Source: Bacteroidota bacterium (GTDB lineage Bacteria > Bacteroidota > Ignavibacteria > Kapaibacteriales > HRBIN21). Taken from it: a DNA stretch of 57,823 bases. The stretch spans positions 1-57,823 of the forward strand of contig JAUQPL010000012.1 of assembly GCA_030550395.1 (NCBI GenBank), in the 5' to 3' direction. Positions 1 to 57,823 of this stretch are shown piece by piece. The notes below the pieces were generated by a model. That model did no database searches and had not been told where the DNA came from. It was given only the letters and a program-made list of their open reading frames with translations. The translations under genes and the position numbers were made by a program. The stretch's first letter is position 1, and each line of letters opens with the position of its first letter.

Positions 1-62
1 TGGTGCAATTGGAGCGGGCAGGGCAGGTGAAGGGGCAGCAGGTAGTAGTAGTGGTGAGGTGA
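1..62 (+). CDS. C-terminal end of a T9SS-sorted secreted protein (partial)
   Basis: Only the last 19 codons are inside the window, in frame 3, ending in a TGA at 60-62. The visible peptide ends in QQVVVVVR before the stop. This matches the basic-hydrophobic final strand of a Por secretion/type IX sorting domain and closely resembles the end of the next gene (QLMVVVR). The rest of the protein lies upstream of the window, so its role cannot be said. A strong hairpin terminator follows 16 bases later, which supports this being a true gene end. Confidence 0.6.
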   Translation, partial: VQLERAGQVKGQQVVVVVR

Positions 63-78
63 GAAGACAAGCGCTTAG

Positions 79-118
79 ACCGGCAGGGGAAACAAAATCC
101 CCTGCCGGTTTGTATTTT
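79..118 (+). terminator. Rho-independent terminator
   Basis: A perfect 12-bp stem (79-90 pairing with 98-109) closes a 7-base loop AACAAAA and is followed by TTGTATTTTT. It lies directly after the stop of the partial T9SS cargo gene. The T-rich tail also contains a TAnnTTTG promoter-like box for the next gene. Confidence 0.9.
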
Positions 119-120
119 TG
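113..120 (+). promoter_or_regulatory. TAnnTTTG -7 promoter box (TATTTTTG)
   Basis: TATTTTTG matches the -7 element known from Bacteroidota primary-sigma promoters. It sits inside the T-tail of the preceding terminator, 40 bases before the ATG at 161. I see no TTG at the usual -33 spacing, so the call rests on the box, its position and similar boxes upstream of other genes here. Confidence 0.45.
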
Positions 121-160
121 TGGCGCAAAGTGGAATGTCCCAACTGGCAGAGGAGTTCCA

Positions 161-1564
161 ATGACAGGGCGTACAGTATGGTACAGGGCTCTTATTGTGG
201 TAGGGGTGCTTATCCCCTCCATCGCACAAGCGGCGGGGACGATTATTAAGCAGCGTCCGCCAAGCACACTACGGCAATGCAGTGGTGACACTCTTGTGTT
301 ATCTGTGCAAGCAGAGCCTCCGGTTGGGGAGGTGGGGTTGCAGTATCAGTGGTACAAGGACGGGGAACGATTGACGGATGGAGGGCGGATCAGGGGCACG
401 CAAACCAATACATTGCAAATCGTTGACGTGACACCAGCAGATGCGGGGTTGTACACTGTTGTCGTTACGACTGTTCCCTCGGGAGCAACGGAAGATGCTC
501 AGACTCAAGTGCAGATTGCACAACCTGTTCAGATCACCCAGCAGCCCTCTTCCCAGGAGCTTTGTGCTGGGCAGCAATTGACACTTTCTGTGCAAGCTTC
601 CGGGAGCATTGATGGCTATCAGTGGTACCATAATGGTTCTATCGTTGCGGGAGCTACTGAGGCAACGTATACAACGACGGCAGCCCCGAGCGATGCGGGG
701 GAGTGGTGGTGTGTGGTAATTAGCCCGTGTGGCAATGTGATTTCGGAGAGAGCGCTTGTTCAGGTTAATGTGCCGCCGACAATTGTGACGGAACCGACCG
801 GTACAGCGGTGTGCCGAGGCTCAACGTTTACGCTGCAGGTTGAGGCCAGCGGAACAGAGCCATTGCAGTATCAGTGGTTCCAGGATGGTTCTCCAATCGC
901 CGGGGCGACCCAATCCGCGTATCAAGGAACTGCAACTCAGACAGCGACGTATTCCGTACAAGTGACAAATGCCTGTGGGAGTGTGCAGTCGCAGTCTGTG
1001 ACGGTTCGGGTCAAGGAAGCGCCTCAGATTACTCAGCAGCCGCAGGGCGGTACCTTTGCTCCGGGTAGCCGTGTTGAACTCAGTGTTCAAGCCACGGGTG
1101 AATCCCCGCTGAGTTATCAATGGTATCGGAATAGTGTTCCTATCCCAGGGGCAACGAATGCGACATACGTGATTGCGAACATGAGTTCTTCGGATGAGGG
1201 TGAGTACTTCTGTGTTGTGACCAATGAATGTGGTTCCGATACGAGTGATGTAGTCCGGGTTGTGCTGACTGGGATAGCAGAGCGGCTCTCTGGTAGCGGT
1301 GTTATCCTATGGGCAGTGTCGCCGCATCCGGTTGTGGGAAATGCAACAATTCGGTATCAAGTGCTGGAGGAGGGGTGGGTGCGACTGAGCCTGCTTGACC
1401 TTTATGGGCGTCCGATTGCAGTATTGGCCGATGCTTTCATGCCTGTGGGCGAGTATAGTCAGCCGGTCAATCCAGAGAATTTGGGGTTGGCCTCTGGAAG
1501 CTATATCTATCAGCTTGAGACCAGCGCTGGCGTTGTGCGGCAATTGATGGTCGTTGTGCGGTGA
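161..1564 (+). CDS. Secreted immunoglobulin-like domain protein with T9SS C-terminal sorting domain
   Basis: The ATG at 161 is preceded by AGGAG at 151-155 and opens a signal peptide (about residues 1-24, cleavage near IAQA). An open frame continues upstream to 59 but lies over a terminator, so 161 is the better start. The 467-residue product has four Ig-like domains at about 27-123, 124-206, 207-288 and 289-370. Each has the strand-C motif YQWY or YQWF, and the last three have the paired DAGEWWCVV-type strand F or its relative. Residues about 385-467 form a T9SS type A sorting domain ending in QLMVVVR. By family knowledge such proteins cross the outer membrane through T9SS and are attached or released at the surface. 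Probable role is adhesion or surface structure; the ligand is unknown. Confidence 0.88.
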   Translation: MTGRTVWYRALIVVGVLIPSIAQAAGTIIKQRPPSTLRQCSGDTLVLSVQAEPPVGEVGLQYQWYKDGERLTDGGRIRGTQTNTLQIVDVTPADAGLYTVVVTTVPSGATEDAQTQVQIAQPVQITQQPSSQELCAGQQLTLSVQASGSIDGYQWYHNGSIVAGATEATYTTTAAPSDAGEWWCVVISPCGNVISERALVQVNVPPTIVTEPTGTAVCRGSTFTLQVEASGTEPLQYQWFQDGSPIAGATQSAYQGTATQTATYSVQVTNACGSVQSQSVTVRVKEAPQITQQPQGGTFAPGSRVELSVQATGESPLSYQWYRNSVPIPGATNATYVIANMSSSDEGEYFCVVTNECGSDTSDVVRVVLTGIAERLSGSGVILWAVSPHPVVGNATIRYQVLEEGWVRLSLLDLYGRPIAVLADAFMPVGEYSQPVNPENLGLASGSYIYQLETSAGVVRQLMVVVR

Positions 1565-1582
1565 GGCTGTACGTTTCCCTTC

Positions 1583-1619
1583 AGCCCACTCTTTGGCTTC
1601 AGAGAGTGGGCTTTTTTTA
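1583..1619 (+). terminator. Rho-independent terminator
   Basis: A perfect 10-bp stem (AGCCCACTCT at 1583-1592 with AGAGTGGGCT at 1603-1612) has a 10-base loop and a run of seven T. It begins 18 bases after the stop of the Ig-domain gene. The likely GTG start of the following protease gene (1606) lies in its right arm. Confidence 0.9.
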
Positions 1620-3195
1620 TACTCGTAGGGTCGGATTAGTGCTCGGGCTTTGGTGTATTGTACCCTTTGGATGGGCAAAAGCCGAGCGTTGTGGATTCCC
1701 GAATTGGGTGCAGAAGGAGGTTCTGGGGAGGGTTGTTAGCGAGCGCCCAAACCTTCCTTTTTTCAAGGAAACAGCCGACGGTCGTTTTCGGCTCCATTAC
1801 ACGCTGAGTGGTTCCGATGCAGTGCCGGATATAGATGGTGATGGGAATGGAGTGCCCGATTACGTTGATACTGCTGCTGTGCTGCTGCGGTATGTGTTTG
1901 AAGTACTGGTAGATAGTCTTGGGTATCCACCACCGCCGTCGGACGGCGGGGAGGGGGGGTCGGGGGCCTATGATGTCTACTTCGTTGACCTGGGAAGGCA
2001 GGGACTTTACGGGGAAACTGTGCCAGAGCGTTTACTGCCGCAAGGGGTTGTGCCACGCTTTACCTCTTTTCTTAAGCTGGACAACGATTACAGTCCATTG
2101 GACTCCGTTGGCGGGCGTGCGACTTACAGGGAGACGGGAACTCGAGCATTGCGGATTGCGATAGCGCATGAGTTCTACCATGCTATCCAATTCGGGAACT
2201 ATGGAATTGTGCGGCAGGGGGCGCTACTGTATGAGCTTGCCAGTACGTTTATGGAATGGCGCCTCTTTCCGGATACACGGGACTATGAGCAATTTCTGCC
2301 GGATCTTTTCCAGAAGCCGGAGCAGTATGTATTTGGCAGAGCAGACCATGCTGCTGCTGGATATCGGTTCGCTATCTTCGGGCATTATCTGTATCTGCGG
2401 TGGGGGGATGGCGTAATGCAGCGGATGTGGGAGCATATTGGGGAGGGGTGCCATCCGTATGCGGCGTTGGATACAGCACTTCGGGAGTACGCCCGTATGG
2501 GTCTACCGGAGGTATGGTGTAGTTTTCTACCGTGCCTGTATTATACGGGCACGCGAGCAGGCTCTGGATGCTTTCCTCAGGCAGCGGACTTTCCCATGGT
2601 ACGCTTTGCATCGGTGGAGCGCTTTTCTCCACCAGCTGTGATAGGGAGTGGTCGGTTGTTGCCCTTTGAGTTTCAGTTCCTGCAAATGCTCTTTGCCGAG
2701 GAGCGACAAACACCAGATACGCTGGACGTCGTCTTGAGCAATCCTAACATCTCGGCTGTTCTCCAGGGGCAGTTGCAAGGGGCAGGGTATGTGATGAGCT
2801 GTGGCTTCGTTCCGGATGGGGAACCGATTGCAGGAACAAGGTATTCAATACGGTTACAGAGCGAGAGCCCACTTTGTCGGCATCTCTTCTGGAATACCGG
2901 CTTTCCGTTTGAGTTCGTAGAGGAGGTCTACCCGCAGCCCTACGTTGTCGGGATTCATCCGTACGTGTGTTTGCCTGTACCGGCGGCGGTCCCATTAGAG
3001 GCACGGGGGGAGGTAGAACTCTACACGCTATCGTCGCATCGGGCAGCGACCTTTTCTGCCTCTGTACAGATTCAGGAACGGCACTTCGTATGCTGTATTG
3101 GTCCACTTGAACTGCAGCCGGGGGTATACGTCTACCGGCTCAGCATTGCTGGACAAGAGCGGTGGGGTAAAATCGTTGTTCAGCGGGCGCCGTGA
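1606..3195 (+). CDS. Secreted HExxH metalloprotease-like protein (MXAN_6640-like) with T9SS-type tail
   Basis: The frame is open from a GTG at 1561, but that start lies before the terminator. GTG 1606 gives a sensible signal peptide (basic TRR, then VGLVLGLWCIVPFGWAKA); GTG 1639 is a shorter alternative. No strong Shine-Dalgarno decides it. From 1606 the protein has 529 residues. It carries an acidic calcium-loop-like DIDGDGNGVPDYVD near residues 75-88, the zinc motif HEFYH near 188-192 and a downstream ELASTFMEW that could give the third zinc ligand. The last ~80 residues, ending YRLSIAGQERWGKIVV, look like a T9SS sorting domain. The HEFYHAIQFG context matches putative metalloproteases of the MXAN_6640 type. 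Peptidase activity is inferred from the motif only. Confidence 0.78.
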   Translation: MGFFYTRRVGLVLGLWCIVPFGWAKAERCGFPNWVQKEVLGRVVSERPNLPFFKETADGRFRLHYTLSGSDAVPDIDGDGNGVPDYVDTAAVLLRYVFEVLVDSLGYPPPPSDGGEGGSGAYDVYFVDLGRQGLYGETVPERLLPQGVVPRFTSFLKLDNDYSPLDSVGGRATYRETGTRALRIAIAHEFYHAIQFGNYGIVRQGALLYELASTFMEWRLFPDTRDYEQFLPDLFQKPEQYVFGRADHAAAGYRFAIFGHYLYLRWGDGVMQRMWEHIGEGCHPYAALDTALREYARMGLPEVWCSFLPCLYYTGTRAGSGCFPQAADFPMVRFASVERFSPPAVIGSGRLLPFEFQFLQMLFAEERQTPDTLDVVLSNPNISAVLQGQLQGAGYVMSCGFVPDGEPIAGTRYSIRLQSESPLCRHLFWNTGFPFEFVEEVYPQPYVVGIHPYVCLPVPAAVPLEARGEVELYTLSSHRAATFSASVQIQERHFVCCIGPLELQPGVYVYRLSIAGQERWGKIVVQRAP

Positions 3196-3851
3196 TCACG
3201 TTAGAGGCTCATGGGGTGGGCAAGGCGTACGTTCCCGGTCAGTGGGTCTTTCGGGGGCTGACGTTGCGTTTGGAGGCCGGTTCAGCGATGGCCATTGTGG
3301 GACCGAATGGGGCAGGAAAGACGACGCTGATAAAGCTGCTGTGCGGACTTGCAGTTCCTACCGAGGGAGAAGTCCGGGTGCGGATTGGAAGGCGATGGTA
3401 TCGTCCGCAGGAGTGCCTTTGGTGGGGAATTGGTGTTGTAGGGCCGTTTCTCCGTCTCTACGAGGAATTCACCCCGTGGGAGCTCTTCCAGCTGAGCGCT
3501 TCCCTGCGCGGAGGGAGGTGGGATCGACAGTTCGCTCAATGGATCGCCCAGGAGTTAGGGCTCTCCTCGGCCTTGCACCGGCAGATTGCGGAACTTTCTT
3601 CCGGTATGCAGCAGCGTGTCCGCATCGCTTTGGCATTCCTGCATCGGCCGATGCTGCTAGCCGTCGATGAAGTCACAGCGACGTTGGATACTGGCGGGAT
3701 TGCGGCAGTTGAGCGAGTCGTCCGGTGGCATTGCGCTCGCGGCGGAATTCTTTTCGCTGCAACGAACGCTGAACATGAACAACGATGGTGTACGCGCCTT
3801 CTGGAGTTGCCCAGTCTAACAGAACGGACCCTCTCCTCATGCTGTGGCTGA
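3192..3851 (+). CDS. ABC transporter ATP-binding protein, no permease alongside
   Basis: The GTG start overlaps the previous stop (GTGA), so it is translationally coupled to the protease gene. The 219-residue protein has Walker A GPNGAGKTT (37-45), signature LSSGMQQR (135-142), Walker B LLAVDE (155-160) and a D-loop ATLD. Where the H-loop histidine is expected, the sequence reads AATN, so asparagine seems to replace it. The single-domain size resembles CcmA-type exporters, but no ccmB, ccmC or other permease gene is adjacent, so the substrate is unknown. The lytic transglycosylase downstream overlaps its end. The three genes from 1606 to 4720 form one tight unit. Confidence 0.85.
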   Translation: MITLEAHGVGKAYVPGQWVFRGLTLRLEAGSAMAIVGPNGAGKTTLIKLLCGLAVPTEGEVRVRIGRRWYRPQECLWWGIGVVGPFLRLYEEFTPWELFQLSASLRGGRWDRQFAQWIAQELGLSSALHRQIAELSSGMQQRVRIALAFLHRPMLLAVDEVTATLDTGGIAAVERVVRWHCARGGILFAATNAEHEQRWCTRLLELPSLTERTLSSCCG

Positions 3852-4720
3852 TTCCCGGTGCACTGCTTTTGAGTCTTTGCTCTTCCGAGGCGATATGGCA
3901 GGACTGGTTGCAACAGCCTGTCTCTCCTTGTTCCCTTGCACAGCTTCGGCTACCAGAGAGATTGCATTTCTGCGGGGAGTCGGTTCCGTTAGAACTTCCG
4001 GAGGTCAGAGAGGCAATTGAGCGGGAGGTACTCCTTCTTCTCCAGCAACCAGGGCAATTGGTGCTATATCAGAAACGAGCGGGGCGGTACTTTCCCTTGT
4101 TTGAACGCCTCTTACGTGAGGCGGGGATGCCACGGGATTTGTGTTATGTCGCCATTGCGGAAAGCGCTCTTCTGCCGACGGCTCAATCGCCGAAGCAGGC
4201 GGTTGGATTATGGCAATTTATCCAGCAGACTGCTCGGATGATGGGGCTACAGGTAGACGAGTTCGTCGACGAGCGGCGCCATCCTGAACGTAGCACCGAA
4301 GCTGCCGTGCGCTATTTGCAGCAAGGCTACCGGCTCTTTGGTAGTTGGACGCTGGCGGTAGCTGGCTACAACATGGGACACGAGAATCTGCTGGCACAGC
4401 TCCGCGCACAAGGGGTTTCCAGCTTTTATGATGCCTTCCTCAACGAGGAGACAACTCGGTACGTGTATCGTATCATTGCCATCAAGCATGTGTTAGAGCA
4501 TGCGGCGGCTTACGGGGTTAATGTACCGCCGGAGGATTGGTATCGTCTGCCGCAGGTTCGGCTGGTGCGTTGGGCAGAGGCAATTCCCGATCTTGCAACT
4601 TGGGCACGCCAACAGGGGGTGCGGTACAAGGATGTTCGCCTCTTGAATCCGTGGATTCTACAGTCCCGGTTGCCGGCGCCTCCGGAAGGCAAGGCGTATG
4701 AGATTGCCCTTCCCGAGTAG
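3839..4720 (+). CDS. Lytic murein transglycosylase, MltD/SLT type
   Basis: The protein has an N-terminal hydrophobic segment (signal peptide or anchor) and an SLT domain at about residues 80-225. The catalytic glutamate is E108 in AIAESAL, followed by AVGLWQF and AVAGYNMG, the order typical of MltD-like enzymes. These cleave the MurNAc-GlcNAc bond of peptidoglycan and form 1,6-anhydro ends. The C-terminal region (DLATWARQQGVRYKDVRLLNPW) resembles a degraded LysM-like module but I cannot assert one. ATG 3839 overlaps the ABC gene by 13 bases; an in-frame ATG at 3785 would overlap by 67 and is less likely. Its stop lies two bases from the stop of the convergent pncA. Confidence 0.88.
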   Translation: MLWLIPGALLLSLCSSEAIWQDWLQQPVSPCSLAQLRLPERLHFCGESVPLELPEVREAIEREVLLLLQQPGQLVLYQKRAGRYFPLFERLLREAGMPRDLCYVAIAESALLPTAQSPKQAVGLWQFIQQTARMMGLQVDEFVDERRHPERSTEAAVRYLQQGYRLFGSWTLAVAGYNMGHENLLAQLRAQGVSSFYDAFLNEETTRYVYRIIAIKHVLEHAAAYGVNVPPEDWYRLPQVRLVRWAEAIPDLATWARQQGVRYKDVRLLNPWILQSRLPAPPEGKAYEIALPE

Positions 4721-4722
4721 TT

Positions 4723-5292
4723 TTATGGCGAGACAGGTTCCTGTGCCGATGCGAGGATATCGGCGGAGGTAATAAGCACGGCGCCTGCTTGTTTCATCTC
4801 TTGGAGTGCTCGCTCTCCATCACCAGGCTGGACGTTTACAGCGCGCACGGCATCGGTGACTACATACGTTCGGAATCCCTCCCGAAGAGCATCCAGCGTG
4901 GTTGCACGCACGCAGTAATCCGTTGCCAGACCAGTGATGTAGAGTTCCGTCACACCGTGTTCTCGGAGAAAGTCCGCCAAGGAGATGTTTGTTGCTTCAA
5001 AAGCGGAGTAGCCATCGTCCCGGTCGCTGGTGCCTTTGAGGAGGACGTGGTGGATTTTATCGGTCCGCAGTTGGGGATGGAATTCTGCTCCCTGCGTTCC
5101 TTGAATACAGTGCGGAGGCCACTTTTGGAAGTGGACGGTCGAGCGAGGATGCCAGTCTTTAGAGGCCAGGACCAGCGGGAAAGAATCCATGAGACGGTTA
5201 ATGACGGGGACGACGGCGTCTCCTTCCGGCACAGGGAGTGCCCCGCCGGGGCAGAAGTCGTTTTGGACATCCACGATCAGCAGCGCCTTCAT
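4723..5292 (-). CDS. pncA: Nicotinamidase (EC 3.5.1.19)
   Basis: Hydrolyses nicotinamide to nicotinate and ammonia, the first step of NAD salvage. From the ATG at 5292 the protein has 189 residues, the usual length. The catalytic triad is visible: D8 in DVQNDF, K86 in LLKGT and C127 in TDYCVRAT. The metal-binding set is D46, H48, H54 in KDWHPRSTVHF and probably H61. An open frame continues to 5529, but its translation shows no family similarity. The gene is 43 bases downstream of pncB on the same strand, so the two consecutive steps of the pathway are co-transcribed. Neither this gene nor the convergent transglycosylase shows a terminator. Confidence 0.95.
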   Translation of the reverse strand: MKALLIVDVQNDFCPGGALPVPEGDAVVPVINRLMDSFPLVLASKDWHPRSTVHFQKWPPHCIQGTQGAEFHPQLRTDKIHHVLLKGTSDRDDGYSAFEATNISLADFLREHGVTELYITGLATDYCVRATTLDALREGFRTYVVTDAVRAVNVQPGDGERALQEMKQAGAVLITSADILASAQEPVSP

Positions 5293-5335
5293 GGGGCGGC
5301 GACGAGAATGTGGAACATGATGGAGCGGGCAGTTT

Positions 5336-6751
5336 TCACAGACGAAGAGCCTCTTGCACGAGTCTATTGCGCAGTTCCGAGAGCCGAGGGCTGATACCCA
5401 CGGGGTAGATGTGGGGATTCTCAAACCGTTTGTGAACCTCCGGAAGAAGCCGGAAACGCTCGCAGGCGTAGGAGCGAATCCCGGCAAGCGATGGAAGTCC
5501 CTGGCATGGTTCTCCATTCTGTAGGACACATGTCAACAGAGGTTCGGCGGTGAGTCCATCGACGGGGATGCGTTGGAGAGGAAAGAAGGGGTGTTGAAGG
5601 AGTGGAGGAGGAGTTTCTTCGGCCAAGGTAATACCATCGGCGGCGAAGGTTCCATCAGGGTGGGAGTAGCGGAACAGTTGCTTCCGACCCGGGAGGAGGA
5701 TTTTGGTGAAATCATCCGATACCTTTAAGGTAGGGCGTCCGGCGCATTCTACCAGTTTGTAGACTCCATCCAAGGCGGGGCAGTCATAGGCTGTGACCAA
5801 GCGCGTCCCTACCCCGAAGCCATCTATAGGCGCACCTTGCTGTAGCAGGCTTCGGATGACGTACTCATCCAGCTGGTTAGAGGTAAAGATTTTCACGTAT
5901 GCCAATCCCGCCTCATCCAGCATCTGGCGGGCACGTTTGCTCAAAGCAGCCAGATCCCCACTGTCAATCCGAATACCTAAGAGGCGATGGCCTTGGGCTT
6001 CCAGCTCTTTGGCTACTTGGATCGCGTTGGGGAGACCGCTTTCTAATGTGTGATATGTGTCAACGAGCAGTACGCAGCGGTCAGGATAAAGGCGAGCGAA
6101 GGTGCGAAAGGCCTCCAGCTCGTCGCCGAAGCTTTGGATCCATGAGTGCGCTTGGGTGCCGGTGATGGGAATGCCATAGAGCATGCCGGCAGCAACATTG
6201 GAGGTAGCGTCAACACCTCCGATGTATGCTGCCCTACTTGCTAACATGCCACCCCAGCCGTGGGCTCGCCGTAATCCAAAGTCAGCTATAAAGCGCGGAC
6301 CGGCAGCCCAGCGAATGCGCATTGCCTTTGTGGCAATAAGTGAAGCAAAGTTGAGGATATTCAGGACAAGGGTTTCCACAATCTGTGTCTCCAGCAGCCC
6401 GCCCTCAATGCGAACAATTGGTTCCCGGGGGAAGACCACCTCCCCTTCGCGTACGCTCCAAAGAGTACCCCGGAAGCGGAAGTTACGAAGATAATCCAAA
6501 AACTCTTGTCGGAAGCCCTGCCGGTGAAGGTATTCCAAGTCTTCTTCCTGGAAGCGGAGGGACTGGAGAGCATCAATCAGGTCCCCTAAGCCCGCAAAGA
6601 TGACGTAACCACCGTTGAAAGGATTCGTGCGGAAGAAGTACTCAAAGACGGCGGGAATCTCGGCACGTCCGCTCAGGAAGTATCCTTGAGCCATCGTGAG
6701 TTCGTATAAGTCGGTGTAGAGTCCCAGGTGTTGGAGAAAATCCCGTATCAT
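5336..6751 (-). CDS. pncB: Nicotinate phosphoribosyltransferase (EC 6.3.4.21)
   Basis: Converts nicotinate and PRPP to nicotinate mononucleotide, following PncA in NAD salvage. The 471-residue protein starts LGLYTDLYELTMAQGYF, a hallmark of the family. It has the phosphate/PRPP-binding stretch GVDATSNVAAG, the conserved histidine in GTQAHSW, and IDSGDLAALS. The ATG at 6751 is chosen because similarity begins there; the 21 upstream codons to 6814 are not family-like. CAAATTTG, one mismatch from the TAnnTTTG promoter box, lies about 36 bases upstream of the start on the minus strand. A divergent redoxin gene begins 160 bases away. Confidence 0.95.
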   Translation of the reverse strand: MIRDFLQHLGLYTDLYELTMAQGYFLSGRAEIPAVFEYFFRTNPFNGGYVIFAGLGDLIDALQSLRFQEEDLEYLHRQGFRQEFLDYLRNFRFRGTLWSVREGEVVFPREPIVRIEGGLLETQIVETLVLNILNFASLIATKAMRIRWAAGPRFIADFGLRRAHGWGGMLASRAAYIGGVDATSNVAAGMLYGIPITGTQAHSWIQSFGDELEAFRTFARLYPDRCVLLVDTYHTLESGLPNAIQVAKELEAQGHRLLGIRIDSGDLAALSKRARQMLDEAGLAYVKIFTSNQLDEYVIRSLLQQGAPIDGFGVGTRLVTAYDCPALDGVYKLVECAGRPTLKVSDDFTKILLPGRKQLFRYSHPDGTFAADGITLAEETPPPLLQHPFFPLQRIPVDGLTAEPLLTCVLQNGEPCQGLPSLAGIRSYACERFRLLPEVHKRFENPHIYPVGISPRLSELRNRLVQEALRL

Positions 6752-6911
6752 CGGTTGCTCTTTCTGAGTAGACCCACTGACAAGTTGCAAATTTGAGGAG
6801 ACGCAAGGGGGCAAACGGGATGACTCCCTTCAGAATGTGTTCGGGAGGGAAGTGATTGAGGGATGTCGTAAGTTTGCACAAGTATTGGTCTATGGCGTGA
6901 GGAGGAGTATC

Positions 6912-7478
6912 ATGGCGGTAACCTCGCGAGATATCCCCTTAGGCATGCAAGTACCACCATTTGAGTTAGTGGATGTTGTGTCGGAAAGGAAGTACTCGCT
7001 CCGGGAGCTTAAATCGGATCGGGCGACCGTTATCATGTTTCTGTGCAACCATTGTCCCTATGTTAAGCACATCCAGCGTAAGCTTGTGGAGGTGGCTCGC
7101 GAATACATTAGCAAAGGGGTTGCTTTCATTGCCATTAGCGCGAACGATCCCGAAGCCTACCCAGAGGATTCTCCGGAGAATATGCGTCGGGTGGCGCAGG
7201 AATTGGGATATCCGTTCCCGTACCTGTTTGATGAAACGCAGGAAGTTGCCCGTGCATATGGGGCGCAGTGTACGCCGGAGTTCTATGTCACTGATGGAGA
7301 GCTCCGGTTGCTGTATCACGGGCGTTTTGATGAGTCTACACCCGGCAATGGGTTGCCGGTGACAGGAAAAGATTTGCGGGCAGCCCTGGATGCGATTCTT
7401 GCTGGACTTCCGGTGCCCTATCCGCAGTATCCGGCAATAGGGTGCAGTATTAAGTGGCGTCAGCAGGAGGTTCCGTAA
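6912..7478 (+). CDS. Thioredoxin-family redoxin (AhpC/TSA-like)
   Basis: The ATG at 6912 has a strong GAGGAGGAG just upstream; the frame open to 6837 is not needed. The 188-residue protein has a redoxin fold with an active-site motif CNHCPYVK at 45-52 (C45 and C48), a cis-proline region QCTPEFYV and no signal peptide, so it is probably cytoplasmic. CNHCPYVK marks a widespread subfamily of thiol-disulfide proteins whose partners are mostly unknown. It is followed 78 bases later by the aspartate dehydrogenase gene on the same strand. Confidence 0.88.
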   Translation: MAVTSRDIPLGMQVPPFELVDVVSERKYSLRELKSDRATVIMFLCNHCPYVKHIQRKLVEVAREYISKGVAFIAISANDPEAYPEDSPENMRRVAQELGYPFPYLFDETQEVARAYGAQCTPEFYVTDGELRLLYHGRFDESTPGNGLPVTGKDLRAALDAILAGLPVPYPQYPAIGCSIKWRQQEVP

Positions 7479-7556
7479 GGACACTCTGGGGTGACACGGG
7501 GAACAGCTCTCCATGGCGGGGTAATTCATGCGCAGTTGGTCAGGACGAGGTCTTCT

Positions 7557-8393
7557 ATGGCGGAGCCGGTGGGTGTTGGGCTTATTGGTTGTGGGGCGAT
7601 TGGCACCAGTGTCGTAGAGGCATTTACACGAGGTGAAGTTCCAGGGGCACGCCTCCGAGCTGTCTACGACCGTGATAGGAAGCGAGCTGAAGCAGTTGCT
7701 TCTCTTTTGCAGCCACCGGTAACAGTTGCTCCCGATGTGACCACGCTTCTACAGACGGAGGGGCTCCATTTGGTTGTCGAGGCAGCTTCTCAGCAAGCTG
7801 TCCACGAATACGGAGCGCATGTTCTGGGCGCTGGTTGTGATTTGCTTATCCTCAGCGTAGGGGCTCTCTTGGAGCCCCCTGGGTCGCAGCTTCCGGAGTT
7901 GGCGGCGCAGTCCGGACGGCGGCTCTATATTCCCTCCGGTGGTATTGTAGGAATTGACGGACTCAAGGCAGCCGCTTATCGGGGAGAGGTGGAGACCGTA
8001 ATCCTCACCACGCGCAAGCATCCCTCGGTGCTGGCACCGGAGGCGCTCATGGAGCGCCTGCATCTGCATCCTTCCGATATTCGGGAGCCGATGCTGGTCT
8101 ACGAAGGACCGGCTTGTGAGGCAGTGCGCCATTTCCCTGCCAATATCAACGTTGCAGCAACGCTCAGCCTTGCTGGCATTGGTCCGGAACGGACCCTTGT
8201 GCGGATCATTGCCGACCCACGGCTGACGATCAATGTGCACGAGATCTATGTTCGGGGCTCCTTTGGCGAAATCAGCATTACCGTCAGCAATCACACGCAT
8301 CCGCAGAATCCCCGCACGAGTCTCTTGGCGGTGCTATCGGTATTGGCGACCTTGCGAGAAATCTGCCACGCAGGAATACACTTGGGGACGTAG
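7557..8393 (+). CDS. nadX: L-aspartate dehydrogenase (EC 1.4.1.21)
   Basis: Oxidises L-aspartate to iminoaspartate with NAD(P)+, an alternative to NadB for feeding quinolinate synthesis. From ATG 7557, with GAGG seven bases upstream, it has 278 residues. The N-terminus is a Rossmann motif GLIGCGAIG (8-16). The middle has GGIVGIDGLKAA and ANINVAATLSLAG, and the C-terminus has the NHTHPQNPRTS stretch with the conserved histidine region, all typical of aspartate dehydrogenase. A GTG at 7491 would add 22 unconserved residues. With pncA and pncB close by, three NAD-supply genes sit within 4 kb. Its stop abuts the convergent membrane-protein gene with no bases between. Confidence 0.9.
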   Translation: MAEPVGVGLIGCGAIGTSVVEAFTRGEVPGARLRAVYDRDRKRAEAVASLLQPPVTVAPDVTTLLQTEGLHLVVEAASQQAVHEYGAHVLGAGCDLLILSVGALLEPPGSQLPELAAQSGRRLYIPSGGIVGIDGLKAAAYRGEVETVILTTRKHPSVLAPEALMERLHLHPSDIREPMLVYEGPACEAVRHFPANINVAATLSLAGIGPERTLVRIIADPRLTINVHEIYVRGSFGEISITVSNHTHPQNPRTSLLAVLSVLATLREICHAGIHLGT

Positions 8394-8837
8394 TCACCAC
8401 AGTGTGAGCCACAAGAGGGCACCCCCGCAGCCCAGTGCTATCAGGGCAGAGGACATTATGGGAAGCCACACGGGCGCCAACCAGGGACGAGGTACAAAGG
8501 AGAGGATGTCCAGCGGCAGGAGCGACCGAGGCCAGTGAACCAGTAGGCGCAGCCAACCGTAGTAGGCCAGGTTCCATACCGCATACGTCCAGCCAAAGAG
8601 CAGAACGCTGTGGAGTATGCTGCGGGACGTCATCATACTGAGGATGAGGATGACCACGCAAGTACTTACTTCCCGAATCTTTTCCATGCGAAGTGCGCGT
8701 CCTGTTAGCTGCTCCAGTAGGAGAATGTTAGGAGCCCCATCAGGAATCCGGAGGGTATGACGGAGGAGCGAAATAGTTGAGGCTTCCCAATAGCCGAGAG
8801 CGATAGCGGCTATCCCAGCCAGGACAAGTGTGACCAT
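8394..8837 (-). CDS. Small integral membrane protein, unknown
   Basis: The 147-residue product has about four hydrophobic segments: near the N-terminus (residues 1-20), two in the middle (about 58-95) and one at the end (about 122-146). A hydrophilic loop around 25-57 contains ALRMEKIREVS. I do not recognise a family. It starts seven bases after the stop of the upstream aldo/keto-reductase-like gene on the same strand, so the two are probably co-expressed. Its stop is directly adjacent to the nadX stop on the other strand. Confidence 0.65.
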   Translation of the reverse strand: MVTLVLAGIAAIALGYWEASTISLLRHTLRIPDGAPNILLLEQLTGRALRMEKIREVSTCVVILILSMMTSRSILHSVLLFGWTYAVWNLAYYGWLRLLVHWPRSLLPLDILSFVPRPWLAPVWLPIMSSALIALGCGGALLWLTLW

Positions 8838-8843
8838 GCGATT

Positions 8844-10259
8844 TCAGAAGCCGTGCTCAAGAACAATGCGCGCCGATCGGAGGTCCAGCCATTGTTGGCG
8901 TTTGAGGGGTGGGAGGGAAAGAGAGTTCACGGTAGCGAGCTCAGCAATGTGGTCGGCTGAAGAGCTGGATACAATGATCGTTCCCACTCCTTCCGTGTGG
9001 TGGAGCAGGGCTAGGGCCAGTTGGGCTAAGGGAACGGGTGGGATCGAGTGGTGGAGGGCATCCTCTATGACGGTGCGCAGCCGACGTGCCCGCTCCCATG
9101 CCCGAGCTGCGTAGAGGCGGGTGATGTCAGACAGCGCCTGGTGGAAGCGTTCCTTATAAGCTTCCCAGGGCTGGCGGGTTGTTTCTGTCAAGAGTGGTTC
9201 CACGCCGGCGCTCACCGAGCGGAAGCGCTCCGCCAGGTATCCCGTCTTCATGTGCAGCCAGTCTTCGTAACTGGCAAATTCGTGCCAGTGCTCTTGCAAC
9301 AGCAAGCTCAACGTGAGGAGCTCCCGCACCATATCCCGCTGGACACCATCGAGTGGGAGCTCCATGAGCGCACGCAGGAGCTGTACTTCTGTGTGAACAA
9401 ATTCCCGGAGCTGTCCCCGAATGTGCTCAACAGAGACCAGGCTACCACTTGCCGTCGTGGGTTCAGCAATCAGGACAGGACGGCCGTTCAAGCGTGCTGT
9501 AAGCGGACGGTACACGATGACGTGGAGGTGCTGCTGGCTTGCATACTCCAGCAGGGTCTGTTTCTCGACAACGGCTTCAGTTGCGATGGCTGATTCAAAG
9601 AGATTGAATGGGACTGCCAACAGGCGGCAATGGTGCTCGTCCCCGCAAATGGAACGGGCAAGCTCGAGGACCTCTGCAATGGGTATGGAGGGAATGGAGG
9701 TATCCGTGGGGAGGAGTTGCTCGGACTGGATACCGTATGCAAAAAGGCGTCCTTGCTGGCATTCTTGCTCCAGGAAGGCAAATGCCTGTTCCAAGCGACG
9801 CAGCAATTCGTGGAGCGCTTCCTCCTGGGGAATGCCCTGGGTTGTAGCCCATTGCAGGAAAACTTCGGGATGTTGGAGGAGGACCGCTATGGGGGATGCT
9901 TGTCGGAGACGGTGGTACGTTTCGGTCAGCTGCTCCCGGAGGAAGTGAGGGTGAATGCAGTGCCAGGCTCCTTCTCGCCACCGGACAAGCTCTGGATAGG
10001 GCTCGCCGCGGTGTTCCCGTTCTAATGCCCGGTGGTAGAGCATTCCTTCAATAAAGCCCAGCGAGACCAGAACAGTCGGTGTCGCCCCCAACTGCGTGCT
10101 GAGTTCCCCTAAGAGAGCTTCTCCGAAGCCATCATCGTAGCTTGTAGCAGTGGCAAAGAGATGGATGCCATGGCGCTGAGTTGCTTCAATGAGAGGACGG
10201 GCATGGTGATGGGTGCCGAAACGGCAAGTACTTACACCAAAAGCAGGAAGCAGGGACAT
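8844..10259 (-). CDS. Aldo/keto reductase-like protein with degenerate catalytic residues
   Basis: The ATG at 10259 has GGAGGA eight bases upstream and a TACTTTTG promoter-like box 36 bases upstream. The 471-residue protein resembles the aldo/keto reductase barrel: the strand with FATATSYDDGFGEALLGE corresponds to the family motif FDTAxxYGxSExxLG, and AVLLQHPEVF corresponds to the strand carrying the catalytic histidine. The catalytic aspartate is alanine here (FATA for FDTA). The strand expected to carry the catalytic lysine reads VLVSLG, with no lysine. Tyrosine and histidine are kept. The second half (about 300-440) is largely helical and not typical of the family; SSSADHIAE near the end resembles the cofactor-phosphate loop. 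It may be non-catalytic or have another reaction. Confidence 0.75.
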   Translation of the reverse strand: MSLLPAFGVSTCRFGTHHHARPLIEATQRHGIHLFATATSYDDGFGEALLGELSTQLGATPTVLVSLGFIEGMLYHRALEREHRGEPYPELVRWREGAWHCIHPHFLREQLTETYHRLRQASPIAVLLQHPEVFLQWATTQGIPQEEALHELLRRLEQAFAFLEQECQQGRLFAYGIQSEQLLPTDTSIPSIPIAEVLELARSICGDEHHCRLLAVPFNLFESAIATEAVVEKQTLLEYASQQHLHVIVYRPLTARLNGRPVLIAEPTTASGSLVSVEHIRGQLREFVHTEVQLLRALMELPLDGVQRDMVRELLTLSLLLQEHWHEFASYEDWLHMKTGYLAERFRSVSAGVEPLLTETTRQPWEAYKERFHQALSDITRLYAARAWERARRLRTVIEDALHHSIPPVPLAQLALALLHHTEGVGTIIVSSSSADHIAELATVNSLSLPPLKRQQWLDLRSARIVLEHGF

Positions 10260-10295
10260 GGCGTTGTTCCTCCGACGTTGGATAGACATGCACCA

Positions 10296-10303
10296 CAAAA
10301 GTA
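10296..10303 (-). promoter_or_regulatory. TAnnTTTG -7 promoter box (TACTTTTG)
   Basis: Read on the minus strand, this is TACTTTTG, an exact match to the Bacteroidota -7 box. It lies 36 bases upstream of the ATG of the aldo/keto-reductase-like gene at 10259. No TTG is visible at the -33 spacing. Confidence 0.5.
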
Positions 10304-10384
10304 GGAAGAAACGCCGAAAGCCTCTATTGGCAATCCTAGGGAAAGCTCTGCGTCTGTGCCGTTGAATCGTGCAGGGGAGCGTAG

Positions 10385-12235
10385 ATGGAGGAGCAGCGGA
10401 TTTGGATCCTGCCGGAGTTTTTGGCAAGTCAAATTGCAGCTGGCGAGGTTGTCCAGCGTCCGGAGTCGGTCGTCAAGGAGCTGGTAGAGAATGCTCTTGA
10501 CGCTGGAGCTACAACCATTGCGATAACGGTGCATAACGCAGGAAAACGCTTGCTCCATGTCGTGGATAACGGCTGCGGGATGAGCCGAGCAGATTTAGCG
10601 CTCTGCATTCGGCGCCATGCCACAAGCAAGATCCGTAGTGTGGAGGATCTCCATCGGATTCGGACTTTGGGCTTTCGTGGGGAGGCGTTGGCTTCCATTG
10701 CAGCTGTTTCGCAGCTGGAGATCCGTACCCGCCGGGCCGAGGAGCCGATAGGATGGCGCTTGCTTTCCGAGCCAGAGACAGAACCCCGGATTGAACCGTA
10801 CGCCGGCGAGGTAGGAACCCAGGTATTGGTGCGTAACCTTTTCTACAATATCCCTGCTCGTCGGAAATTCCTTCGTTCCGATGTGACCGAATTCCGCCTC
10901 ATAGCCGATACGGTCACGCGCTTTGTGCTGGGGCATCTGACCGTGCGCTTTGTGTTGGCGGATGAGCGTGCGCTCATTCTGGATGTTGCCCCGGGAACGC
11001 TTCTGGAGCGCTTTGCTGCCTTGTTCGGTGAGGAGCTTGCTGGTCGGATGATCCCGATTGAAACGGAGCGTGAGGGGTTCCGAATCTGGGGCATTCTTGG
11101 ACATCCGGAATGTGCCCGTCCGACGCGAGCACAGCAGTTTCTCTTCCTGAATCGCCGCTGGATCCAGCACAAGGGACTCAGTCATGCGGTGTATACAGCG
11201 TACGAGCATCTTCTAGAGAGTGGAACATACCCAATCTTCGTGCTCCACCTTGAGCTGGACCCTGAGCGCGTGGATGTCAACGTCCATCCGCAGAAACACG
11301 AGGTCAAGTTTGAGGATGAGCGCCAGGCCTTTGCAGCTGTTCTCCAGGCAGTCACGGAGGCGTTGAGACAGCACCATTTAGCGCCGGTGGTATCCCTGCA
11401 GGCGGTGCAAGACCCTATCGTAGTAGAACACACGGGGCAGGGACAGCCTCTTTTGGTCAACCGTTTGACAGGGGAATTGATTACTCCGCCGCAAGTGCCT
11501 CCTCGCTCTCAGGGACAATTTCCTCGGGGAAGGGTACCCACGCCGCTGCAGCGTGTTCACCCACAGGTAAAGGCCACACCTTCGGAGACGGCACCCCCTT
11601 TTCCGGAACTGGAGAGAGGCATTCGGTGTTGGCAGGTGCACAATACGTACATCTTTTGGGAAACCCCCGAGGGTATTCGGATTGTGGACCAACATGTTGC
11701 TCACGAACGCATTCTCTATGAGCGCTTCCGTCGGAGGTGGGAGAGCAAGCAGGCGGTACCGCAGCGGTTGTTATTCCCGTTGCCCTTGTCCTTGAGTCCA
11801 GCGCTGGTGCTTGTCGTGGAGGAGCTTTGGGATATTCTCCGGAGTCTTGGCTTTGAGTTTCAGCATCTTCCCTCGGGCGGAGTTGAGCTTGTGGCTGTCC
11901 CGAGCGATATCCCTGCAGGGCATGAAGAGCAGTTCCTCATAGAAGTGTTGGAGGCAGGCGCGGAGGGGGCAGACCCTCAGCATTCTGTGGTTGAGCGCCT
12001 TTTAGCAACCTTAGCCTGCAAGGCAGCCATCAAAGCAGGGCAGCCTCTTTCGGAACATGAGATGGTTACCCTTGTAACGGAGCTGCAGCAGTGCACGATG
12101 CCATACGTCTGTCCCCATGGGCGTCCGGTGGTGGTGGAGTTGCCTCGTGAAGAGCTAGACCGTCTCTTTGAGCGGAAACCTGTGCCCGGAGCGGGAGTCG
12201 AACCCGCACGGGGTTTACACCCCACGGGATTTTAA
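10385..12235 (+). CDS. mutL: DNA mismatch repair protein MutL
   Basis: Couples MutS mismatch recognition to downstream repair and, in this subtype, nicks DNA. The GHKL ATPase is clear: ENALDAG (35-41), DNGCGM (61-66) and TLGFRGEAL (94-102). A variable proline-rich linker spans about 365-410. The C-terminal domain has the endonuclease motif as DQHVAHERILYE (435-446), with valine where alanine is usual, plus ACKAAIKAG and CPHGRP (576-581), so nicking activity is expected. GGAG lies six bases before the ATG. The family normally ends soon after LDRLFER; here about 18 extra residues are read from the antisense strand of tRNA-Leu, and the TAA stop lies opposite the anticodon loop. Confidence 0.95.
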   Translation: MEEQRIWILPEFLASQIAAGEVVQRPESVVKELVENALDAGATTIAITVHNAGKRLLHVVDNGCGMSRADLALCIRRHATSKIRSVEDLHRIRTLGFRGEALASIAAVSQLEIRTRRAEEPIGWRLLSEPETEPRIEPYAGEVGTQVLVRNLFYNIPARRKFLRSDVTEFRLIADTVTRFVLGHLTVRFVLADERALILDVAPGTLLERFAALFGEELAGRMIPIETEREGFRIWGILGHPECARPTRAQQFLFLNRRWIQHKGLSHAVYTAYEHLLESGTYPIFVLHLELDPERVDVNVHPQKHEVKFEDERQAFAAVLQAVTEALRQHHLAPVVSLQAVQDPIVVEHTGQGQPLLVNRLTGELITPPQVPPRSQGQFPRGRVPTPLQRVHPQVKATPSETAPPFPELERGIRCWQVHNTYIFWETPEGIRIVDQHVAHERILYERFRRRWESKQAVPQRLLFPLPLSLSPALVLVVEELWDILRSLGFEFQHLPSGGVELVAVPSDIPAGHEEQFLIEVLEAGAEGADPQHSVVERLLATLACKAAIKAGQPLSEHEMVTLVTELQQCTMPYVCPHGRPVVVELPREELDRLFERKPVPGAGVEPARGLHPTGF

Positions 12236-12268
12236 GTCCCGTGCGTCTACCGGTTCCGCCATCCGGGC
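12183..12268 (-). tRNA. tRNA-Leu (anticodon UAA)
   Basis: The 86-base minus-strand gene folds as a class II tRNA. The acceptor stem is GCCCGGA with TCCGGGC and discriminator A at 12183. The anticodon stem CGGGA/TCCCG holds loop CTTAAAA, with anticodon UAA at 12234-12232. A long variable arm GGGGTGTAAACCCC and a T arm with GGTTCGACTCC follow. CCA is not encoded (the next bases are CAG after the A). It reads UUA and UUG codons. The 3' half, 53 bases, lies antisense to the last codons of mutL. A TATTTTTG box lies 12 bases upstream of its 5' end. Confidence 0.96.
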
Positions 12269-12279
12269 GGTGGCTATCG

Positions 12280-12287
12280 CAAAAATA
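12280..12287 (-). promoter_or_regulatory. TAnnTTTG -7 promoter box for tRNA-Leu (TATTTTTG)
   Basis: The minus strand reads TATTTTTG. Transcription would begin about six bases beyond the box, near 12274, just before the mature tRNA 5' end at 12268. That close fit to a stable RNA supports the box as the promoter core. No -33 TTG is seen. Confidence 0.55.
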
Positions 12288-12368
12288 GCAATGGTTCCGC
12301 AGAGCCAGGGGAGGGGCAATCGCCCGTGTGTGCTCTGCTGGTGAGCATAGTGCATCGGATTTGGCTCC

Positions 12369-12376
12369 TAATTTTG
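12369..12376 (+). promoter_or_regulatory. TAnnTTTG -7 promoter box for lepA (TAATTTTG)
   Basis: TAATTTTG lies 42 bases upstream of the lepA ATG and within the region divergent from tRNA-Leu. The distance agrees with the other boxes in this window (mostly 34-42 bases). No -33 TTG at the usual spacing. Confidence 0.5.
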
Positions 12377-12418
12377 CCTGTTGCCCTGTTGGATTGCCTC
12401 CCTTTCGCAAGGAGCAGC

Positions 12419-14233
12419 ATGGTAAAGGAGTTGGCCCATATCCGCAACTTCTGCATCATTGCGCACATTGATCACGGCAAATCCACGCTGGCAGATCGCC
12501 TGCTGGAGCTCACCGGGAGTGTGAGCTCTCGGGAAATGGTCACCGATCAGATTCTGGATGACAATCCCTTGGAGCAGGAGCGGGGAATCACAATTAAGCT
12601 CCATGCAGTGCAGATGCGTTATACTGCTGCCGATGGGCAGCAGTACATTCTCAACCTGATTGACACGCCGGGTCATGTGGACTTTTCGTACGAGGTCTCG
12701 CGTTCGTTAGCAGCTTGTGAAGGAGCGCTTCTGGTAGTGGATGCAAGTCAGGGTGTGGAGGCGCAAACTATCAGCAATCTATACCTGGCTGTTGAGGCGG
12801 GGCTGGAAATTATCCCGGTCATCAACAAGATTGATTTGCCCAACGCTGCCGATATGATTCCTGCTGTGCAACAGCAGCTTGTTGATCTCATCGGGTGTCG
12901 GCCGGAGGAAATCTTTCTGATCTCTGCAAAGTATGGCACAGGAGTTGAGCGTTTGCTTCCAGCTATCATTGAGCGAATCCCACCTCCCAAGGGGGATCCC
13001 GAAGCTCCGCTGCGGGCATTGATTTTTGACTCTATGTTTGATCCGTACCGTGGGGTTATCGTCTACGTACGTCTCTTTGACGGAAGGCTTCGTGAGGGGG
13101 ACCGCGTGCTATTTTGGGCAACGCAGCAGGTGTATGAAGTCGATGAGGTGGGGGTCAAGTTACTGAAGCGGCAGAGAGCGGGGGAACTGAGTGCGGGTAT
13201 GGTTGGGTACTTTGTTGCCAACATCCGTCGCCTGCAGGATACAAAGGTTGGGGATACGGTCACCCTGGTAGACCGTCCGTGCGAACAACCGGTGCCGGGC
13301 TTCCGAGAAGTCAAACCCATGGTCTTCTGCGGTATTTATCCGGCAAATGCTGAGGATTTTGAAGCTCTGCGAGAGGCTCTGGCAAAGCTGGCGTTGAATG
13401 ATGCTGCTATCGTATACGAGCCGGAGACCTCGGCGGCTTTGGGGTTTGGATTCCGTTGCGGCTTCCTGGGATTGCTCCACATGGAAATTGTGCAAGAGCG
13501 CTTGGAGCGGGAATTCGGGCAGACAATTGTTGTCACCGTTCCCAACGTTCGCTACCAGGTGCTCAAGACTAACGGTGATGTCATCTTCGTGGACAATCCT
13601 GCCCAGATGCCCCCACCGACGCAGATAGAAGAGATCGCTGAGCCGTATATCCGTGCCCAGATTATTACGCCGACCGACTACATTGGGGCTATCCTGCGCC
13701 TCTGCATGGAGCGCCGGGGAACACAGACGGGGATGTCGTATTTGTCGCCAACGCGGGTGGATCTCCAGTTTGAGCTTCCCCTTGCGGAGGTCATCTTTGA
13801 TTTCTACGATAAGCTCAAGTCCATTTCGCAGGGCTATGCCTCTTTTGACTACGAGCTCATAGGGTATCGCCCTGGTGACTTAGTGAAGCTGGACATCCTC
13901 ATCAACGGAGAGCCGGTGGATGCTCTCTCCATGATTGTGCACCGGAGTCGGGCATACGAATGGGGACGGAAGCTCTGTGCGCGATTGCGGGAGCTTATTC
14001 CGCGACAGCTTTTTGAAGTCGTTATTCAAGCGGCGATTGGGTCCCGTGTCATTGCCCGAGAGACGATCAAACCATTGCGGAAGAATGTGTTGGCCAAATG
14101 CTATGGTGGGGATGTCACACGCAAGCGCAAGCTCTTGGAACGGCAAAAGGAAGGGAAGAAGCGGATGAAGCAGATTGGACGGGTGGAGATTCCGCAAGAG
14201 GCATTTCTGGCGGTGTTAAGTATAGAGCGGTGA
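12419..14233 (+). CDS. lepA: Elongation factor 4 (LepA), ribosome back-translocase GTPase
   Basis: The 604-residue protein is full length. The ATG at 12419 is preceded by AAGGAG at 12409-12414. The GTPase motifs are AHIDHGKST (G1), the switch region ERGITIK, DTPGH (G3) and NKIDLP (G4). Domains II and III follow, then the LepA-specific C-terminus with [18 protein letters not shown]. LepA remodels stalled or mistranslocated ribosomes, particularly under ionic or temperature stress. It is followed 11 bases later by the signal peptidase gene; the lepA-lepB order is a common bacterial arrangement. Confidence 0.97.
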
Positions 14234-14244
14234 GGTCTACGGCG

Positions 14245-15186
14245 ATGAGGCGTCTGCAGGAATTAGCACGTTCGGCGTGGGAGCAGTACCGTCAAGCACG
14301 ATGGCGTCGGAGAGCTCAACGGAAGAAGCCGAAAAATGCTGTTGAAGCCCTGTTTTCATGGGTGCGGAGCCTATTGGGAGCATTCATTGTGGTGATGATC
14401 CTCAATGGACTAGCAATTGCTTCCTTTGTTGTTCCTACGGGCTCTATGGAAGGGACTGTGCGGGCGGGGGATTTTCTCTTCGTCAACCGCGCTGTCTTCG
14501 GACCTTCTACGCCGCAGATTATCCCGCTGTTGAACATTCCTCTGCCCTATGTACGATTGCCCGGCTTGCGACAGCCTCAGCGAGGTGAGATTATTGTGTT
14601 TATCTTTCCTGGCTACCGCGATGAAGTCCAGCCACGGGAATTCCAGTACTACCTCAAGCGATGTGTTGCCGTAGCCGGTGACACGGTTGAGATTCGTAAT
14701 AAACGTCTCTTCGTCAACGGTGTAGAGCAGCCTCTTCCACCACAGGGGATTGTGACAGATCTCCCTCCACCGCCAGGGGACCAGTACCGAACGTTCCCAC
14801 GTGGGCGGGGGTATACGCGGGATAACTACGGCCCCATCCGTGTTCCCAAGCGCGGGGATACCATCTGGCTCAATTTAGAGAACCTGCTGGAGTGGGATAT
14901 CTTCATCCGCCGGGAGGGACATACGCTATCTGTTCGTGGCGGACGGATCCTTGTGGATGGTCGAGAGACCACTTTTTACGTTGTGGAGCGGGATTATTGT
15001 TTCGGGCTGGGGGACAACCGGGATAACAGCGAGGATAGTCGTTATTGGGGGTTTATCCCGATGGAGAATGTGGTTGGCAAGCCCATGATTGTCTATTGGT
15101 CGTGGGATCCCATGATCCCTCTGGGCTCTTTGGTGGAGAAGATAGTCAGTATCCGGTGGGAGAGGATTGGAGCACTGGTGCGATAG
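14245..15186 (+). CDS. lepB: Signal peptidase I, first of a tandem pair
   Basis: Cleaves signal peptides from exported proteins on the outer face of the inner membrane. The 313-residue protein has a basic cytoplasmic N-terminus (RWRRRAQRKKPK) and one membrane segment (about 43-63). The catalytic serine is S67 in PTGSMEGT and the general-base lysine is K138 in YLKRCVAVAGD. The box GDNRDNSEDSRYWG comes near the end. An insertion between the catalytic residues and the last box, including a Pro-rich loop, makes it longer than Gram-positive forms. The frame is open upstream to 14098 inside lepA; ATG 14245 is the natural start. It directly abuts its paralogue. Confidence 0.94.
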   Translation: MRRLQELARSAWEQYRQARWRRRAQRKKPKNAVEALFSWVRSLLGAFIVVMILNGLAIASFVVPTGSMEGTVRAGDFLFVNRAVFGPSTPQIIPLLNIPLPYVRLPGLRQPQRGEIIVFIFPGYRDEVQPREFQYYLKRCVAVAGDTVEIRNKRLFVNGVEQPLPPQGIVTDLPPPPGDQYRTFPRGRGYTRDNYGPIRVPKRGDTIWLNLENLLEWDIFIRREGHTLSVRGGRILVDGRETTFYVVERDYCFGLGDNRDNSEDSRYWGFIPMENVVGKPMIVYWSWDPMIPLGSLVEKIVSIRWERIGALVR

Positions 15187-16041
15187 ATGCATGGTGAATC
15201 CAGTGCGCGGGTTGCAGGACGGTGGTGGCAGGTATGGCGCCCCTACCATTCTCCTCGTCAGATAGTCCGGGTTGTTCAACGAGCGGAAGGCCCTCCAGGA
15301 CTTCGGGGACGCGATATACTGGAGGCAGCAGCATTAGCTGTTGTGGTGGCATTAGCGCTGAAGATGTTGGTTGTGGATTTCTGTTATGTCCCCTCACTAT
15401 CCATGGCTCCAACACTTTTGCCAGGAGACTATGTGATAGTGAGCAAATTGGCGTATGCTCTCGGTTTCCCTGAACGCATGCCCGTGCTTTCGCTGAGGTT
15501 GCCCCGGGAAATCCGATGGTGGTATCGGCTTCCTGAGCGATGGGATGTCATTGTGCTGGATTTTCCCGGACAGCTGGGACAAAGCCGTCCGGAGATTCCA
15601 CAATACTACGTCAAGCGCGTTGTAGGATTACCTGGGGATACCCTGCGTTTTTCCGGCGATACGTTATGGATTAATCGGACAGCGTACCTACTACCTGGGA
15701 TGCGGGAGACCCCGCGGCGAATCATTGTCCCTGCCCGAGGAATGACATTCCCGCTTTCTCCCCAAACACTCTCCCAATGGATGCCATTGCTCCTTCGCGA
15801 AGGGCTGCAAGTGGAGGTTCATCGGGATACGGTATACGTAAATGGCAAACCGACCACCAGTTATACCATGCCACAGAACTACTTCTTCGTCATGGGCGAT
15901 AATTACCCGAACAGCTCTGATTCCCGCTCGTGGGGTGTAGTGCCTCAGAGCGCTGTTATTGGGAAAGCGGTGCTGATTTACTATTCGGTCTCTGAAACGG
16001 GTCGTCTGCGGTGGTCCCGGATAGGGCGATTAGTGCACTGA
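15187..16041 (+). CDS. lepB: Signal peptidase I, second of a tandem pair
   Basis: Begins at the base after the stop of the first signal peptidase gene. The 284-residue protein has a membrane segment around 46-66, catalytic serine S72 in SLSMAPTL, lysine K143 in YVKRVVGLPGD and the closing box MGDNYPNSSDSRSWG. All catalytic parts are intact, so both copies are probably active. The two differ strongly outside the boxes, so this is an old duplication rather than a recent one. A second enzyme could suit the many T9SS precursors, but a substrate division is inference. The stop overlaps the hemW start (TGATG). Confidence 0.93.
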   Translation: MHGESSARVAGRWWQVWRPYHSPRQIVRVVQRAEGPPGLRGRDILEAAALAVVVALALKMLVVDFCYVPSLSMAPTLLPGDYVIVSKLAYALGFPERMPVLSLRLPREIRWWYRLPERWDVIVLDFPGQLGQSRPEIPQYYVKRVVGLPGDTLRFSGDTLWINRTAYLLPGMRETPRRIIVPARGMTFPLSPQTLSQWMPLLLREGLQVEVHRDTVYVNGKPTTSYTMPQNYFFVMGDNYPNSSDSRSWGVVPQSAVIGKAVLIYYSVSETGRLRWSRIGRLVH

Positions 16042-17300
16042 TGCGGGGACTCTATGTTCATATCCCAATTTGCCAGCACAAGTGCGGATACTGCGATTTC
16101 TACTCCGTTGAGCGTCCTGACTTGCTGGACTCCTTTGTAGGGCTGCTCTGCCGAGAAATTGCGCTACTTCCCGAGCGATTACCCGAGGCGGTGGAAGAGG
16201 AGTTAGTGACGGTATACTTTGGCGGTGGGACTCCGTCGCTCCTGAGTCCAAAACAGTTGGAGCGCATTGTGAATCTGTTGAGGCATACGTTCCGCATAGA
16301 GCCGCAGGCGGAGTGGAGTATAGAGTGCAATCCTGGGACAGTTGATCGAGTACGGCTTCGAGCATACCGAGAGTTGGGAATCACACGGGTGAGCTTTGGT
16401 GTGCAGTCGTTCCAAGATGAGGAGCTGCGCTTTCTGGAACGACTCCACACAGCAGCGGAAGCGGTAGAGGCAGTCCAATGGGCGCATGAGGTGGGTTTTG
16501 AACAGGTGAATATTGACCTCATGTTTGCCCTTCCAGGGCAGACGCTCCACTCATGGGAACGGACCCTGGAGCAGGCAGTGAAGTTAGCACCGTCGCACAT
16601 TTCTGCCTACAGCCTTATATGGGAACCAGGAACAGCCTTCTACACCCGGTGGCAGCGGGGTGAGTTGACCCCGGTTGCAGAAGAGCTGGACGCTACGCAG
16701 TATGAATTGGCGGCTGAGCTTTTAACCAGGGCTGGATATCACCATTACGAAGTCTCCAACTTTGCCCGGCCTGGCTCGGAGTGCCGCCATAATCTGCTCT
16801 ATTGGCACGGTGAGGAATACGTAGCGCTTGGTCCATCGGCGCATGGATATCTTCGGGGACGTCGGTATTGGAATGTGCGGAGCCTGAAGCGATATGGGGA
16901 ACTCCTTCGCTGTGGAGCTCTCCCGATTGCTGGAGTAGAACAGGTGGGGCCACAGGAGCGATTGACAGAGCTCCTCTTCCTGGGGCTGCGTTCTGATGGT
17001 ATCCGCTTTGACCGTTTGCGTCGTGAGTTCGGTATTGAGCTTGCTGAAGAAGCAGCCCCACTGTTTGAGCAGTGGGAAGAGTTGGGAATGGTTGCTATCC
17101 GGTCGCCGGAATGCCTACGATTGAACCGGCGCGGATACCTTTTCTGTGATGAACTTGCCGCTGAGCTTGTTCTTTGTGCCGAGCGGGTATGGCAGCGCCG
17201 CAAAGGGAGCTATGAGGTTTCGCTGCTGGGAGTCTCTTCGGTAGCTGAGCGAATTGGGAGCAATTCAATCAACGCTGTCGGTGTCCGGACTGGGGGATAG
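16041..17300 (+). CDS. hemW: Radical SAM heme chaperone HemW
   Basis: From ATG 16041, overlapping the previous stop by one base, the protein has 419 residues. It opens [17 protein letters not shown], which holds the CxxxCxxC iron-sulfur motif, followed by VYFGGGTPS and the HemW-specific [21 protein letters not shown] region. HemW was long annotated as oxygen-independent coproporphyrinogen oxidase, but the single CxxxCxxC form without the extra HemN features is a heme-binding chaperone. The last ~30 residues run over the 3' end of the opposite-strand DUF255 gene by 91 bases and are not obviously conserved. Confidence 0.92.
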
Positions 17301-19300
17301 CAGGTTCCTGCTGTGCAAACGTAGGCTACGGCGTCGGACTCCAAGGGATAGTTGGCATAAGCGGGGGCAAGGCAGCGGAAGAGAGCGGTTGCTTTTTCGC
17401 TGGCAGCACCGAGCAGAATCGTGCGCGGAAGGAAATGCCGATGAACCACTGTCCGGAGTTCGTGAAAGCGGGGTGTCGGTTGGGGGCTCAGGAGACATAC
17501 TTCGGTTACAGGACCCAAGGCCATATCGTATGCAACAAGCCAGGAGGTAAACGCCATAGGGGCATGCCGGAGGGTTTCTGGGAGGGAGGTGAAGGCTTCT
17601 TCCGCCCAAGTTTGCCAGAGCGTATCCCCAGTCATGCGGCTGAGGCGGAGGAAGCAGGAGCAGGCTACAGCGGAGGCGGCCGGGATAGCACCATCGGTGT
17701 CATCTCGGTAACGCAAGGGGAGCTCCGTTTCCTCTGGAGCAGTCAAGCAGAAGCCACCGCGGCTATCGTCCCAAAAGCGACTTCGGAGCTGGTGAGCAAT
17801 GGAGAGAGCTACCTCTAAAAGCGCGGGTTCCATCGCCGTAGTATAAAGCTCCAGAAGTCCCCAGAGCAGGAAAGCGTAATCGTTCAGCATTCCCGGGATT
17901 GCCCATTCTCCGTCGGCATAGCGGTGGAAGAGATGACCATGGTTCCGCCACTGGTCTAAAAAGCGCGTCGCCAGGCGCTGAGCAGAGATAAGAAAGGATT
18001 CCTCTCCGAGGCTACGGGCGGCAACGGAGAGGGCTACGAGCATAAGCCCGTTCCAGTCGGTGAGCACTTTCTCATCCCGTTGGGGAGGGACACGGCGCTG
18101 CCTATAGGCCAGCAGCTTCGTGCGGATTGCTGTCCAGTGCTGTTGGAGTTCAAGGGGGTCCATCCCAAAATGCTCCCCAAGTACATCCCAAGGTGCGGTT
18201 TGGAAGAGATGGTTGTGAATGCGACCGGGAATATTGCCCTGAGGTTCAACTCCGAAAGCGAAGCGGAGGAAGTCGTGCTCTGGCGGGGAGAGAAGCTGGC
18301 GGAGTTCAGCGTCAGTCCAAAGATAAAAAGCCCCCTCTTCCCCGGCGCTGTCGGCATCTTCGGAGGTATAGAAGGTACCCTCAGGGCTGAAAAGCTCTCG
18401 CTGGCAGTACTGGAAGATCTCCCGGACGGTTTGTGCCCAGAGAGGGTTGCGCTGAATCTGGAACGCTTCTGCATAGGCAAGCATCAGCAGTGCTTGATCG
18501 GAGAGCATTTTTTCAAAGTGTGGGATACGCCAGCGCTCATCTGTTGCGTAGCGGTGGAAACCGAAGCCAATGTGGTCGTAGATCCCACCCAAGCGCATAG
18601 AGAGTAGCGTATGGTCGACCATCCTCAGGGCTTGGGGGTCACCCGTGCGGTACCACCAGCGGAGGAGGAACAGAAGCTGAGGAACCATCGGGAACTTGGG
18701 GGCATTGCCGAAGCCACCGTGCTGAGGATCCCACTGGCGATAGAGTTGTTCGTAGGCGTGTTTGAGGAGCTCTTCCGAGGTAATGTTGGCGGCGGGTTGT
18801 CGGTGGTGGCGGAGGAAGTTCACAACGCGTTGAGCATAGGCGAGCAGATCTTCACGTTGGCTGTGCCAGAGCTGGGCAATTTCTCGGAGGAGTGTCATAA
18901 GCCCCGGATGGCCGAAGCGGTCTGTTTTCGGGAAGTATGTGCCCGCAAAGAACGGTAGCTTCTCAGGGGTCATAATGATGGTGAGTGGCCAACCTCCGTG
19001 TCCGGTCATGGCTTGGCAGACGTCCATGTAGAAGGTGTCGATATCTGGGCGCTCCTCGCGATCAACTTTGACGCAGATGAAGTGCTCATTCAGGAGGCGG
19101 GCCACTTCAGGGTCGGAGAAGGATTCCCGTTCCATCACATGGCACCAATGGCAGGCGGAGTAGCCAATGGAGAGGAATATGGGTTTATCCTCCTGCCGGG
19201 CGCGCTGAAAGGCTTCTGCTGTCCATGGGTACCAATCAACGGGGTTGTCGGCGTGTTGGCGGAGGTAGAGACTCTTTTCGTTTGCCAGTCGGTTAGGCAT
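17210..19300 (-). CDS. DUF255/YyaL-type thioredoxin-domain protein (SPATA20 family)
   Basis: The 696-residue protein begins [25 protein letters not shown], the signature start of the family. A thioredoxin-like domain follows with [14 protein letters not shown], then [12 protein letters not shown] and [11 protein letters not shown]. The large C-terminal part is an (alpha/alpha)6-barrel-like region with [10 protein letters not shown]. Biochemical function is not established; glycoside-related and redox roles have been proposed. The ATG at 19300 fits family length; the 51 upstream codons are not conserved. It overlaps the end of the upstream DinB-like gene by eight bases, so the pair is coupled. 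Confidence 0.93.
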
Positions 19301-19823
19301 CTTCTGGACTTCGTTGCTGGGCTTGCCAGAGACGTAAGAGGACGATGAGTTGGCCGGCGTGGTAGGCAGCATGCTCGGCAATGTGGTGGAGGATAGTGGA
19401 ACGGCGCACGGGGATTCGCCGTCGTCCGACATAACGCTGCCGATAGAGAGCATCGCGTGCCAACCATTGGAGGCGTTCCTGGATGCTGCTGAAGACCGTG
19501 TCTAAATCCCGCAGGAGCTCTTCTTTGCTCATCCTCGGGGGAGTCCAGTCGTGAGCGGCTTCGGCAGCTAACTCTTCGTAGTTGGGGTTGCGGGAGAAGG
19601 CATATGTTGCTAAGCGCTCGCTGGAATGGATAATGTGGTAGAGACGAGCCCCAATGGAGGGGACTCCTGGTGCTGGTTCCCACCAGAGAGCTTCCTCGGG
19701 CACAGCCTCTGTATGCTCGTGTAGCCAGTGCCGGGCTTGCTCCAGGCTCTTGACAAGGTCCAGCAGGTGGTATTCCATCAGGTCGGCGGGCGCTTCTTCC
19801 TCAGGGCGAAGCCACGGTTCCAT
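19293..19823 (-). CDS. DinB-like four-helix protein
   Basis: The 176-residue product has the DinB/YfiT-like pattern of metal-site histidines spread over a helical bundle: YHIIHSSE in the second helix and [18 protein letters not shown] near the end. This family often works as metal-dependent thiol-linked transferases, including bacillithiol transferases. That is interesting because bshA is present in this window, but substrate and thiol are unproven here. The start ATG 19823 is favoured over the upstream codons to 19997. The gene is followed by, and overlaps, the DUF255 gene. Confidence 0.82.
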
Positions 19824-19948
19824 GGGGTTTTCCCGTTGAAGGCGACTTGCTCCCTTCGGTGAAGACGCTGGGCGCAGACCGATATTTGCTGTGCTTGCAC
19901 GTAGTGTCGTCGATTTCGTAATTTGCCTTTGTATAAGGCAGCTGAGCC

Positions 19949-20713
19949 ATGCATAAGCGGCAGGAAGGATGGTGGAGTCCGCACGTGCAGAGACCAATGC
20001 CGATTGCTATTTATGGGCATTTCGGGTTCCCCATTCTCCTTTTCCCCACGGCAATGGCGGATTTCCTGGAGTACGAACGCTTCGGACTCATTGAGTCCCT
20101 ACGCCCGTGGATTGAGCAGGGGGTCTGCAAAGTGTACACGATCAACAGTGTCAACGCAGACAGTTGGCTCAATCCGCACATCCCACCTCGAGAGCGTATT
20201 GTGCGCCATATTGCGTACAACCGCTATGTGACAGAAGAGGTCATCCCCTTTATCCACGCAGATTGTCGTGGGCATATCCTGGTTCTGACAGCCGGGGCAT
20301 CCCTGGGGGCATTTCATGCAGCAAACCTGTTTTTCCAGCGTCCCGATCTTTTTGCAGGGACGATTGCCCTAAGTGGAGTCTACGACCTGCAGGCATACAG
20401 TGGAGGCTATTTTGACGAAGACTGCTACTTTAACTCTCCAGTGCATTACCTGGCAAATCTCAACGATGGCTATTGGCTTCCTCTCCTGCGACGACGCCAG
20501 TGGATTTTCTTAGCTTGTGGACAAGGTCCATACGAGCGTCCGGAGGCAACCCTGCAGCTTTCCAGTATCCTGACAGCGAAGGGGATTCCGCACGTTGCAG
20601 ACGTGTGGGGAGCAGAATATGCCCACGATTGGCCTACTTGGCGGGTGATGATGCCGCACTACGTAGAGCGGGTTCGCCAGATGGGTGGAGTACCCGTGGA
20701 GTATTGCTGCTGA
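19949..20713 (+). CDS. Alpha/beta-hydrolase esterase (esterase D-like)
   Basis: The 254-residue protein starts with WWSPHVQRPMPIAIYGHFG followed by PILLFPTAMADFLEYE, a pattern seen in small esterase D-like hydrolases. The nucleophile elbow is GASLGAFHAAN, with serine as probable nucleophile. FFLACGQGP-like and YAHDWPTW regions supply the acid and the histidine (H in HDWPTW). No signal peptide is seen, so it is likely cytoplasmic. AAGG lies a few bases upstream of ATG 19949. The natural substrate is unknown. The divergent neighbour is the DinB-like gene, 125 bases away. Confidence 0.85.
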   Translation: MHKRQEGWWSPHVQRPMPIAIYGHFGFPILLFPTAMADFLEYERFGLIESLRPWIEQGVCKVYTINSVNADSWLNPHIPPRERIVRHIAYNRYVTEEVIPFIHADCRGHILVLTAGASLGAFHAANLFFQRPDLFAGTIALSGVYDLQAYSGGYFDEDCYFNSPVHYLANLNDGYWLPLLRRRQWIFLACGQGPYERPEATLQLSSILTAKGIPHVADVWGAEYAHDWPTWRVMMPHYVERVRQMGGVPVEYCC

Positions 20714-20761
20714 AAAGCCATAATTTCGTGACGGCAGTGTTGAACGCTGGTGGGAGAAGAG

Positions 20762-23263
20762 GTGAAGCCGCGCTCTACGTCTGCGCAGCAAGCGGAGAAG
20801 TCATGGCTGAGTCGGCTATTGCCAGAACGGTACCACGACCTTGCACTCTGTCTTCTTCTCTGGGCAGCGGTGTGGATATTCTTAGCGCCGGCAGTCTTTG
20901 GAGACGGAGTCTTTGCCGCTCCAGATAACCTTGCCTCGTGGAGTTTCCGGCCTTACCTGGAAGCGGCGCGTCGTGAGGGGACTTTCCCACAGTGGATCCC
21001 CTACATCTTCAGCGGGATGCCTTCGTTTGCCTCGTTACTGGTGACGGGGACCCGCTGGTGGGATATTTTGATGCAATTGACTGTTGGACTGACCCAGTTT
21101 GTCGGGGATCTGCTGCGGAGTGATGCGGCGCGGGTGTCGTGTTTTTACATCGGGTACGCTATTGGGATGTACTGGCTATTGCGTGCCCGAGCTTATCAGC
21201 GTTTGGTGGCTTTCTGGGGGGCACTGGCAGCGGTGTTTTCCACCTTCGTTATTACGTGGATTCTAATCGGGCACAACACGAAACCGTGGGCGTTGATGAC
21301 GTTGCCCTACGGCTTGCTCTTGCTGGAACGGCTTCGGGAACGCTTTTCCTTGTTGTGGGCAGCGCTGCTGGTGGTGGTTCTCCACGTCATGCTGCTTTCA
21401 TCGCATCTGCAGATGATTTTCTACTTGGGGCTCGTGTACGTTCTATACATGGTAAGCCAGCTTGTGCTTCGGATAGTGCGGAGGGAGAATATCCTCGGTG
21501 TTGTGCGCGCAGGGGGGGTGCTACTTGCTGCCGGAGCGGTGGCGTTTGCGCTTTCGGCGGACCGATATCTAAGCACGCTGGAGTACTCTTCGTACTCGAC
21601 ACGTGGCAGTTTGCCTATCCATTTGGATTCTGCTCAGCGGGCAAAGGCGGCTGAAGGAGGATTGGACTACGAATACGCTACCAATTGGTCCTTTAGCCCT
21701 CAGGAGATGATAACATTTCTGGTGCCCAATTTTTTCGGCTTCGGTAAGCTGGAGTATCAGGGTCCGCTGAGTAACAACCGCCCAGTGAAGATCCACACGT
21801 ACTGGGGGCAGATGCCTTTTACCGATGCGGCAAACTATATGGGGATTGCTGTGCTTATTCTGGCGTTTTTGGGGGCGTGGTGTCTGCGGAGGGATCCGCT
21901 GGGGATTGCACTAGGAGTGAGTGCGATTATAGGATTACTGCTTTCCTTTGGCAAGAACTTCCCGCTGTTGTTTGACCTGTTCTTCTACCATGTGCCCTTC
22001 TTCAACAAGTTCCGGGCGCCGAGCATGGCGTTAGTGCTCCTGCAATTTGCTGTACCTGTCTTGGCAGCAGCAGGGCTTTCTGCGGTTCTTCAGTGGCGCC
22101 AGCGTCCAGAGGGAATAACTCGGGTATTCTTCCGATGGGCATTCGGTGGGCTTGGGATATGGCTGCTGATTGGGGTTTTCGTATGGGCTTTCCTGGAGCA
22201 GAGCTACCTTGAGGCGGTTGCCAAGAGTGCAACGGGCAAGCAGCTTCCACCGGCCATCCACGCTTTTATCTGGCAGGAGATGGTCAGCGATTGGTTCGTT
22301 ACCGCTTTTCTTGGTCTAATGACGCTGGCGGTGCTGTGGTGGTATGTACGGGGGCGCTTATCGTTGGATACATTCGGAGTGCTTCTGGTGGGGCTTCTCC
22401 TATGGGACCTATGGCGGGTGGGGTCCCGTCCAATGGAGGTTGAAAAGCGGCACCCTGAAGATAGTATCTTCCGGGCTACGGATGTGGTGGAGTTCCTTCG
22501 GCAGCAGCGAGGGTTGTTCCGGATTGCTGATTTCGCCAGCCAAGTACCGAATGCGAGTGCGTATTGGTTTTTGGAGAATGTCCACGGCTACCATGCTGCC
22601 AAGTTGCGGGTGTACCAGGACCTGTTGGATGTGGCTGGAAATGGTGGGGGGAGCCTTATCCTGAATCCCTTTCTGTGGAATCTGCTCAACGTTCGCTACG
22701 TTATAACCCCACAGCCGTTGCAGAGCGCAGCGTTGACATTAGTGTTGCGGTCGCAGCAGACGGGAGCGTATGTCTACGAGAATCCGGCGTATCTGCCTCG
22801 GGCATTCTTCGTCGATAGTGTGGTTGTCCTTCCCCCATTGCAAATTCTCTACCGGTTGCAGCGTGGCGACTTCGAGCCCCGGCGGGTAGCCTTCGTAGAG
22901 GCACCATTGCCGGAAGCGATCGAGCCTCCAAGGGAGGGCGCCTCGGCTCAAGTGCTTGTTCACAAGAATGAGTACATTAAGCTGCAAGTGGAAGCGACGG
23001 GACGTAACTTCCTCTTCCTAAGCGAAGTTGTGTATCCGCCGGCGTGGCATGCGAGCATAGATGGTAAACCAGTTCCGATTTTCAAGACCAACTATGCTTT
23101 CCGAGGTATCATTGTGCCGCCAGGGAAACATACGGTGGAGTTGCGGTATAGTTCTGGCGCCTTTGAGCGGGGACGGCAGATAAGTCTGGGGCTCAACCTG
23201 GTAGTTCTTTTCCTCCTCGGGGCTGGTGCATTGTTGGAGTGGCGGCGGAAACGCAAGGTATAA
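20762..23263 (+). CDS. YfhO-like multi-pass membrane protein
   Basis: The protein of about 833 residues has a long polytopic region with roughly a dozen membrane segments through about residue 555, then a soluble C-terminal part and a final anchor ending EWRRKRKV. The early PAVFGDGVFAAPDN and the later ENVHGYHAAKLRVYQDLL and LNVRYVIT match the YfhO family. Those are GT-C-like membrane proteins linked in Firmicutes to glycosylation of lipoteichoic acid. In this group the role is unknown, but surface glycan modification is plausible. GTG 20762 has GGAG five bases upstream; GTG 20750 is possible too. Confidence 0.86.
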   Translation: MKPRSTSAQQAEKSWLSRLLPERYHDLALCLLLWAAVWIFLAPAVFGDGVFAAPDNLASWSFRPYLEAARREGTFPQWIPYIFSGMPSFASLLVTGTRWWDILMQLTVGLTQFVGDLLRSDAARVSCFYIGYAIGMYWLLRARAYQRLVAFWGALAAVFSTFVITWILIGHNTKPWALMTLPYGLLLLERLRERFSLLWAALLVVVLHVMLLSSHLQMIFYLGLVYVLYMVSQLVLRIVRRENILGVVRAGGVLLAAGAVAFALSADRYLSTLEYSSYSTRGSLPIHLDSAQRAKAAEGGLDYEYATNWSFSPQEMITFLVPNFFGFGKLEYQGPLSNNRPVKIHTYWGQMPFTDAANYMGIAVLILAFLGAWCLRRDPLGIALGVSAIIGLLLSFGKNFPLLFDLFFYHVPFFNKFRAPSMALVLLQFAVPVLAAAGLSAVLQWRQRPEGITRVFFRWAFGGLGIWLLIGVFVWAFLEQSYLEAVAKSATGKQLPPAIHAFIWQEMVSDWFVTAFLGLMTLAVLWWYVRGRLSLDTFGVLLVGLLLWDLWRVGSRPMEVEKRHPEDSIFRATDVVEFLRQQRGLFRIADFASQVPNASAYWFLENVHGYHAAKLRVYQDLLDVAGNGGGSLILNPFLWNLLNVRYVITPQPLQSAALTLVLRSQQTGAYVYENPAYLPRAFFVDSVVVLPPLQILYRLQRGDFEPRRVAFVEAPLPEAIEPPREGASAQVLVHKNEYIKLQVEATGRNFLFLSEVVYPPAWHASIDGKPVPIFKTNYAFRGIIVPPGKHTVELRYSSGAFERGRQISLGLNLVVLFLLGAGALLEWRRKRKV

Positions 23264-23313
23264 GGGAGCCTGTACCGTATCTGATAGCCCGACGGGGGTA
23301 TTCGTTCGTCTTT

Positions 23314-23943
23314 ATGCAAGCGCGTCCTGTGTCAAGTGGATTGATGGAAAGTGCACAGCTCATAGCCTGGTGTCGGCAAGAGGCTCAGCGGCGTGGGTGG
23401 GTTGAGTTCCCGGTGGACTACTTGGAGCAGATAACCGCGGAGCAAGCGCGACAGATTGTAGCAGCACTGCGGCGGGATACCCTCATGCGGCTGCCCGAGT
23501 GGGAAATCGCCTTCTTTGAGTGGCTTCGCGAAGTGGACCCACCCGTCTGGCACGATCTGTGGGGTGACAGTAGCCAGCAGCCCTATATCGTTGGTATCTC
23601 CTTTCTGCTGCCCCTTCTCCAGGACCGGTTGCGGGGTTTCCCGATCTGTGATTTAGTGAGTGTCAGCAACTATTATTTCACCCCGGCTCACATCACACCC
23701 AATGAGGGGGTCGCTCTCCTGGAAGCTATCCATACGGCAGGCCGGGAGGGAAAACCATTGACGTTGGCGCAGGAATTCCTCTTGGAAGTAAGCAGGGGCG
23801 CTATTGACATTTGGCATTTTGCTTACTACCGCCAGGTGGATGTTGCTGCTGTCAAGGAAGCCGTTGCCGACCTTGTCCAGGCACAGGCGTTGCTCCATTT
23901 CCGTTCAGCAGAGGAGCTGGCTGAGTACGTGACGCTGGAATAG
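23314..23943 (+). CDS. Conserved-looking cytoplasmic protein, unknown
   Basis: Neither ATG 23314 nor ATG 23344 has a good ribosome site; the frame is open back to 23239. The 209-residue product is mostly helical with no membrane segment or signal peptide. Features include repeated acidic/aromatic stretches (LPEWEIAFFEWLREVDPPVW) and a hydrophobic middle IVGISFLLPLLQDRL. I do not recognise a family. It follows the YfhO-like gene closely and its stop is one base from the convergent outer-membrane gene. Coding looks real because it fills the space at typical composition. Confidence 0.6.
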   Translation: MQARPVSSGLMESAQLIAWCRQEAQRRGWVEFPVDYLEQITAEQARQIVAALRRDTLMRLPEWEIAFFEWLREVDPPVWHDLWGDSSQQPYIVGISFLLPLLQDRLRGFPICDLVSVSNYYFTPAHITPNEGVALLEAIHTAGREGKPLTLAQEFLLEVSRGAIDIWHFAYYRQVDVAAVKEAVADLVQAQALLHFRSAEELAEYVTLE

Positions 23944-23944
23944 G

Positions 23945-25516
23945 CTACGGTGCTGCGACCTGTGGCTTCCCGAGAGGCTGGGGAAGTCGGTAGCGGTGCA
24001 ATGTCTTGGGAAGGTCGCTGAGTTCTATCCGCAGCGTAGGGAGAACACGGTGGAGGGTGAAGGAATATCCCACCTCTGCTCGGATGCCCCATTGTAGGAG
24101 GTGTTTTCTCCCAATGTGCATCCGGATACCGGCTCCGACGACATTTTGGAAGCGGGCATGGGTCAGGCGGATGCCTTGGTTCCATATGGTACCGACATGG
24201 TGGAAGAGCGAGAGTGTCCAATCGGCTTCTCTCTCGAAGGCCTTTCCACGCCAGCGAAGCTCGGTGCGCAGTTCCATGCGGTTGTCGGCGGCAGGGCTGG
24301 GAAAGGGAGCAGGGAAACCGGAGAGGAAGTCTAAGCGTTCGGCTCGGTATGCAGGCCAGTTCCAGACGTTGCAATGGTAGCCTTCCCAGAAGAGCAAAAG
24401 AGGGGTTGCAGGGAAAGCAAGCCAGCCGGAAAGGGAGGTTTCCAAGGCGGTGTAGCGAGGTATTCGTTGAACGAAAGCGTTACCGGCGGCGATGCGTCCG
24501 GAGAGGAGTAGCCATTCTTTCCCGAGCGATTGCTCTAACTCGCCGCCAATGTAGCTGAGGCGTTCACCTGTCGGTCCTATGGGGAACCCAATGCCGAGGG
24601 TCACGGCACCCCAGGCACCAGTGACGACGGCACAACTTTCTGCTGCAACGTAAGGGGATGGCACGCTGTGGGGACGCTGCGCCAATGAGCCGATACCGAA
24701 GAGGAGGAGAGCAGTGTCGTCAAATGCTTGGCGATAACCGGGATCGGTAGAGGCGGGTTGCGCTATTGCAGCGATGGTAATGAAAAGCTGATCCTGTTGC
24801 TGTGTCCCCCAGCGGAACCATGCTGTGAGATGGTGAGAGTGGCGTCGGTATGGAGGGAAGTCTTGGCCACGAAAGTCCCACGAGGTTCCCTGCTCCCTGC
24901 CCCATTGGGCTCCCCATCCCCAGGGGAAGGTCGGATGGGAGAGAGGGGAGGAGAGCCGAAGAGTATAAGTCCGGCGGTAGCGGTGGAGATGGGCGTTAGC
25001 ATTGAGCTCTATGCTTTTGGCCAAGGGCAGAAACAAATCGGCATCGGCATCCCACCGCAGAGAGAGTTCCCATCGGTAGCGGAGGCGAAGGAGCAGACGC
25101 TCCCCCATCCCCCAGATGTGAGACAATTGGAGGGCAAGACCCCCGTTTCCGACGTTGGCGCCGACGGTTACCTCGGGCATGAGAGCATGGAGGCACCGTG
25201 GGGTGACAATCCAGCGGAGCTCAACGATGTTGTCCCCGAGGGTGTCTATGCGGTAAGCAACGGAGGCGAAAGCCGCGCTACTCTGCAAACGGAGCCAATC
25301 ACGCTGGATCGCCGCCGCGGTCATGGTATCGCCTTCGGCAAGGGTGAGAAAAGTTCCCATCAACTCTGGGCTCACCGTGCTTGGGAGGCAATGGCATAAA
25401 AAGCCCCATGGTGGAGGAGAAGGTGGCTGGTACTCCACCGTCAAAAGCCCGATAGAGGGTTGCCCGTATGCGAACAGCAAAGAGAGCAGACAGCCGAGCA
25501 CATAGCGCCCCTTCAT
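23945..25516 (-). CDS. Outer-membrane beta-barrel protein, Omp85-like with one POTRA-like domain
   Basis: The 523-residue protein has a signal peptide (MKGRYVLGCLLSLLFAYG). A short region about 60-110 has the POTRA pattern (AAAIQRDWLRLQSSAAFASV, then DNIVELRWIVTP). The remaining ~400 residues alternate polar and hydrophobic residues with many aromatic strand ends, typical of a 16-stranded barrel. It lacks the clear RGY lid motif, so it is a divergent member, perhaps a surface-antigen D15-like protein. Its ATG overlaps the obg stop by four bases, placing it last in a leftward operon. Substrate is unknown. Confidence 0.7.
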   Translation of the reverse strand: MKGRYVLGCLLSLLFAYGQPSIGLLTVEYQPPSPPPWGFLCHCLPSTVSPELMGTFLTLAEGDTMTAAAIQRDWLRLQSSAAFASVAYRIDTLGDNIVELRWIVTPRCLHALMPEVTVGANVGNGGLALQLSHIWGMGERLLLRLRYRWELSLRWDADADLFLPLAKSIELNANAHLHRYRRTYTLRLSSPLSHPTFPWGWGAQWGREQGTSWDFRGQDFPPYRRHSHHLTAWFRWGTQQQDQLFITIAAIAQPASTDPGYRQAFDDTALLLFGIGSLAQRPHSVPSPYVAAESCAVVTGAWGAVTLGIGFPIGPTGERLSYIGGELEQSLGKEWLLLSGRIAAGNAFVQRIPRYTALETSLSGWLAFPATPLLLFWEGYHCNVWNWPAYRAERLDFLSGFPAPFPSPAADNRMELRTELRWRGKAFEREADWTLSLFHHVGTIWNQGIRLTHARFQNVVGAGIRMHIGRKHLLQWGIRAEVGYSFTLHRVLPTLRIELSDLPKTLHRYRLPQPLGKPQVAAP

Positions 25517-26532
25517 GGAAGGGAGGCTGAATTCGTTACGGCATACTGCTTTTGCTGGAGAGCTTCCCAGATGCGGGAGAGGAGTTCCGGAATGCCTTCC
25601 CGTGTGATGGCGCTGATGAGCAGAGGCTGATGTCCCTCAATGCGAAGCTGTTCGGCACGGTGTCGCTGCTCTGGCGTGAGAAGGTCAGCTTTGCTCAAGC
25701 ATACAATCCGGGTCTTGGTAAGGAGGTCTGGGTTGTAGCGTTTCAGCTCTTCCAAAAGGATCGCATAGTCTCGTTCCGGGTTCTCGGCGATGGACTCCAC
25801 CAGGAAGACCAATACGCTTGTGCGCTCAATGTGGCGCAGAAAGTGATGCCCCAGTCCGCGTCCTTGGTGAGCACCTTCAATGAGACCTGGGATATCTGCT
25901 ACGACAAAGTGCTGTCCTGCGCCGAGCCGGACCATTCCCAACACAGGGGAAAGCGTCGTGAAAGGGTAATCTGCAATCTTCGGACGAGCGGCGGAGATAG
26001 TGGCAAGGAGTGTGGATTTGCCCACGTTCGGAAAACCGACAAGACCGGCATCGGCCAATAGCTTTAGCTCTAGTTCCAGGAGGCGCTCTTCGCCGGGTTC
26101 TCCGGGCTCGGCAATCCGCGGAGCCCGATTCGTTGGGGTAGCGAAGGCAGCATTACCGCGTCCGCCGCGCCCGCCGCGGGCAACGACTAAGCGCTGTCCT
26201 GCTTGGGACAAATCTCCCAGGAGCTCTCCCGTAAGGGCATCGCGGACGAGTGTGCCACACGGCACACGGAGTATAAGGTCTTCCCCGCTACGCCCCGTCC
26301 GATTCCCGCCTTCACCGGGATGTCCGTTTTCAGCAATGTAGGTGTGCTGGTACCGGTAGTCCAGCAGTGTCCGCAAGTGTGGGTCGGCTATCAGGATGAC
26401 GTCTCCTCCTTTACCCCCGGTACCACCGTCGGGACCGCCTTTGGGCACGTACTTCTCCCGTCGGAAGCTGACAATACCCCGTCCGCCGTTGCCAGCTTTA
26501 ACTCGGATGGTAGCCGTGTCAATGAAGTGCAT
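25513..26532 (-). CDS. obg: GTPase Obg (CgtA), 50S ribosome assembly
   Basis: The 339-residue protein has the glycine-rich Obg fold (AGNGGRGIVSFRREKY, PDGGTGGKGGD), then the GTPase domain with GFPNVGKST (166-173), DIPGLIEGAH (from 213) and LSKAD. It lacks the variable C-terminal OCT domain, as many orthologues do. Obg acts in large-subunit assembly and stress/growth control. ATG 26532 is chosen by homology; the gene overlaps the end of the upstream unknown gene by 14 bases and the start of the barrel gene by four. Confidence 0.96.
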   Translation of the reverse strand: MHFIDTATIRVKAGNGGRGIVSFRREKYVPKGGPDGGTGGKGGDVILIADPHLRTLLDYRYQHTYIAENGHPGEGGNRTGRSGEDLILRVPCGTLVRDALTGELLGDLSQAGQRLVVARGGRGGRGNAAFATPTNRAPRIAEPGEPGEERLLELELKLLADAGLVGFPNVGKSTLLATISAARPKIADYPFTTLSPVLGMVRLGAGQHFVVADIPGLIEGAHQGRGLGHHFLRHIERTSVLVFLVESIAENPERDYAILLEELKRYNPDLLTKTRIVCLSKADLLTPEQRHRAEQLRIEGHQPLLISAITREGIPELLSRIWEALQQKQYAVTNSASLP

Positions 26533-28120
26533 GTCCGCCGTCGGAAGGCCGGTAGTGGTGCAGAATGTCTTGACGAAATTGCTCGGCAAGACGAGAAGAG
26601 GGGTCAACGCCGTAGAGGGCAAACGAACGATCTATCACTGCCGCGGCAGCTTTCCAGTGGGGACACTGCAGGAGCTGATGGATAGTGTGAGTGAGGGCGT
26701 CGTCGCTGGGGAAGAGTCCGCGACTGTAGCGACGGAGCCACGCTGCATCATGGAGAAGGCGCGCTAAACTCGGTGGCGCTTCCGGTGTTGATTCTGCCAG
26801 GATTGGCGATGGTTCTGTGGCAATTGATTCGGGGCTCTCTGTGGAGGTGGACTGCGGAACAGTGAGCTCTGGAGATGGCACAGGAAGTGCCGAAAGGACT
26901 TCCTCATCCCGGGAGAATTCCCGCTTCCATGGAGATTGGAGAATATCCGGGGACAGCGAGCTATCGTGCCAGATAACATCATCGTTCGGTGTTGGCTCTG
27001 ATAACTGGGAAAACCAGAGGAGGAGACTTTCGGTATCGGTGGATGTTTCCTCGTCTGGGATGATCGAGGGAGCTGTAGGAGGCGGTGGCGGTTCGGCAGA
27101 GGCTGGAGGAGGAGAGGGTGTATCTGAGCAAATCTCAGCCTCTTCCTGCGTGGTCTGGGGAGCCGGAGCAGATAAAGGGGCAGACGGAGGTGCGGAGTCG
27201 CTTGGGCTGTCGTGGGATTGTGCCGGCGCTGTGGGTGTCTCGGCTGTAGGGTTTTCTTGGGCTGGGGTGGAGGTGTGGGAGTTGCCTTCTTCGGGGAATT
27301 CCAATGGGAGTGTGCGGGTATCGGCCGAAGTTGTTTCCAGCGTCGCCAGAAGGTGATCGATTAGGTCTAGGAAATGGTCGTGGGAAATCCACCGAAGGTG
27401 CTGGCGCCGCAGGAGTTGCTCTAACTCTTGGGCTAAGAAGTGGATGCCTTTGTCGTCCAGAAAGATAATCAGGGCGGCTGTTGGAAGATGCAAAGGCTTG
27501 GCTTCGGGGTTTGTGAGAGCAAAGAACTCTTCCAAAGGCTGCAGGAGCTGGAGGAATTGGGCAGGGGTGAACTCCAGCACAATGCTATCGACCTGCTGGA
27601 CTATGCGTTCAAACTCCAGTACAGAGAGCGATGCCTGTTCTGCAGGAGTAGTGACAAGTGGTTGCAGATGGTTACGGAGTCCGTCCAGCAGGTACGGGTA
27701 GTCGCTCAGGTAATCCAAGCGATGGAGGATCTCCTGGCAGGGTTTCAAGGGTTCTCCACGGAAGATGAACCATTTGAGCGTTGTGCGGGGACGGCAAAGG
27801 AAGTTCAGGCGGACTTTAACAGCGCTTTCCACCAATGCTTCCAGCTCCCGGCGGGGAAACCGGGCATGGCGGAGGAGAAGCTCATCGAGTTGGTGGAGGA
27901 GTGTTTGAATTGCTGGAGCGGAGTAGTCGAAGTGCGGATGGCGCTGTCGTAGGAGATGTTCCTCGTAGAGGTGCCATCGTGCTTCTGCCCAGAAGTAGCG
28001 TTGGTAGGGAGGTTCCGCTTCCAGTAAGTGGAGGAGGGTCGGCAGGGGGAGGAAAGGTTCAGGGAGGTTCAAGCGCTGCAGGAGCCGATGGACCTCCGTA
28101 TGGATTTCCCGCTCAAACAC
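26519..28120 (-). CDS. Unknown protein with long Pro/Ser/Thr/Glu-rich linker
   Basis: The 533-residue product is not recognised. The N-terminal ~265 residues are helix-rich and leucine-rich (for example LLHQLDELLLRH, QELEQLLRRQHL), with no signal peptide or membrane segment. Residues about 266-465 are low-complexity, dominated by P, S, T, E and A (PPSAPLSAPAPQTTQEE). The last ~65 residues are again helical and ordered (LARLLHDAAWLRRYSRG). It sits between rhomboid (15 bases upstream) and obg (14-base overlap), so it belongs to that operon. A scaffolding role would fit such a shape but is a guess. Confidence 0.7.
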   Translation of the reverse strand: MFEREIHTEVHRLLQRLNLPEPFLPLPTLLHLLEAEPPYQRYFWAEARWHLYEEHLLRQRHPHFDYSAPAIQTLLHQLDELLLRHARFPRRELEALVESAVKVRLNFLCRPRTTLKWFIFRGEPLKPCQEILHRLDYLSDYPYLLDGLRNHLQPLVTTPAEQASLSVLEFERIVQQVDSIVLEFTPAQFLQLLQPLEEFFALTNPEAKPLHLPTAALIIFLDDKGIHFLAQELEQLLRRQHLRWISHDHFLDLIDHLLATLETTSADTRTLPLEFPEEGNSHTSTPAQENPTAETPTAPAQSHDSPSDSAPPSAPLSAPAPQTTQEEAEICSDTPSPPPASAEPPPPPTAPSIIPDEETSTDTESLLLWFSQLSEPTPNDDVIWHDSSLSPDILQSPWKREFSRDEEVLSALPVPSPELTVPQSTSTESPESIATEPSPILAESTPEAPPSLARLLHDAAWLRRYSRGLFPSDDALTHTIHQLLQCPHWKAAAAVIDRSFALYGVDPSSRLAEQFRQDILHHYRPSDGGHALH

Positions 28121-28135
28121 AGTGTGCGTATGCCG

Positions 28136-28819
28136 TTATGACACTTGCAACCAGGTCGGTGTTCGGGGCGGTCTTCGGCGGAAGAAGACACCCAAGAGCA
28201 TTCCGGCGACAAAGCCTCCAATATGGGCCCACCAGGCGACCCCACCCATGCCTTCTGCGCTCAGGAGCGTCCCGTTGTAAAGTTGCAACAACGCCCAGAA
28301 TCCCAGGAAGATGAAGGCTGGAATTTCTAGGGTTGTCCAGACAAGTATCCAGGTGAGGGTGACAATGCGGGAGCGAGGAAAGAAGAGCATGTAGGCGCCC
28401 ATGACACCGGAGATAGCACCGCTGGCACCAACCGTTGGGATAGCAGAGCTGGGATTAGCCAGGGCATGGGCAACGGCTGCGGCTCCTCCGCAGAGTAAGT
28501 AAAACACCAGAAAACGCCCATGACCCATGGCGTCTTCCACATTATCCCCGAAAAGCCAGAGATACCACATGTTGCCCAGGATATGGGCCAACCCACCGTG
28601 GAGAAACATGGAAGTCAACACCGGCTGCCATCGTTCCCAGGACAGGAGCGGAGCCTCAAAGAAGTAGACGGGGAAAAAGGCGAAGTGGCGCAGGAAATGC
28701 TCCATCTCTCTGTCCGGTAGGGTCAGTTGGTAAAGGAACACCAAGGCGTTCAGGATGATGAGCGTGATGGTGACAATCGGTTTGCGTGTTGAGGGGATGG
28801 TGTCGTAGATAGGAAACAT
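28136..28819 (-). CDS. Rhomboid-family intramembrane serine protease
   Basis: The 227-residue protein has about six membrane segments. The catalytic serine is S134 in GASGAISG and the histidine is H199 in AHIGGFVAG. The LHGGLAHILGNMWYLWLFG motif supplies the conserved His-Asn region. Rhomboids cut membrane proteins within or near the bilayer. GGAAGGA upstream of ATG 28819 supports that start over 28843. A TAACTTTG box overlapping the fbp stop may give it its own promoter, although it can also be read from fbp. Confidence 0.93.
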   Translation of the reverse strand: MFPIYDTIPSTRKPIVTITLIILNALVFLYQLTLPDREMEHFLRHFAFFPVYFFEAPLLSWERWQPVLTSMFLHGGLAHILGNMWYLWLFGDNVEDAMGHGRFLVFYLLCGGAAAVAHALANPSSAIPTVGASGAISGVMGAYMLFFPRSRIVTLTWILVWTTLEIPAFIFLGFWALLQLYNGTLLSAEGMGGVAWWAHIGGFVAGMLLGVFFRRRPPRTPTWLQVS

Positions 28820-28842
28820 GGGGTAATCCTTCCGACCTGGCA

Positions 28843-28850
28843 CAAAGTTA
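28843..28850 (-). promoter_or_regulatory. TAnnTTTG -7 box before the rhomboid gene (TAACTTTG)
   Basis: The minus strand reads TAACTTTG, 23 bases upstream of the rhomboid ATG; its first three bases are the fbp stop codon TAA. This could be an internal operon promoter, or chance given the stop codon supplies part of the match. No -33 TTG. Confidence 0.3.
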
Positions 28851-29915
28851 CTGAGACCGCTGGAGATGTGGTTCCGTTACGCCTTGCTGCCATGGATGTC
28901 GTCTTTGGAGAAAAGCTTCCGCTTCAGCAACATCGTCAGGGCTGCCAAGGAAAACGGGGGTGCATTGCCGTAGGCTCTCTGGAAGGATATCTAAAATACG
29001 GCGATAACCATCGGAGGCACGTCCACCGGCCTGTTCAACCAAGAATGCCAGCGGATTGGCCTCATACAGTAGCCGGAGTTTCCCTGATGGATTTGCGCTA
29101 TCGGCAGGATACATGAAGATGCCGCCGTAGTGGAGCGCCCGGTGAACGTCGGCTACAGCGGTCCCAATGTAGCGGAGGGCATACGGGCGGCGTTTATCCT
29201 CGGATGGGGTTTTCAGATAGTCCACGTACTGGCGTACCTCTGGCGCCCAACGTTTGGCATTGCCTTCGTTGACGCTATACTGTTTTCCCCGGCGCGGGAT
29301 GCGGAGCTTTTCAATGGTGAGGAAAAATTCGCCCAGTGTTGGATCATACGTGAAAACGTCCACGCCATTGCCGGTGCTATACACCAATGTCACGCTGCTG
29401 CCGTAGCATACATATCCGGCAGCAACTTGCTCCGAGCCGGGGCGAAGGAGCTCCGTTTCCGTAACCTCGGCGGAGGGATCCGGGTGTTTCCGGCGGTAAA
29501 TAGAAAAGATCGTGCCGATGGGAGCGTTGACATCAATGTTGCTGGAGCCATCCAGGGGATCAAACAGCAGCAAGTATTTGCCGCGGGGGCGGCCGTTCGC
29601 CAGGGGGATAAGTCCCTCGCTTTCTTCCGATGCTATGGCGCAGACATGTCCGCCATACTCCATGGCACGGATGATAACCTCATGGGCATAGGCATCCAGT
29701 TTTCGGACGGCTTCGCCATAGACGTTCGTTGTCCCTGTGAGTCCGAGAATGTCGTTGAGTCCGGCACGGCTGACTTCCCGCGCGATCAAGCGGAAAGCCA
29801 GCATGAGGTCACGGAGCAACCGAGAAAATTCACCCGTTGCGTGAGGATGAAGGTGTTCCTGCTCAGCAATATGGCGTTCAATAGTGATGAGGCGCTGTGC
29901 CGTGACGATGGCCAT
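28848..29915 (-). CDS. fbp: Class I fructose-1,6-bisphosphatase (EC 3.1.3.11)
   Basis: Dephosphorylates fructose 1,6-bisphosphate in gluconeogenesis. The 355-residue protein has LTGTTNVYGEAVRKLD, IASEESEG and the metal-binding FDPLDGSSNID, all type I signatures. Near the C-terminus YEANPLAFLVEQAGG and GGRASDG match the substrate and metal sites. It lies between usp (49 bases upstream) and rhomboid (28 bases downstream), all on the minus strand. Nothing odd in length or motifs. Confidence 0.96.
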   Translation of the reverse strand: MAIVTAQRLITIERHIAEQEHLHPHATGEFSRLLRDLMLAFRLIAREVSRAGLNDILGLTGTTNVYGEAVRKLDAYAHEVIIRAMEYGGHVCAIASEESEGLIPLANGRPRGKYLLLFDPLDGSSNIDVNAPIGTIFSIYRRKHPDPSAEVTETELLRPGSEQVAAGYVCYGSSVTLVYSTGNGVDVFTYDPTLGEFFLTIEKLRIPRRGKQYSVNEGNAKRWAPEVRQYVDYLKTPSEDKRRPYALRYIGTAVADVHRALHYGGIFMYPADSANPSGKLRLLYEANPLAFLVEQAGGRASDGYRRILDILPESLRQCTPVFLGSPDDVAEAEAFLQRRHPWQQGVTEPHLQRSQ

Positions 29916-29964
29916 GGCTGGCTAGGCAGCTGTCGGACATTGCCGGTCGTATGTGTTGCTGTAT

Positions 29965-30426
29965 TCAGCGTGCGGCTTTCGTGGGCGGGATGCGAATCGC
30001 TAAAACGGGGCAGGGGGCTTTACGGAGAACGCGCTCAGTAGTGCTTCCGAAAAGAAAGTGTTCCAATCCGCTGCGCCCGTGGGTACCAATGCTGATGAGC
30101 CCAACGTTGTGTTCCTGAGCGTAGCGGATGATTTGCTCCGAAGCCCGTCCATAGAGAACCTCGCCGCAGACGGTGATGCCTTCAGCTCGGATTGCATCCA
30201 CCAGCTTGCTGATTTCTTGCTGTGCCATGTGGGTTAGTTCGCGCTCCAACTCGGTAAGTCCTACCTGGGAGTAGCCCCATTCTGCCGGGTAGATGATGGG
30301 CTCAACCACGTGGATGATGTGAAGTGTTGCACCGAATCGGCGTGCTAGCTCCTTGGCGTATTCTAGTGCCTGTTGAGCGTGTTCGGAAAAATCTGTTGGG
30401 ACCAGGATGTCTGTAATTGGTTGCAT
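29965..30426 (-). CDS. Universal stress protein (UspA family)
   Basis: The 153-residue single-domain protein opens ITDILVPTDFSEHA and has the ATP-binding signature GTHGRSGLEHFLFGSTTE near 113-130. That suggests the nucleotide-binding subclass. Such proteins support survival under starvation and other stresses; their exact actions vary. A TAACTTTG promoter box lies 39 bases upstream of the ATG. The fbp gene follows 49 bases downstream. Confidence 0.93.
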   Translation of the reverse strand: MQPITDILVPTDFSEHAQQALEYAKELARRFGATLHIIHVVEPIIYPAEWGYSQVGLTELERELTHMAQQEISKLVDAIRAEGITVCGEVLYGRASEQIIRYAQEHNVGLISIGTHGRSGLEHFLFGSTTERVLRKAPCPVLAIRIPPTKAAR

Positions 30427-30465
30427 TCGGTTTTGCGTATGCGCTGGGACACTTTACTGGGGCAG

Positions 30466-30473
30466 CAAAGTTA
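30466..30473 (-). promoter_or_regulatory. TAnnTTTG -7 promoter box for usp (TAACTTTG)
   Basis: The minus strand reads TAACTTTG, 39 bases from the usp ATG, in the 77-base gap after the VWA-OmpA-SPOR gene. No TTG at the -33 spacing is seen. Position matches the other boxes. Confidence 0.5.
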
Positions 30474-30503
30474 GTGCTTCTCCCATAATATCGGTGCACG
30501 CTT

Positions 30504-32006
30504 TTACCACGGTCGGGCAGGGAGGGCGTGGCGCCTCCGGAGTAGGCTGGCGGTATGACGGGCTTGCTGGAGGGTGGCAAATCCCCATAGTTTGATTCGG
30601 TAGAGGGGTTCCCCGCGCTGGAGAATGGGCTCATAGTAAGCGGAATAGCCTCGTTGCTGCCAGAGTTCTACCGTGCGGCGAGCCTTCTCCTCAGATGGTT
30701 CGGTACCGAGCAAGATTTCATAGGGTAGTTCCGAAGGGCGGAGCCATCGGAACTCAAGTCGTTGATTAGCGCGTTGGTGGGCGAGCCTCTGTTCAAAGTA
30801 GAATTGAGGTTGTTGGTTCCCTTCGCTGCGGATGCGGATTTGCGCTGGAGCGGCTCCTAATTGTAGGAGGCGCTGGCGTACAGCTTGGGCACGATGAAGA
30901 CCCAATCGGGCGGGGTCTCGGGAAGCCTCATGCTGGCTGCTGTGTCCGATGAGCTCTATGGTATCCTCCGGATGAGCTCGGAGCCAGTAGGCAAGATCGC
31001 GGAGGGAAGGTTCGTAGAGTGGGGCGATCGTCGTATCTCCTGCCTCAAATAGGCATATGGTGTACCGCTTGGCAAGCGGCTCCACGATCGTCGGCTCTTC
31101 CAGCAGCAGCGATGTGGTTGCTTCTAACTCCTTGGCTTGCAGACGAAGCTGAAGGAATTTGCAGGGTTGTGGTGCCGGGAAACTTAGCTCGTAGTGGGTC
31201 TGTAAGCCCCGGAGGGTCCAGACCAGCTTCTGGATAACCAAGGATGGCTCTGCCGTGGAGAGCCACGTGTAAACTCCTCCGGTCCGTATGGCAAGTGTTC
31301 TCCAGAAAGAGCGGTAGCCCAGCATACCGCAGTGGAGGACGAGGATGGGAATCCGGAGGTTCTGGGCGGTTCGAGCAACCTCGTCAGCCGTTGTGAGGAA
31401 GGAAGCATGGTCAGCGCTTTCTGTCAACAGGAAGATAGCGCGTGGTCGCTGGGAAGGATTTTGTCGGCAGTATTCTAGCGCTCCCTGCACGATGTGGAGA
31501 GGGGCAGCCACTCCTGCCGGCGGCACTATTGGTATGGTGTCCAGCGCGGAAGGACTTAGCTCGGAACCCGAGACTGCACAAAGGGATTCGGCAGTGTAGC
31601 GGTACTGGATGATAACGAGGCGGTCGTTGGGACGGAGTTCCCTGACGAGGGCGGAGAGGAGTGCGCGGAGTGCCGAAGCAGACAGCGTTGCTGTCTCTGA
31701 GCGGTCAATGCAGAGGAGAAATTCCCATGCGGGGACGGTGGCTATGGCAGTGCTGACGGGGTATAGCCGTGGTGTATCGCTCTCGCAAAGGGCCTCTGCG
31801 TACCATCGAGGGAGCCCAGAGGGGAGAGCTGCCAAGTTCCATAGATGAGGAACCGTTACCCACAGTTTCCATTGGACTGGATCACGTTCTAGGCGCACTA
31901 CGACGGCGGGATTCTGAGCCGCTGCCAATAGAGGCAGGAGGAGCAGTCCTCCGGAAATCCACAGTTTATGGAGTTGCCTTTTCCATAACCAACAGCCCGT
32001 TGACAT
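30504..32006 (-). CDS. VWA - OmpA-like - SPOR fusion envelope protein
   Basis: The 500-residue protein starts with a signal peptide (KLWISGGLLLLPLLAAAQ). Residues about 95-275 form a von Willebrand A-like domain with a near-MIDAS DRSET (101-105). About 315-422 is an OmpA-like peptidoglycan-binding domain (IELIGHSSQ, then LHRAQAVRQRLLQLG). About 427-492 is a SPOR domain (YEILLGTEPSEEKA and YRIKLWGFATLQQA). The OmpA domain has serine where the diaminopimelate-contacting Asp of GHTD is usual, while an Arg is kept. SPOR domains bind denuded glycan strands at division sites. The protein should therefore be periplasmic and peptidoglycan-linked. It overlaps the end of the ClpB gene by 41 bases. Confidence 0.8.
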   Translation of the reverse strand: MSTGCWLWKRQLHKLWISGGLLLLPLLAAAQNPAVVVRLERDPVQWKLWVTVPHLWNLAALPSGLPRWYAEALCESDTPRLYPVSTAIATVPAWEFLLCIDRSETATLSASALRALLSALVRELRPNDRLVIIQYRYTAESLCAVSGSELSPSALDTIPIVPPAGVAAPLHIVQGALEYCRQNPSQRPRAIFLLTESADHASFLTTADEVARTAQNLRIPILVLHCGMLGYRSFWRTLAIRTGGVYTWLSTAEPSLVIQKLVWTLRGLQTHYELSFPAPQPCKFLQLRLQAKELEATTSLLLEEPTIVEPLAKRYTICLFEAGDTTIAPLYEPSLRDLAYWLRAHPEDTIELIGHSSQHEASRDPARLGLHRAQAVRQRLLQLGAAPAQIRIRSEGNQQPQFYFEQRLAHQRANQRLEFRWLRPSELPYEILLGTEPSEEKARRTVELWQQRGYSAYYEPILQRGEPLYRIKLWGFATLQQARHTASLLRRRHALPARPW

Positions 32007-33282
32007 TCCGGTCTAGGCGAATTTTATCACCGGCGCCGAACTCACCCGCCAGGATCTTCATTGCCAGTGGATTAGCAACGTAGTGTTCAATGGCACGTCG
32101 GAGAGGCCGGGCACCAAATTCAGGGTCGTACCCGATGGTTGCCAGCCACTCTAATGCCGCATCGCTAACTTCTACATCTATTCCGCGCTGCTGGAGGCGT
32201 TGTCGGAGCCGTTCCAACTGGAGGCGGGCGATCTGCTTGACTTCGGAGAGTAAGAGCGGCTTGAAGATGATAATCTCGTCAATCCGATTGAGGAATTCCG
32301 GACGGAAGCGTTGTCGCAGGAGTCCTAGAATCGGCTCACGGAGACGCTCCATAATGTGGGAGCGGTTGCTTTCGGTAAGCCCACCGAGAGCTTCCTGGAT
32401 GAGCTCTGTGCCGATGTTGGAAGTCATGATGATGAGAGTGTTTCGGAAGTTGACGGTTCGCCCTTTGCTGTCGGTGAGACGTCCATCTTCGAGGACTTGC
32501 AGCAGCACGTTGAATACGTCAGGGTGGGCTTTTTCAATCTCGTCAAACAGGACGACGGCGTACGGGCGGTTGCGGACAGCTTCGGTAAGTTGCCCGCCCT
32601 CTTCATAGCCGACGTAGCCGGGAGGGGCTCCGATGAGGCGGGAGACGGAGTGCTTTTCCATGTACTCGCTCATGTCAAGCCGGATGAGGGCGTTCTCGTC
32701 GTCGAAGAGAAATTCTGCAAGTGCCCGTGCCATCTCTGTTTTACCGACCCCAGTGGTGCCGAGGAAGATGAAGGAGCCCAAAGGGCGGTTGGGGTCTTGG
32801 AGACCTGCTCGGGAACGGCGGACGGCGTTTGCAATGGCGTGGACGGCATCCTCCTGGTCCACAATGCGCCGGTGGAGCCGCTCTTCCATGTGCAGGAGCT
32901 TTTCCCGCTCGCCTTCCAGCATACGATGGACGGGAATACCGGTCCATTTTGCGACGACTTCAGCGATGTCCTCCGCATCCACCTCTTCCTTAAGCATACG
33001 TCCGGTCTGTTCCAGCTGTTGATTGTACTGCTGCAGTTGGCGTTCTAACTCGGGGATTCGCCCGTAGCGGATTTCAGCCACACGTCCGTAATCCCCCTGC
33101 CGTTCGGCTTCGGCGGCAGCAAGGCGTGCCTGGTCAATCTGTGCCTTGAGCGAGCGGATATGCTGGAGAATTGCCTTCTCCTGCTCCCACCGTTGGCGCA
33201 ATTGCTCGTATTCAGCCCGGAGCTGAGTCAGTTCTGCTTCAATTTCTTCTAAACGCTGCTTCGTTGCTGCTATGCTGTCCAT
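31966..33282 (-). CDS. clpB: Half-length ClpB: partial middle domain plus second AAA+ domain
   Basis: The 438-residue product aligns with only the C-terminal half of ClpB. It starts inside the coiled-coil middle domain (KQRLEEIEAELTQLRAEYE), continues through IRYGRIPELE and AKWTGIPVHRM, and has a full NBD2: Walker A GTTGVGKT (175-182), pore loop GYVGYEEGG (222-230), Walker B LFDE (245-248), sensor 1 TSN, Arg finger R333 and sensor 2 GAR (390-392). The N-domain and NBD1, about 430 residues, are absent. Upstream DNA is the lemA promoter region, so no remnant is adjacent. The frame opens at a TTG (33360), but those 26 residues are not ClpB-like. No good ribosome site precedes ATG 33282. Full ClpB disaggregates proteins with DnaK; this form may not. 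Confidence 0.88.
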   Translation of the reverse strand: MDSIAATKQRLEEIEAELTQLRAEYEQLRQRWEQEKAILQHIRSLKAQIDQARLAAAEAERQGDYGRVAEIRYGRIPELERQLQQYNQQLEQTGRMLKEEVDAEDIAEVVAKWTGIPVHRMLEGEREKLLHMEERLHRRIVDQEDAVHAIANAVRRSRAGLQDPNRPLGSFIFLGTTGVGKTEMARALAEFLFDDENALIRLDMSEYMEKHSVSRLIGAPPGYVGYEEGGQLTEAVRNRPYAVVLFDEIEKAHPDVFNVLLQVLEDGRLTDSKGRTVNFRNTLIIMTSNIGTELIQEALGGLTESNRSHIMERLREPILGLLRQRFRPEFLNRIDEIIIFKPLLLSEVKQIARLQLERLRQRLQQRGIDVEVSDAALEWLATIGYDPEFGARPLRRAIEHYVANPLAMKILAGEFGAGDKIRLDRNVNGLLVMEKATP

Positions 33283-33392
33283 TGCCGAGATGAACTCTAC
33301 CAAGGAAGACCTATCGGTGAGACGAATGGGGTGTACTATTCGGTGTAAATTGTTCGTCAATCGGGCTGCTTGTAGGAGGGAAGGAGCCAGTC

Positions 33393-33947
33393 ATGGGATG
33401 GATTGCGTTGGCGGTAGTGGGAGTGCTCATACTGTGGGCGATTTTAGCGTATAACCGATTGGTTAACCTGCGCAATCAGGTCGCCAATGGCTGGCGGCAG
33501 ATTGATGTGCAGTTGAAGCGTCGCCACGACCTGATTCCGAATTTAGTCAATGCGGTCAAGGGCTACATGAAGTATGAGCAAGAGACGCTCCAACGGGTTA
33601 TTGAAGCTCGTAATCAGGCAGTTTCTGCTCGCGGAGCAGCTGAGGCTGCTCAGCGGGAGGCGGAACTTAGCGGTGTTCTTGGACGCCTTTTCGCTCTCAT
33701 GGAGAACTACCCGGAGTTGAAGGCGAATCAGAATGTGCTCCAGTTACAGGAGGAGTTGACAAGTACGGAAAACAAGATTGCCTTCGCTCGGCAATTTTAC
33801 AACGACGTAGCGACGAAATACAACGTTGCTCGGGAAACGTTTCCGAGCAATCTCATTGCGACGATGTTCCGCTTCCAGCGCGCAGAACTCTTTGCCGTCA
33901 TGGATGAGCGGGAGCGGGAGGCACCCAAGGTAGATTTGGGCTTTTGA
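33393..33947 (+). CDS. lemA: LemA family membrane protein
   Basis: The 184-residue protein has one N-terminal membrane segment (about 3-20) followed by NLRNQVANGWRQIDVQLKRR and HDLIPNLVNAVKGYMKYE, the family signature, then a helical soluble domain. The very strong AGGAGGGAAGGAG upstream supports this start. LemA proteins are widespread, often paired with HtpX-type or TPM proteins; their function is poorly known. The htpX gene follows 31 bases later and the half-length clpB diverges 110 bases away. Confidence 0.94.
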   Translation: MGWIALAVVGVLILWAILAYNRLVNLRNQVANGWRQIDVQLKRRHDLIPNLVNAVKGYMKYEQETLQRVIEARNQAVSARGAAEAAQREAELSGVLGRLFALMENYPELKANQNVLQLQEELTSTENKIAFARQFYNDVATKYNVARETFPSNLIATMFRFQRAELFAVMDEREREAPKVDLGF

Positions 33948-33978
33948 TGGTGGGTGTGCGAGCCGGTAGTAGGCGGCC

Positions 33979-34908
33979 ATGAACATTTGGGAGCAGCAGG
34001 CGCGCAACCGCCGCAATACGGTGTTGCTCGTCGTCCTCTTTATCGCCCTCGTTGCTGCTGTTGGCTATGCTGCCGACTGGTATTTCGGTACTGGGGATAT
34101 TCCCGTTCTGACGCTCTTGGCGTTTGTGTTTGCGACGGGGCAAGCGTTGGTAGGGTATTTCGCTGGGGATAAAATCGCCCTGTCACTGAGCCAGGCCCGA
34201 GCGGTTACAGGGCAATCTCTCAAGGAGCAGCAGCTTATCAACGTGACGGAAGAGATGGCGATTGCAGCTGGCATTCCAATGCCGAAGCTCTATGTCATTC
34301 CTGACCCGGACTTAAACGCCTTTGCCACCGGGCGTTCACCCCGCCATGCAAGTATTGCCGTGACGCAAGGGCTATTGAATACGCTCTCCCGGGACGAGCT
34401 GCAAGCAGTTGTTGCCCATGAAGTTGGGCATATTCGCAATTACGATATCCGGCTTATGACGCTGGTGGCAATTCTTCTGGGGACGATTCTCGTGTTGGCA
34501 GACATGCTCCGGCGAGCACTCTTCTGGGGGGTCGGAGCTCGGCGTCGCCGTAGTGAAGGAAATGCAGTGTTGCTACTCCTCTGGTTAGTGGTGTCCATTC
34601 TTGCCCCGTTGGCGGCATACTTGATCGCGATGGCGGTTTCCCGGCAGCGAGAGTACTATGCCGATGCGACCAGTGCTGAGCTGACCCGTAATCCCGAAGC
34701 TCTTATCCGGGCTTTGCAGAAAATTGCTGCGGCAATCCAACCCACAACGGCAATTCCGCAGAGCTTGGCACACATGTGTATTGAAGATCCCAGGGGACGC
34801 CCTATCAATGAGAGGTCAGGCTTTTGGAGCGACCTCTTCGCAACACATCCCCCAATTCACAAGCGGATAGAGGCTCTTCGCCGTATGGCATACTTGCAAG
34901 CATCGTAG
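33979..34908 (+). CDS. htpX: Zinc metalloprotease HtpX
   Basis: The 309-residue integral membrane protease has segments near 14-36 and 40-60, the zinc motif HEVGH in VVAHEVGHIRNYD, and two further membrane segments (about 160-215). The third ligand region QREYYADATSAELT follows. HtpX degrades damaged inner-membrane proteins and is usually envelope-stress induced. It forms a unit with lemA. The C-terminal DLFATHPPIHKRIEALRRM is typical. Confidence 0.95.
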   Translation: MNIWEQQARNRRNTVLLVVLFIALVAAVGYAADWYFGTGDIPVLTLLAFVFATGQALVGYFAGDKIALSLSQARAVTGQSLKEQQLINVTEEMAIAAGIPMPKLYVIPDPDLNAFATGRSPRHASIAVTQGLLNTLSRDELQAVVAHEVGHIRNYDIRLMTLVAILLGTILVLADMLRRALFWGVGARRRRSEGNAVLLLLWLVVSILAPLAAYLIAMAVSRQREYYADATSAELTRNPEALIRALQKIAAAIQPTTAIPQSLAHMCIEDPRGRPINERSGFWSDLFATHPPIHKRIEALRRMAYLQAS

Positions 34909-34975
34909 TTTTTCACCTCCCTGGAAGCTATCGGGGGCCTGTTTTTCTCTCTTGCTCTGGAGGAGGTACAGCCTG

Positions 34976-35006
34976 TTGCGTAGACAGGGGGAAAAGTGTA
35001 TTTTTG
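34976..35006 (+). promoter_or_regulatory. Bacteroidota-type promoter, TTG - N20 - TATTTTTG
   Basis: TTG at 34976-34978 and TATTTTTG at 34999-35006 are 20 bases apart, matching the known -33/-7 arrangement. It is the only one here with both parts at normal spacing. It predicts transcription from about 35012, giving a short leader of about 30 bases, with GGAG and TAGG before the ATG at 35041. Confidence 0.7.
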
Positions 35007-35040
35007 TCTAGATAATAGTCAGACCAGTAGGAGTAGGACC

Positions 35041-38000
35041 ATGACGTGGGCACGGTGCTTTGCTGCTGTGACGTTGGTGGTAGCGTCCTTTGGGGGCTAT
35101 CGAGGGAATGCCCAAGAGCAGGTGGAAATCTTGGGGGGGCGGGAGTACTGGCTGAGCTTCCCGCATTCGTGGGTCTATCCCAGTGAACAAGCACGGGGTA
35201 TCTCAGCTTTGCAACTATGGGTTGCTTCCCGAGAAGCGGCCAAGGTCCAGGTTTATCTCAATGGCGGGCAGACGTTGTACCAGGAATTTACCACGCAGCC
35301 CAAGAAGACCTTCGTTGTCGCTATTCCGATGGATCACATGAATATCGATGCCGGCGTCGTGACGGACAAAGGTATCCGCGTGGTGGCAAACAAACCGATT
35401 GTGGTTACTGGCTACGTCAGCTTCACGATCTCGGGGGAGGCCTTCATGTGCATTCCCGTAGAAGCGCTGGGGAAGCGGTACTATACGCTGAACATGTACC
35501 AAGATTGTGTGGGTAGTGAGTATCGCCCCGCGCAAATCCTCATCATCGCTACGCGGGATAACACGATTGTCCGCTACTACCCAACAACGGAGACCAGCGA
35601 TGGCGTGCGCCCGGGACAGCATAAGGAGATTCGCCTCAACCGAGGACAGACGTACCTTATTAAGGCGAAAATTGATCCTCGCTACAACCAGGATTGGAAA
35701 ACAGACTTGACGGGCACCTACATTGAGGCGACGGAGCCGATTGCGGTCATCTCCGGGCATACGAAAGGATCATATCCACGGTACTCGTGCACTATGCTAA
35801 GTACGCCGGCCCACTTCATGCGGAATTCTCTCATGGACATGATGTGGCCGGTGGAGTTATGGGGGACGATGTACATTTCCGCCCCGATTATGTATAAGAA
35901 CCGTCCTCGCAATGGGGTGGATATCGATGACGCGGGCGACCTGATTCGGTTCGTGGCCTCGGAGGACAACACCATCATTGAGCAGCTGCGGCAGGATGGC
36001 TCACAGCAGTGGCAACAGATTAGCCCACCTCTGCGCCGTGGTCAATGGTTCAATATCAGCGCTCAGGAGTATGCGGCAGCCTATCGGGCCAACAAACCGA
36101 TCTTGGTCGGGCAGTATGGGAAGGCGTGGCGCCTAACAGCGGTCAACCCAATTATCGGTAAGGAGATCGAAGAACCGCAGAATCCTCCGCGCAACGGGGA
36201 AGGGATGCTCATGTGCCTGACTCCGCGGGAGCGGTGGGCAACGTACACCACCTTCTACTCGCCACCGGGGATGGACAACTTCTTCATGATCACTTTTGAG
36301 ATGGACCGGGTGGACAGTATCTACTTTGATGGTGTTCGCCTGCGGAACAAGTTCAGTGGCGGCATTAAGCCTGTGCAGGGAACCAAGTATGGCTATGTGG
36401 TGGCGATTGTCCCACCAGGTGACCACACGGTGGAGGGCAGGAGCGGGACACAGTTTGCTGTGTACGCTTATGGGAACTTGGACCTCAGCAAGAATGGATT
36501 TGCTTACGGTTATCCGACGGGCATCAACTACGCTGTCCGCTGTGAGGATACAGTCTTGATAACCGACCGGGAGGAGTGCGGCAATATCACAGGGCAGGTA
36601 GAGGTGCGTCCGCTGGGTAGCGAGACGGAATGTGCGCGCATCTTCTCCGTGGCGTTGGATACCTCGGATAACTACGAACTGGTCCTTCCCGAAGACTTCC
36701 GTCCTAGCCAGAGTCAGCGCACGTCGTTTGAACTGCGGGTTATCGAGCCTCGGAAAGATGCTTACGCGGTTCTGGAAGTAATTACGCGTTCGGGTAAGCG
36801 GATTGTGAAGGAGTATCGGTATGTCGCTGAAGAAGTTGTGGCCGAACCACCTGTTGTGAACTTTGGATTGCAGCCGTATGGGCAACCAGTTGAACAAACT
36901 GTGATAGTACGCAACCCCAAACCACGGCAAGTAACGGTGAAGCGCCTGTACTTGAAAGCGGGGCTGCAAGAATTCCAGATCATTGAACCCAAGACCTTCC
37001 CGTTGGTCCTCCAACCAGCAGGACAAGCAGGTGACCGGGTAGAAGTACGGATTCAAGGTGCGGCGCTTGTTGCTCAGGAGCGGGTAGACTCGCTTTATGC
37101 AGAGCTGAGCTGCTATCCAGCGCCCGTTGCAGAGCTGCGCATTCGTGGGAATGAGCCTATCATGTGGGTGGATGATGCTGACTTTGGACAGGTCCCCGTC
37201 GGTAGCGAGCGGATGCGCTTGGTGCGTATTGAAAGTCGAGGGCAGATCCCGCTGGAAATTACCGCTGTGGACTGGTCCGATAAAACACACTTCCGCACCG
37301 AGGGCCTGCTGGAAGCTTTGCCGTTGCGGCTGGATCCGGGGCAGAGCTACACCTTCCGCGTCTACTATAAGCCCACAGTAGCCGGTCAGGCAGATCAGAC
37401 ACGGGCGGTCTTTACCGCCAATGCAACGAGGATTAAGCTGTATTCCGACTGGAAGGGCACCGGTATTGAAGCCAATGTGACCATCCAGGGCTATGACTGG
37501 GGTAAGCGGCGAGTTGCTGATCCGTACGCTCGGCTGGATGACCCCAACTACGGCTATCGGGGTGAGGTCATTGTCGTGGTCACAGGGAATACACCGCTGA
37601 ACAATGTGGATGTCGTTGTAGAGGACGACCCGCAGTATCCGAACGATCGGCTTGCTTTCCGTGTAGATAAGACCAGTTTGCCTCCGCAGCTGCAACCGGG
37701 CGTTCGGATTACCTTACCAGCTTACTTTAAGCCGGTAGAGGAACGGGAATATCGGGCGCGGGTAATTGTTCGGGGCTACGACAATAATGAGCTGCGGGAA
37801 GCCGAAGATCTACTCGTCGGCATCGGTATTCAACCGCACGTGGCAGCTGAAGGGCGTGATTTTGGTACTCTAATGGTCGGGCAGTCCAAGCAGGATGTTG
37901 CTCCCATTTACAGCAATGGGACGATGGAGCTGACGGTCCGGGATTTGCAGATTGTTGGTCCTGATGCAGACGCTTTCCAAGTTGAAGGGAGCTTCCTGCA

Positions 38001-39255
38001 GCAGGTGCGGGAGCGTGGACTGAAGATTCCTGTGGGGCAGTCGGTGGATGTGCCTATTATCTTTACAGCTCTGCGAGTTGGCGAACATCGAGCGAATATG
38101 CAGGTAATCTCAGATGCGCCGGAGACACCGGAGCCAGAGCTTATCGGGCGCGGGATCTCGCAGGGACTGGCGGCGACGGATTACGACTTTGGGCGTCATT
38201 TCGTAACGACGCGCGTGGAGCAGACAGCGGCAGTGTATGTGCGGAATACAGGCGCTGCCCGGGTTTACGTGGAGCGTATAGAGAAGGCGTCGGGCGATGT
38301 CAACAATTTTGAGGTGCTCACCCGGGAAGGCTTCTGGGTTGAGCCGTACGGTGACTATCCCATAGATATTGCCTTCTCCCCTGACGAGGAGCGGCGGTAT
38401 GAGATGCGGATCCGCTATGTAACCAACATCGGGGAGGCTTACTCTACAGTCTGGGGTGAAGGAAGGCGCGTGTACGGTGTCGTGCGCATTGGGGAATACC
38501 GGACGACACCGGGTCAGGAGCTCACGATCACTGTTGAGCTTACCCGGCATCCCAATGCCGCCCTCCGCCCCGAAGACCGAGATGTAACCGCAGGGGCAAT
38601 TCAAGAATTTGAGGCACGGGTCTGGTACGATGAACGGATGATAGAGCCGGTGCTGGATCCAGCGGCAATTATCACCGGGGGAACGCTGACCCAAGGCTGG
38701 ACGGTGGAGTATGTCCAGCCCTTGCCGAAGCAGGCTCCTCCAGGTGGTGGCGAGCCTATGTCGGCTTTCCAAGTGAAGCTGAAAGGGACAATACCGTTGC
38801 AATTGACACAGGATGTGAACCCGCTCTTCCGCTTCCAGGCACGCACCTTCTTGGCTCCGTTTGACCAGAGTGCGCTGCCGGTAGAGATGGTGCCATTGAA
38901 TCGCCCCTATGTTGTCGTGGACGAGCAGCCAGGGCGGGTGCTTTTGACGGTTCCATGTATAGAAAGCTTGCGGCTGGTGCGCCTCAACGCGGTCGGATAT
39001 AGCCTGCAGCAGGTGGTGCCGCAGCCGGCATATGGAGAAGCTCAACTGCGCTATAGCATTGGCTATAGTGGATGGGTTCGCTTGGAGCTGTTCAATGCGA
39101 TGGGTGAGCGGGTGGCGGTTCTGGTAGACCGGGAGCAGGCTGCCGGTGAATATGAGCTAACTCTGAACACCCGGCTTTTCCCCGCAGGGGTGTATTACTA
39201 TCGGCTGACCTCGGGACCGTATACGGAGACGCGGCGGCTGGATATCGTAAACTGA
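35041..39255 (+). CDS. Large T9SS-sorted surface protein: IgGFc-binding-like and HYDIN/ASH-type repeats
   Basis: The 1404-residue protein has a signal peptide (about 1-24; FAAVTLVVASFGG). Residues about 30-480 resemble the IgGFc-binding N-terminal domain seen in cell-surface proteins (GREYWLSFP, KPIVVTGYVSF, EPIAVISGHTKGS). Four ASH/HYDIN-like beta modules follow with repeats of the DFG-x-VxVG type near 604, 710, 938 and 1047. A cohesin-like region lies about 1147-1290. The T9SS sorting domain (about 1320-1404) ends YYYRLTSGPYTETRRL. ATG 35041 with TAGGAGTAGG upstream is preferred to 34996, which lies in the promoter. Its own promoter and terminator make it monocistronic. Likely a surface adhesin or stalk component; binding target unknown. 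Confidence 0.87.
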   Translation: MTWARCFAAVTLVVASFGGYRGNAQEQVEILGGREYWLSFPHSWVYPSEQARGISALQLWVASREAAKVQVYLNGGQTLYQEFTTQPKKTFVVAIPMDHMNIDAGVVTDKGIRVVANKPIVVTGYVSFTISGEAFMCIPVEALGKRYYTLNMYQDCVGSEYRPAQILIIATRDNTIVRYYPTTETSDGVRPGQHKEIRLNRGQTYLIKAKIDPRYNQDWKTDLTGTYIEATEPIAVISGHTKGSYPRYSCTMLSTPAHFMRNSLMDMMWPVELWGTMYISAPIMYKNRPRNGVDIDDAGDLIRFVASEDNTIIEQLRQDGSQQWQQISPPLRRGQWFNISAQEYAAAYRANKPILVGQYGKAWRLTAVNPIIGKEIEEPQNPPRNGEGMLMCLTPRERWATYTTFYSPPGMDNFFMITFEMDRVDSIYFDGVRLRNKFSGGIKPVQGTKYGYVVAIVPPGDHTVEGRSGTQFAVYAYGNLDLSKNGFAYGYPTGINYAVRCEDTVLITDREECGNITGQVEVRPLGSETECARIFSVALDTSDNYELVLPEDFRPSQSQRTSFELRVIEPRKDAYAVLEVITRSGKRIVKEYRYVAEEVVAEPPVVNFGLQPYGQPVEQTVIVRNPKPRQVTVKRLYLKAGLQEFQIIEPKTFPLVLQPAGQAGDRVEVRIQGAALVAQERVDSLYAELSCYPAPVAELRIRGNEPIMWVDDADFGQVPVGSERMRLVRIESRGQIPLEITAVDWSDKTHFRTEGLLEALPLRLDPGQSYTFRVYYKPTVAGQADQTRAVFTANATRIKLYSDWKGTGIEANVTIQGYDWGKRRVADPYARLDDPNYGYRGEVIVVVTGNTPLNNVDVVVEDDPQYPNDRLAFRVDKTSLPPQLQPGVRITLPAYFKPVEEREYRARVIVRGYDNNELREAEDLLVGIGIQPHVAAEGRDFGTLMVGQSKQDVAPIYSNGTMELTVRDLQIVGPDADAFQVEGSFLQQVRERGLKIPVGQSVDVPIIFTALRVGEHRANMQVISDAPETPEPELIGRGISQGLAATDYDFGRHFVTTRVEQTAAVYVRNTGAARVYVERIEKASGDVNNFEVLTREGFWVEPYGDYPIDIAFSPDEERRYEMRIRYVTNIGEAYSTVWGEGRRVYGVVRIGEYRTTPGQELTITVELTRHPNAALRPEDRDVTAGAIQEFEARVWYDERMIEPVLDPAAIITGGTLTQGWTVEYVQPLPKQAPPGGGEPMSAFQVKLKGTIPLQLTQDVNPLFRFQARTFLAPFDQSALPVEMVPLNRPYVVVDEQPGRVLLTVPCIESLRLVRLNAVGYSLQQVVPQPAYGEAQLRYSIGYSGWVRLELFNAMGERVAVLVDREQAAGEYELTLNTRLFPAGVYYYRLTSGPYTETRRLDIVN

Positions 39256-39281
39256 ACTGATCTTTCTGGACAACGGAAGTT

Positions 39282-39319
39282 GAGCGGGACAGGCCCTAAA
39301 GGCTCTGTCCCGCTCTTTA
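39282..39319 (+). terminator. Rho-independent terminator
   Basis: An 11-bp perfect stem GAGCGGGACAG/CTGTCCCGCTC (39282-39292 with 39305-39315), extended by an inner GCC/GGC around the loop CTAAA, is followed by TTTAT. It lies 26 bases after the stop of the 1404-residue surface protein gene. Confidence 0.85.
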
Positions 39320-39369
39320 TCTCTGCGGGGGATGCTGTGGGATAAGCGGAGTATGTGGCTTCTTTTCTG

Positions 39370-39377
39370 TAAGTTTG
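39370..39377 (+). promoter_or_regulatory. TAnnTTTG -7 promoter box (TAAGTTTG)
   Basis: TAAGTTTG lies 16 bases upstream of the ATG at 39394, closer than the other boxes, giving a leader of about ten bases. It follows directly after the surface-protein terminator, where a new promoter is expected. No -33 TTG. Confidence 0.4.
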
Positions 39378-39393
39378 GACGGTCAGAGTTCTC

Positions 39394-39789
39394 ATGGCAC
39401 ATTTGGTAGCGATTCGGCGGGCTCGTCCCGAGCTCCTTTACTTCCGGTGGGATGATGGGTTGGAGGTATATCTGCCGATAGCTGTGCTGCGGGAGCGGTG
39501 CCCGTGTGCCTTCTGTCGTGGAGAGCAGGTATTTGACCGGACTATTCTGCCGGTGCGGGTTATCACACCTGGCATGAACGAGTTGGTAGCTCTGGAGCCG
39601 GTAGGCAACTACGGGCTCCGGGCAGTTTGGAAAGATGGACACAACACAGGAATTTATCCATGGGAGCTACTGCGGCAGCTGTGCGAAACAGAGGGATTGC
39701 GCCAAGAGTCAGTGGGTCAAACCTTAAGGGAACCTCCCGTACGCCATGACGGTGGTACAAAAACGGAGCCTGAGAGCGCCGAGAGGTAG
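39394..39789 (+). CDS. DUF971 domain protein
   Basis: The 131-residue protein has the DUF971 fold (residues about 10-100): [25 protein letters not shown] and a late [19 protein letters not shown]. This domain is also found at the N-terminus of gamma-butyrobetaine hydroxylase, and free-standing copies are linked by neighbourhood to iron-sulfur cluster or Mrp-type proteins. CPCAFC could bind metal. The C-terminal ~30 residues overlap the urocanate hydratase gene by 44 bases. Its function here is unknown. Confidence 0.88.
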
Positions 39790-41413
39790 CCAGCTTACCT
39801 GCAAAAGCTGGCAGATTGAGGCGGCATACCGTATGCTGCTCAACAATCTGGATCCGGAAGTTGCCGAAAAGCCCGATGAGCTGATTGTCTACGGCGGAAT
39901 GGGAAAGGCTGCCCGCAACTGGGAATGCTTGGAGGCACTACTGCGCTGCTTGCAGGAATTGGAGCCAGATGAGACCCTGCTTGTGCAGTCGGGCAAACCA
40001 GTGGGGATTGTGCGAACGTATGAAGATGCCCCGCGAGTAATCATTGCCAATAGCAACCTGGTGCCAAAGTGGGCCACCTGGGAGGAATTCCGTCGTTTGG
40101 ATGCCTTGGGGCTTATCATGTATGGGCAGATGACGGCGGGTTCTTGGATTTACATTGGCACCCAAGGGATTTTACAGGGGACATACGAGACTTTTGCTGC
40201 CTGTGCTCGGCAGCATTTTGCAGGAACGTTGCGGGGGCGCTTCCTTTTGACGGCGGGCATGGGGGGAATGGGGGGAGCCCAACCGTTGGCGGGTCTTATG
40301 AATGGCGCGGCGGTTCTCTGTGTGGAGGTTGATGAGGAGCGCATTGACCGACGGGTGCGCACTGGGTATTGCCAGTATAAGATGCACGATCTGGATGCGG
40401 CTCTGGAGCGCATATTGGATGCGAAAGTGAAAGGAGAGCCAATTTCCATTGGATTGGTGGGTAATGCTGCAGAGGTACACCCGGAGATTCTGCGCCGGGG
40501 GATTATTCCCGATGTGGTCACTGACCAAACGGCTGCCCACGATCCGTTGAACGGTTACTATCCTGCCGGCTACACGAAAGTGCAGGCTGATGAGCTCCGG
40601 CGACGAGATCCAGACCGGTACTTGGAGGAGGCATATCGTTCAATCGCTGTCCATGTGCGGACTATGCTGGAGTTTCAGCGTCGGGGAGCGGTGGTGTTTG
40701 ACTACGGCAACAATATCCGCGGGATTGCCAAGGAGTACGGAGATGTAGAAGATGCTTTTGACTTCCCGGGGTTTGTCCCAGCTTATATCCGCCCGCTCTT
40801 CTGTGAAGGGCGGGGTCCTTTCCGCTGGGTAGCTCTGTCGGGCGACCCGAAGGACTTAGCGGTTACGGATCGGGCAATACTGGAGCTTTTCCCTCACGAT
40901 GAAGTCTTGCAGCGCTGGATTCCGCAAGCGCAGCAGTATGTGAAATTCCAGGGGTTGCCGGCGCGTATTTGCTGGCTAGGCTATGGTGAACGGGCGGAGG
41001 CAGGGAAGCTCTTCAATTGGTTGGTGCGAACGGGTAGGGTTTCGGCACCGATTGTCATTGGACGAGATCACCTAGATTGTGGGTCGGTGGCTTCGCCATA
41101 TCGTGAGACAGAGGGTATGGCGGATGGTTCCGATGCCATTGCGGATTGGGTCTACTTCAACTTTGCCCTCAACGCTATTGGGGGGGCTACCTGGGTATCG
41201 TTTCACCACGGAGGTGGGGTTGGGATGGGATTGTCGCTCCATGCTGGCATGGTAATTGTTGCAGATGGAACTTCGGAAGCGGAAAAACGGTTAGAACGGG
41301 TGTTGACCTATGATCCTTTGGTTGGAATTCTGCGCCATGCTGATGCGGGATATGAAAAAGCGCTGCAGACGGCGCAGCGTTTCGGTATCCGTATCCCTAT
41401 GGTGTCGGGATGA
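39746..41413 (+). CDS. hutU: Urocanate hydratase (EC 4.2.1.49)
   Basis: Converts urocanate to imidazolone propionate, the second step of histidine degradation, using tightly bound NAD+ as an electrophile. The 555-residue protein has the family [13 protein letters not shown] nucleotide-binding motif and, near the C-terminus, the catalytic-cysteine stretch [16 protein letters not shown], then [11 protein letters not shown]. All are intact. The other hut genes (hutH, hutI, hutG/F) are not in this window, so they must be elsewhere if the pathway is complete. It overlaps the DUF971 gene by 44 bases. Confidence 0.96.
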
Positions 41414-41503
41414 CAGGTTGGTGTAACAAAAGTGTCACGCGAAGGGTCTAAACGACAGACGATGTACGAGAGTCCAATAACACAGCAGCAGTCCGAGGAA
41501 CCG

Positions 41504-42208
41504 ATGACGATGATGGAGCAAGTGCCCAAGGGAAAGGGATCGCTCAAGCGGCGGAGCAAGGGGCGGGTACAGATACCGCCGGAGCAGGTGCCGCCAGAGC
41601 GGCGAGCCCAGTATGAGGCTCTGGTGGCGGAGATTGAACGCCTCTATCGCACGGACCGGAAGCGGTTTCTGGGGTTTATCCGGCAGCGTGTCCGTACGCA
41701 AGAGGAGGCGGAGGATATCCTCCAGGATGTGTTTGCCAATGTCTTAGCGGCGGCGGCAACCGTTGAGGGACCTATTGAGAATGTTGCCTCGTGGGTCTTT
41801 ACTGCTGTGCGCAACCGGATCATAGACTCGTATCGGAAGAAGCGTGCGGAAAGCTTTTCAGATGTGCAAACACCGGTGCAGCAGGAGGAGGGGATGGAAA
41901 GTTTTGAGAGCTTGCTGCCCGATGTTAGCTATGGTCCAGAACGGGAGCATTTGCGTCGGCGCATCTGGCAAGCAATTCAAGAGGCGTTGGCAGAGCTTCC
42001 GCCAGAGCAGCGGGAGGTGTTTGTCAAGAACGAGTTTGAAGGGGTTTCCTTCCGGGAAATGGCGGAGGAGACGGGTATCAATATCAACACGCTACTGGCA
42101 CGGAAGCGTTATGCTGTCCTCCACCTGCGCAAGAAGCTCAAGTGGCTCTACGATGAGCTCAACGCGCGCTACGAGGTTCTGGAGCACTACGACGAGCATA
42201 TGAACTGA
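41504..42208 (+). CDS. ECF-like sigma-70 family RNA polymerase sigma factor
   Basis: From ATG 41504, with GAGG seven bases upstream, it has 234 residues. The frame is open to a GTG at 41432, without a ribosome site. A basic N-terminal tail (KGKGSLKRRSKGR) precedes sigma region 2 (FLGFIRQRVRTQEEAEDILQ) and region 4 (LPPEQREVFVKNEFEG, then a helix-turn-helix GININTLLARKRY). There is no region 3, so it is of the ECF/group 4 type. No anti-sigma factor gene is adjacent. A terminator follows 21 bases after the stop. Confidence 0.9.
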   Translation: MTMMEQVPKGKGSLKRRSKGRVQIPPEQVPPERRAQYEALVAEIERLYRTDRKRFLGFIRQRVRTQEEAEDILQDVFANVLAAAATVEGPIENVASWVFTAVRNRIIDSYRKKRAESFSDVQTPVQQEEGMESFESLLPDVSYGPEREHLRRRIWQAIQEALAELPPEQREVFVKNEFEGVSFREMAEETGININTLLARKRYAVLHLRKKLKWLYDELNARYEVLEHYDEHMN

Positions 42209-42229
42209 GAGTATTGGTCAGCGCTGAGG

Positions 42230-42272
42230 GCGGCTTGTGTCCTGCCGATGGGCCGGGCGCAAGCCGCTTTTT
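42230..42272 (+). terminator. Rho-independent terminator
   Basis: Stem GCGGCTTG/CAAGCCGC (42230-42237 with 42260-42267), extended inward by a G-U and a G-C pair, and followed by TTTTT. The large loop is GC-rich. It ends the sigma-factor transcript 21 bases after its stop. Confidence 0.75.
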
Positions 42273-42332
42273 CGTTGTACTTCGGTTCGGTTTCCTGCGT
42301 CATAGGCGCCGGCATGCGGAAAGGAGATGGTG

Positions 42333-43484
42333 ATGCGAGCAACCGTTGCGGTGGTGGACGTAGAACAACTTCGGCAGAATTTCCGAGCTGTACAGCGCTA
42401 TGTTGAGCCAAGGGCGATTTTGGCAATTGTGAAGGCGAACGCTTACGGACACGGCTTAATAGAATGCGCTGAGATTTTCCGGCAAGAGGGAGCGACAATG
42501 TTGGGGGTAGCATTTGTCCAGGAAGGAATCCAGCTGCGCCAGGCAGGGAATCCACTTCCCATTCTTGTATTGACTCCACCGCAGGCGGAGGAAGTGGAGT
42601 TGTATGTGCAGTTTGAGCTCCAGGCGCTGGCCTGTTCGCTGCCGGTTATGGAGCGGTTGGCTGCCGCGGCGCGGCGGAAGCGAAAGAGCGTCCCCGTCCA
42701 CATTGCCGTTGATACGGGTATGCACCGGGAGGGGATAGAGCCGCCGCTAGTTGTTGAGTTCCTTGACCGGCTCTCAAAATTAGAGGGGCTGGAAGTGGTG
42801 GGCTTATGTACCCATTTTGCTACCGCTGATGAGCCTGACCCGAGCTTCCTCTGGGAGCAATGGCGGCAGTTCCGTGAGGTGGTTCAGCGCGTGAGCAAGG
42901 GGGGATATCGCATTCCGTATATCCACGCTGCTAATTCGGCAGCATTGGTTCGTTTTCCGGAGACGTGGGGCACGATGGTCCGTCCAGGACTCTTATTGTA
43001 TGGGTATCAACCGTGGGGAGGGGAACGGCTTTCGGTGAAGCCAGTTCTGCAGTTGAAGAGTCGTATTATTGAATACCGGCGGTTGCGCCCTGGAGAGTGG
43101 GTAAGCTACCATCGCCTCTATCGTGTGGAGCGAGAAACGACGATTGTCACCGTTCCCATTGGCTATGCTGATGGTTACCGCTATACCCTGACGGGTCGGG
43201 CGGAGTGCCTCATCCATGGGAGGCGCTTCCCCGTTGTTGGAGCAGTGTGCATGGACAAGATCATGGTGGATGTTGGCGATGAGCCGGTGCAAGTAGGTGA
43301 CGAGGTCGTTCTGCTGGGAAGCCAGGGGGAAGGGGCTATCTGGGCAGAGGAGCTTGCCTGCTGGATGCGTTCCATACCGTATGAGGTGCTCAGTGGTATC
43401 AGTACGAGTGTGCCACGGGTTTACCAGCACGGACACCCCTATGATGCTGACGAGTCATTACAGAGTGCGCTTGCCCGAGTTTGA
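42333..43484 (+). CDS. alr: Alanine racemase (EC 5.1.1.1)
   Basis: PLP enzyme producing D-alanine for peptidoglycan. Two ATGs (42327 and 42333) compete; AAGGAG directly abuts the first and is six bases from the second, so 42333 is chosen (383 residues). The PLP lysine lies in AIVKANAYGHG near the N-terminus and the second catalytic tyrosine in GEWVSYHRLYRVE. PIGYADGY and MDKIMVDV are also typical. Its end overlaps scpA by 44 bases, so cell-wall and chromosome-segregation genes share a transcript. Confidence 0.95.
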   Translation: MRATVAVVDVEQLRQNFRAVQRYVEPRAILAIVKANAYGHGLIECAEIFRQEGATMLGVAFVQEGIQLRQAGNPLPILVLTPPQAEEVELYVQFELQALACSLPVMERLAAAARRKRKSVPVHIAVDTGMHREGIEPPLVVEFLDRLSKLEGLEVVGLCTHFATADEPDPSFLWEQWRQFREVVQRVSKGGYRIPYIHAANSAALVRFPETWGTMVRPGLLLYGYQPWGGERLSVKPVLQLKSRIIEYRRLRPGEWVSYHRLYRVERETTIVTVPIGYADGYRYTLTGRAECLIHGRRFPVVGAVCMDKIMVDVGDEPVQVGDEVVLLGSQGEGAIWAEELACWMRSIPYEVLSGISTSVPRVYQHGHPYDADESLQSALARV

Positions 43485-44244
43485 AGGTCCGCTGGATGTT
43501 TTGCTCTTCTTTGTCCAGCGAGAAGAGTTACCAGTGACGGAAATCCCGATCGCCCGTTTGGTGGACCAATTTCTGGAGTATGTCCGCTGGATAGAGGCGG
43601 TGGACTTAGACAGTGCTGCGGACTTCCTCGTTATTGCTGCTGAGCTTTTGGGGTTGAAGACACGCTGGCTCCTTCGCCGACCGTCGGATACAGAGCCCGA
43701 GGATATAGAGGGTGCAGCCGTAGGAGCGGAGGCTCTGTGGCAACGCATGGTGGAGTATCGCCGATACAAGTATGCGGCTTCCTTCCTGCGGTGGCGTATG
43801 GAACAGGCAAATCCTCCCTTTGCTCGCTGGATGCCGCTGCCATGGGAGCGGTCTCGGGCATTGCCAGAGGGGGGGGCGATGACTTCAGCGGCTTTAGTGG
43901 AAGTGTTCCGTGCCCTTCTCCAGCGGCTCGGACGCTCTGTTGCTTTATTACCGCCGCATTTGGAGCCTTCTATAGAGGAGTGTGTAAGCCAGTTGCTTGC
44001 TGCAGTTGGACAGCGGACAAAGGTTCCCTTCTCCGCTCTCCTCCAGAAGCGGAGCCCGGCAGAAGTGGTTGCGCTCTTCTTTGCTCTGTTGGAGCTCCTT
44101 CGGCAAGGACGGCTGTATGCTGTTCAAGAAGAGCGGTTTGGCGAGATTTTTCTCAGTGCTGATGCAGAACCAATAGACCGAGGGGATGATGGAGACAGAA
44201 GTTCCACTCCATCGGGTGGTGGAAGCGTTGCTGTTTGCCAGTGA
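43441..44244 (+). CDS. scpA: Segregation and condensation protein A
   Basis: Kleisin subunit that closes the SMC ring with ScpB for chromosome organisation. The N-terminal [21 protein letters not shown] is the family signature, followed by [14 protein letters not shown] and the helix with [17 protein letters not shown]. The C-terminal winged helix ends near [13 protein letters not shown]. The extra ~20 residues at the end are read in the 56-base overlap with scpB. ATG 43441 or 43444 is the start by homology; the upstream open frame lies inside alr. Confidence 0.94.
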
Positions 44245-44842
44245 GGCGCCGGTTTCTGTCCAGGAGTTGACCGAGCGGCTCTGTTTGGCAATGCAACTGC
44301 CGCCGGGGGCACTCGGTGTACCGGAGGTAGAAGGGTTGATTGCCAAACTCAATCAGGAGTTAGAGGAGAGCGGGCGGCCGTATCGGGTGAGAGTCGTAGG
44401 GGGAGGATATGTTCTCGTGGCCACTCCGGAAGCCTCCCAGTGGATAGAACGGGCTTGGGGCGGGCGTCCACGCCGCCGTCTGTCCCAAGCAGCGTTGGAA
44501 GTCTTAGCAATTGTGGCCTACCGGCAGCCTATTACGCGAGCCGAGATTGACGCTATTCGTGGAGTCTCTTCCGGGGAGGTTATTCAGTCCTTGGTGGAGC
44601 GGGGACTTCTCCAGGTTGTCGGACATGCTGCTGCACCGGGACGACCACCGCTTTATGGCACCACTGCCCAATTCCTCCATCTCTTCGGGCTGAATTCCCT
44701 GGAGGAGCTTCCTCCGTTGGAAGAGGTTGAACGCTCGGATTCTGTTCAACTCTTTGAGCCAGCCCAACTGGAAGTACTGGAAATGCAGCTGCGGCAGCTT
44801 CGCCTGCTGGCACAGGACGGACAACAGGAGGATGCACCTTAG
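44189..44842 (+). CDS. scpB: Segregation and condensation protein B
   Basis: Partner of ScpA and SMC. The 217-residue protein has two winged-helix domains: [18 protein letters not shown] at the start, and [28 protein letters not shown] in the second half, then [23 protein letters not shown] lies just upstream; ATG 44186 is an equal alternative. Its TAG stop shares bases with the TAA stop of convergent bshA. Confidence 0.94.
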
Positions 44843-45984
44843 GTGGGGATGCGTACCTGTTCTAAGACCCGTTGATACAGCTGCTCGTAAAGCGGTACGA
44901 TAAGATGGATGTCATACTCCAGGGCGCGTTGCCGGGCACGTTCACGGAAGGATTGCAGCTTCTTTGGGTTGGTGAGTAATTCAATGCAGTAGCGTGCCAT
45001 ACGCTGGATGTCACCAATCTCTGCCAGAAAGCCGGTCTCGCCATGGCGCACCAGTTCCGGAATGCCTCCTGCCGTGGTTGCAACCACCGGGACGCCACAG
45101 CTCATCGCCTCCAATGCTGCTAATCCAAAGCTTTCCGATTGGCTTGGCAGTAGGAAGATGTCGGCTATGGAGAGGAGTTCCGGCGTAATCATTTGCTTGC
45201 CCAGGCACCGGACGTGTTCATCGATGCCGAGTTCCCGTGCCAACCGTTCTGCTTCACCCCGCTCTGGTCCATCGCCTACCAGGATAAGCTTTGCAGGAAG
45301 CACGGAGCGTATTTCTGCCAAGATGCGGACAGTGTCAGGGGAACGCTTGATAGAGCGGAAGTTGGAGACGTGGATGAGGATATGCTCTCCTGCGGGAGCA
45401 AATTGTCGTCTCAGCTCTGGATCGGGGCGGGGGATGAAGGTGCGAGTATCGACAAAGTTCGGGATAACCTCAATCGGGCGCTGGATTTGGAACTGATGGC
45501 GGGTTTTCTCGGCTAAGAAGAAGGAGACCGCTGTCACAGCATCGGAATGCTGAAGCGAAAAGCGCACCAATGGGTAGAAGCTGGGTTCCAGTCCAACGAG
45601 CGTGATATCGGTCCCATGCAGCGTGGTAATCAATGGCAAGCTGATGCTATCATGCTCCCACAGCATGCGTTGGGTGAGGTAGCCGCTGATAGCGTGGGGG
45701 ATAGCGTAGTGAACGTGCAGGATGTCCAGCCGCTCGTAGCGAACGACATCCACCAGCTTTCCCGCTAATGCCAGGGAGTAGAGCTGGAACTCAAACAAGG
45801 GATAGTTGGGCAGTTCCACCTCGTGGAAGAAAATGTTGTCGTGAAAGGTGTCTAAGCGCCACGGCAGGGCATAGGTGATAAAATGCACTTGATGACCCCG
45901 CTCTGCCAGGGCTTTCCCCAGCTCCGTTGCCACGACACCGCTACCACCGTACGTCGGATAACACACGATGCCGATCCGCAGCAT
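44839..45984 (-). CDS. bshA: N-acetyl-alpha-D-glucosaminyl L-malate synthase, bacillithiol biosynthesis
   Basis: GT4-family glycosyltransferase that joins UDP-GlcNAc to L-malate, the first step of bacillithiol synthesis. From ATG 45984 it has 381 residues. [21 protein letters not shown] at the start, [26 protein letters not shown] and the donor-site [20 protein letters not shown] are characteristic of BshA. The ORF is open for 11 more codons upstream without similarity. bshB and bshC are not in this window. A DinB-like protein at 19293-19823 could use the same thiol. Confidence 0.92.
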
Positions 45985-46101
45985 GGGGACACTCGGGAGC
46001 GCTCGTGAGAGATACACTCTGCTATAGCGTTTTGACGCATGGATGCACGGGGAATTGGAGAGATGTCTTTCTCAGGCTGGGGGATTGGAGGATGGGCTGA
46101 T

Positions 46102-47802
46102 ATGAATGGGCGGATTTGCCTTCTATTTCTGTGCTTGGGGATACTCGGTGGTGATGGATGGGGGAAGGATGGTGCCTCCGATAGCATTTGGATCCGAGAA
46201 GTCAGGCTCCCCTCCCTGCCTGCCGAAGGCATGAGGAGAGAATGGTGCCTGAAACCGCAGCAGGCATATACGTTGGAAGCATTCCAGGAATGTTGCCGCC
46301 AAGATAGTTTAGCGCTGTTGCGGTGGGTTCAGGGACAAGGGTACTGGTTTGCTCGCGTACGGCTGTACTGGGATTCCGGTCAGGGGCGGATGGAGTATGT
46401 CGTTGAGCCAGGGGACCCTGTCCGAATTGGAGAACTGACGGTCACCTGCCTGCCGGACAGTCCGGCGTCCTTGGGGGCGATGCTGCAGGCAATGGGTACG
46501 GCGAAGGTGGGGGCAGTAGCCTCGCAAGGGCTGTTGGAAGCTCTCCTGGATAGCCTTGTTCTGGCACTTTCTCGGGTGGGCTACCCGGATGCGCGGGCGG
46601 ATCTCAGCGATGTACGCTTGGTCGGGCAGAGTGCGAAGGTATCCGTCCATGTCTGGCGGGGGGATGCTGCGCGGGCGGACACCATCCTGTTCCCCGGTGC
46701 AGAACAGACACGATGGAGTTTCCTTCAGCGCTGGGCGGGGATAAGCAAACGGGACATCCTGGCAGACTCTGTCCTCTATGCAATACAGCGGCGTCTGGGA
46801 TATTTGCCCTGGCTGGAGGTTGTGGAAATTCCTCGCCGTCAGCGTTTGTCCGATGGGCGGTGGGCAGCGGTGGTTCCTTTGCGGGAGCGTTCGGCAACGA
46901 GTCTAGAAGGGTTGGTGGGCTACACCCCGCCGGCTCAGGGGCGTGGAGGCTGGAGCGGCATGATAGAGACCCAGCTGCGTAACCTTTTCGGGACCGGACG
47001 TTTGTTCCTCCTGCGTTGGTACCGAGCTGCATCCGCCATACAGGAGATTGGGATTCAGTACGAAGAGCCATTGCCTCCGATGCTACTTGTGCGAGGACGG
47101 TACGAAATGCGGCAGCGCGATACGGTTGCCACGGAAACTCTCTGGGAAGCTGGTCTACGATGGATAGGAGCACTGTCTTCCCTATGGCAGGGGGAGCTAT
47201 TCGGAGGGTGGCACCGCTTCCAACCGTCCGGTGTGGCGCCGTCCCTTCCTTCCAGCACGGCACTCTCTATTGGCGGGTATGGTAGCTTTGGTATGCTCCG
47301 ACCCCGATTAAATCCGGTTGAGGGCATCGTGGGGGAGGTGCGCCTGACCTATCAGTGGCGACGCTTTGCTTTACCGCTGGGAGGGCAACAGGGACGTATC
47401 GGGGTGGAGGGTGATGGTGAAGCCGTGTATCAGCTCTTCCGTCCTTGCGTGGTTCGTCTGCATATCCACACTCGGTTGTTGTGGGGGCGGGGACTTCGCT
47501 GGGAGGAATTCTTTCGGCTCGGTGGGATGCAGGGTTTACGGGGATACCGGGAGGTGGCTTTCTGGACACCACGGGCGTTCTGGGGAGGTATAGAGGGACG
47601 CTGGCTTCTCGGTGCTCAGGAGTACATTGCTCTTTTTCTGGACAATGGATGGTTGAGAGGATGGGGCTGGAAAGCGAGCATGGGGTTCCAATGGCAGGCA
47701 CAGACAGCGGTGGGAATGTTACAGCTGTTCCTGGCTTGGGGAAGCGGGAATCCGCTGCGACAGGCTGTCTTGGGCGTGCGCCTGATGCACAGCGGAAGAT
47801 GA
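46102..47802 (+). CDS. Omp85-family outer-membrane protein
   Basis: From ATG 46102 the 566-residue protein has a signal peptide (MNGRICLLFLCLGILGG). GGAGG lies about 11 bases upstream; ATG 46063 is another option. Two or three POTRA-like regions fill about 30-260 (for example LLRWVQGQGYWFARVRLYW, and DALADSVLYAIQRRLGYLPWLEVVEI-like repeats, shown in part). The barrel contains FRLGGMQGLRGYREVAFW, the RGY lid motif of the BamA/TamA/TpsB group. That places it near BamA-like insertases, but BamA itself is usually longer with five POTRAs. It may be a TamA- or Patatin-barrel-like variant. It precedes the PBP4-type gene by 18 bases. Confidence 0.85.
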   Translation: MNGRICLLFLCLGILGGDGWGKDGASDSIWIREVRLPSLPAEGMRREWCLKPQQAYTLEAFQECCRQDSLALLRWVQGQGYWFARVRLYWDSGQGRMEYVVEPGDPVRIGELTVTCLPDSPASLGAMLQAMGTAKVGAVASQGLLEALLDSLVLALSRVGYPDARADLSDVRLVGQSAKVSVHVWRGDAARADTILFPGAEQTRWSFLQRWAGISKRDILADSVLYAIQRRLGYLPWLEVVEIPRRQRLSDGRWAAVVPLRERSATSLEGLVGYTPPAQGRGGWSGMIETQLRNLFGTGRLFLLRWYRAASAIQEIGIQYEEPLPPMLLVRGRYEMRQRDTVATETLWEAGLRWIGALSSLWQGELFGGWHRFQPSGVAPSLPSSTALSIGGYGSFGMLRPRLNPVEGIVGEVRLTYQWRRFALPLGGQQGRIGVEGDGEAVYQLFRPCVVRLHIHTRLLWGRGLRWEEFFRLGGMQGLRGYREVAFWTPRAFWGGIEGRWLLGAQEYIALFLDNGWLRGWGWKASMGFQWQAQTAVGMLQLFLAWGSGNPLRQAVLGVRLMHSGR

Positions 47803-47820
47803 TGCAATTTCGCGTAACCG

Positions 47821-49296
47821 ATGGGATGCTTTTCTTGCTCACGGTTAGTAGGGGTGTTCCTCGCCGCCGGAGGTGCTCTAGTGTGGGCACGATGTGGGGC
47901 AGAGGATAGCGCGGTTGCTCTTGCTCAGTTGCAAGCTCGCCTTCGAGTGTTGGTGCAGGCTTTGGAGCGGCAGGCGCAGGTGGGCGTTGTTGTCTCCGAC
48001 GCCCGAGGAACCCGCTACTTTGAGCATAATGCCGAGGTTGGGTTGGTCCCTGCATCCACGACCAAGCTTTTCTGGACAGCAGCTGCGTTAGCACTACTGG
48101 GGGATACGGCCTTCCTACGAACACGGATTTTCGCCGATGCTCCTCTGGGAGCTGATGGAGTGCTGCGGGGAAATCTGTACGTCGTCGGTGGGGGGGACGC
48201 CCTCCTGACGGTGCAGGATTTGGAGTCCTTGGCAGAGCAGCTTTGGCGACGTGGACTTCGACGAGTGACGGGTGCCCTTTTGGCAGATGGCAGTCTCTTT
48301 GATGGTCAACGCTGGCGTCTGCAGTACAGTGGGGACCACGACGTTGTCCAACCACTGCCGCCGATTACGGCGTTGAGCTTTGAGCGCAACCAAGTGCGGG
48401 TACTCGTTACTGTGGTGCGGGGGCGGGTGACGGCGCAGACGGTTCCTCTTTCGCCGGCTTTCCGTGTGGAGCTTTCGGGCGTCCGTGTGCAGGGATTCGT
48501 GCCCAGGAAGCAGCGGCGTAAGCCAGCCAGCTGGTTGCGGGCGCGGTGTGTGCTCCGAGGACATGTGCACCATATTGTGCTTCAGGGGAGGCTCATAGGC
48601 GAAGGCAGTTGGTCGTTGCTGGTGCCTGTGGAACGCCCCGAGGTTGCTGTTGCGGGAACCCTCCTTCAGCGGTTGCAAGCGGTGGGTGTTTCCGTGGAGG
48701 GAGGGTTTGGGGAAGGGATTTGCCGGCGTCCGGTGACGTTGTTAGCCGAAGTTGCGCGTCCGCTGGTGGAGGTGCTGGCGGTCATCAACAAGGAGAGCGA
48801 TAACTTCGTTGCGGAACATCTCTTCAAGCTCCTCGGGACTCTGGGGGCCGGCGGGCGGGGGCAAGCAGAACAGGCGCGGCAATTGCTGGGAGCGCTCCTG
48901 GCCCGGTGGGGAGTGCCGTGCCGAATGTGCCAATTGTGGGACGGTTCAGGGTTGTCTCGGCGGAATCGGGTGAGCGCTGCCGAGCTTGTGGGACTCCTCA
49001 GTGCAGTTGGGCGTTTGCCTTTCGGTGGATTATTCCAGCGAAGCTTGGCGGTGAGTGGGGTAGATGGGACGCTGAAGCATCGCCTGAAAGCAGAGGAGAC
49101 GATCGAGCGCGTTTGGGCAAAGACAGGCACTCTCCGGAACGCCAGTGCCTTAGCGGGCTACGTTCTGATGGGGGAGAACGAGCCTTGGGTGTTTGCAATA
49201 CTGAGTTTTGGTAATGTGCGGCGAGCCAAGGCGGTTGAGGATTCCATTGCGGCTACGCTGGCTCGCTTTTCCTTTTGCGGGAGGTCATCGCCTTGA
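47821..49296 (+). CDS. dacB: D-alanyl-D-alanine carboxypeptidase/endopeptidase, PBP4 type
   Basis: Class C low-molecular-mass penicillin-binding protein. The signal peptide is followed by the SxxK motif ASTTK with catalytic S79 and K82, the SxN motif as KESDNFVAEHL and the KTG motif in VWAKTGTLRNA. The insert between the first and second motifs matches the extra domain of PBP4. It trims or hydrolyses peptidoglycan cross-links in the periplasm. The 491-residue length is normal. The end overlaps the convergent acyltransferase gene by 12 bases. Confidence 0.94.
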   Translation: MGCFSCSRLVGVFLAAGGALVWARCGAEDSAVALAQLQARLRVLVQALERQAQVGVVVSDARGTRYFEHNAEVGLVPASTTKLFWTAAALALLGDTAFLRTRIFADAPLGADGVLRGNLYVVGGGDALLTVQDLESLAEQLWRRGLRRVTGALLADGSLFDGQRWRLQYSGDHDVVQPLPPITALSFERNQVRVLVTVVRGRVTAQTVPLSPAFRVELSGVRVQGFVPRKQRRKPASWLRARCVLRGHVHHIVLQGRLIGEGSWSLLVPVERPEVAVAGTLLQRLQAVGVSVEGGFGEGICRRPVTLLAEVARPLVEVLAVINKESDNFVAEHLFKLLGTLGAGGRGQAEQARQLLGALLARWGVPCRMCQLWDGSGLSRRNRVSAAELVGLLSAVGRLPFGGLFQRSLAVSGVDGTLKHRLKAEETIERVWAKTGTLRNASALAGYVLMGENEPWVFAILSFGNVRRAKAVEDSIAATLARFSFCGRSSP

Positions 49297-49956
49297 GAGG
49301 GAGTAGGTTTCGTACTCCGAAGGCGGTTTACCGCTGAGGAGTACCTGTTGCTGGCGGTCGTAGAGTTCAATCAAGCGGAGGCTACACTGCTGTACAAGAA
49401 GGGAAGAGGCTGTCTGCGGCGTATAGAGCTGGGGTTCTCCGATCCAAAGGTAGCAGCAAGGTTCCTGTTGAAGGAGGTCATAGCTCCAGACGACGGGTGC
49501 CATTGCCAATCCATGCTGTGCGGAGTGTAGGATATCGGTACAGTACCAAAAGGTCTCTGTTTCCCCAAGGCTGAGAAAGTCGCCGGTAGCGAAGATCCAC
49601 AGCACGGAGAGGGGGTTCTGGAGGAGCGGGCGAAGATGTTCAGAGGCGACTTGTTGGAAGCGGGTTGCGTTGTCCCACGGCACTACGCGGGCTCCTAAGA
49701 AGCGGAGGATGCGGAGATGTTCCAGTTGTTGAGGGGAGAGGAAGAAGAAGCTTCGCCGCAGACGGAAATAGTCCCATGACAGCAGAGTTGCCAGTGCGAT
49801 ATCGCTCCAACCATTGTGTGAGCAATAGAGCATCAGCGCTGCTGGAGGATTCCCCTGTTGCCATGGACGTAGATGGGCTCGTCCGTGAACGTACACTCGG
49901 GAGAAGAGTCGTCGCAATTGATGGCGCAATCTTTGGAGGAAAAACCAGCGGAACAT
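49285..49956 (-). CDS. Lysophospholipid acyltransferase-like protein
   Basis: The 223-residue protein has the acyltransferase HX4D motif as SHNGWSDIAL and a following LGARVVPWDN region. A later FATGDFLSLGE stands where the family has its second substrate motif. The usual EGTRS block is not clear, so it is a divergent PlsC-like enzyme, perhaps acting in lipid A or glycolipid synthesis. Its C-terminus holds two adjacent cysteines (EPCCYLW). It faces mnmA with 75 bases between starts and overlaps dacB at its stop. Confidence 0.75.
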   Translation of the reverse strand: MFRWFFLQRLRHQLRRLFSRVYVHGRAHLRPWQQGNPPAALMLYCSHNGWSDIALATLLSWDYFRLRRSFFFLSPQQLEHLRILRFLGARVVPWDNATRFQQVASEHLRPLLQNPLSVLWIFATGDFLSLGETETFWYCTDILHSAQHGLAMAPVVWSYDLLQQEPCCYLWIGEPQLYTPQTASSLLVQQCSLRLIELYDRQQQVLLSGKPPSEYETYSLSRR

Positions 49957-50031
49957 CGCACCTTATCACGGTGAGCCGAAGTCGTTCGTCTGTGCATGTG
50001 CAATTTACACGTTCATGTGTAGGTGAAGCCG

Positions 50032-51201
50032 ATGTCCACGCGAGCAAATCGTGTCATCGTGGGTATGTCGGGAGGCGTGGATTCCTCCGTTGCGGCAGCT
50101 CTGCTTGTAGAGCAGGGCTACGAAGTGATTGGGGTGACCATCAAGACGTATAACTACGAGGAGGTGGGGGGTAACATCGGGAATGAGTCTAGTTGCTGCT
50201 CACTGGAGGGGATCAACGAGGCACGTCGGGTGTGCCTGCAGTTGGGGATTCCCCATATCGTAGTGGACTTTACCGAGCCTTTCCGTCGTTCCATCATTGA
50301 CTATTTCGTGGCCGAGTACTTCCATGGGCGGACTCCTAATCCGTGTGTCCGGTGCAACCGCGCAATCAAGTGGGGGGAGCTTCTACGGAAGGCGGATGCT
50401 CTGGGAGCGGAGTATATTGCCACGGGGCACTATGCCCGCTTGCGCTACGACGCTGACCGTGGGCGGTATCGGCTCTTCTGTGGTCGGGACAGCCATAAGG
50501 ACCAGTCGTATGCTCTCTGGATGCTACCGCAGGAGTTTCTGGCGCGTACCCTCTTCCCCTTAGGGGAGCTCACTAAGGAGGAAGTGCGTCAGGAGGCGGA
50601 GCGTTTGGGGCTCAGAGTTGCTCAGAAGCCCGAAAGCTTTGAGCTTTGCTTTGTGCCTGATAACGACTACCGTCGCTTCCTGCGCCAGATGGAGCCTGAG
50701 CGAGCAGCAGCGCTCCAAGGGGGTCCCATCCTGTCGTCCGATGGGCATCGGATTGGAACGCACGAAGGCTATCCCTTCTACACTATTGGACAGCGCCGTG
50801 GACTTGGTATCTCGGCGCCGCAACCGCTGTATGTGTTGGAAATCCTCCCGGAGCAGAATGCACTCGTTGTCGGACCCCAGGAGAAGCTGTACCATTGGGG
50901 GCTGTATGCAGAGGAGGTCAATTGGATTGCCTGCGACAGTATTCCTGCTGAGGGTGTCCCGTGCACGGCGAAGATCCGCTATAAGGATGAAGGAGCTACA
51001 GCATTTGCATGGCAGGATGAGTCTGGACGCCTTTGGGTTCGGTTTGAAGAACCACGCCGTGCGATTACTCCAGGGCAGTCTGTGGTTCTCTACGATGGTG
51101 AGGAGCTCCTTGGCGGCGGGGTAATTGCTGCTTGGTGCGATGAATTCCCTGAGCCTACTACGGAGCCACTCCCGATAAAGTCGAAAGTGGAAGCGTTGTA
51201 G
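50032..51201 (+). CDS. mnmA: tRNA-specific 2-thiouridylase MnmA (EC 2.8.1.13)
   Basis: Adds the 2-thio group to U34 of tRNAs for Glu, Gln and Lys. From ATG 50032 it has 389 residues, the family length. The ATP-binding PP-loop is GMSGGVDSSV. The first catalytic cysteine is in NPCVRCNRAIKWG and the second in FELCFVPDNDYRRFL. HKDQSYALW and GQRRGLGIS are also typical. The three codons from GTG 50023 are an alternative start without support. Confidence 0.96.
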   Translation: MSTRANRVIVGMSGGVDSSVAAALLVEQGYEVIGVTIKTYNYEEVGGNIGNESSCCSLEGINEARRVCLQLGIPHIVVDFTEPFRRSIIDYFVAEYFHGRTPNPCVRCNRAIKWGELLRKADALGAEYIATGHYARLRYDADRGRYRLFCGRDSHKDQSYALWMLPQEFLARTLFPLGELTKEEVRQEAERLGLRVAQKPESFELCFVPDNDYRRFLRQMEPERAAALQGGPILSSDGHRIGTHEGYPFYTIGQRRGLGISAPQPLYVLEILPEQNALVVGPQEKLYHWGLYAEEVNWIACDSIPAEGVPCTAKIRYKDEGATAFAWQDESGRLWVRFEEPRRAITPGQSVVLYDGEELLGGGVIAAWCDEFPEPTTEPLPIKSKVEAL

Positions 51202-51248
51202 GCTCCTTTGGGATAGGAGACCGAAGGCGAGGGACGGAGGGCGGGGGC

Positions 51249-52493
51249 TTACTCATGCCGTAGGGCAACAATAGGATGGAGGCGGGCGGCGCGCATTGCG
51301 GGGGCCCAACCGGCAATGATGCCTGCTGTAGAGGCCACAACAAGCGCTATCCCCATGTGGTGGGGTGGGATATAAGGGGTGAGGAATTCCCCCGTTCCTG
51401 GAATAGCTGCTCGGACGAGCAAGGCGATGGCGTTCCCGATAGCGAGCGCAGCTGAGGCGCCAACAAGGCAGAGCAGTGCGGACTCAATGAGGAATTGCAG
51501 CGCAATGGAGCGACGGCGTGCTCCAACGGCTTTCCGTAATCCAATCTCGTACGTCCGCTCTGCAACGGAGACGAACATGATGTTGACAATTCCAATGATG
51601 CCTACCACGAACGATAACATGGACATGCTAATGCCGGTCCCCCAGACGGCTTGCCGTAAACCGGCAATTTGCTCACGGAAAGCCTGTGCCTCGTTGATGG
51701 AAAAGTCATCAGGAGCTTCAGGAGCAAGACCGCGGACACGCCGCATGACCCCACGGAGTTCATGCCGCACCAGCTCTAACCGCTCCTCTGAGCCGGCTTT
51801 GACTGCAATCACGAAGGAGCGTTTGGTCAGACCGAAGAGGCGGACAAACATTGGCAGTGGGATAAAAATTTGCTCATCCTCAAACGAGGAGAAAATCGTA
51901 CCCTGTTGCTCAACGACCCCGATGACGGTGAAAGGAATTCCGGCAATGTGGAGGAGCTTCCCAAGAGGATTCTGCTTGGGGAAAAGTTGTTGCGCCACCT
52001 TGTATCCCAATACTGCCACGGGGGTGGCAGACCGGTCCTCCGCCAAGGAGAAAAAGCGTCCGGCAGCAGTGGTGCCGCTGGGGGTCTTGCCATAAAGGCT
52101 CAGCGTACCCGTTACCACTGCATCTGTCGTTGTGATGGGTCCTGCGCTGATTCGTGCTCCTCGTGCCCACACGAGTGGAACGGCGAACTCAGCGGTTCGG
52201 AGTCCCTCAATCACAGCACGGGCTTGCCAATAGGTGATATCTTTGCGTGAGCGCACCTCCGTCCACCGCGTCCGCCCGGTCCAGTCCCATTTGTCTGCGT
52301 AGAGCATATCCGAGCCCAAGGAAGCGATAGTGCGGTTCAGCGAGGTGTCTAAGCCATAAAGGAGCCATGCCATGAGGCAGACGAAGAGGGTACCGATGGC
52401 GATACCGATGGTTGTAAGTAGAGAGCGGAAGAAGTTGAGCCGGATGGCTTCCAAGGCAACGGAGACAGCTTCACGAATTTCCGGCAATGTCAT
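51249..52493 (-). CDS. ABC transporter permease, MacB/FtsX type
   Basis: The 414-residue protein has an N-terminal membrane segment (around 25-50), a large periplasmic domain and three C-terminal segments. The FtsX region reads [36 protein letters not shown]. The end is ALRHE. It pairs with the ATPase whose gene overlaps its start by 23 bases. In context with HlyD and TolC it should form a MacAB-TolC-like exporter driven from the periplasm. ATG 52493 is chosen because the 72 upstream codons lie in the ATPase gene. Confidence 0.93.
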
Positions 52494-53217
52494 GAGAGTC
52501 CTCGGCGGTAACAAGGACGGAGAGGGGCTCAGGGTTCGGTGTATCAGATTCCACACGTCCATCGCGGAGGCGAATAATACGCTGGGCGTAGCGGGCGATA
52601 TACTCTTCGTGGGTAACCAGTACAATGGTATTGCCCTGGCTCCAGAGCTCGGAGAATAGGCGCATAATCTCTTGTCCCGAGGCGGTATCCAAATTCCCCG
52701 TTGGCTCATCGGCCAGGATAAGCGAAGGGCGGATGACTAAGGCGCGGGCGATAGCGACCCGCTGGCGCTGCCCTCCAGACAGTTCGTTCGGGCGATGGGA
52801 GAGTCGATCTCCCAAGCCCACGGCCTCCAATGCTGCACGAGCCCGTTGCCGACGTTCTTCTGCTGGGACCCCTGCGTAGATGAGGGGTAACTCCACGTTT
52901 TTCAGTGCAGTTGCCCGTGGCAGCAAGTTGAATGCTTGGAAGACAAAGCCAATTTCCCGATTGCGGATCCGAGCTAGCTCGTCATCATTGAGTTGGCTAA
53001 CATCTCGCCCGCGGAAGAGGTAGCGCCCTGACGTTGGGCTGTCCAAGCACCCCAAGATGTGGAGGAGGGTGGATTTGCCGGAGCCGGAAGGTCCCATGAT
53101 GGCAACGAATTCATTGGCGCGAATCTGCAATGATATCCCACGTAGGGCATACACATCTTCGGCGCCCGTGGAGTACACTTTCGTCAGCTTCTCCAGCACG
53201 ATGAGGGGAGTATCCAT
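52471..53217 (-). CDS. ABC transporter ATPase, MacB/LolD type
   Basis: The 248-residue ATPase has Walker [10 protein letters not shown], signature LSGGQRQR, Walker [13 protein letters not shown] and an intact H-loop in [10 protein letters not shown]. The early [13 protein letters not shown] is typical of LolD/MacB ATPases. Its start lies seven bases from the HlyD stop and its end overlaps the permease gene, so the three are co-translated. The residues after about 225 are not part of the usual fold. Confidence 0.95.
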
Positions 53218-53223
53218 CAGAGC

Positions 53224-54468
53224 CTATGGAGAAGAGCCAGAAGAAGATGCTCCCGATACTCGTTGGATCCGAACGGGAGTGCCATCGCGTAACAAGCGAG
53301 TGATTGCATGGAAGCTACCGCTGATGATTTCCGTCCCCTCGGTTATCCCTTTACGGATTTCTATGTAGTTGCGGTCGCTGATCCCGGTTTCCACCGTTAC
53401 CATCCGGGCGCGGCCTTTTTCATGCACGAACACAACGGTCGGTGGGCGCTTGCGGGCAGAGAAGGTGGTAGTGGTGTCACCCTCTTCCAGCCGAACTGTG
53501 ACGGCTTGGAGGGGAACGGCAAGCACGTTGGAGCGGGTCTCTGTGCGGATTTCTGCATTACAACTCATCCCCGGACGCAGCCGAGGGTCGGTCTCCAGAA
53601 GGAGAATCTTGACCTCGTAATTGACTACCTCGTCCTGAGTGCCTACTCTTCCGACTTTTGGGGAGTGAGCGATTTCCTGGACGACACCACGGAAGGTACG
53701 CTCCGGGAGAGCATCGACGCTGATTTCGGCTGTGTCGCCCAGCGAGATCAGGGCAATGTCGTTTTCGTTGACTTCTACAACCGCTGTCATTCGGCTCAGA
53801 TCGGCAATGCGGAGGAGTTCGGTTCCCTGCATTTGGGCAGTTCCCACGACTTTTTCGCCAACCTCGACCGAGAGCGAGGACACAACGCCGCTTATCGGGG
53901 CGTAAAGGGTTGTACGGGCAAGCTGGAGTTGTGCCTGTCGGTAGGCGGCGCGGGCGCGTTCGGCTTCAGCCGTTGCGGCCTTATAGCGTCCGAAGGCTTG
54001 CTCGTGGAGGGCACGAGCTTGTTCCAATTCCTGCTGCGAGGCATAGCCGCGCCGGTAAAGTTCCGTGACTCGCTGGAACTCATCCCGAGCGCGTTCCCAT
54101 TCTGCTTTTGCGGCTTGGAGGGTCATGGTGGCTGCTTCTGCGGCCGCTGCAAACTGCTCCAATTGGGTCTGGGCAATATCCGGCTTGATCCGGAGAAGAA
54201 GCTGCCCGCTTCGGACCGTGTCCCCTTCCTTGACAAAGAGAGCGATGATTTCCCCGCTGGCTTCGGAGCTCATTTTGACTTCGGTCTCTGGGCGAATGAT
54301 ACCAGCAGCGCTGACCGTTTGGGTAATCGTCCGACGCTGGACGGTCTCTACTGTGACCAGTACTTCTTCCGAACCACCGCGGGCGAGGACGATAGCAATG
54401 ATGAGTACTACAGCGAAAATCCCTCCCACGATAAGGATGCGGCGTCGACGGCGACGACGGGTGTCCAT
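53224..54468 (-). CDS. Periplasmic adaptor (HlyD/MacA family)
   Basis: The 414-residue protein has a basic start (MDTRRRRRRRILIV) and a single membrane anchor (about 11-29). A lipoyl/barrel-sandwich half follows (ASGEIIALFVKEGDTVRSGQ), then a long helical hairpin of about 85-185 and the second lipoyl half (TTLYAPISGVVSSLSVEVGE). A beta-barrel and membrane-proximal domain end it. It links the ABC pump to TolC. It lies 21 bases after the TolC gene. Confidence 0.95.
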   Translation of the reverse strand: MDTRRRRRRRILIVGGIFAVVLIIAIVLARGGSEEVLVTVETVQRRTITQTVSAAGIIRPETEVKMSSEASGEIIALFVKEGDTVRSGQLLLRIKPDIAQTQLEQFAAAAEAATMTLQAAKAEWERARDEFQRVTELYRRGYASQQELEQARALHEQAFGRYKAATAEAERARAAYRQAQLQLARTTLYAPISGVVSSLSVEVGEKVVGTAQMQGTELLRIADLSRMTAVVEVNENDIALISLGDTAEISVDALPERTFRGVVQEIAHSPKVGRVGTQDEVVNYEVKILLLETDPRLRPGMSCNAEIRTETRSNVLAVPLQAVTVRLEEGDTTTTFSARKRPPTVVFVHEKGRARMVTVETGISDRNYIEIRKGITEGTEIISGSFHAITRLLRDGTPVRIQRVSGASSSGSSP

Positions 54469-54489
54469 AGACTTCCCTGGTCGGAAGAC

Positions 54490-55845
54490 TTACGGTTCTC
54501 CAGATCCTACGGCAAGACGGAGTTGGGCCAAAGCAGCGTAGTAGTCATAGCTCAGCGTAACGAGCGTGGTTGCCGCTTCTACCCGCTGGGCTTCTGCGGC
54601 AAGGTATTCCGTTTGCGTGGCTGTGCCGACCTCATACCGCTGGCGGAGGCTTTCAGCATAGTCTTCGGCAGCCTGGAGAGAGCGGAAGGCAGCCTCTAAT
54701 TGCCCTAGGAGAGCGTCCAGATTGAGCAGCGCTGTCTGCACTTCTAGCGTCACGGTTTGGCGCAGTTTTTCTAATTCTGCCTGCGCCTGTTGCAGCTGGA
54801 GCTCTGCTGCTTGGATCTGGGCATGAGTTCGGAAGTTTTCAAAGAGGGGAACGTTGAGTTGCAGACTGATGAAGGAGCGCCCCAGTTGGCTGAAGTCCCG
54901 GAGGGCAGAGTTTGCCCAACTCCAACCTCCGGTGGCAAGGAGGGTGGGGAAATAACCACTGCGGGCGGAAGTCAGAGCTGCCGAAATGGCCGTTACCCGC
55001 TGCTGCGCAGCGATGTAATCTTGACGCTGTGTCAAGGCTTGCTGCAGCAGGGCAGCGAAACTCCCCCACTGATGCCGCAGACGACGCGCTTCCTCCGGGG
55101 AGAGGGAGTCGGGAATTGTGGGATCGGCAAAGCGGGCTTGCTCTGTCGGGGAAACTCCAATGAACGAGCGGAGGCGAGCTGCCGCAAGTTCATACTGCTG
55201 TTGTGCTTGCAGGAGTGCAACCTCCCGCCGGGCAAGTTCTGCCTCCTGTGCCAATAGAGCAGAGCGGGGCTGACGCCCAACCTCTACGAAAGCCCGCACC
55301 CGTTCCAACTCTTGTTTGCCGACCTCATAGTGGCGCTGTCGCAAAAAGAGGAGTTTTTCTGCTTTCAAAACCTCGGTGTATTGCCGAATGACCTCGGTGG
55401 CAATCCGCTGGCGGGTATACGCTAATTGGGCTTCAGCACTTTTCACCGCTGCCTGAGCCCGCTGCAGATTCCCTTCGCGTCCGAATCCATCAAAGAGGAC
55501 ATAGCTGCCTATCAGGCTGAGGCTGTACGTATTAGGCTCCACCGAGGGGAGGCGGATGATCTGCCCCCCAACGTTGATGCTGCGTCCGCCCTCTACATTG
55601 AGCTGTCGGGAATACCCAGCCGAGAGTGATACAGAAGGCAGATATGACCCGAAGGCGGCGGTCAATTCAGCACTGGCGGCGGCTACCTGAGCCCGTGTCA
55701 GCAGCAGATCCGGGTGCGATGTAAGTGCCCTGCGGATGCATTCCGATAAACTCAGCTGCTGTCCCGGCGTCTGAGGGTGAAGGGAAATAGGCAGCCACAG
55801 GAGCAGGGCGATACGGTGACAAAACCCTTGCCTGCTAGGATTCAT
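54490..55845 (-). CDS. TolC-family outer-membrane efflux channel
   Basis: The 451-residue protein has a signal peptide and two repeated halves of the TolC alpha-barrel type, each with long heptad-like helices. LSLSECIRRALTSHPDLLLTRAQ opens the first. QQQYELAAARLRSFIG closes the first half, and the second ends in TLVTLSYDYYAALAQLRLAVG. It provides the outer-membrane exit for the HlyD-ABC pump. ATG 55845 overlaps the upstream gene stop by four bases. Confidence 0.94.
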   Translation of the reverse strand: MNPSRQGFCHRIALLLWLPISLHPQTPGQQLSLSECIRRALTSHPDLLLTRAQVAAASAELTAAFGSYLPSVSLSAGYSRQLNVEGGRSINVGGQIIRLPSVEPNTYSLSLIGSYVLFDGFGREGNLQRAQAAVKSAEAQLAYTRQRIATEVIRQYTEVLKAEKLLFLRQRHYEVGKQELERVRAFVEVGRQPRSALLAQEAELARREVALLQAQQQYELAAARLRSFIGVSPTEQARFADPTIPDSLSPEEARRLRHQWGSFAALLQQALTQRQDYIAAQQRVTAISAALTSARSGYFPTLLATGGWSWANSALRDFSQLGRSFISLQLNVPLFENFRTHAQIQAAELQLQQAQAELEKLRQTVTLEVQTALLNLDALLGQLEAAFRSLQAAEDYAESLRQRYEVGTATQTEYLAAEAQRVEAATTLVTLSYDYYAALAQLRLAVGSGEP

Positions 55846-56681
55846 GGCGCTTTCGGTTTTTGCGCTGGACGGCGTGCCTGGAGACGAAAGAAGACATTCC
55901 CGTAGTGAAGCCCTTCGTGTAGCCGTCCGTTAATCCAGAGCCCCAAGCGGATTTCCTCTGTGATATACGCCCACACGGGGATGCCCTCCTCCGAAAGCAA
56001 AAGGCGCCCGAAAGCGTTCACAATCCCGTGTACGCTGAGAGTGCTATCCCGGACGAACCATCCCTTCCCGGTGGTGACATGGTGGACATCGGCGCAGCGA
56101 TAACCCAAGGTATCTTTGCGGGGGAAGAGGCGCAGCAGCGAAGTTCGGGTAAAGCGTGGGGCGGGGGTTGCATTCTCCCAGAGCTCTAGGCTGTCCTGTA
56201 TGAGCCATGATTCATGGATGCGCACGCACCGAGGGCTTAAAGGCAGGAGGAATGGCAGCTGCAGTACTCCTCCAGGGCATACCGTGGGGGCTTGCTCGGA
56301 GCTTCCTCCCTTCAGGCGCTGTCCGAAACTGTCGGTTTGGAGCACAACGATGCGGTGCTGGCAGGGGGATTCCGAGCGAAAGCTAGTCAGGGTATCAGTC
56401 CGCTCCCGAGCAAGGAATGCTCCTGGGATGAACCGGAGCCAAAAGGTACCGTCAGCCCCGACCGAATCACATACAAGGAGCAAGGTCTCGTATCGCTCCC
56501 GCAGTAATGGTGCTTGGCTCTCAATGAGAATGCTGTCCTGCGCTTCAATGCGGTACTCCAGCGTATCCCCTGGGTAGAAGCGGTAGCGAAGGCACAGCGT
56601 ATCCGGTAGTAGGGGCAACTGGAGTGCGGCGGGGAACACCGTGCTGACCCCCGTCACGATAAGGGGCAATACAACGCTCAT
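55842..56681 (-). CDS. Secreted or membrane-anchored unknown protein, second of a paralogous pair
   Basis: The 279-residue protein has a hydrophobic N-terminus (VVLPLIVTGVSTVFPAALQ) and is otherwise beta-rich. Its layout parallels the upstream neighbour: an opening strand YRFYPGDTLEYRIEAQDS, a late TLGYRCADVHHVT, then GRLLLSEEGIPVWAYITEE, resembling TLQYRCARIRTE and GLVYIELNTGFPVVRMERED in the neighbour. So the two are probably distant paralogues. The family is not recognised with certainty; it resembles DUF6263-like envelope proteins. Both overlap their neighbours by four bases (ATGA), tying them to the efflux genes. Confidence 0.68.
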   Translation of the reverse strand: MSVVLPLIVTGVSTVFPAALQLPLLPDTLCLRYRFYPGDTLEYRIEAQDSILIESQAPLLRERYETLLLVCDSVGADGTFWLRFIPGAFLARERTDTLTSFRSESPCQHRIVVLQTDSFGQRLKGGSSEQAPTVCPGGVLQLPFLLPLSPRCVRIHESWLIQDSLELWENATPAPRFTRTSLLRLFPRKDTLGYRCADVHHVTTGKGWFVRDSTLSVHGIVNAFGRLLLSEEGIPVWAYITEEIRLGLWINGRLHEGLHYGNVFFRLQARRPAQKPKAP

Positions 56682-57553
56682 CGGCGCTGGAGCAGGATTT
56701 GGAAACTCTGCGACGTGGTGCCCAAAAGTTCTACTTGCCCCTGTAGAGCGAAGTTGAGCTCCATATCCTCGCGCTCCATCCTCACCACGGGAAAGCCCGT
56801 GTTCAGTTCTATGTAGACAAGCCCTTGAGAACGCCCCGAGCCTTCTAAGGAAAGGTTTCCAAACTCCATCTGCCCCCCTCCGCGCAAGGTAATGTTGCTC
56901 CTCTCCGTCCGGATACGGGCACAGCGGTATTGTAGCGTATCCACGATTGCTTCCAGTGTGTACGTTACCTGTGCGGAAGTGATGAGCTTCCGGTGCTTTT
57001 CAGTTACGGTATCTCGCTCTTCCTCCGTCCATTGGTGTCCAACCGGGATAGCTGTCTTCGGAAAGGAAAGTCGCCACAGGGAGAGGTGATGCTGCCGGGG
57101 GAGTATCTCTCCCAAAACGATGAAGGCCCGACCGGTATCGGTACGTTCCTGGTGCACGGAGTACAATTGCCCTGAGGGCGAGAGAGCGTACACGAAGACC
57201 CTGGTGATGGGCATTATCACGGTATCATTCGTGTAGCCGGCTTCAGGGACTCGGATCTGGAGGGACACCGAATCCACCCGTAGGTGAATCTTCAGCGTGT
57301 CAGCTGTTGGAGGGTGGGGTAGGAGGTGAAAGGTGGTCTTTAAGGAGACTTTCGCCGTCGTAGGAACCCCTTCACCGAATCCCATCAGGCTCTGCGTCTC
57401 TTCAGCGTTCATCTGTAGGTCGTACGTCCATCCCTCCTCCGGTGGGACGGTGTAGCGCAGGGTGACGGTAGAGCGGGGCTTCTGCTGAGCGCAGAGTGAG
57501 AGAGCAACTGCGCTTGCAAGCACTGTCAGAGACCACCTCCCCAGGGGCACCAT
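56678..57553 (-). CDS. Secreted unknown protein, first gene of the efflux operon
   Basis: From ATG 57553 (GGAG about 11 bases upstream) the 291-residue protein has a signal peptide (LTVLASAVALSLCAQQ). A beta-rich body follows: VTLRYTVPPEEGWTYDLQ, AIPVGHQWTEEERDTVTEK, LQYRCARIRTERS and a final GLVYIELNTGFPVVRMERED. The pattern of a beta-barrel-like lipocalin-type fold with a late glycine then GFPV is shared with the next gene. TATTTTGG, close to the promoter box, lies about 36 bases upstream. It may bind a hydrophobic ligand or sense the pump's cargo; that is inference. Confidence 0.68.
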   Translation of the reverse strand: MVPLGRWSLTVLASAVALSLCAQQKPRSTVTLRYTVPPEEGWTYDLQMNAEETQSLMGFGEGVPTTAKVSLKTTFHLLPHPPTADTLKIHLRVDSVSLQIRVPEAGYTNDTVIMPITRVFVYALSPSGQLYSVHQERTDTGRAFIVLGEILPRQHHLSLWRLSFPKTAIPVGHQWTEEERDTVTEKHRKLITSAQVTYTLEAIVDTLQYRCARIRTERSNITLRGGGQMEFGNLSLEGSGRSQGLVYIELNTGFPVVRMEREDMELNFALQGQVELLGTTSQSFQILLQRR

Positions 57554-57648
57554 AGGCCGAATCTCTCCATGTACAACAAAAGCTCCAGCCAAAATACGCA
57601 AAATTTGACGCTCTTGCGCAGCCCCTGGGTATGAGGGGAAGGGATGCG

Positions 57649-57682
57649 AAAAAAGCACGGGGCACACTGTCGTGCCCCGTGC
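57649..57682 (-). terminator. Rho-independent terminator for the rightmost T9SS gene
   Basis: The perfect 11-bp stem GCACGGGGCAC/GTGCCCCGTGC (57655-57665 with 57672-57682) has a six-base loop. On the minus strand it is followed by a run of six T (A at 57649-57654). It lies 18 bases beyond the stop of the partial gene at 57701. Confidence 0.9.
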
Positions 57683-57700
57683 CACACCATCGTTGTCAGC

Positions 57701-57823
57701 TTACTTGATAAGCTGCATCTGCCGGGTTGCCACCGTGCGCCCATCCAGCACCAAGGCATACTCATACGTCCCCGAGCCCAGCAGGCGCATCTCCAGCGTG
57801 ATTTGCCCATGCGCCCCGCGCTC
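57701..57823 (-). CDS. C-terminal end of a T9SS-sorted protein (partial)
   Basis: The last 40 codons are visible on the minus strand, ending in TAA at 57701-57703. The peptide includes ITLEMRLLGSGTYEYALVLDG and ends TRQMQLIK. It is the final strand pair of a type IX or Por secretion sorting domain; GTYEYALVLDG corresponds to the SGVYVYQL region of the other cargo here. The rest lies beyond the window. Confidence 0.65.
   Translation of the reverse strand, partial: ERGAHGQITLEMRLLGSGTYEYALVLDGRTVATRQMQLIK

Follow-up and report, generated by a model that had tools for sequence, protein, structure and literature searches.

mutL ends within an antisense tRNA-Leu(UAA) gene in two species of a small Kapabacteria genus, probably after loss of its own stop codon

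In the genome analyzed here, mutL runs past the normal end of its family into the antisense strand of a convergent tRNA-Leu(UAA) gene and terminates at a TAA codon that is complementary to part of the tRNA anticodon loop. This derived state is common to two of the six genomes of a small Kapabacteria genus that we sampled, namely the source genome (G000) and one of its five congeners (G001–G005), and stops of the ancestral type are found in the other four. Ordinary gene overlap through stop-codon loss, by drift in a compact genome and with a C-terminal tail that is tolerated, very probably explains the arrangement.

Positions refer to the window, i.e., the whole stretch of DNA that was analyzed (57,823 nucleotides), and the features concerned are as follows:

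10385–12235, plus strand: mutL, endonuclease-type, with an extended C-terminus (ORF, TIGR00585, Pfam MutL_C)
12176–12235, plus strand: non-family tail KPVPGAGVEPARGLHPTGF plus stop (absent in four of the six genus members and in solved domains; predicted disordered)
12183–12268, minus strand: tRNA-Leu(UAA) (ARAGORN; Rfam RF00005, 60.3 bits; census of 47 tRNAs)
12233–12235, plus strand: mutL stop TAA, complement of tRNA U33-U34-A35 (sequence; ARAGORN anticodon position)
12280–12287, minus strand: TATTTTTG box just upstream of tRNA-Leu(UAA) (upstream sequences of six genomes)
12419–14233, plus strand: lepA (elongation factor 4), the next gene on the mutL strand (TIGR01393, E=2.2e-294)

Results

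Anatomy of the overlap

The mutL gene is a single uninterrupted reading frame, and its product of 616 aa matches the TIGR00585 profile (E=3.5e-150) and Pfam MutL_C (E=2e-35). The product combines an ATPase domain with a C-terminal domain that carries the motifs DQHV..E....E, ACK, CPHGRP, and FER, as is characteristic of the MutL endonuclease family; DQHV and ACK are slight variants of motifs in the family list, which comprises DQHAX2EX4E, ACR, and CPHGRP (PMC10366529). A spurious ORF of the AntiFam type, i.e., a whole ORF without homology lying on an RNA gene, was considered and rejected, as nearly all 616 residues are bona fide MutL.

The tRNA-Leu(UAA) gene on the opposite strand is delimited to 12183–12268 by Rfam and to 12182–12268 by ARAGORN, does not encode its CCA end, and is the sole copy of the UAA isoacceptor found in the census of 47 tRNAs of the genome. 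Across the species of the genus its variable arm varies, with a paired change in the stem, and the remainder of the tRNA is almost invariant.

That mutL ends inside this antisense tRNA, as an initial annotation made from the sequence alone had claimed, is borne out by the coordinates of the ORF and by both ARAGORN and Rfam. The two genes lie on opposite strands with overlapping 3′ ends, i.e., they form a convergent overlap, which extends over 53 nt from the discriminator base to U33 and contains 17 whole mutL codons including the stop, the same 17 that had been described as antisense to the tRNA, as well as two bases of the GTG codon before them. The anticodon loop, read along the minus strand from 12236 down to 12230, is C32 U33 U34 A35 A36 A37 A38, and the sequence together with the anticodon position assigned by ARAGORN agrees with the further claim that the TAA at 12233–12235 is complementary to U33, U34, and A35.

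The C-terminal tail of MutL

In both G000 and G003, 19 residues follow FER in MutL, versus FxR plus 1–9 residues in the 20 related genomes with a readable MutL end and FxR plus about 2 in those solved MutL C-terminal domains that were matched, which confirms an earlier claim that the tail lies beyond the normal family end. Within the tRNA, the tails of G000 and G003 differ solely at the variable arm (GLH vs GVR), where a C-G pair is swapped for a T-A pair (pairing judged by eye). As this pair swap alters the encoded tail residues, the RNA sets the protein here, and the tail sequence is dictated by the tRNA. AlphaFold2 predictions from a six-sequence alignment gave a pLDDT of about 90 for the MutL domain and below 50 for the tail, which fits a disordered stretch that is tolerated behind a finished MutL fold; such a tail would be neutral.

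Relatives and the history of the stop loss

The initial annotation had suggested a comparison of gene order and mutL ends among relatives. We found mutL convergent with the same tRNA-Leu(UAA) in all six genus genomes, with the order mutL, tRNA, lepA identical in G001, G003, and G004, and a normal stop ahead of the tRNA in four of the six. In these four (G001, G002, G004, and G005), mutL closes with ...FERR and a TAA or TGA that lies 1–20 nt before the tRNA; in G000 and G003 the stop at the family end is missing and the same frame continues to the same anticodon-loop TAA. Among 24 other loci of the order examined outside the genus, no tRNA was found next to the mutL end, one tRNA-Gly being located further away.

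A MutL tree from which the tail was excluded grouped G000 with G003 at 98/97, and a topology test on MutL disfavored forcing G000 together with G004 (p-AU 0.013). On this tree the extended state appears derived and would be common to G000 and G003 by descent, so that a single loss of the stop before the two diverged is the most economical history and the one that we infer. Two independent losses are less probable and would be in keeping with LepA, which alone does not recover the pair; however, they are at odds with the grouping on the MutL tree, and LepA, too conserved to decide the matter, does not reject the pair either (p-AU 0.22).

When 84,980 species were scanned for the pattern of MutL CPHGRP codons closely trailed by an antisense T-arm, 20 matches were obtained, and among these we found no overlap of mutL with an antisense tRNA outside this genus, a count that is a lower bound since only standard T-arms inside a range of 31 nt were visible to the scan. 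Long mutL-like frames beside a called tRNA came solely from the Kapabacteria matches, one Leptospiraceae genome, and one Dojkabacteria genome. In Leptospiraceae SKYG28 (L035) the mutL stop lies 3 nt ahead of an antisense tRNA-Leu(CAA), and in Dojkabacteria S139_149 (L045) it lies 6 nt ahead of an antisense tRNA-Pro; these are independent near-contacts of mutL with a tRNA.

Stops on the antisense strand of tRNAs

The TAA complementary to U33-A35 is the sole antisense stop of tRNA-Leu(UAA) over all three frames and is the first stop that can be reached once mutL reads on in its own frame. In a survey that covered each of the genome's 47 tRNAs with its surrounding sequence (141 antisense frames), 69 frames contained a stop, and the first stop touched the anticodon loop in 17. 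The antisense strands of the tRNAs were not found to be unusually open, with 72 of the 141 frames open versus a shuffle mean of 67 (range 53–85). U33 is nearly invariant in tRNAs, so that those with U or C at position 34 and A at position 35 carry TAA or TGA in one antisense frame, and 9 of the 47 tRNAs have a stop precisely opposite positions 33–35. Because TAA was the only possible outcome of read-through in the mutL frame and an outcome of this kind is not rare, the position of the stop is unremarkable once read-through is given.

It had also been proposed that mutL termination is fixed by the tRNA. The constraint stands but the fixation does not, since by the genetic code alone the substitutions U33C (giving TAG) and U34C (giving TGA) would each keep a stop, and a single substitution from AAA to TAA at 12176–12178 would restore one ahead of the tRNA; the mutL stop is constrained by the tRNA, not locked.

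A second overlap in the genus

The survey of the 47 tRNAs and their neighborhoods, with Pfam tests of the candidates, revealed one further conserved gene of this kind, a response-regulator/histidine kinase gene that is convergent with tRNA-Arg(CCU) and runs into it in at least four of the six genus genomes (L096–L100). In G000 (contig C11, L096), G002, and G005, the gene terminates 25 bases into the tRNA with a TGA; in G003 it does so 37 bases in, with a TAG that is complementary to C35-U36-A37 in the anticodon loop; and in G001 it stops immediately ahead of the tRNA. With a second locus showing the same kind of overlap, this is a recurrent habit of a genus with compact genomes (1.9 Mb) rather than something peculiar to mutL.

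At the corresponding locus of G004 (G004:C4:167872-168967; L101, L102), the kinase gene is divided between two frames through a frameshift, an error, or decay, and the frame may traverse the entire tRNA. Of ten other tRNA-overlapping ORFs in the source genome, the histidine kinase alone had Pfam support reaching the overlap, and the rest were left uncounted.

Transcriptional context

No terminator-like site was found on either strand in 11900–12600 by a weak scan (0.5 expected by chance), so that transcriptional read-through in either direction is plausible. The -7 box of Bacteroidota has the consensus TAnnTTTG, which the TATTTTTG box just upstream of tRNA-Leu(UAA) resembles; TATTTTCG or TAAATTTG is present at the matching site in four of the five congeners, and a TAttTTtG-like box is thus found in five of the six genomes. 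This resemblance suggests that tRNA-Leu(UAA) may be transcribed from its own putative promoter.

Discussion

In this genus mutL and its tRNA neighbor lie tail to tail, almost in contact. If mutL overran the tRNA through stop loss and drift, the stop after ...FERR would have disappeared in an ancestor common to two of the six species, and the frame would then have extended antisense to the tRNA as far as the first in-frame stop. The anticodon loop supplies that stop, since the run U33-U34-A35 invariably reads TAA on the opposite strand. The 19 added residues would be a by-product of the tRNA sequence, tolerated as a disordered tail, and the overlap itself would have no regulatory role.

A regulatory overlap, in which transcription of mutL or of the tRNA into its partner would lead to antisense RNA or polymerase collision and couple mismatch repair to the supply of tRNA-Leu, would accord with the conservation of the convergent order in all six genomes and with the absence of terminator-like sites from the region scanned, although that scan had low power. 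The order and near contact, however, are present with or without a coding overlap, and the extension adds nothing that such regulation would need. In the four relatives without overlap, mutL still ends 1–20 nt from the tRNA, with lepA beyond it on the mutL strand where the contig shows this gene, so any antisense transcription would be older than the extension and independent of it. Antisense interference between the two genes is possible and would not be specific to the extension; as an explanation of the overlap we consider regulation very unlikely. Recruitment of the extra residues for MutL function, e.g., at the endonuclease site or the dimer interface, is in our estimate still harder to credit: two species have indeed retained the tail, with an identical reading frame, but its sequence is set by the tRNA and shifts where the variable arm shifts, it is predicted to be disordered, and it is missing from four congeners and from the matched solved MutL domains.

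The draft state of both genomes (15 and about 20 contigs) could raise the suspicion that the true stop was removed by an assembly or sequencing error. The initial annotation had allowed that its reading would fall with a relative that has a normal mutL stop together with evidence of such an error; the first of these holds, as there are relatives with a normal stop, but the second does not, as the separate genome G003 has the same extension. Since the two genomes were assembled separately, encode MutL proteins that are 76% identical, and agree in the extension and its frame, with the tRNA intact in each, a sequencing error does not account for it, and the error reading, whose probability appears next to negligible, may be regarded as refuted for practical purposes.

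Stop loss with a tolerated tail leaves room for some use of the overlap, which has been kept in both species over this considerable divergence and was therefore not quickly purged. A broader reading, which we put forward as unlikely, is that tRNAs facing protein genes act as a backstop: their conserved anticodon-loop or T-arm stops would catch genes that have lost their own stop and would be a standing source of C-terminal tails, with overlaps persisting because the RNA holds the backstop in place against mutation.

The overlap does not change what is known of mismatch repair or of tRNAs. It is a clean example of a structural RNA catching a gene that has lost its stop codon, and a single genus shows the states before and after the loss. 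It also carries a warning for annotation, as rules that bar overlaps between coding sequences and tRNAs or that dismiss GVEPAR-like tails as spurious may clip genuine genes or reject them.

Comparison with known systems

The formation of overlaps through stop-codon mutation has been described for prokaryotes (PMC2174442), and convergent extensions of 3′ ends have been catalogued and are mostly limited to close species (PMC2478687). The mutL case is alike in that a stop was lost, presumably once, and reading continues to the next stop inside an opposite-strand neighbor, in close species only; in those studies, however, the neighbors are protein-coding, the term “tRNA” being absent from both texts, whereas the neighbor here is a structural RNA. 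Translations of antisense tRNAs are known as spurious ORFs in AntiFam (PMC9710616) and are filtered by Bakta (PMC8743544). The mutL tail (GAGVEPARG...) is of the type made from an antisense tRNA T-arm, but the AntiFam shadow ORFs are spurious as a whole, while the antisense part of mutL continues a genuine, conserved gene without a break to its end. In the kinase/tRNA-Arg(CCU) overlap a protein gene likewise ends within an antisense tRNA, and the stop of G003 again falls in the anticodon loop, but that overlap is more widespread in the genus (at least four of the six genomes) and shorter. A literature search, with most subscription journals outside its coverage, found no paper directly on coding genes that overlap antisense tRNAs. 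The mutL case joins two known kinds, overlap through stop loss and translation of an antisense tRNA, in a genuine gene.

Follow-up and report, generated by a model that had tools for sequence, protein, structure and literature searches.

The sigma ABfr promoter of Bacteroides fragilis is described as TTTG(-33)/TAnnTTTG(-7) (PMC6847099, PMC7366714). The promoter set published for Flavobacterium johnsoniae is described as having a nearly invariant -7 box, a -33 element that is hardly visible, and leaders of about 33 nt (PMC6847099), and TAnnTTTG classes together with a CGT-type ECF class have been reported for Flavobacterium psychrophilum (PMC9723704). Thus, the promoter type is already known, and a weak -33 element is already published for Flavobacterium. 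A literature search on promoters of Kapabacteria and Ignavibacteria returned no promoter study among the matches listed, and none with TAnnTTTG. Here, we examined a window of 57,823 nucleotides, which is the whole of contig C10 of a relative of Candidatus Kapabacteria (G000; 15 contigs with a total of 1.94 Mb; completeness 99%). By MutL, its nearest named relatives are Candidatus Kapabacteria S1_Bin_METABAT__74_1 (74%), Candidatus Kapaibacterium SKYG35 (71%), and bacterium HR21 (70%), whose sigma matches coincide with those of G152, G149, and G148, three genomes of the genus of G000. The boxes found in G000 are very probably -7 elements read by its housekeeping sigma A, which would use a strict word and no conserved -33 TTG. 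The verified presence of the box in Kapabacteria, its strictness, and a difference in -33 coupling inside one order are new.

Boxes in the window and their conservation

The original prediction listed eight matches to the Bacteroidota -7 box TAnnTTTG. All eight are present, with positions and strands as given, but the window contains 20 matches, and the promoter-placed box at 6869 on the plus strand was missing from the list. The total itself is not unusual, as shuffled sequences gave 14.6 matches and 12 of 100 shuffles reached 20; what is unusual is the placement. Nine boxes lie in the 3,766 non-coding bases (6.5% of the window) and 11 in the 54,057 coding bases, and the nine compare with 0.77 expected (P about 1e-7), which agrees with the earlier view that clustering in the upstream gaps is not due to chance. 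The non-coding boxes and the features beside them are as follows.

113 to 120, plus strand: box TATTTTTG, 40 bases before the ATG at 161, after a terminator-like inverted repeat (80-90/98-108)
6869 to 6876, plus strand: box TAAGTTTG, 35 bases before the ATG at 6912
10296 to 10303, minus strand: box TACTTTTG, 36 bases before the gene starting at 10259
12280 to 12287, minus strand: box TATTTTTG, 11 bases before the 5' end of tRNA-Leu(TAA) (12182-12268)
12369 to 12376, plus strand: box TAATTTTG of lepA, 42 bases before the ATG at 12419
28843 to 28850, minus strand: doubtful box TAACTTTG, 23 bases before a start codon, overlapping the stop codon of the FBPase gene
30466 to 30473, minus strand: box TAACTTTG, 39 bases before the Usp gene (start 30426)
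34976 to 34978, plus strand: TTG, the proposed -33 element, 20 bases before the box at 34999
34987 to 34998, plus strand: G/A-rich tract GGGGGAAAAGTG, directly upstream of the box at 34999; a congener has GTGGGGAAAAATTG at the equivalent place
34999 to 35006, plus strand: box TATTTTTG, 34 bases before the ATG at 35041 of a gene for a protein with IgGFc_binding and ASH domains
39370 to 39377, plus strand: box TAAGTTTG, 16 bases before the ATG at 39394 of a gene with a GBBH-like_N domain

The spacing of 34 to 42 bases between box and start codon that had been proposed therefore holds at 113, 10296, 12369, 30466, and 34999 but not at 28843 or 39370, and the distance of 12 bases given for the tRNA gene is in fact 11.

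At seven of the eight window sites that could be compared (6869, 10296, 12280, 12369, 30466, 34999, and 39370), the box is kept in at least one congener, with L079 and G152, which are one genome, counted once. The box at 113 stood outside this comparison because the match in the relative began inside the gene. The 8-mer at 10296 is identical in all four congeners (L079-L082), and the box at 12280 is kept in three of four, as TATTTTCG in L079 and L080 and as TAAATTTG in L082, while it was not seen in L081. Two of three congeners, L079 (the same genome as G152) and L080, keep the box at 6869, which is not found in L081; the lepA box at 12369 is identical in L079 and L082, and the boxes at 30466, 34999, and 39370 are conserved in G152. 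The box at 28843 has no counterpart in G152, and its TAA is the stop codon of the upstream FBPase gene; for these two reasons it is probably a chance match. Directly upstream of the box at 113, a perfect 11-bp inverted repeat (80-90/98-108) with a 7-base loop leads into a T-rich stretch, which at the same time forms the box. The bases at 80-120 may belong to a terminator and a promoter at once, with the box at 113 being in part a terminator T-tract.

Placement and strictness of the box across the genome

The genome-wide sample comprised 849,557 bases (44%) of G000 with 699 called genes (92% coding), and gene starts were taken from a simple purpose-built gene finder trained on the sequence itself. 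Non-coding DNA (69,292 bases) held 138 occurrences of TAnnTTTG and coding DNA (780,265 bases) held 164, which makes the density 9.5-fold higher in the former; the reversed word, a control of the same composition, occurred 15 and 148 times, respectively. A gap of 40 bases or more precedes 343 genes; of the 106 box matches in front of these, 65 fell at -50 to -31, compared with 3 of 9 for the reversed word. Boxes were oriented toward the gene in 83 cases and away from it in 15, and the distance from the first base of the box to the start codon had a median of 41 and quartiles of 36 and 46. Thus, the motif search relative to start codons that had been suggested as a check found the box enriched over controls about 30 to 50 bases before start codons in 44% of the genome. 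Stable-RNA genes are preceded by it as well. Eighteen tRNA genes were found in the sample, two of them directly behind another tRNA; among the 16 that are first in their cluster, 12 carried an exact box within 60 bases and 3 carried TAATTTCG (15 of 16 together), which left one tRNA-Arg with neither. As the exact box was present upstream of just 87 of the 343 candidate genes, the remainder must depend on looser boxes or on promoters of other classes.

The word is strict. When every other letter was tried at each of the six fixed positions, TAnnTTCG alone among the 18 variants was clearly enriched (15 near genes and 1 in the far control zone), and the next highest variant near genes, GAnnTTTG, gave 9 and 4. 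The neighborhood of the box is also biased: in 98 box-aligned sites of G000, a G or C directly preceded the box in 88 and a C or T directly followed it in 91, and A occurred at the three preceding bases only 3, 6, and 4 times. G made up 40.5% of the bases at -13 to -7 compared with 29.1% at -35 to -17 in these sites (p 6e-8), and 37.6% compared with 30.7% in 38 sites of congeners (p 0.047), so that the G-rich stretch is modest, weaker in congeners, and without a fixed spacing. A diffuse AG-rich spacer word returned by the motif search had no fixed place and is not claimed as an element.

In the whole G000 genome, box and reversed box stood at 671 to 395, the highest ratio among 148 genomes, but this figure can be used only loosely; as a measure of promoter use, the ratio was rejected because it depends too much on codon usage and is uninformative in AT-rich genomes. 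In the small samples of G124, G132, G003, G005, and G065, the box did not stand out clearly as the main word, and G075 was left out, as the gene finder called one gene there.

A second promoter-like word, TTCGTC, had 20 matches in the -50 to -31 bins of the same 343 genes and showed the same distance peak. It is probably the -10 element of an ECF-type sigma factor. Its matches in the window are as follows.

23305, plus strand: TTCGTC
33321 to 33326, minus strand: TTCGTC
33353 to 33358, plus strand: TTCGTC
49985, plus strand: TTCGTC

Between the divergent genes 31965-33282 and lemA, TTCGTC faces both ways, and this double arrangement is kept in G152. The window also holds an ECF-type sigma gene (41462-42208, plus strand; Sigma70_r2 match of 48 bits), which adjoins the urocanase gene.

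The sigma factor and the -33 region

The best sigma match in G000 was a 290-residue RpoD-like protein encoded outside the window (G000:C5:13070-13939). It is the only RpoD-like sigma of the genome, the second match being 33% identical and FliA-like. Its region 2.4 reads WWIRQSILQAL, as it does in 6 of 6 congeners and in 34 of 34 other loci (one genome counted twice), whereas SigA proteins of other phyla read WWIRQAIT.AI in the PDB alignment. The proposed comparison of RpoD region 2 with Bacteroidota sigma A thus gave the same region 2.4 as in all relatives aligned, in support of a sigma factor of the Bacteroidota type. The long N-terminal region 1.1 is absent, the protein having 290 amino acids and the alignment with PDB SigA starting at residue 18. 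The recognition helix of region 4.2, TRERVRQ, is unchanged in 40 of 40 loci, so the sigma should have kept the ability to contact DNA near -33. Two features set the genus apart. At the border of regions 2.4 and 2.5, 6 of 6 genus sigmas have EQARLIR compared with EQSRI(V/I)R in 34 of 34 others, and the segment RH(A/T/N)(S/T)RS after the region 4.2 helix is missing in 6 of 6 genus sigmas and present in 32 of 34 others, a regularity of the present alignment rather than a published criterion.

As had been noted, the TTG at 34976-34978 lies 20 bases before the box at 34999, and this is the sole box of the window with a TTG at a spacing of 19 to 21. However, its presence is no more than chance would allow (P 0.39 for one or more such TTG among nine boxes), and in G152 the orthologous promoter retains both the box and the G/A-rich stretch but lacks the TTG. 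Among 136 pooled sites, TTG occurred at offsets -26 to -18 in 13 compared with 17.8 after shuffling, TTTG in 4 compared with 4.4, and TTGAC in 0 compared with 1.0, so none was enriched. A TTG planted at the expected spacing was seen in 99 of 100 trials when 15% of sites carried it and in 71 of 100 when 10% did. Across the whole of G000, 44 boxes had a TTG at 19 to 21 bases and 42 at the control spacing of 31 to 33 (ratio 1.05; 95% interval, 0.67 to 1.64). The original prediction of a Bacteroidota-type promoter with a weak -33 requirement was therefore right about the box but understated the other half: no TTTG or TTG element at -33 is detectable. A -33 TTTG/TTG is an optional feature of the promoter family, since the set published for F. 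johnsoniae hardly shows it either (PMC6847099).

The same TTG spacing comparison was made row by row for 36 genomes of the order and class and for G073 and G018, all from the draw of 148. Nine of the 36 showed a significant excess of TTG (G023, G101, G105, G109, G014, G055, G093, G097, and G120), with the strongest coupling in G014 (47 to 6), G097 (31 to 6), and G105 (69 to 14); in another class of the phylum, the counts were 83 to 8 for G073 and 73 to 14 for G018. The measure thus detects a coupled TTG where one exists, and the order Kapaibacteriales includes genomes both with and without -33 TTG coupling. Samples of at most 200 kb of G059, G073, and G105 gave 7 to 10 sites each, too few for a -33 test. 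One member of the order, G043, has an ordinary region 4 that includes the RHASRS-type segment, but its coupling was not significant (46 to 37); loss of the segment was therefore not established as the explanation for loss of the -33 element, and the sigma changes specific to the genus need not be the cause. A more elaborate scenario, which we regard as doubtful, is that the sigma of the genus was remodelled (EQARLIR for EQSRIVR and a KHMRQVQ-like sequence for RHASRSK) and that its promoters shifted from two sites to one, held by the strict -7 word, the G/C neighbor, and the G-rich spacer, whereas a coupled -33 TTG would have been retained in sister genera of the order.

It is conceivable, though improbable, that a -33 element is present in a degenerate form or another sequence that counts of TTG miss. 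The intact region 4.2 helix would suit such an element, a width-6 motif in -36 to -17 scored 29.7 compared with at most 18.8 in shuffles, and TTG exactly 15 bases upstream of the box was over-represented in G000 (8 of 98 sites, with 1.7 expected). However, the width-6 motif is AGC-like and spread evenly over positions, as compositional bias would be, no position from -35 to -16 carries more than 0.1 bit, and the TTG at -15 did not recur in congeners (1 of 38 sites). The boxes themselves might be chance words in AT-richer gaps or terminator T-tracts of upstream genes, as the ordinary raw count in the window, the perfect hairpin directly before the box at 113, and the unconserved overlap with a stop codon at 28843 would suggest; yet the reversed word, although identical in composition, shows no enrichment, and the position, strand, placement before tRNA genes, and conservation of the boxes are all as expected of promoters. 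As a general account this is refuted and very unlikely, and it may hold for 28843 and in part for 113. There is equally little reason to think that an alternative sigma factor reads some of the boxes. The genome encodes several ECF-type sigma factors, one of them in the window (41462-42208), but the box stands before tRNA genes, lepA, and other housekeeping genes, G000 has a distinct TTCGTC class, and ECF -10 words are reported to be of the CGT type in F. psychrophilum (PMC9723704).

We therefore favor sigma A as the reader of the boxes. This RpoD-like sigma would recognize a strict TAnnTT(T/C)G, mostly TA(A/T)TTTTG, with a G or C directly before and a C or T directly after it, and a G-rich stretch 7 to 13 bases upstream would perhaps aid recognition, in which a -33 TTG would play no part. 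If the spacing of the published Flavobacterium data applies, transcription would start a few bases past the box and give leaders of about 25 to 30 bases.

Comparison with described promoters

These results extend the Bacteroidota -7 box to Candidatus Kapabacteria, with statistics over 44% of a genome, and provide a promoter rule usable for annotation and expression in this group. Because one order holds genomes with and without -33 coupling, comparison of close relatives would allow a test of what sigma region 4 does at a promoter with a single box. In the extended -10 promoters of Escherichia coli sigma70, the upstream hexamer is dispensable owing to extra contacts beside the -10 box. The Kapabacteria promoters are similar in that no upstream hexamer appears to be needed, but they have no TGn motif, and both the sequence and the sigma residues are different.

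The B. fragilis sigma ABfr promoter, as described, has the identical -7 word and a sigma without a long N-terminal part, and the Kapabacteria promoters differ from it in showing no enrichment of TTTG or TTG at -33. Promoter motif 1 of Bacteroides thetaiotaomicron is likewise reported as the main class and resembles the sigma ABfr promoter; it was mapped experimentally, while the Kapabacteria promoters are deduced from sequence (PMC7366714). The promoters described for F. johnsoniae share the strict -7 box, a G that is disfavored at the two free positions, and a -33 element that is hardly visible (PMC6847099). However, AT-rich motifs are reported there at -18 and -28 (PMC6847099), and the Kapabacteria promoters have instead the G-rich stretch and the G or C beside the box. 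Another difference concerns translation signals, as Bacteroidetes are described as lacking Shine-Dalgarno words (PMC6847099): Shine-Dalgarno-like words preceded 27% of the genes in the G000 sample compared with 14% in a shifted control, about twofold over background, and reached 39 to 50% in G073, G124, and G132.
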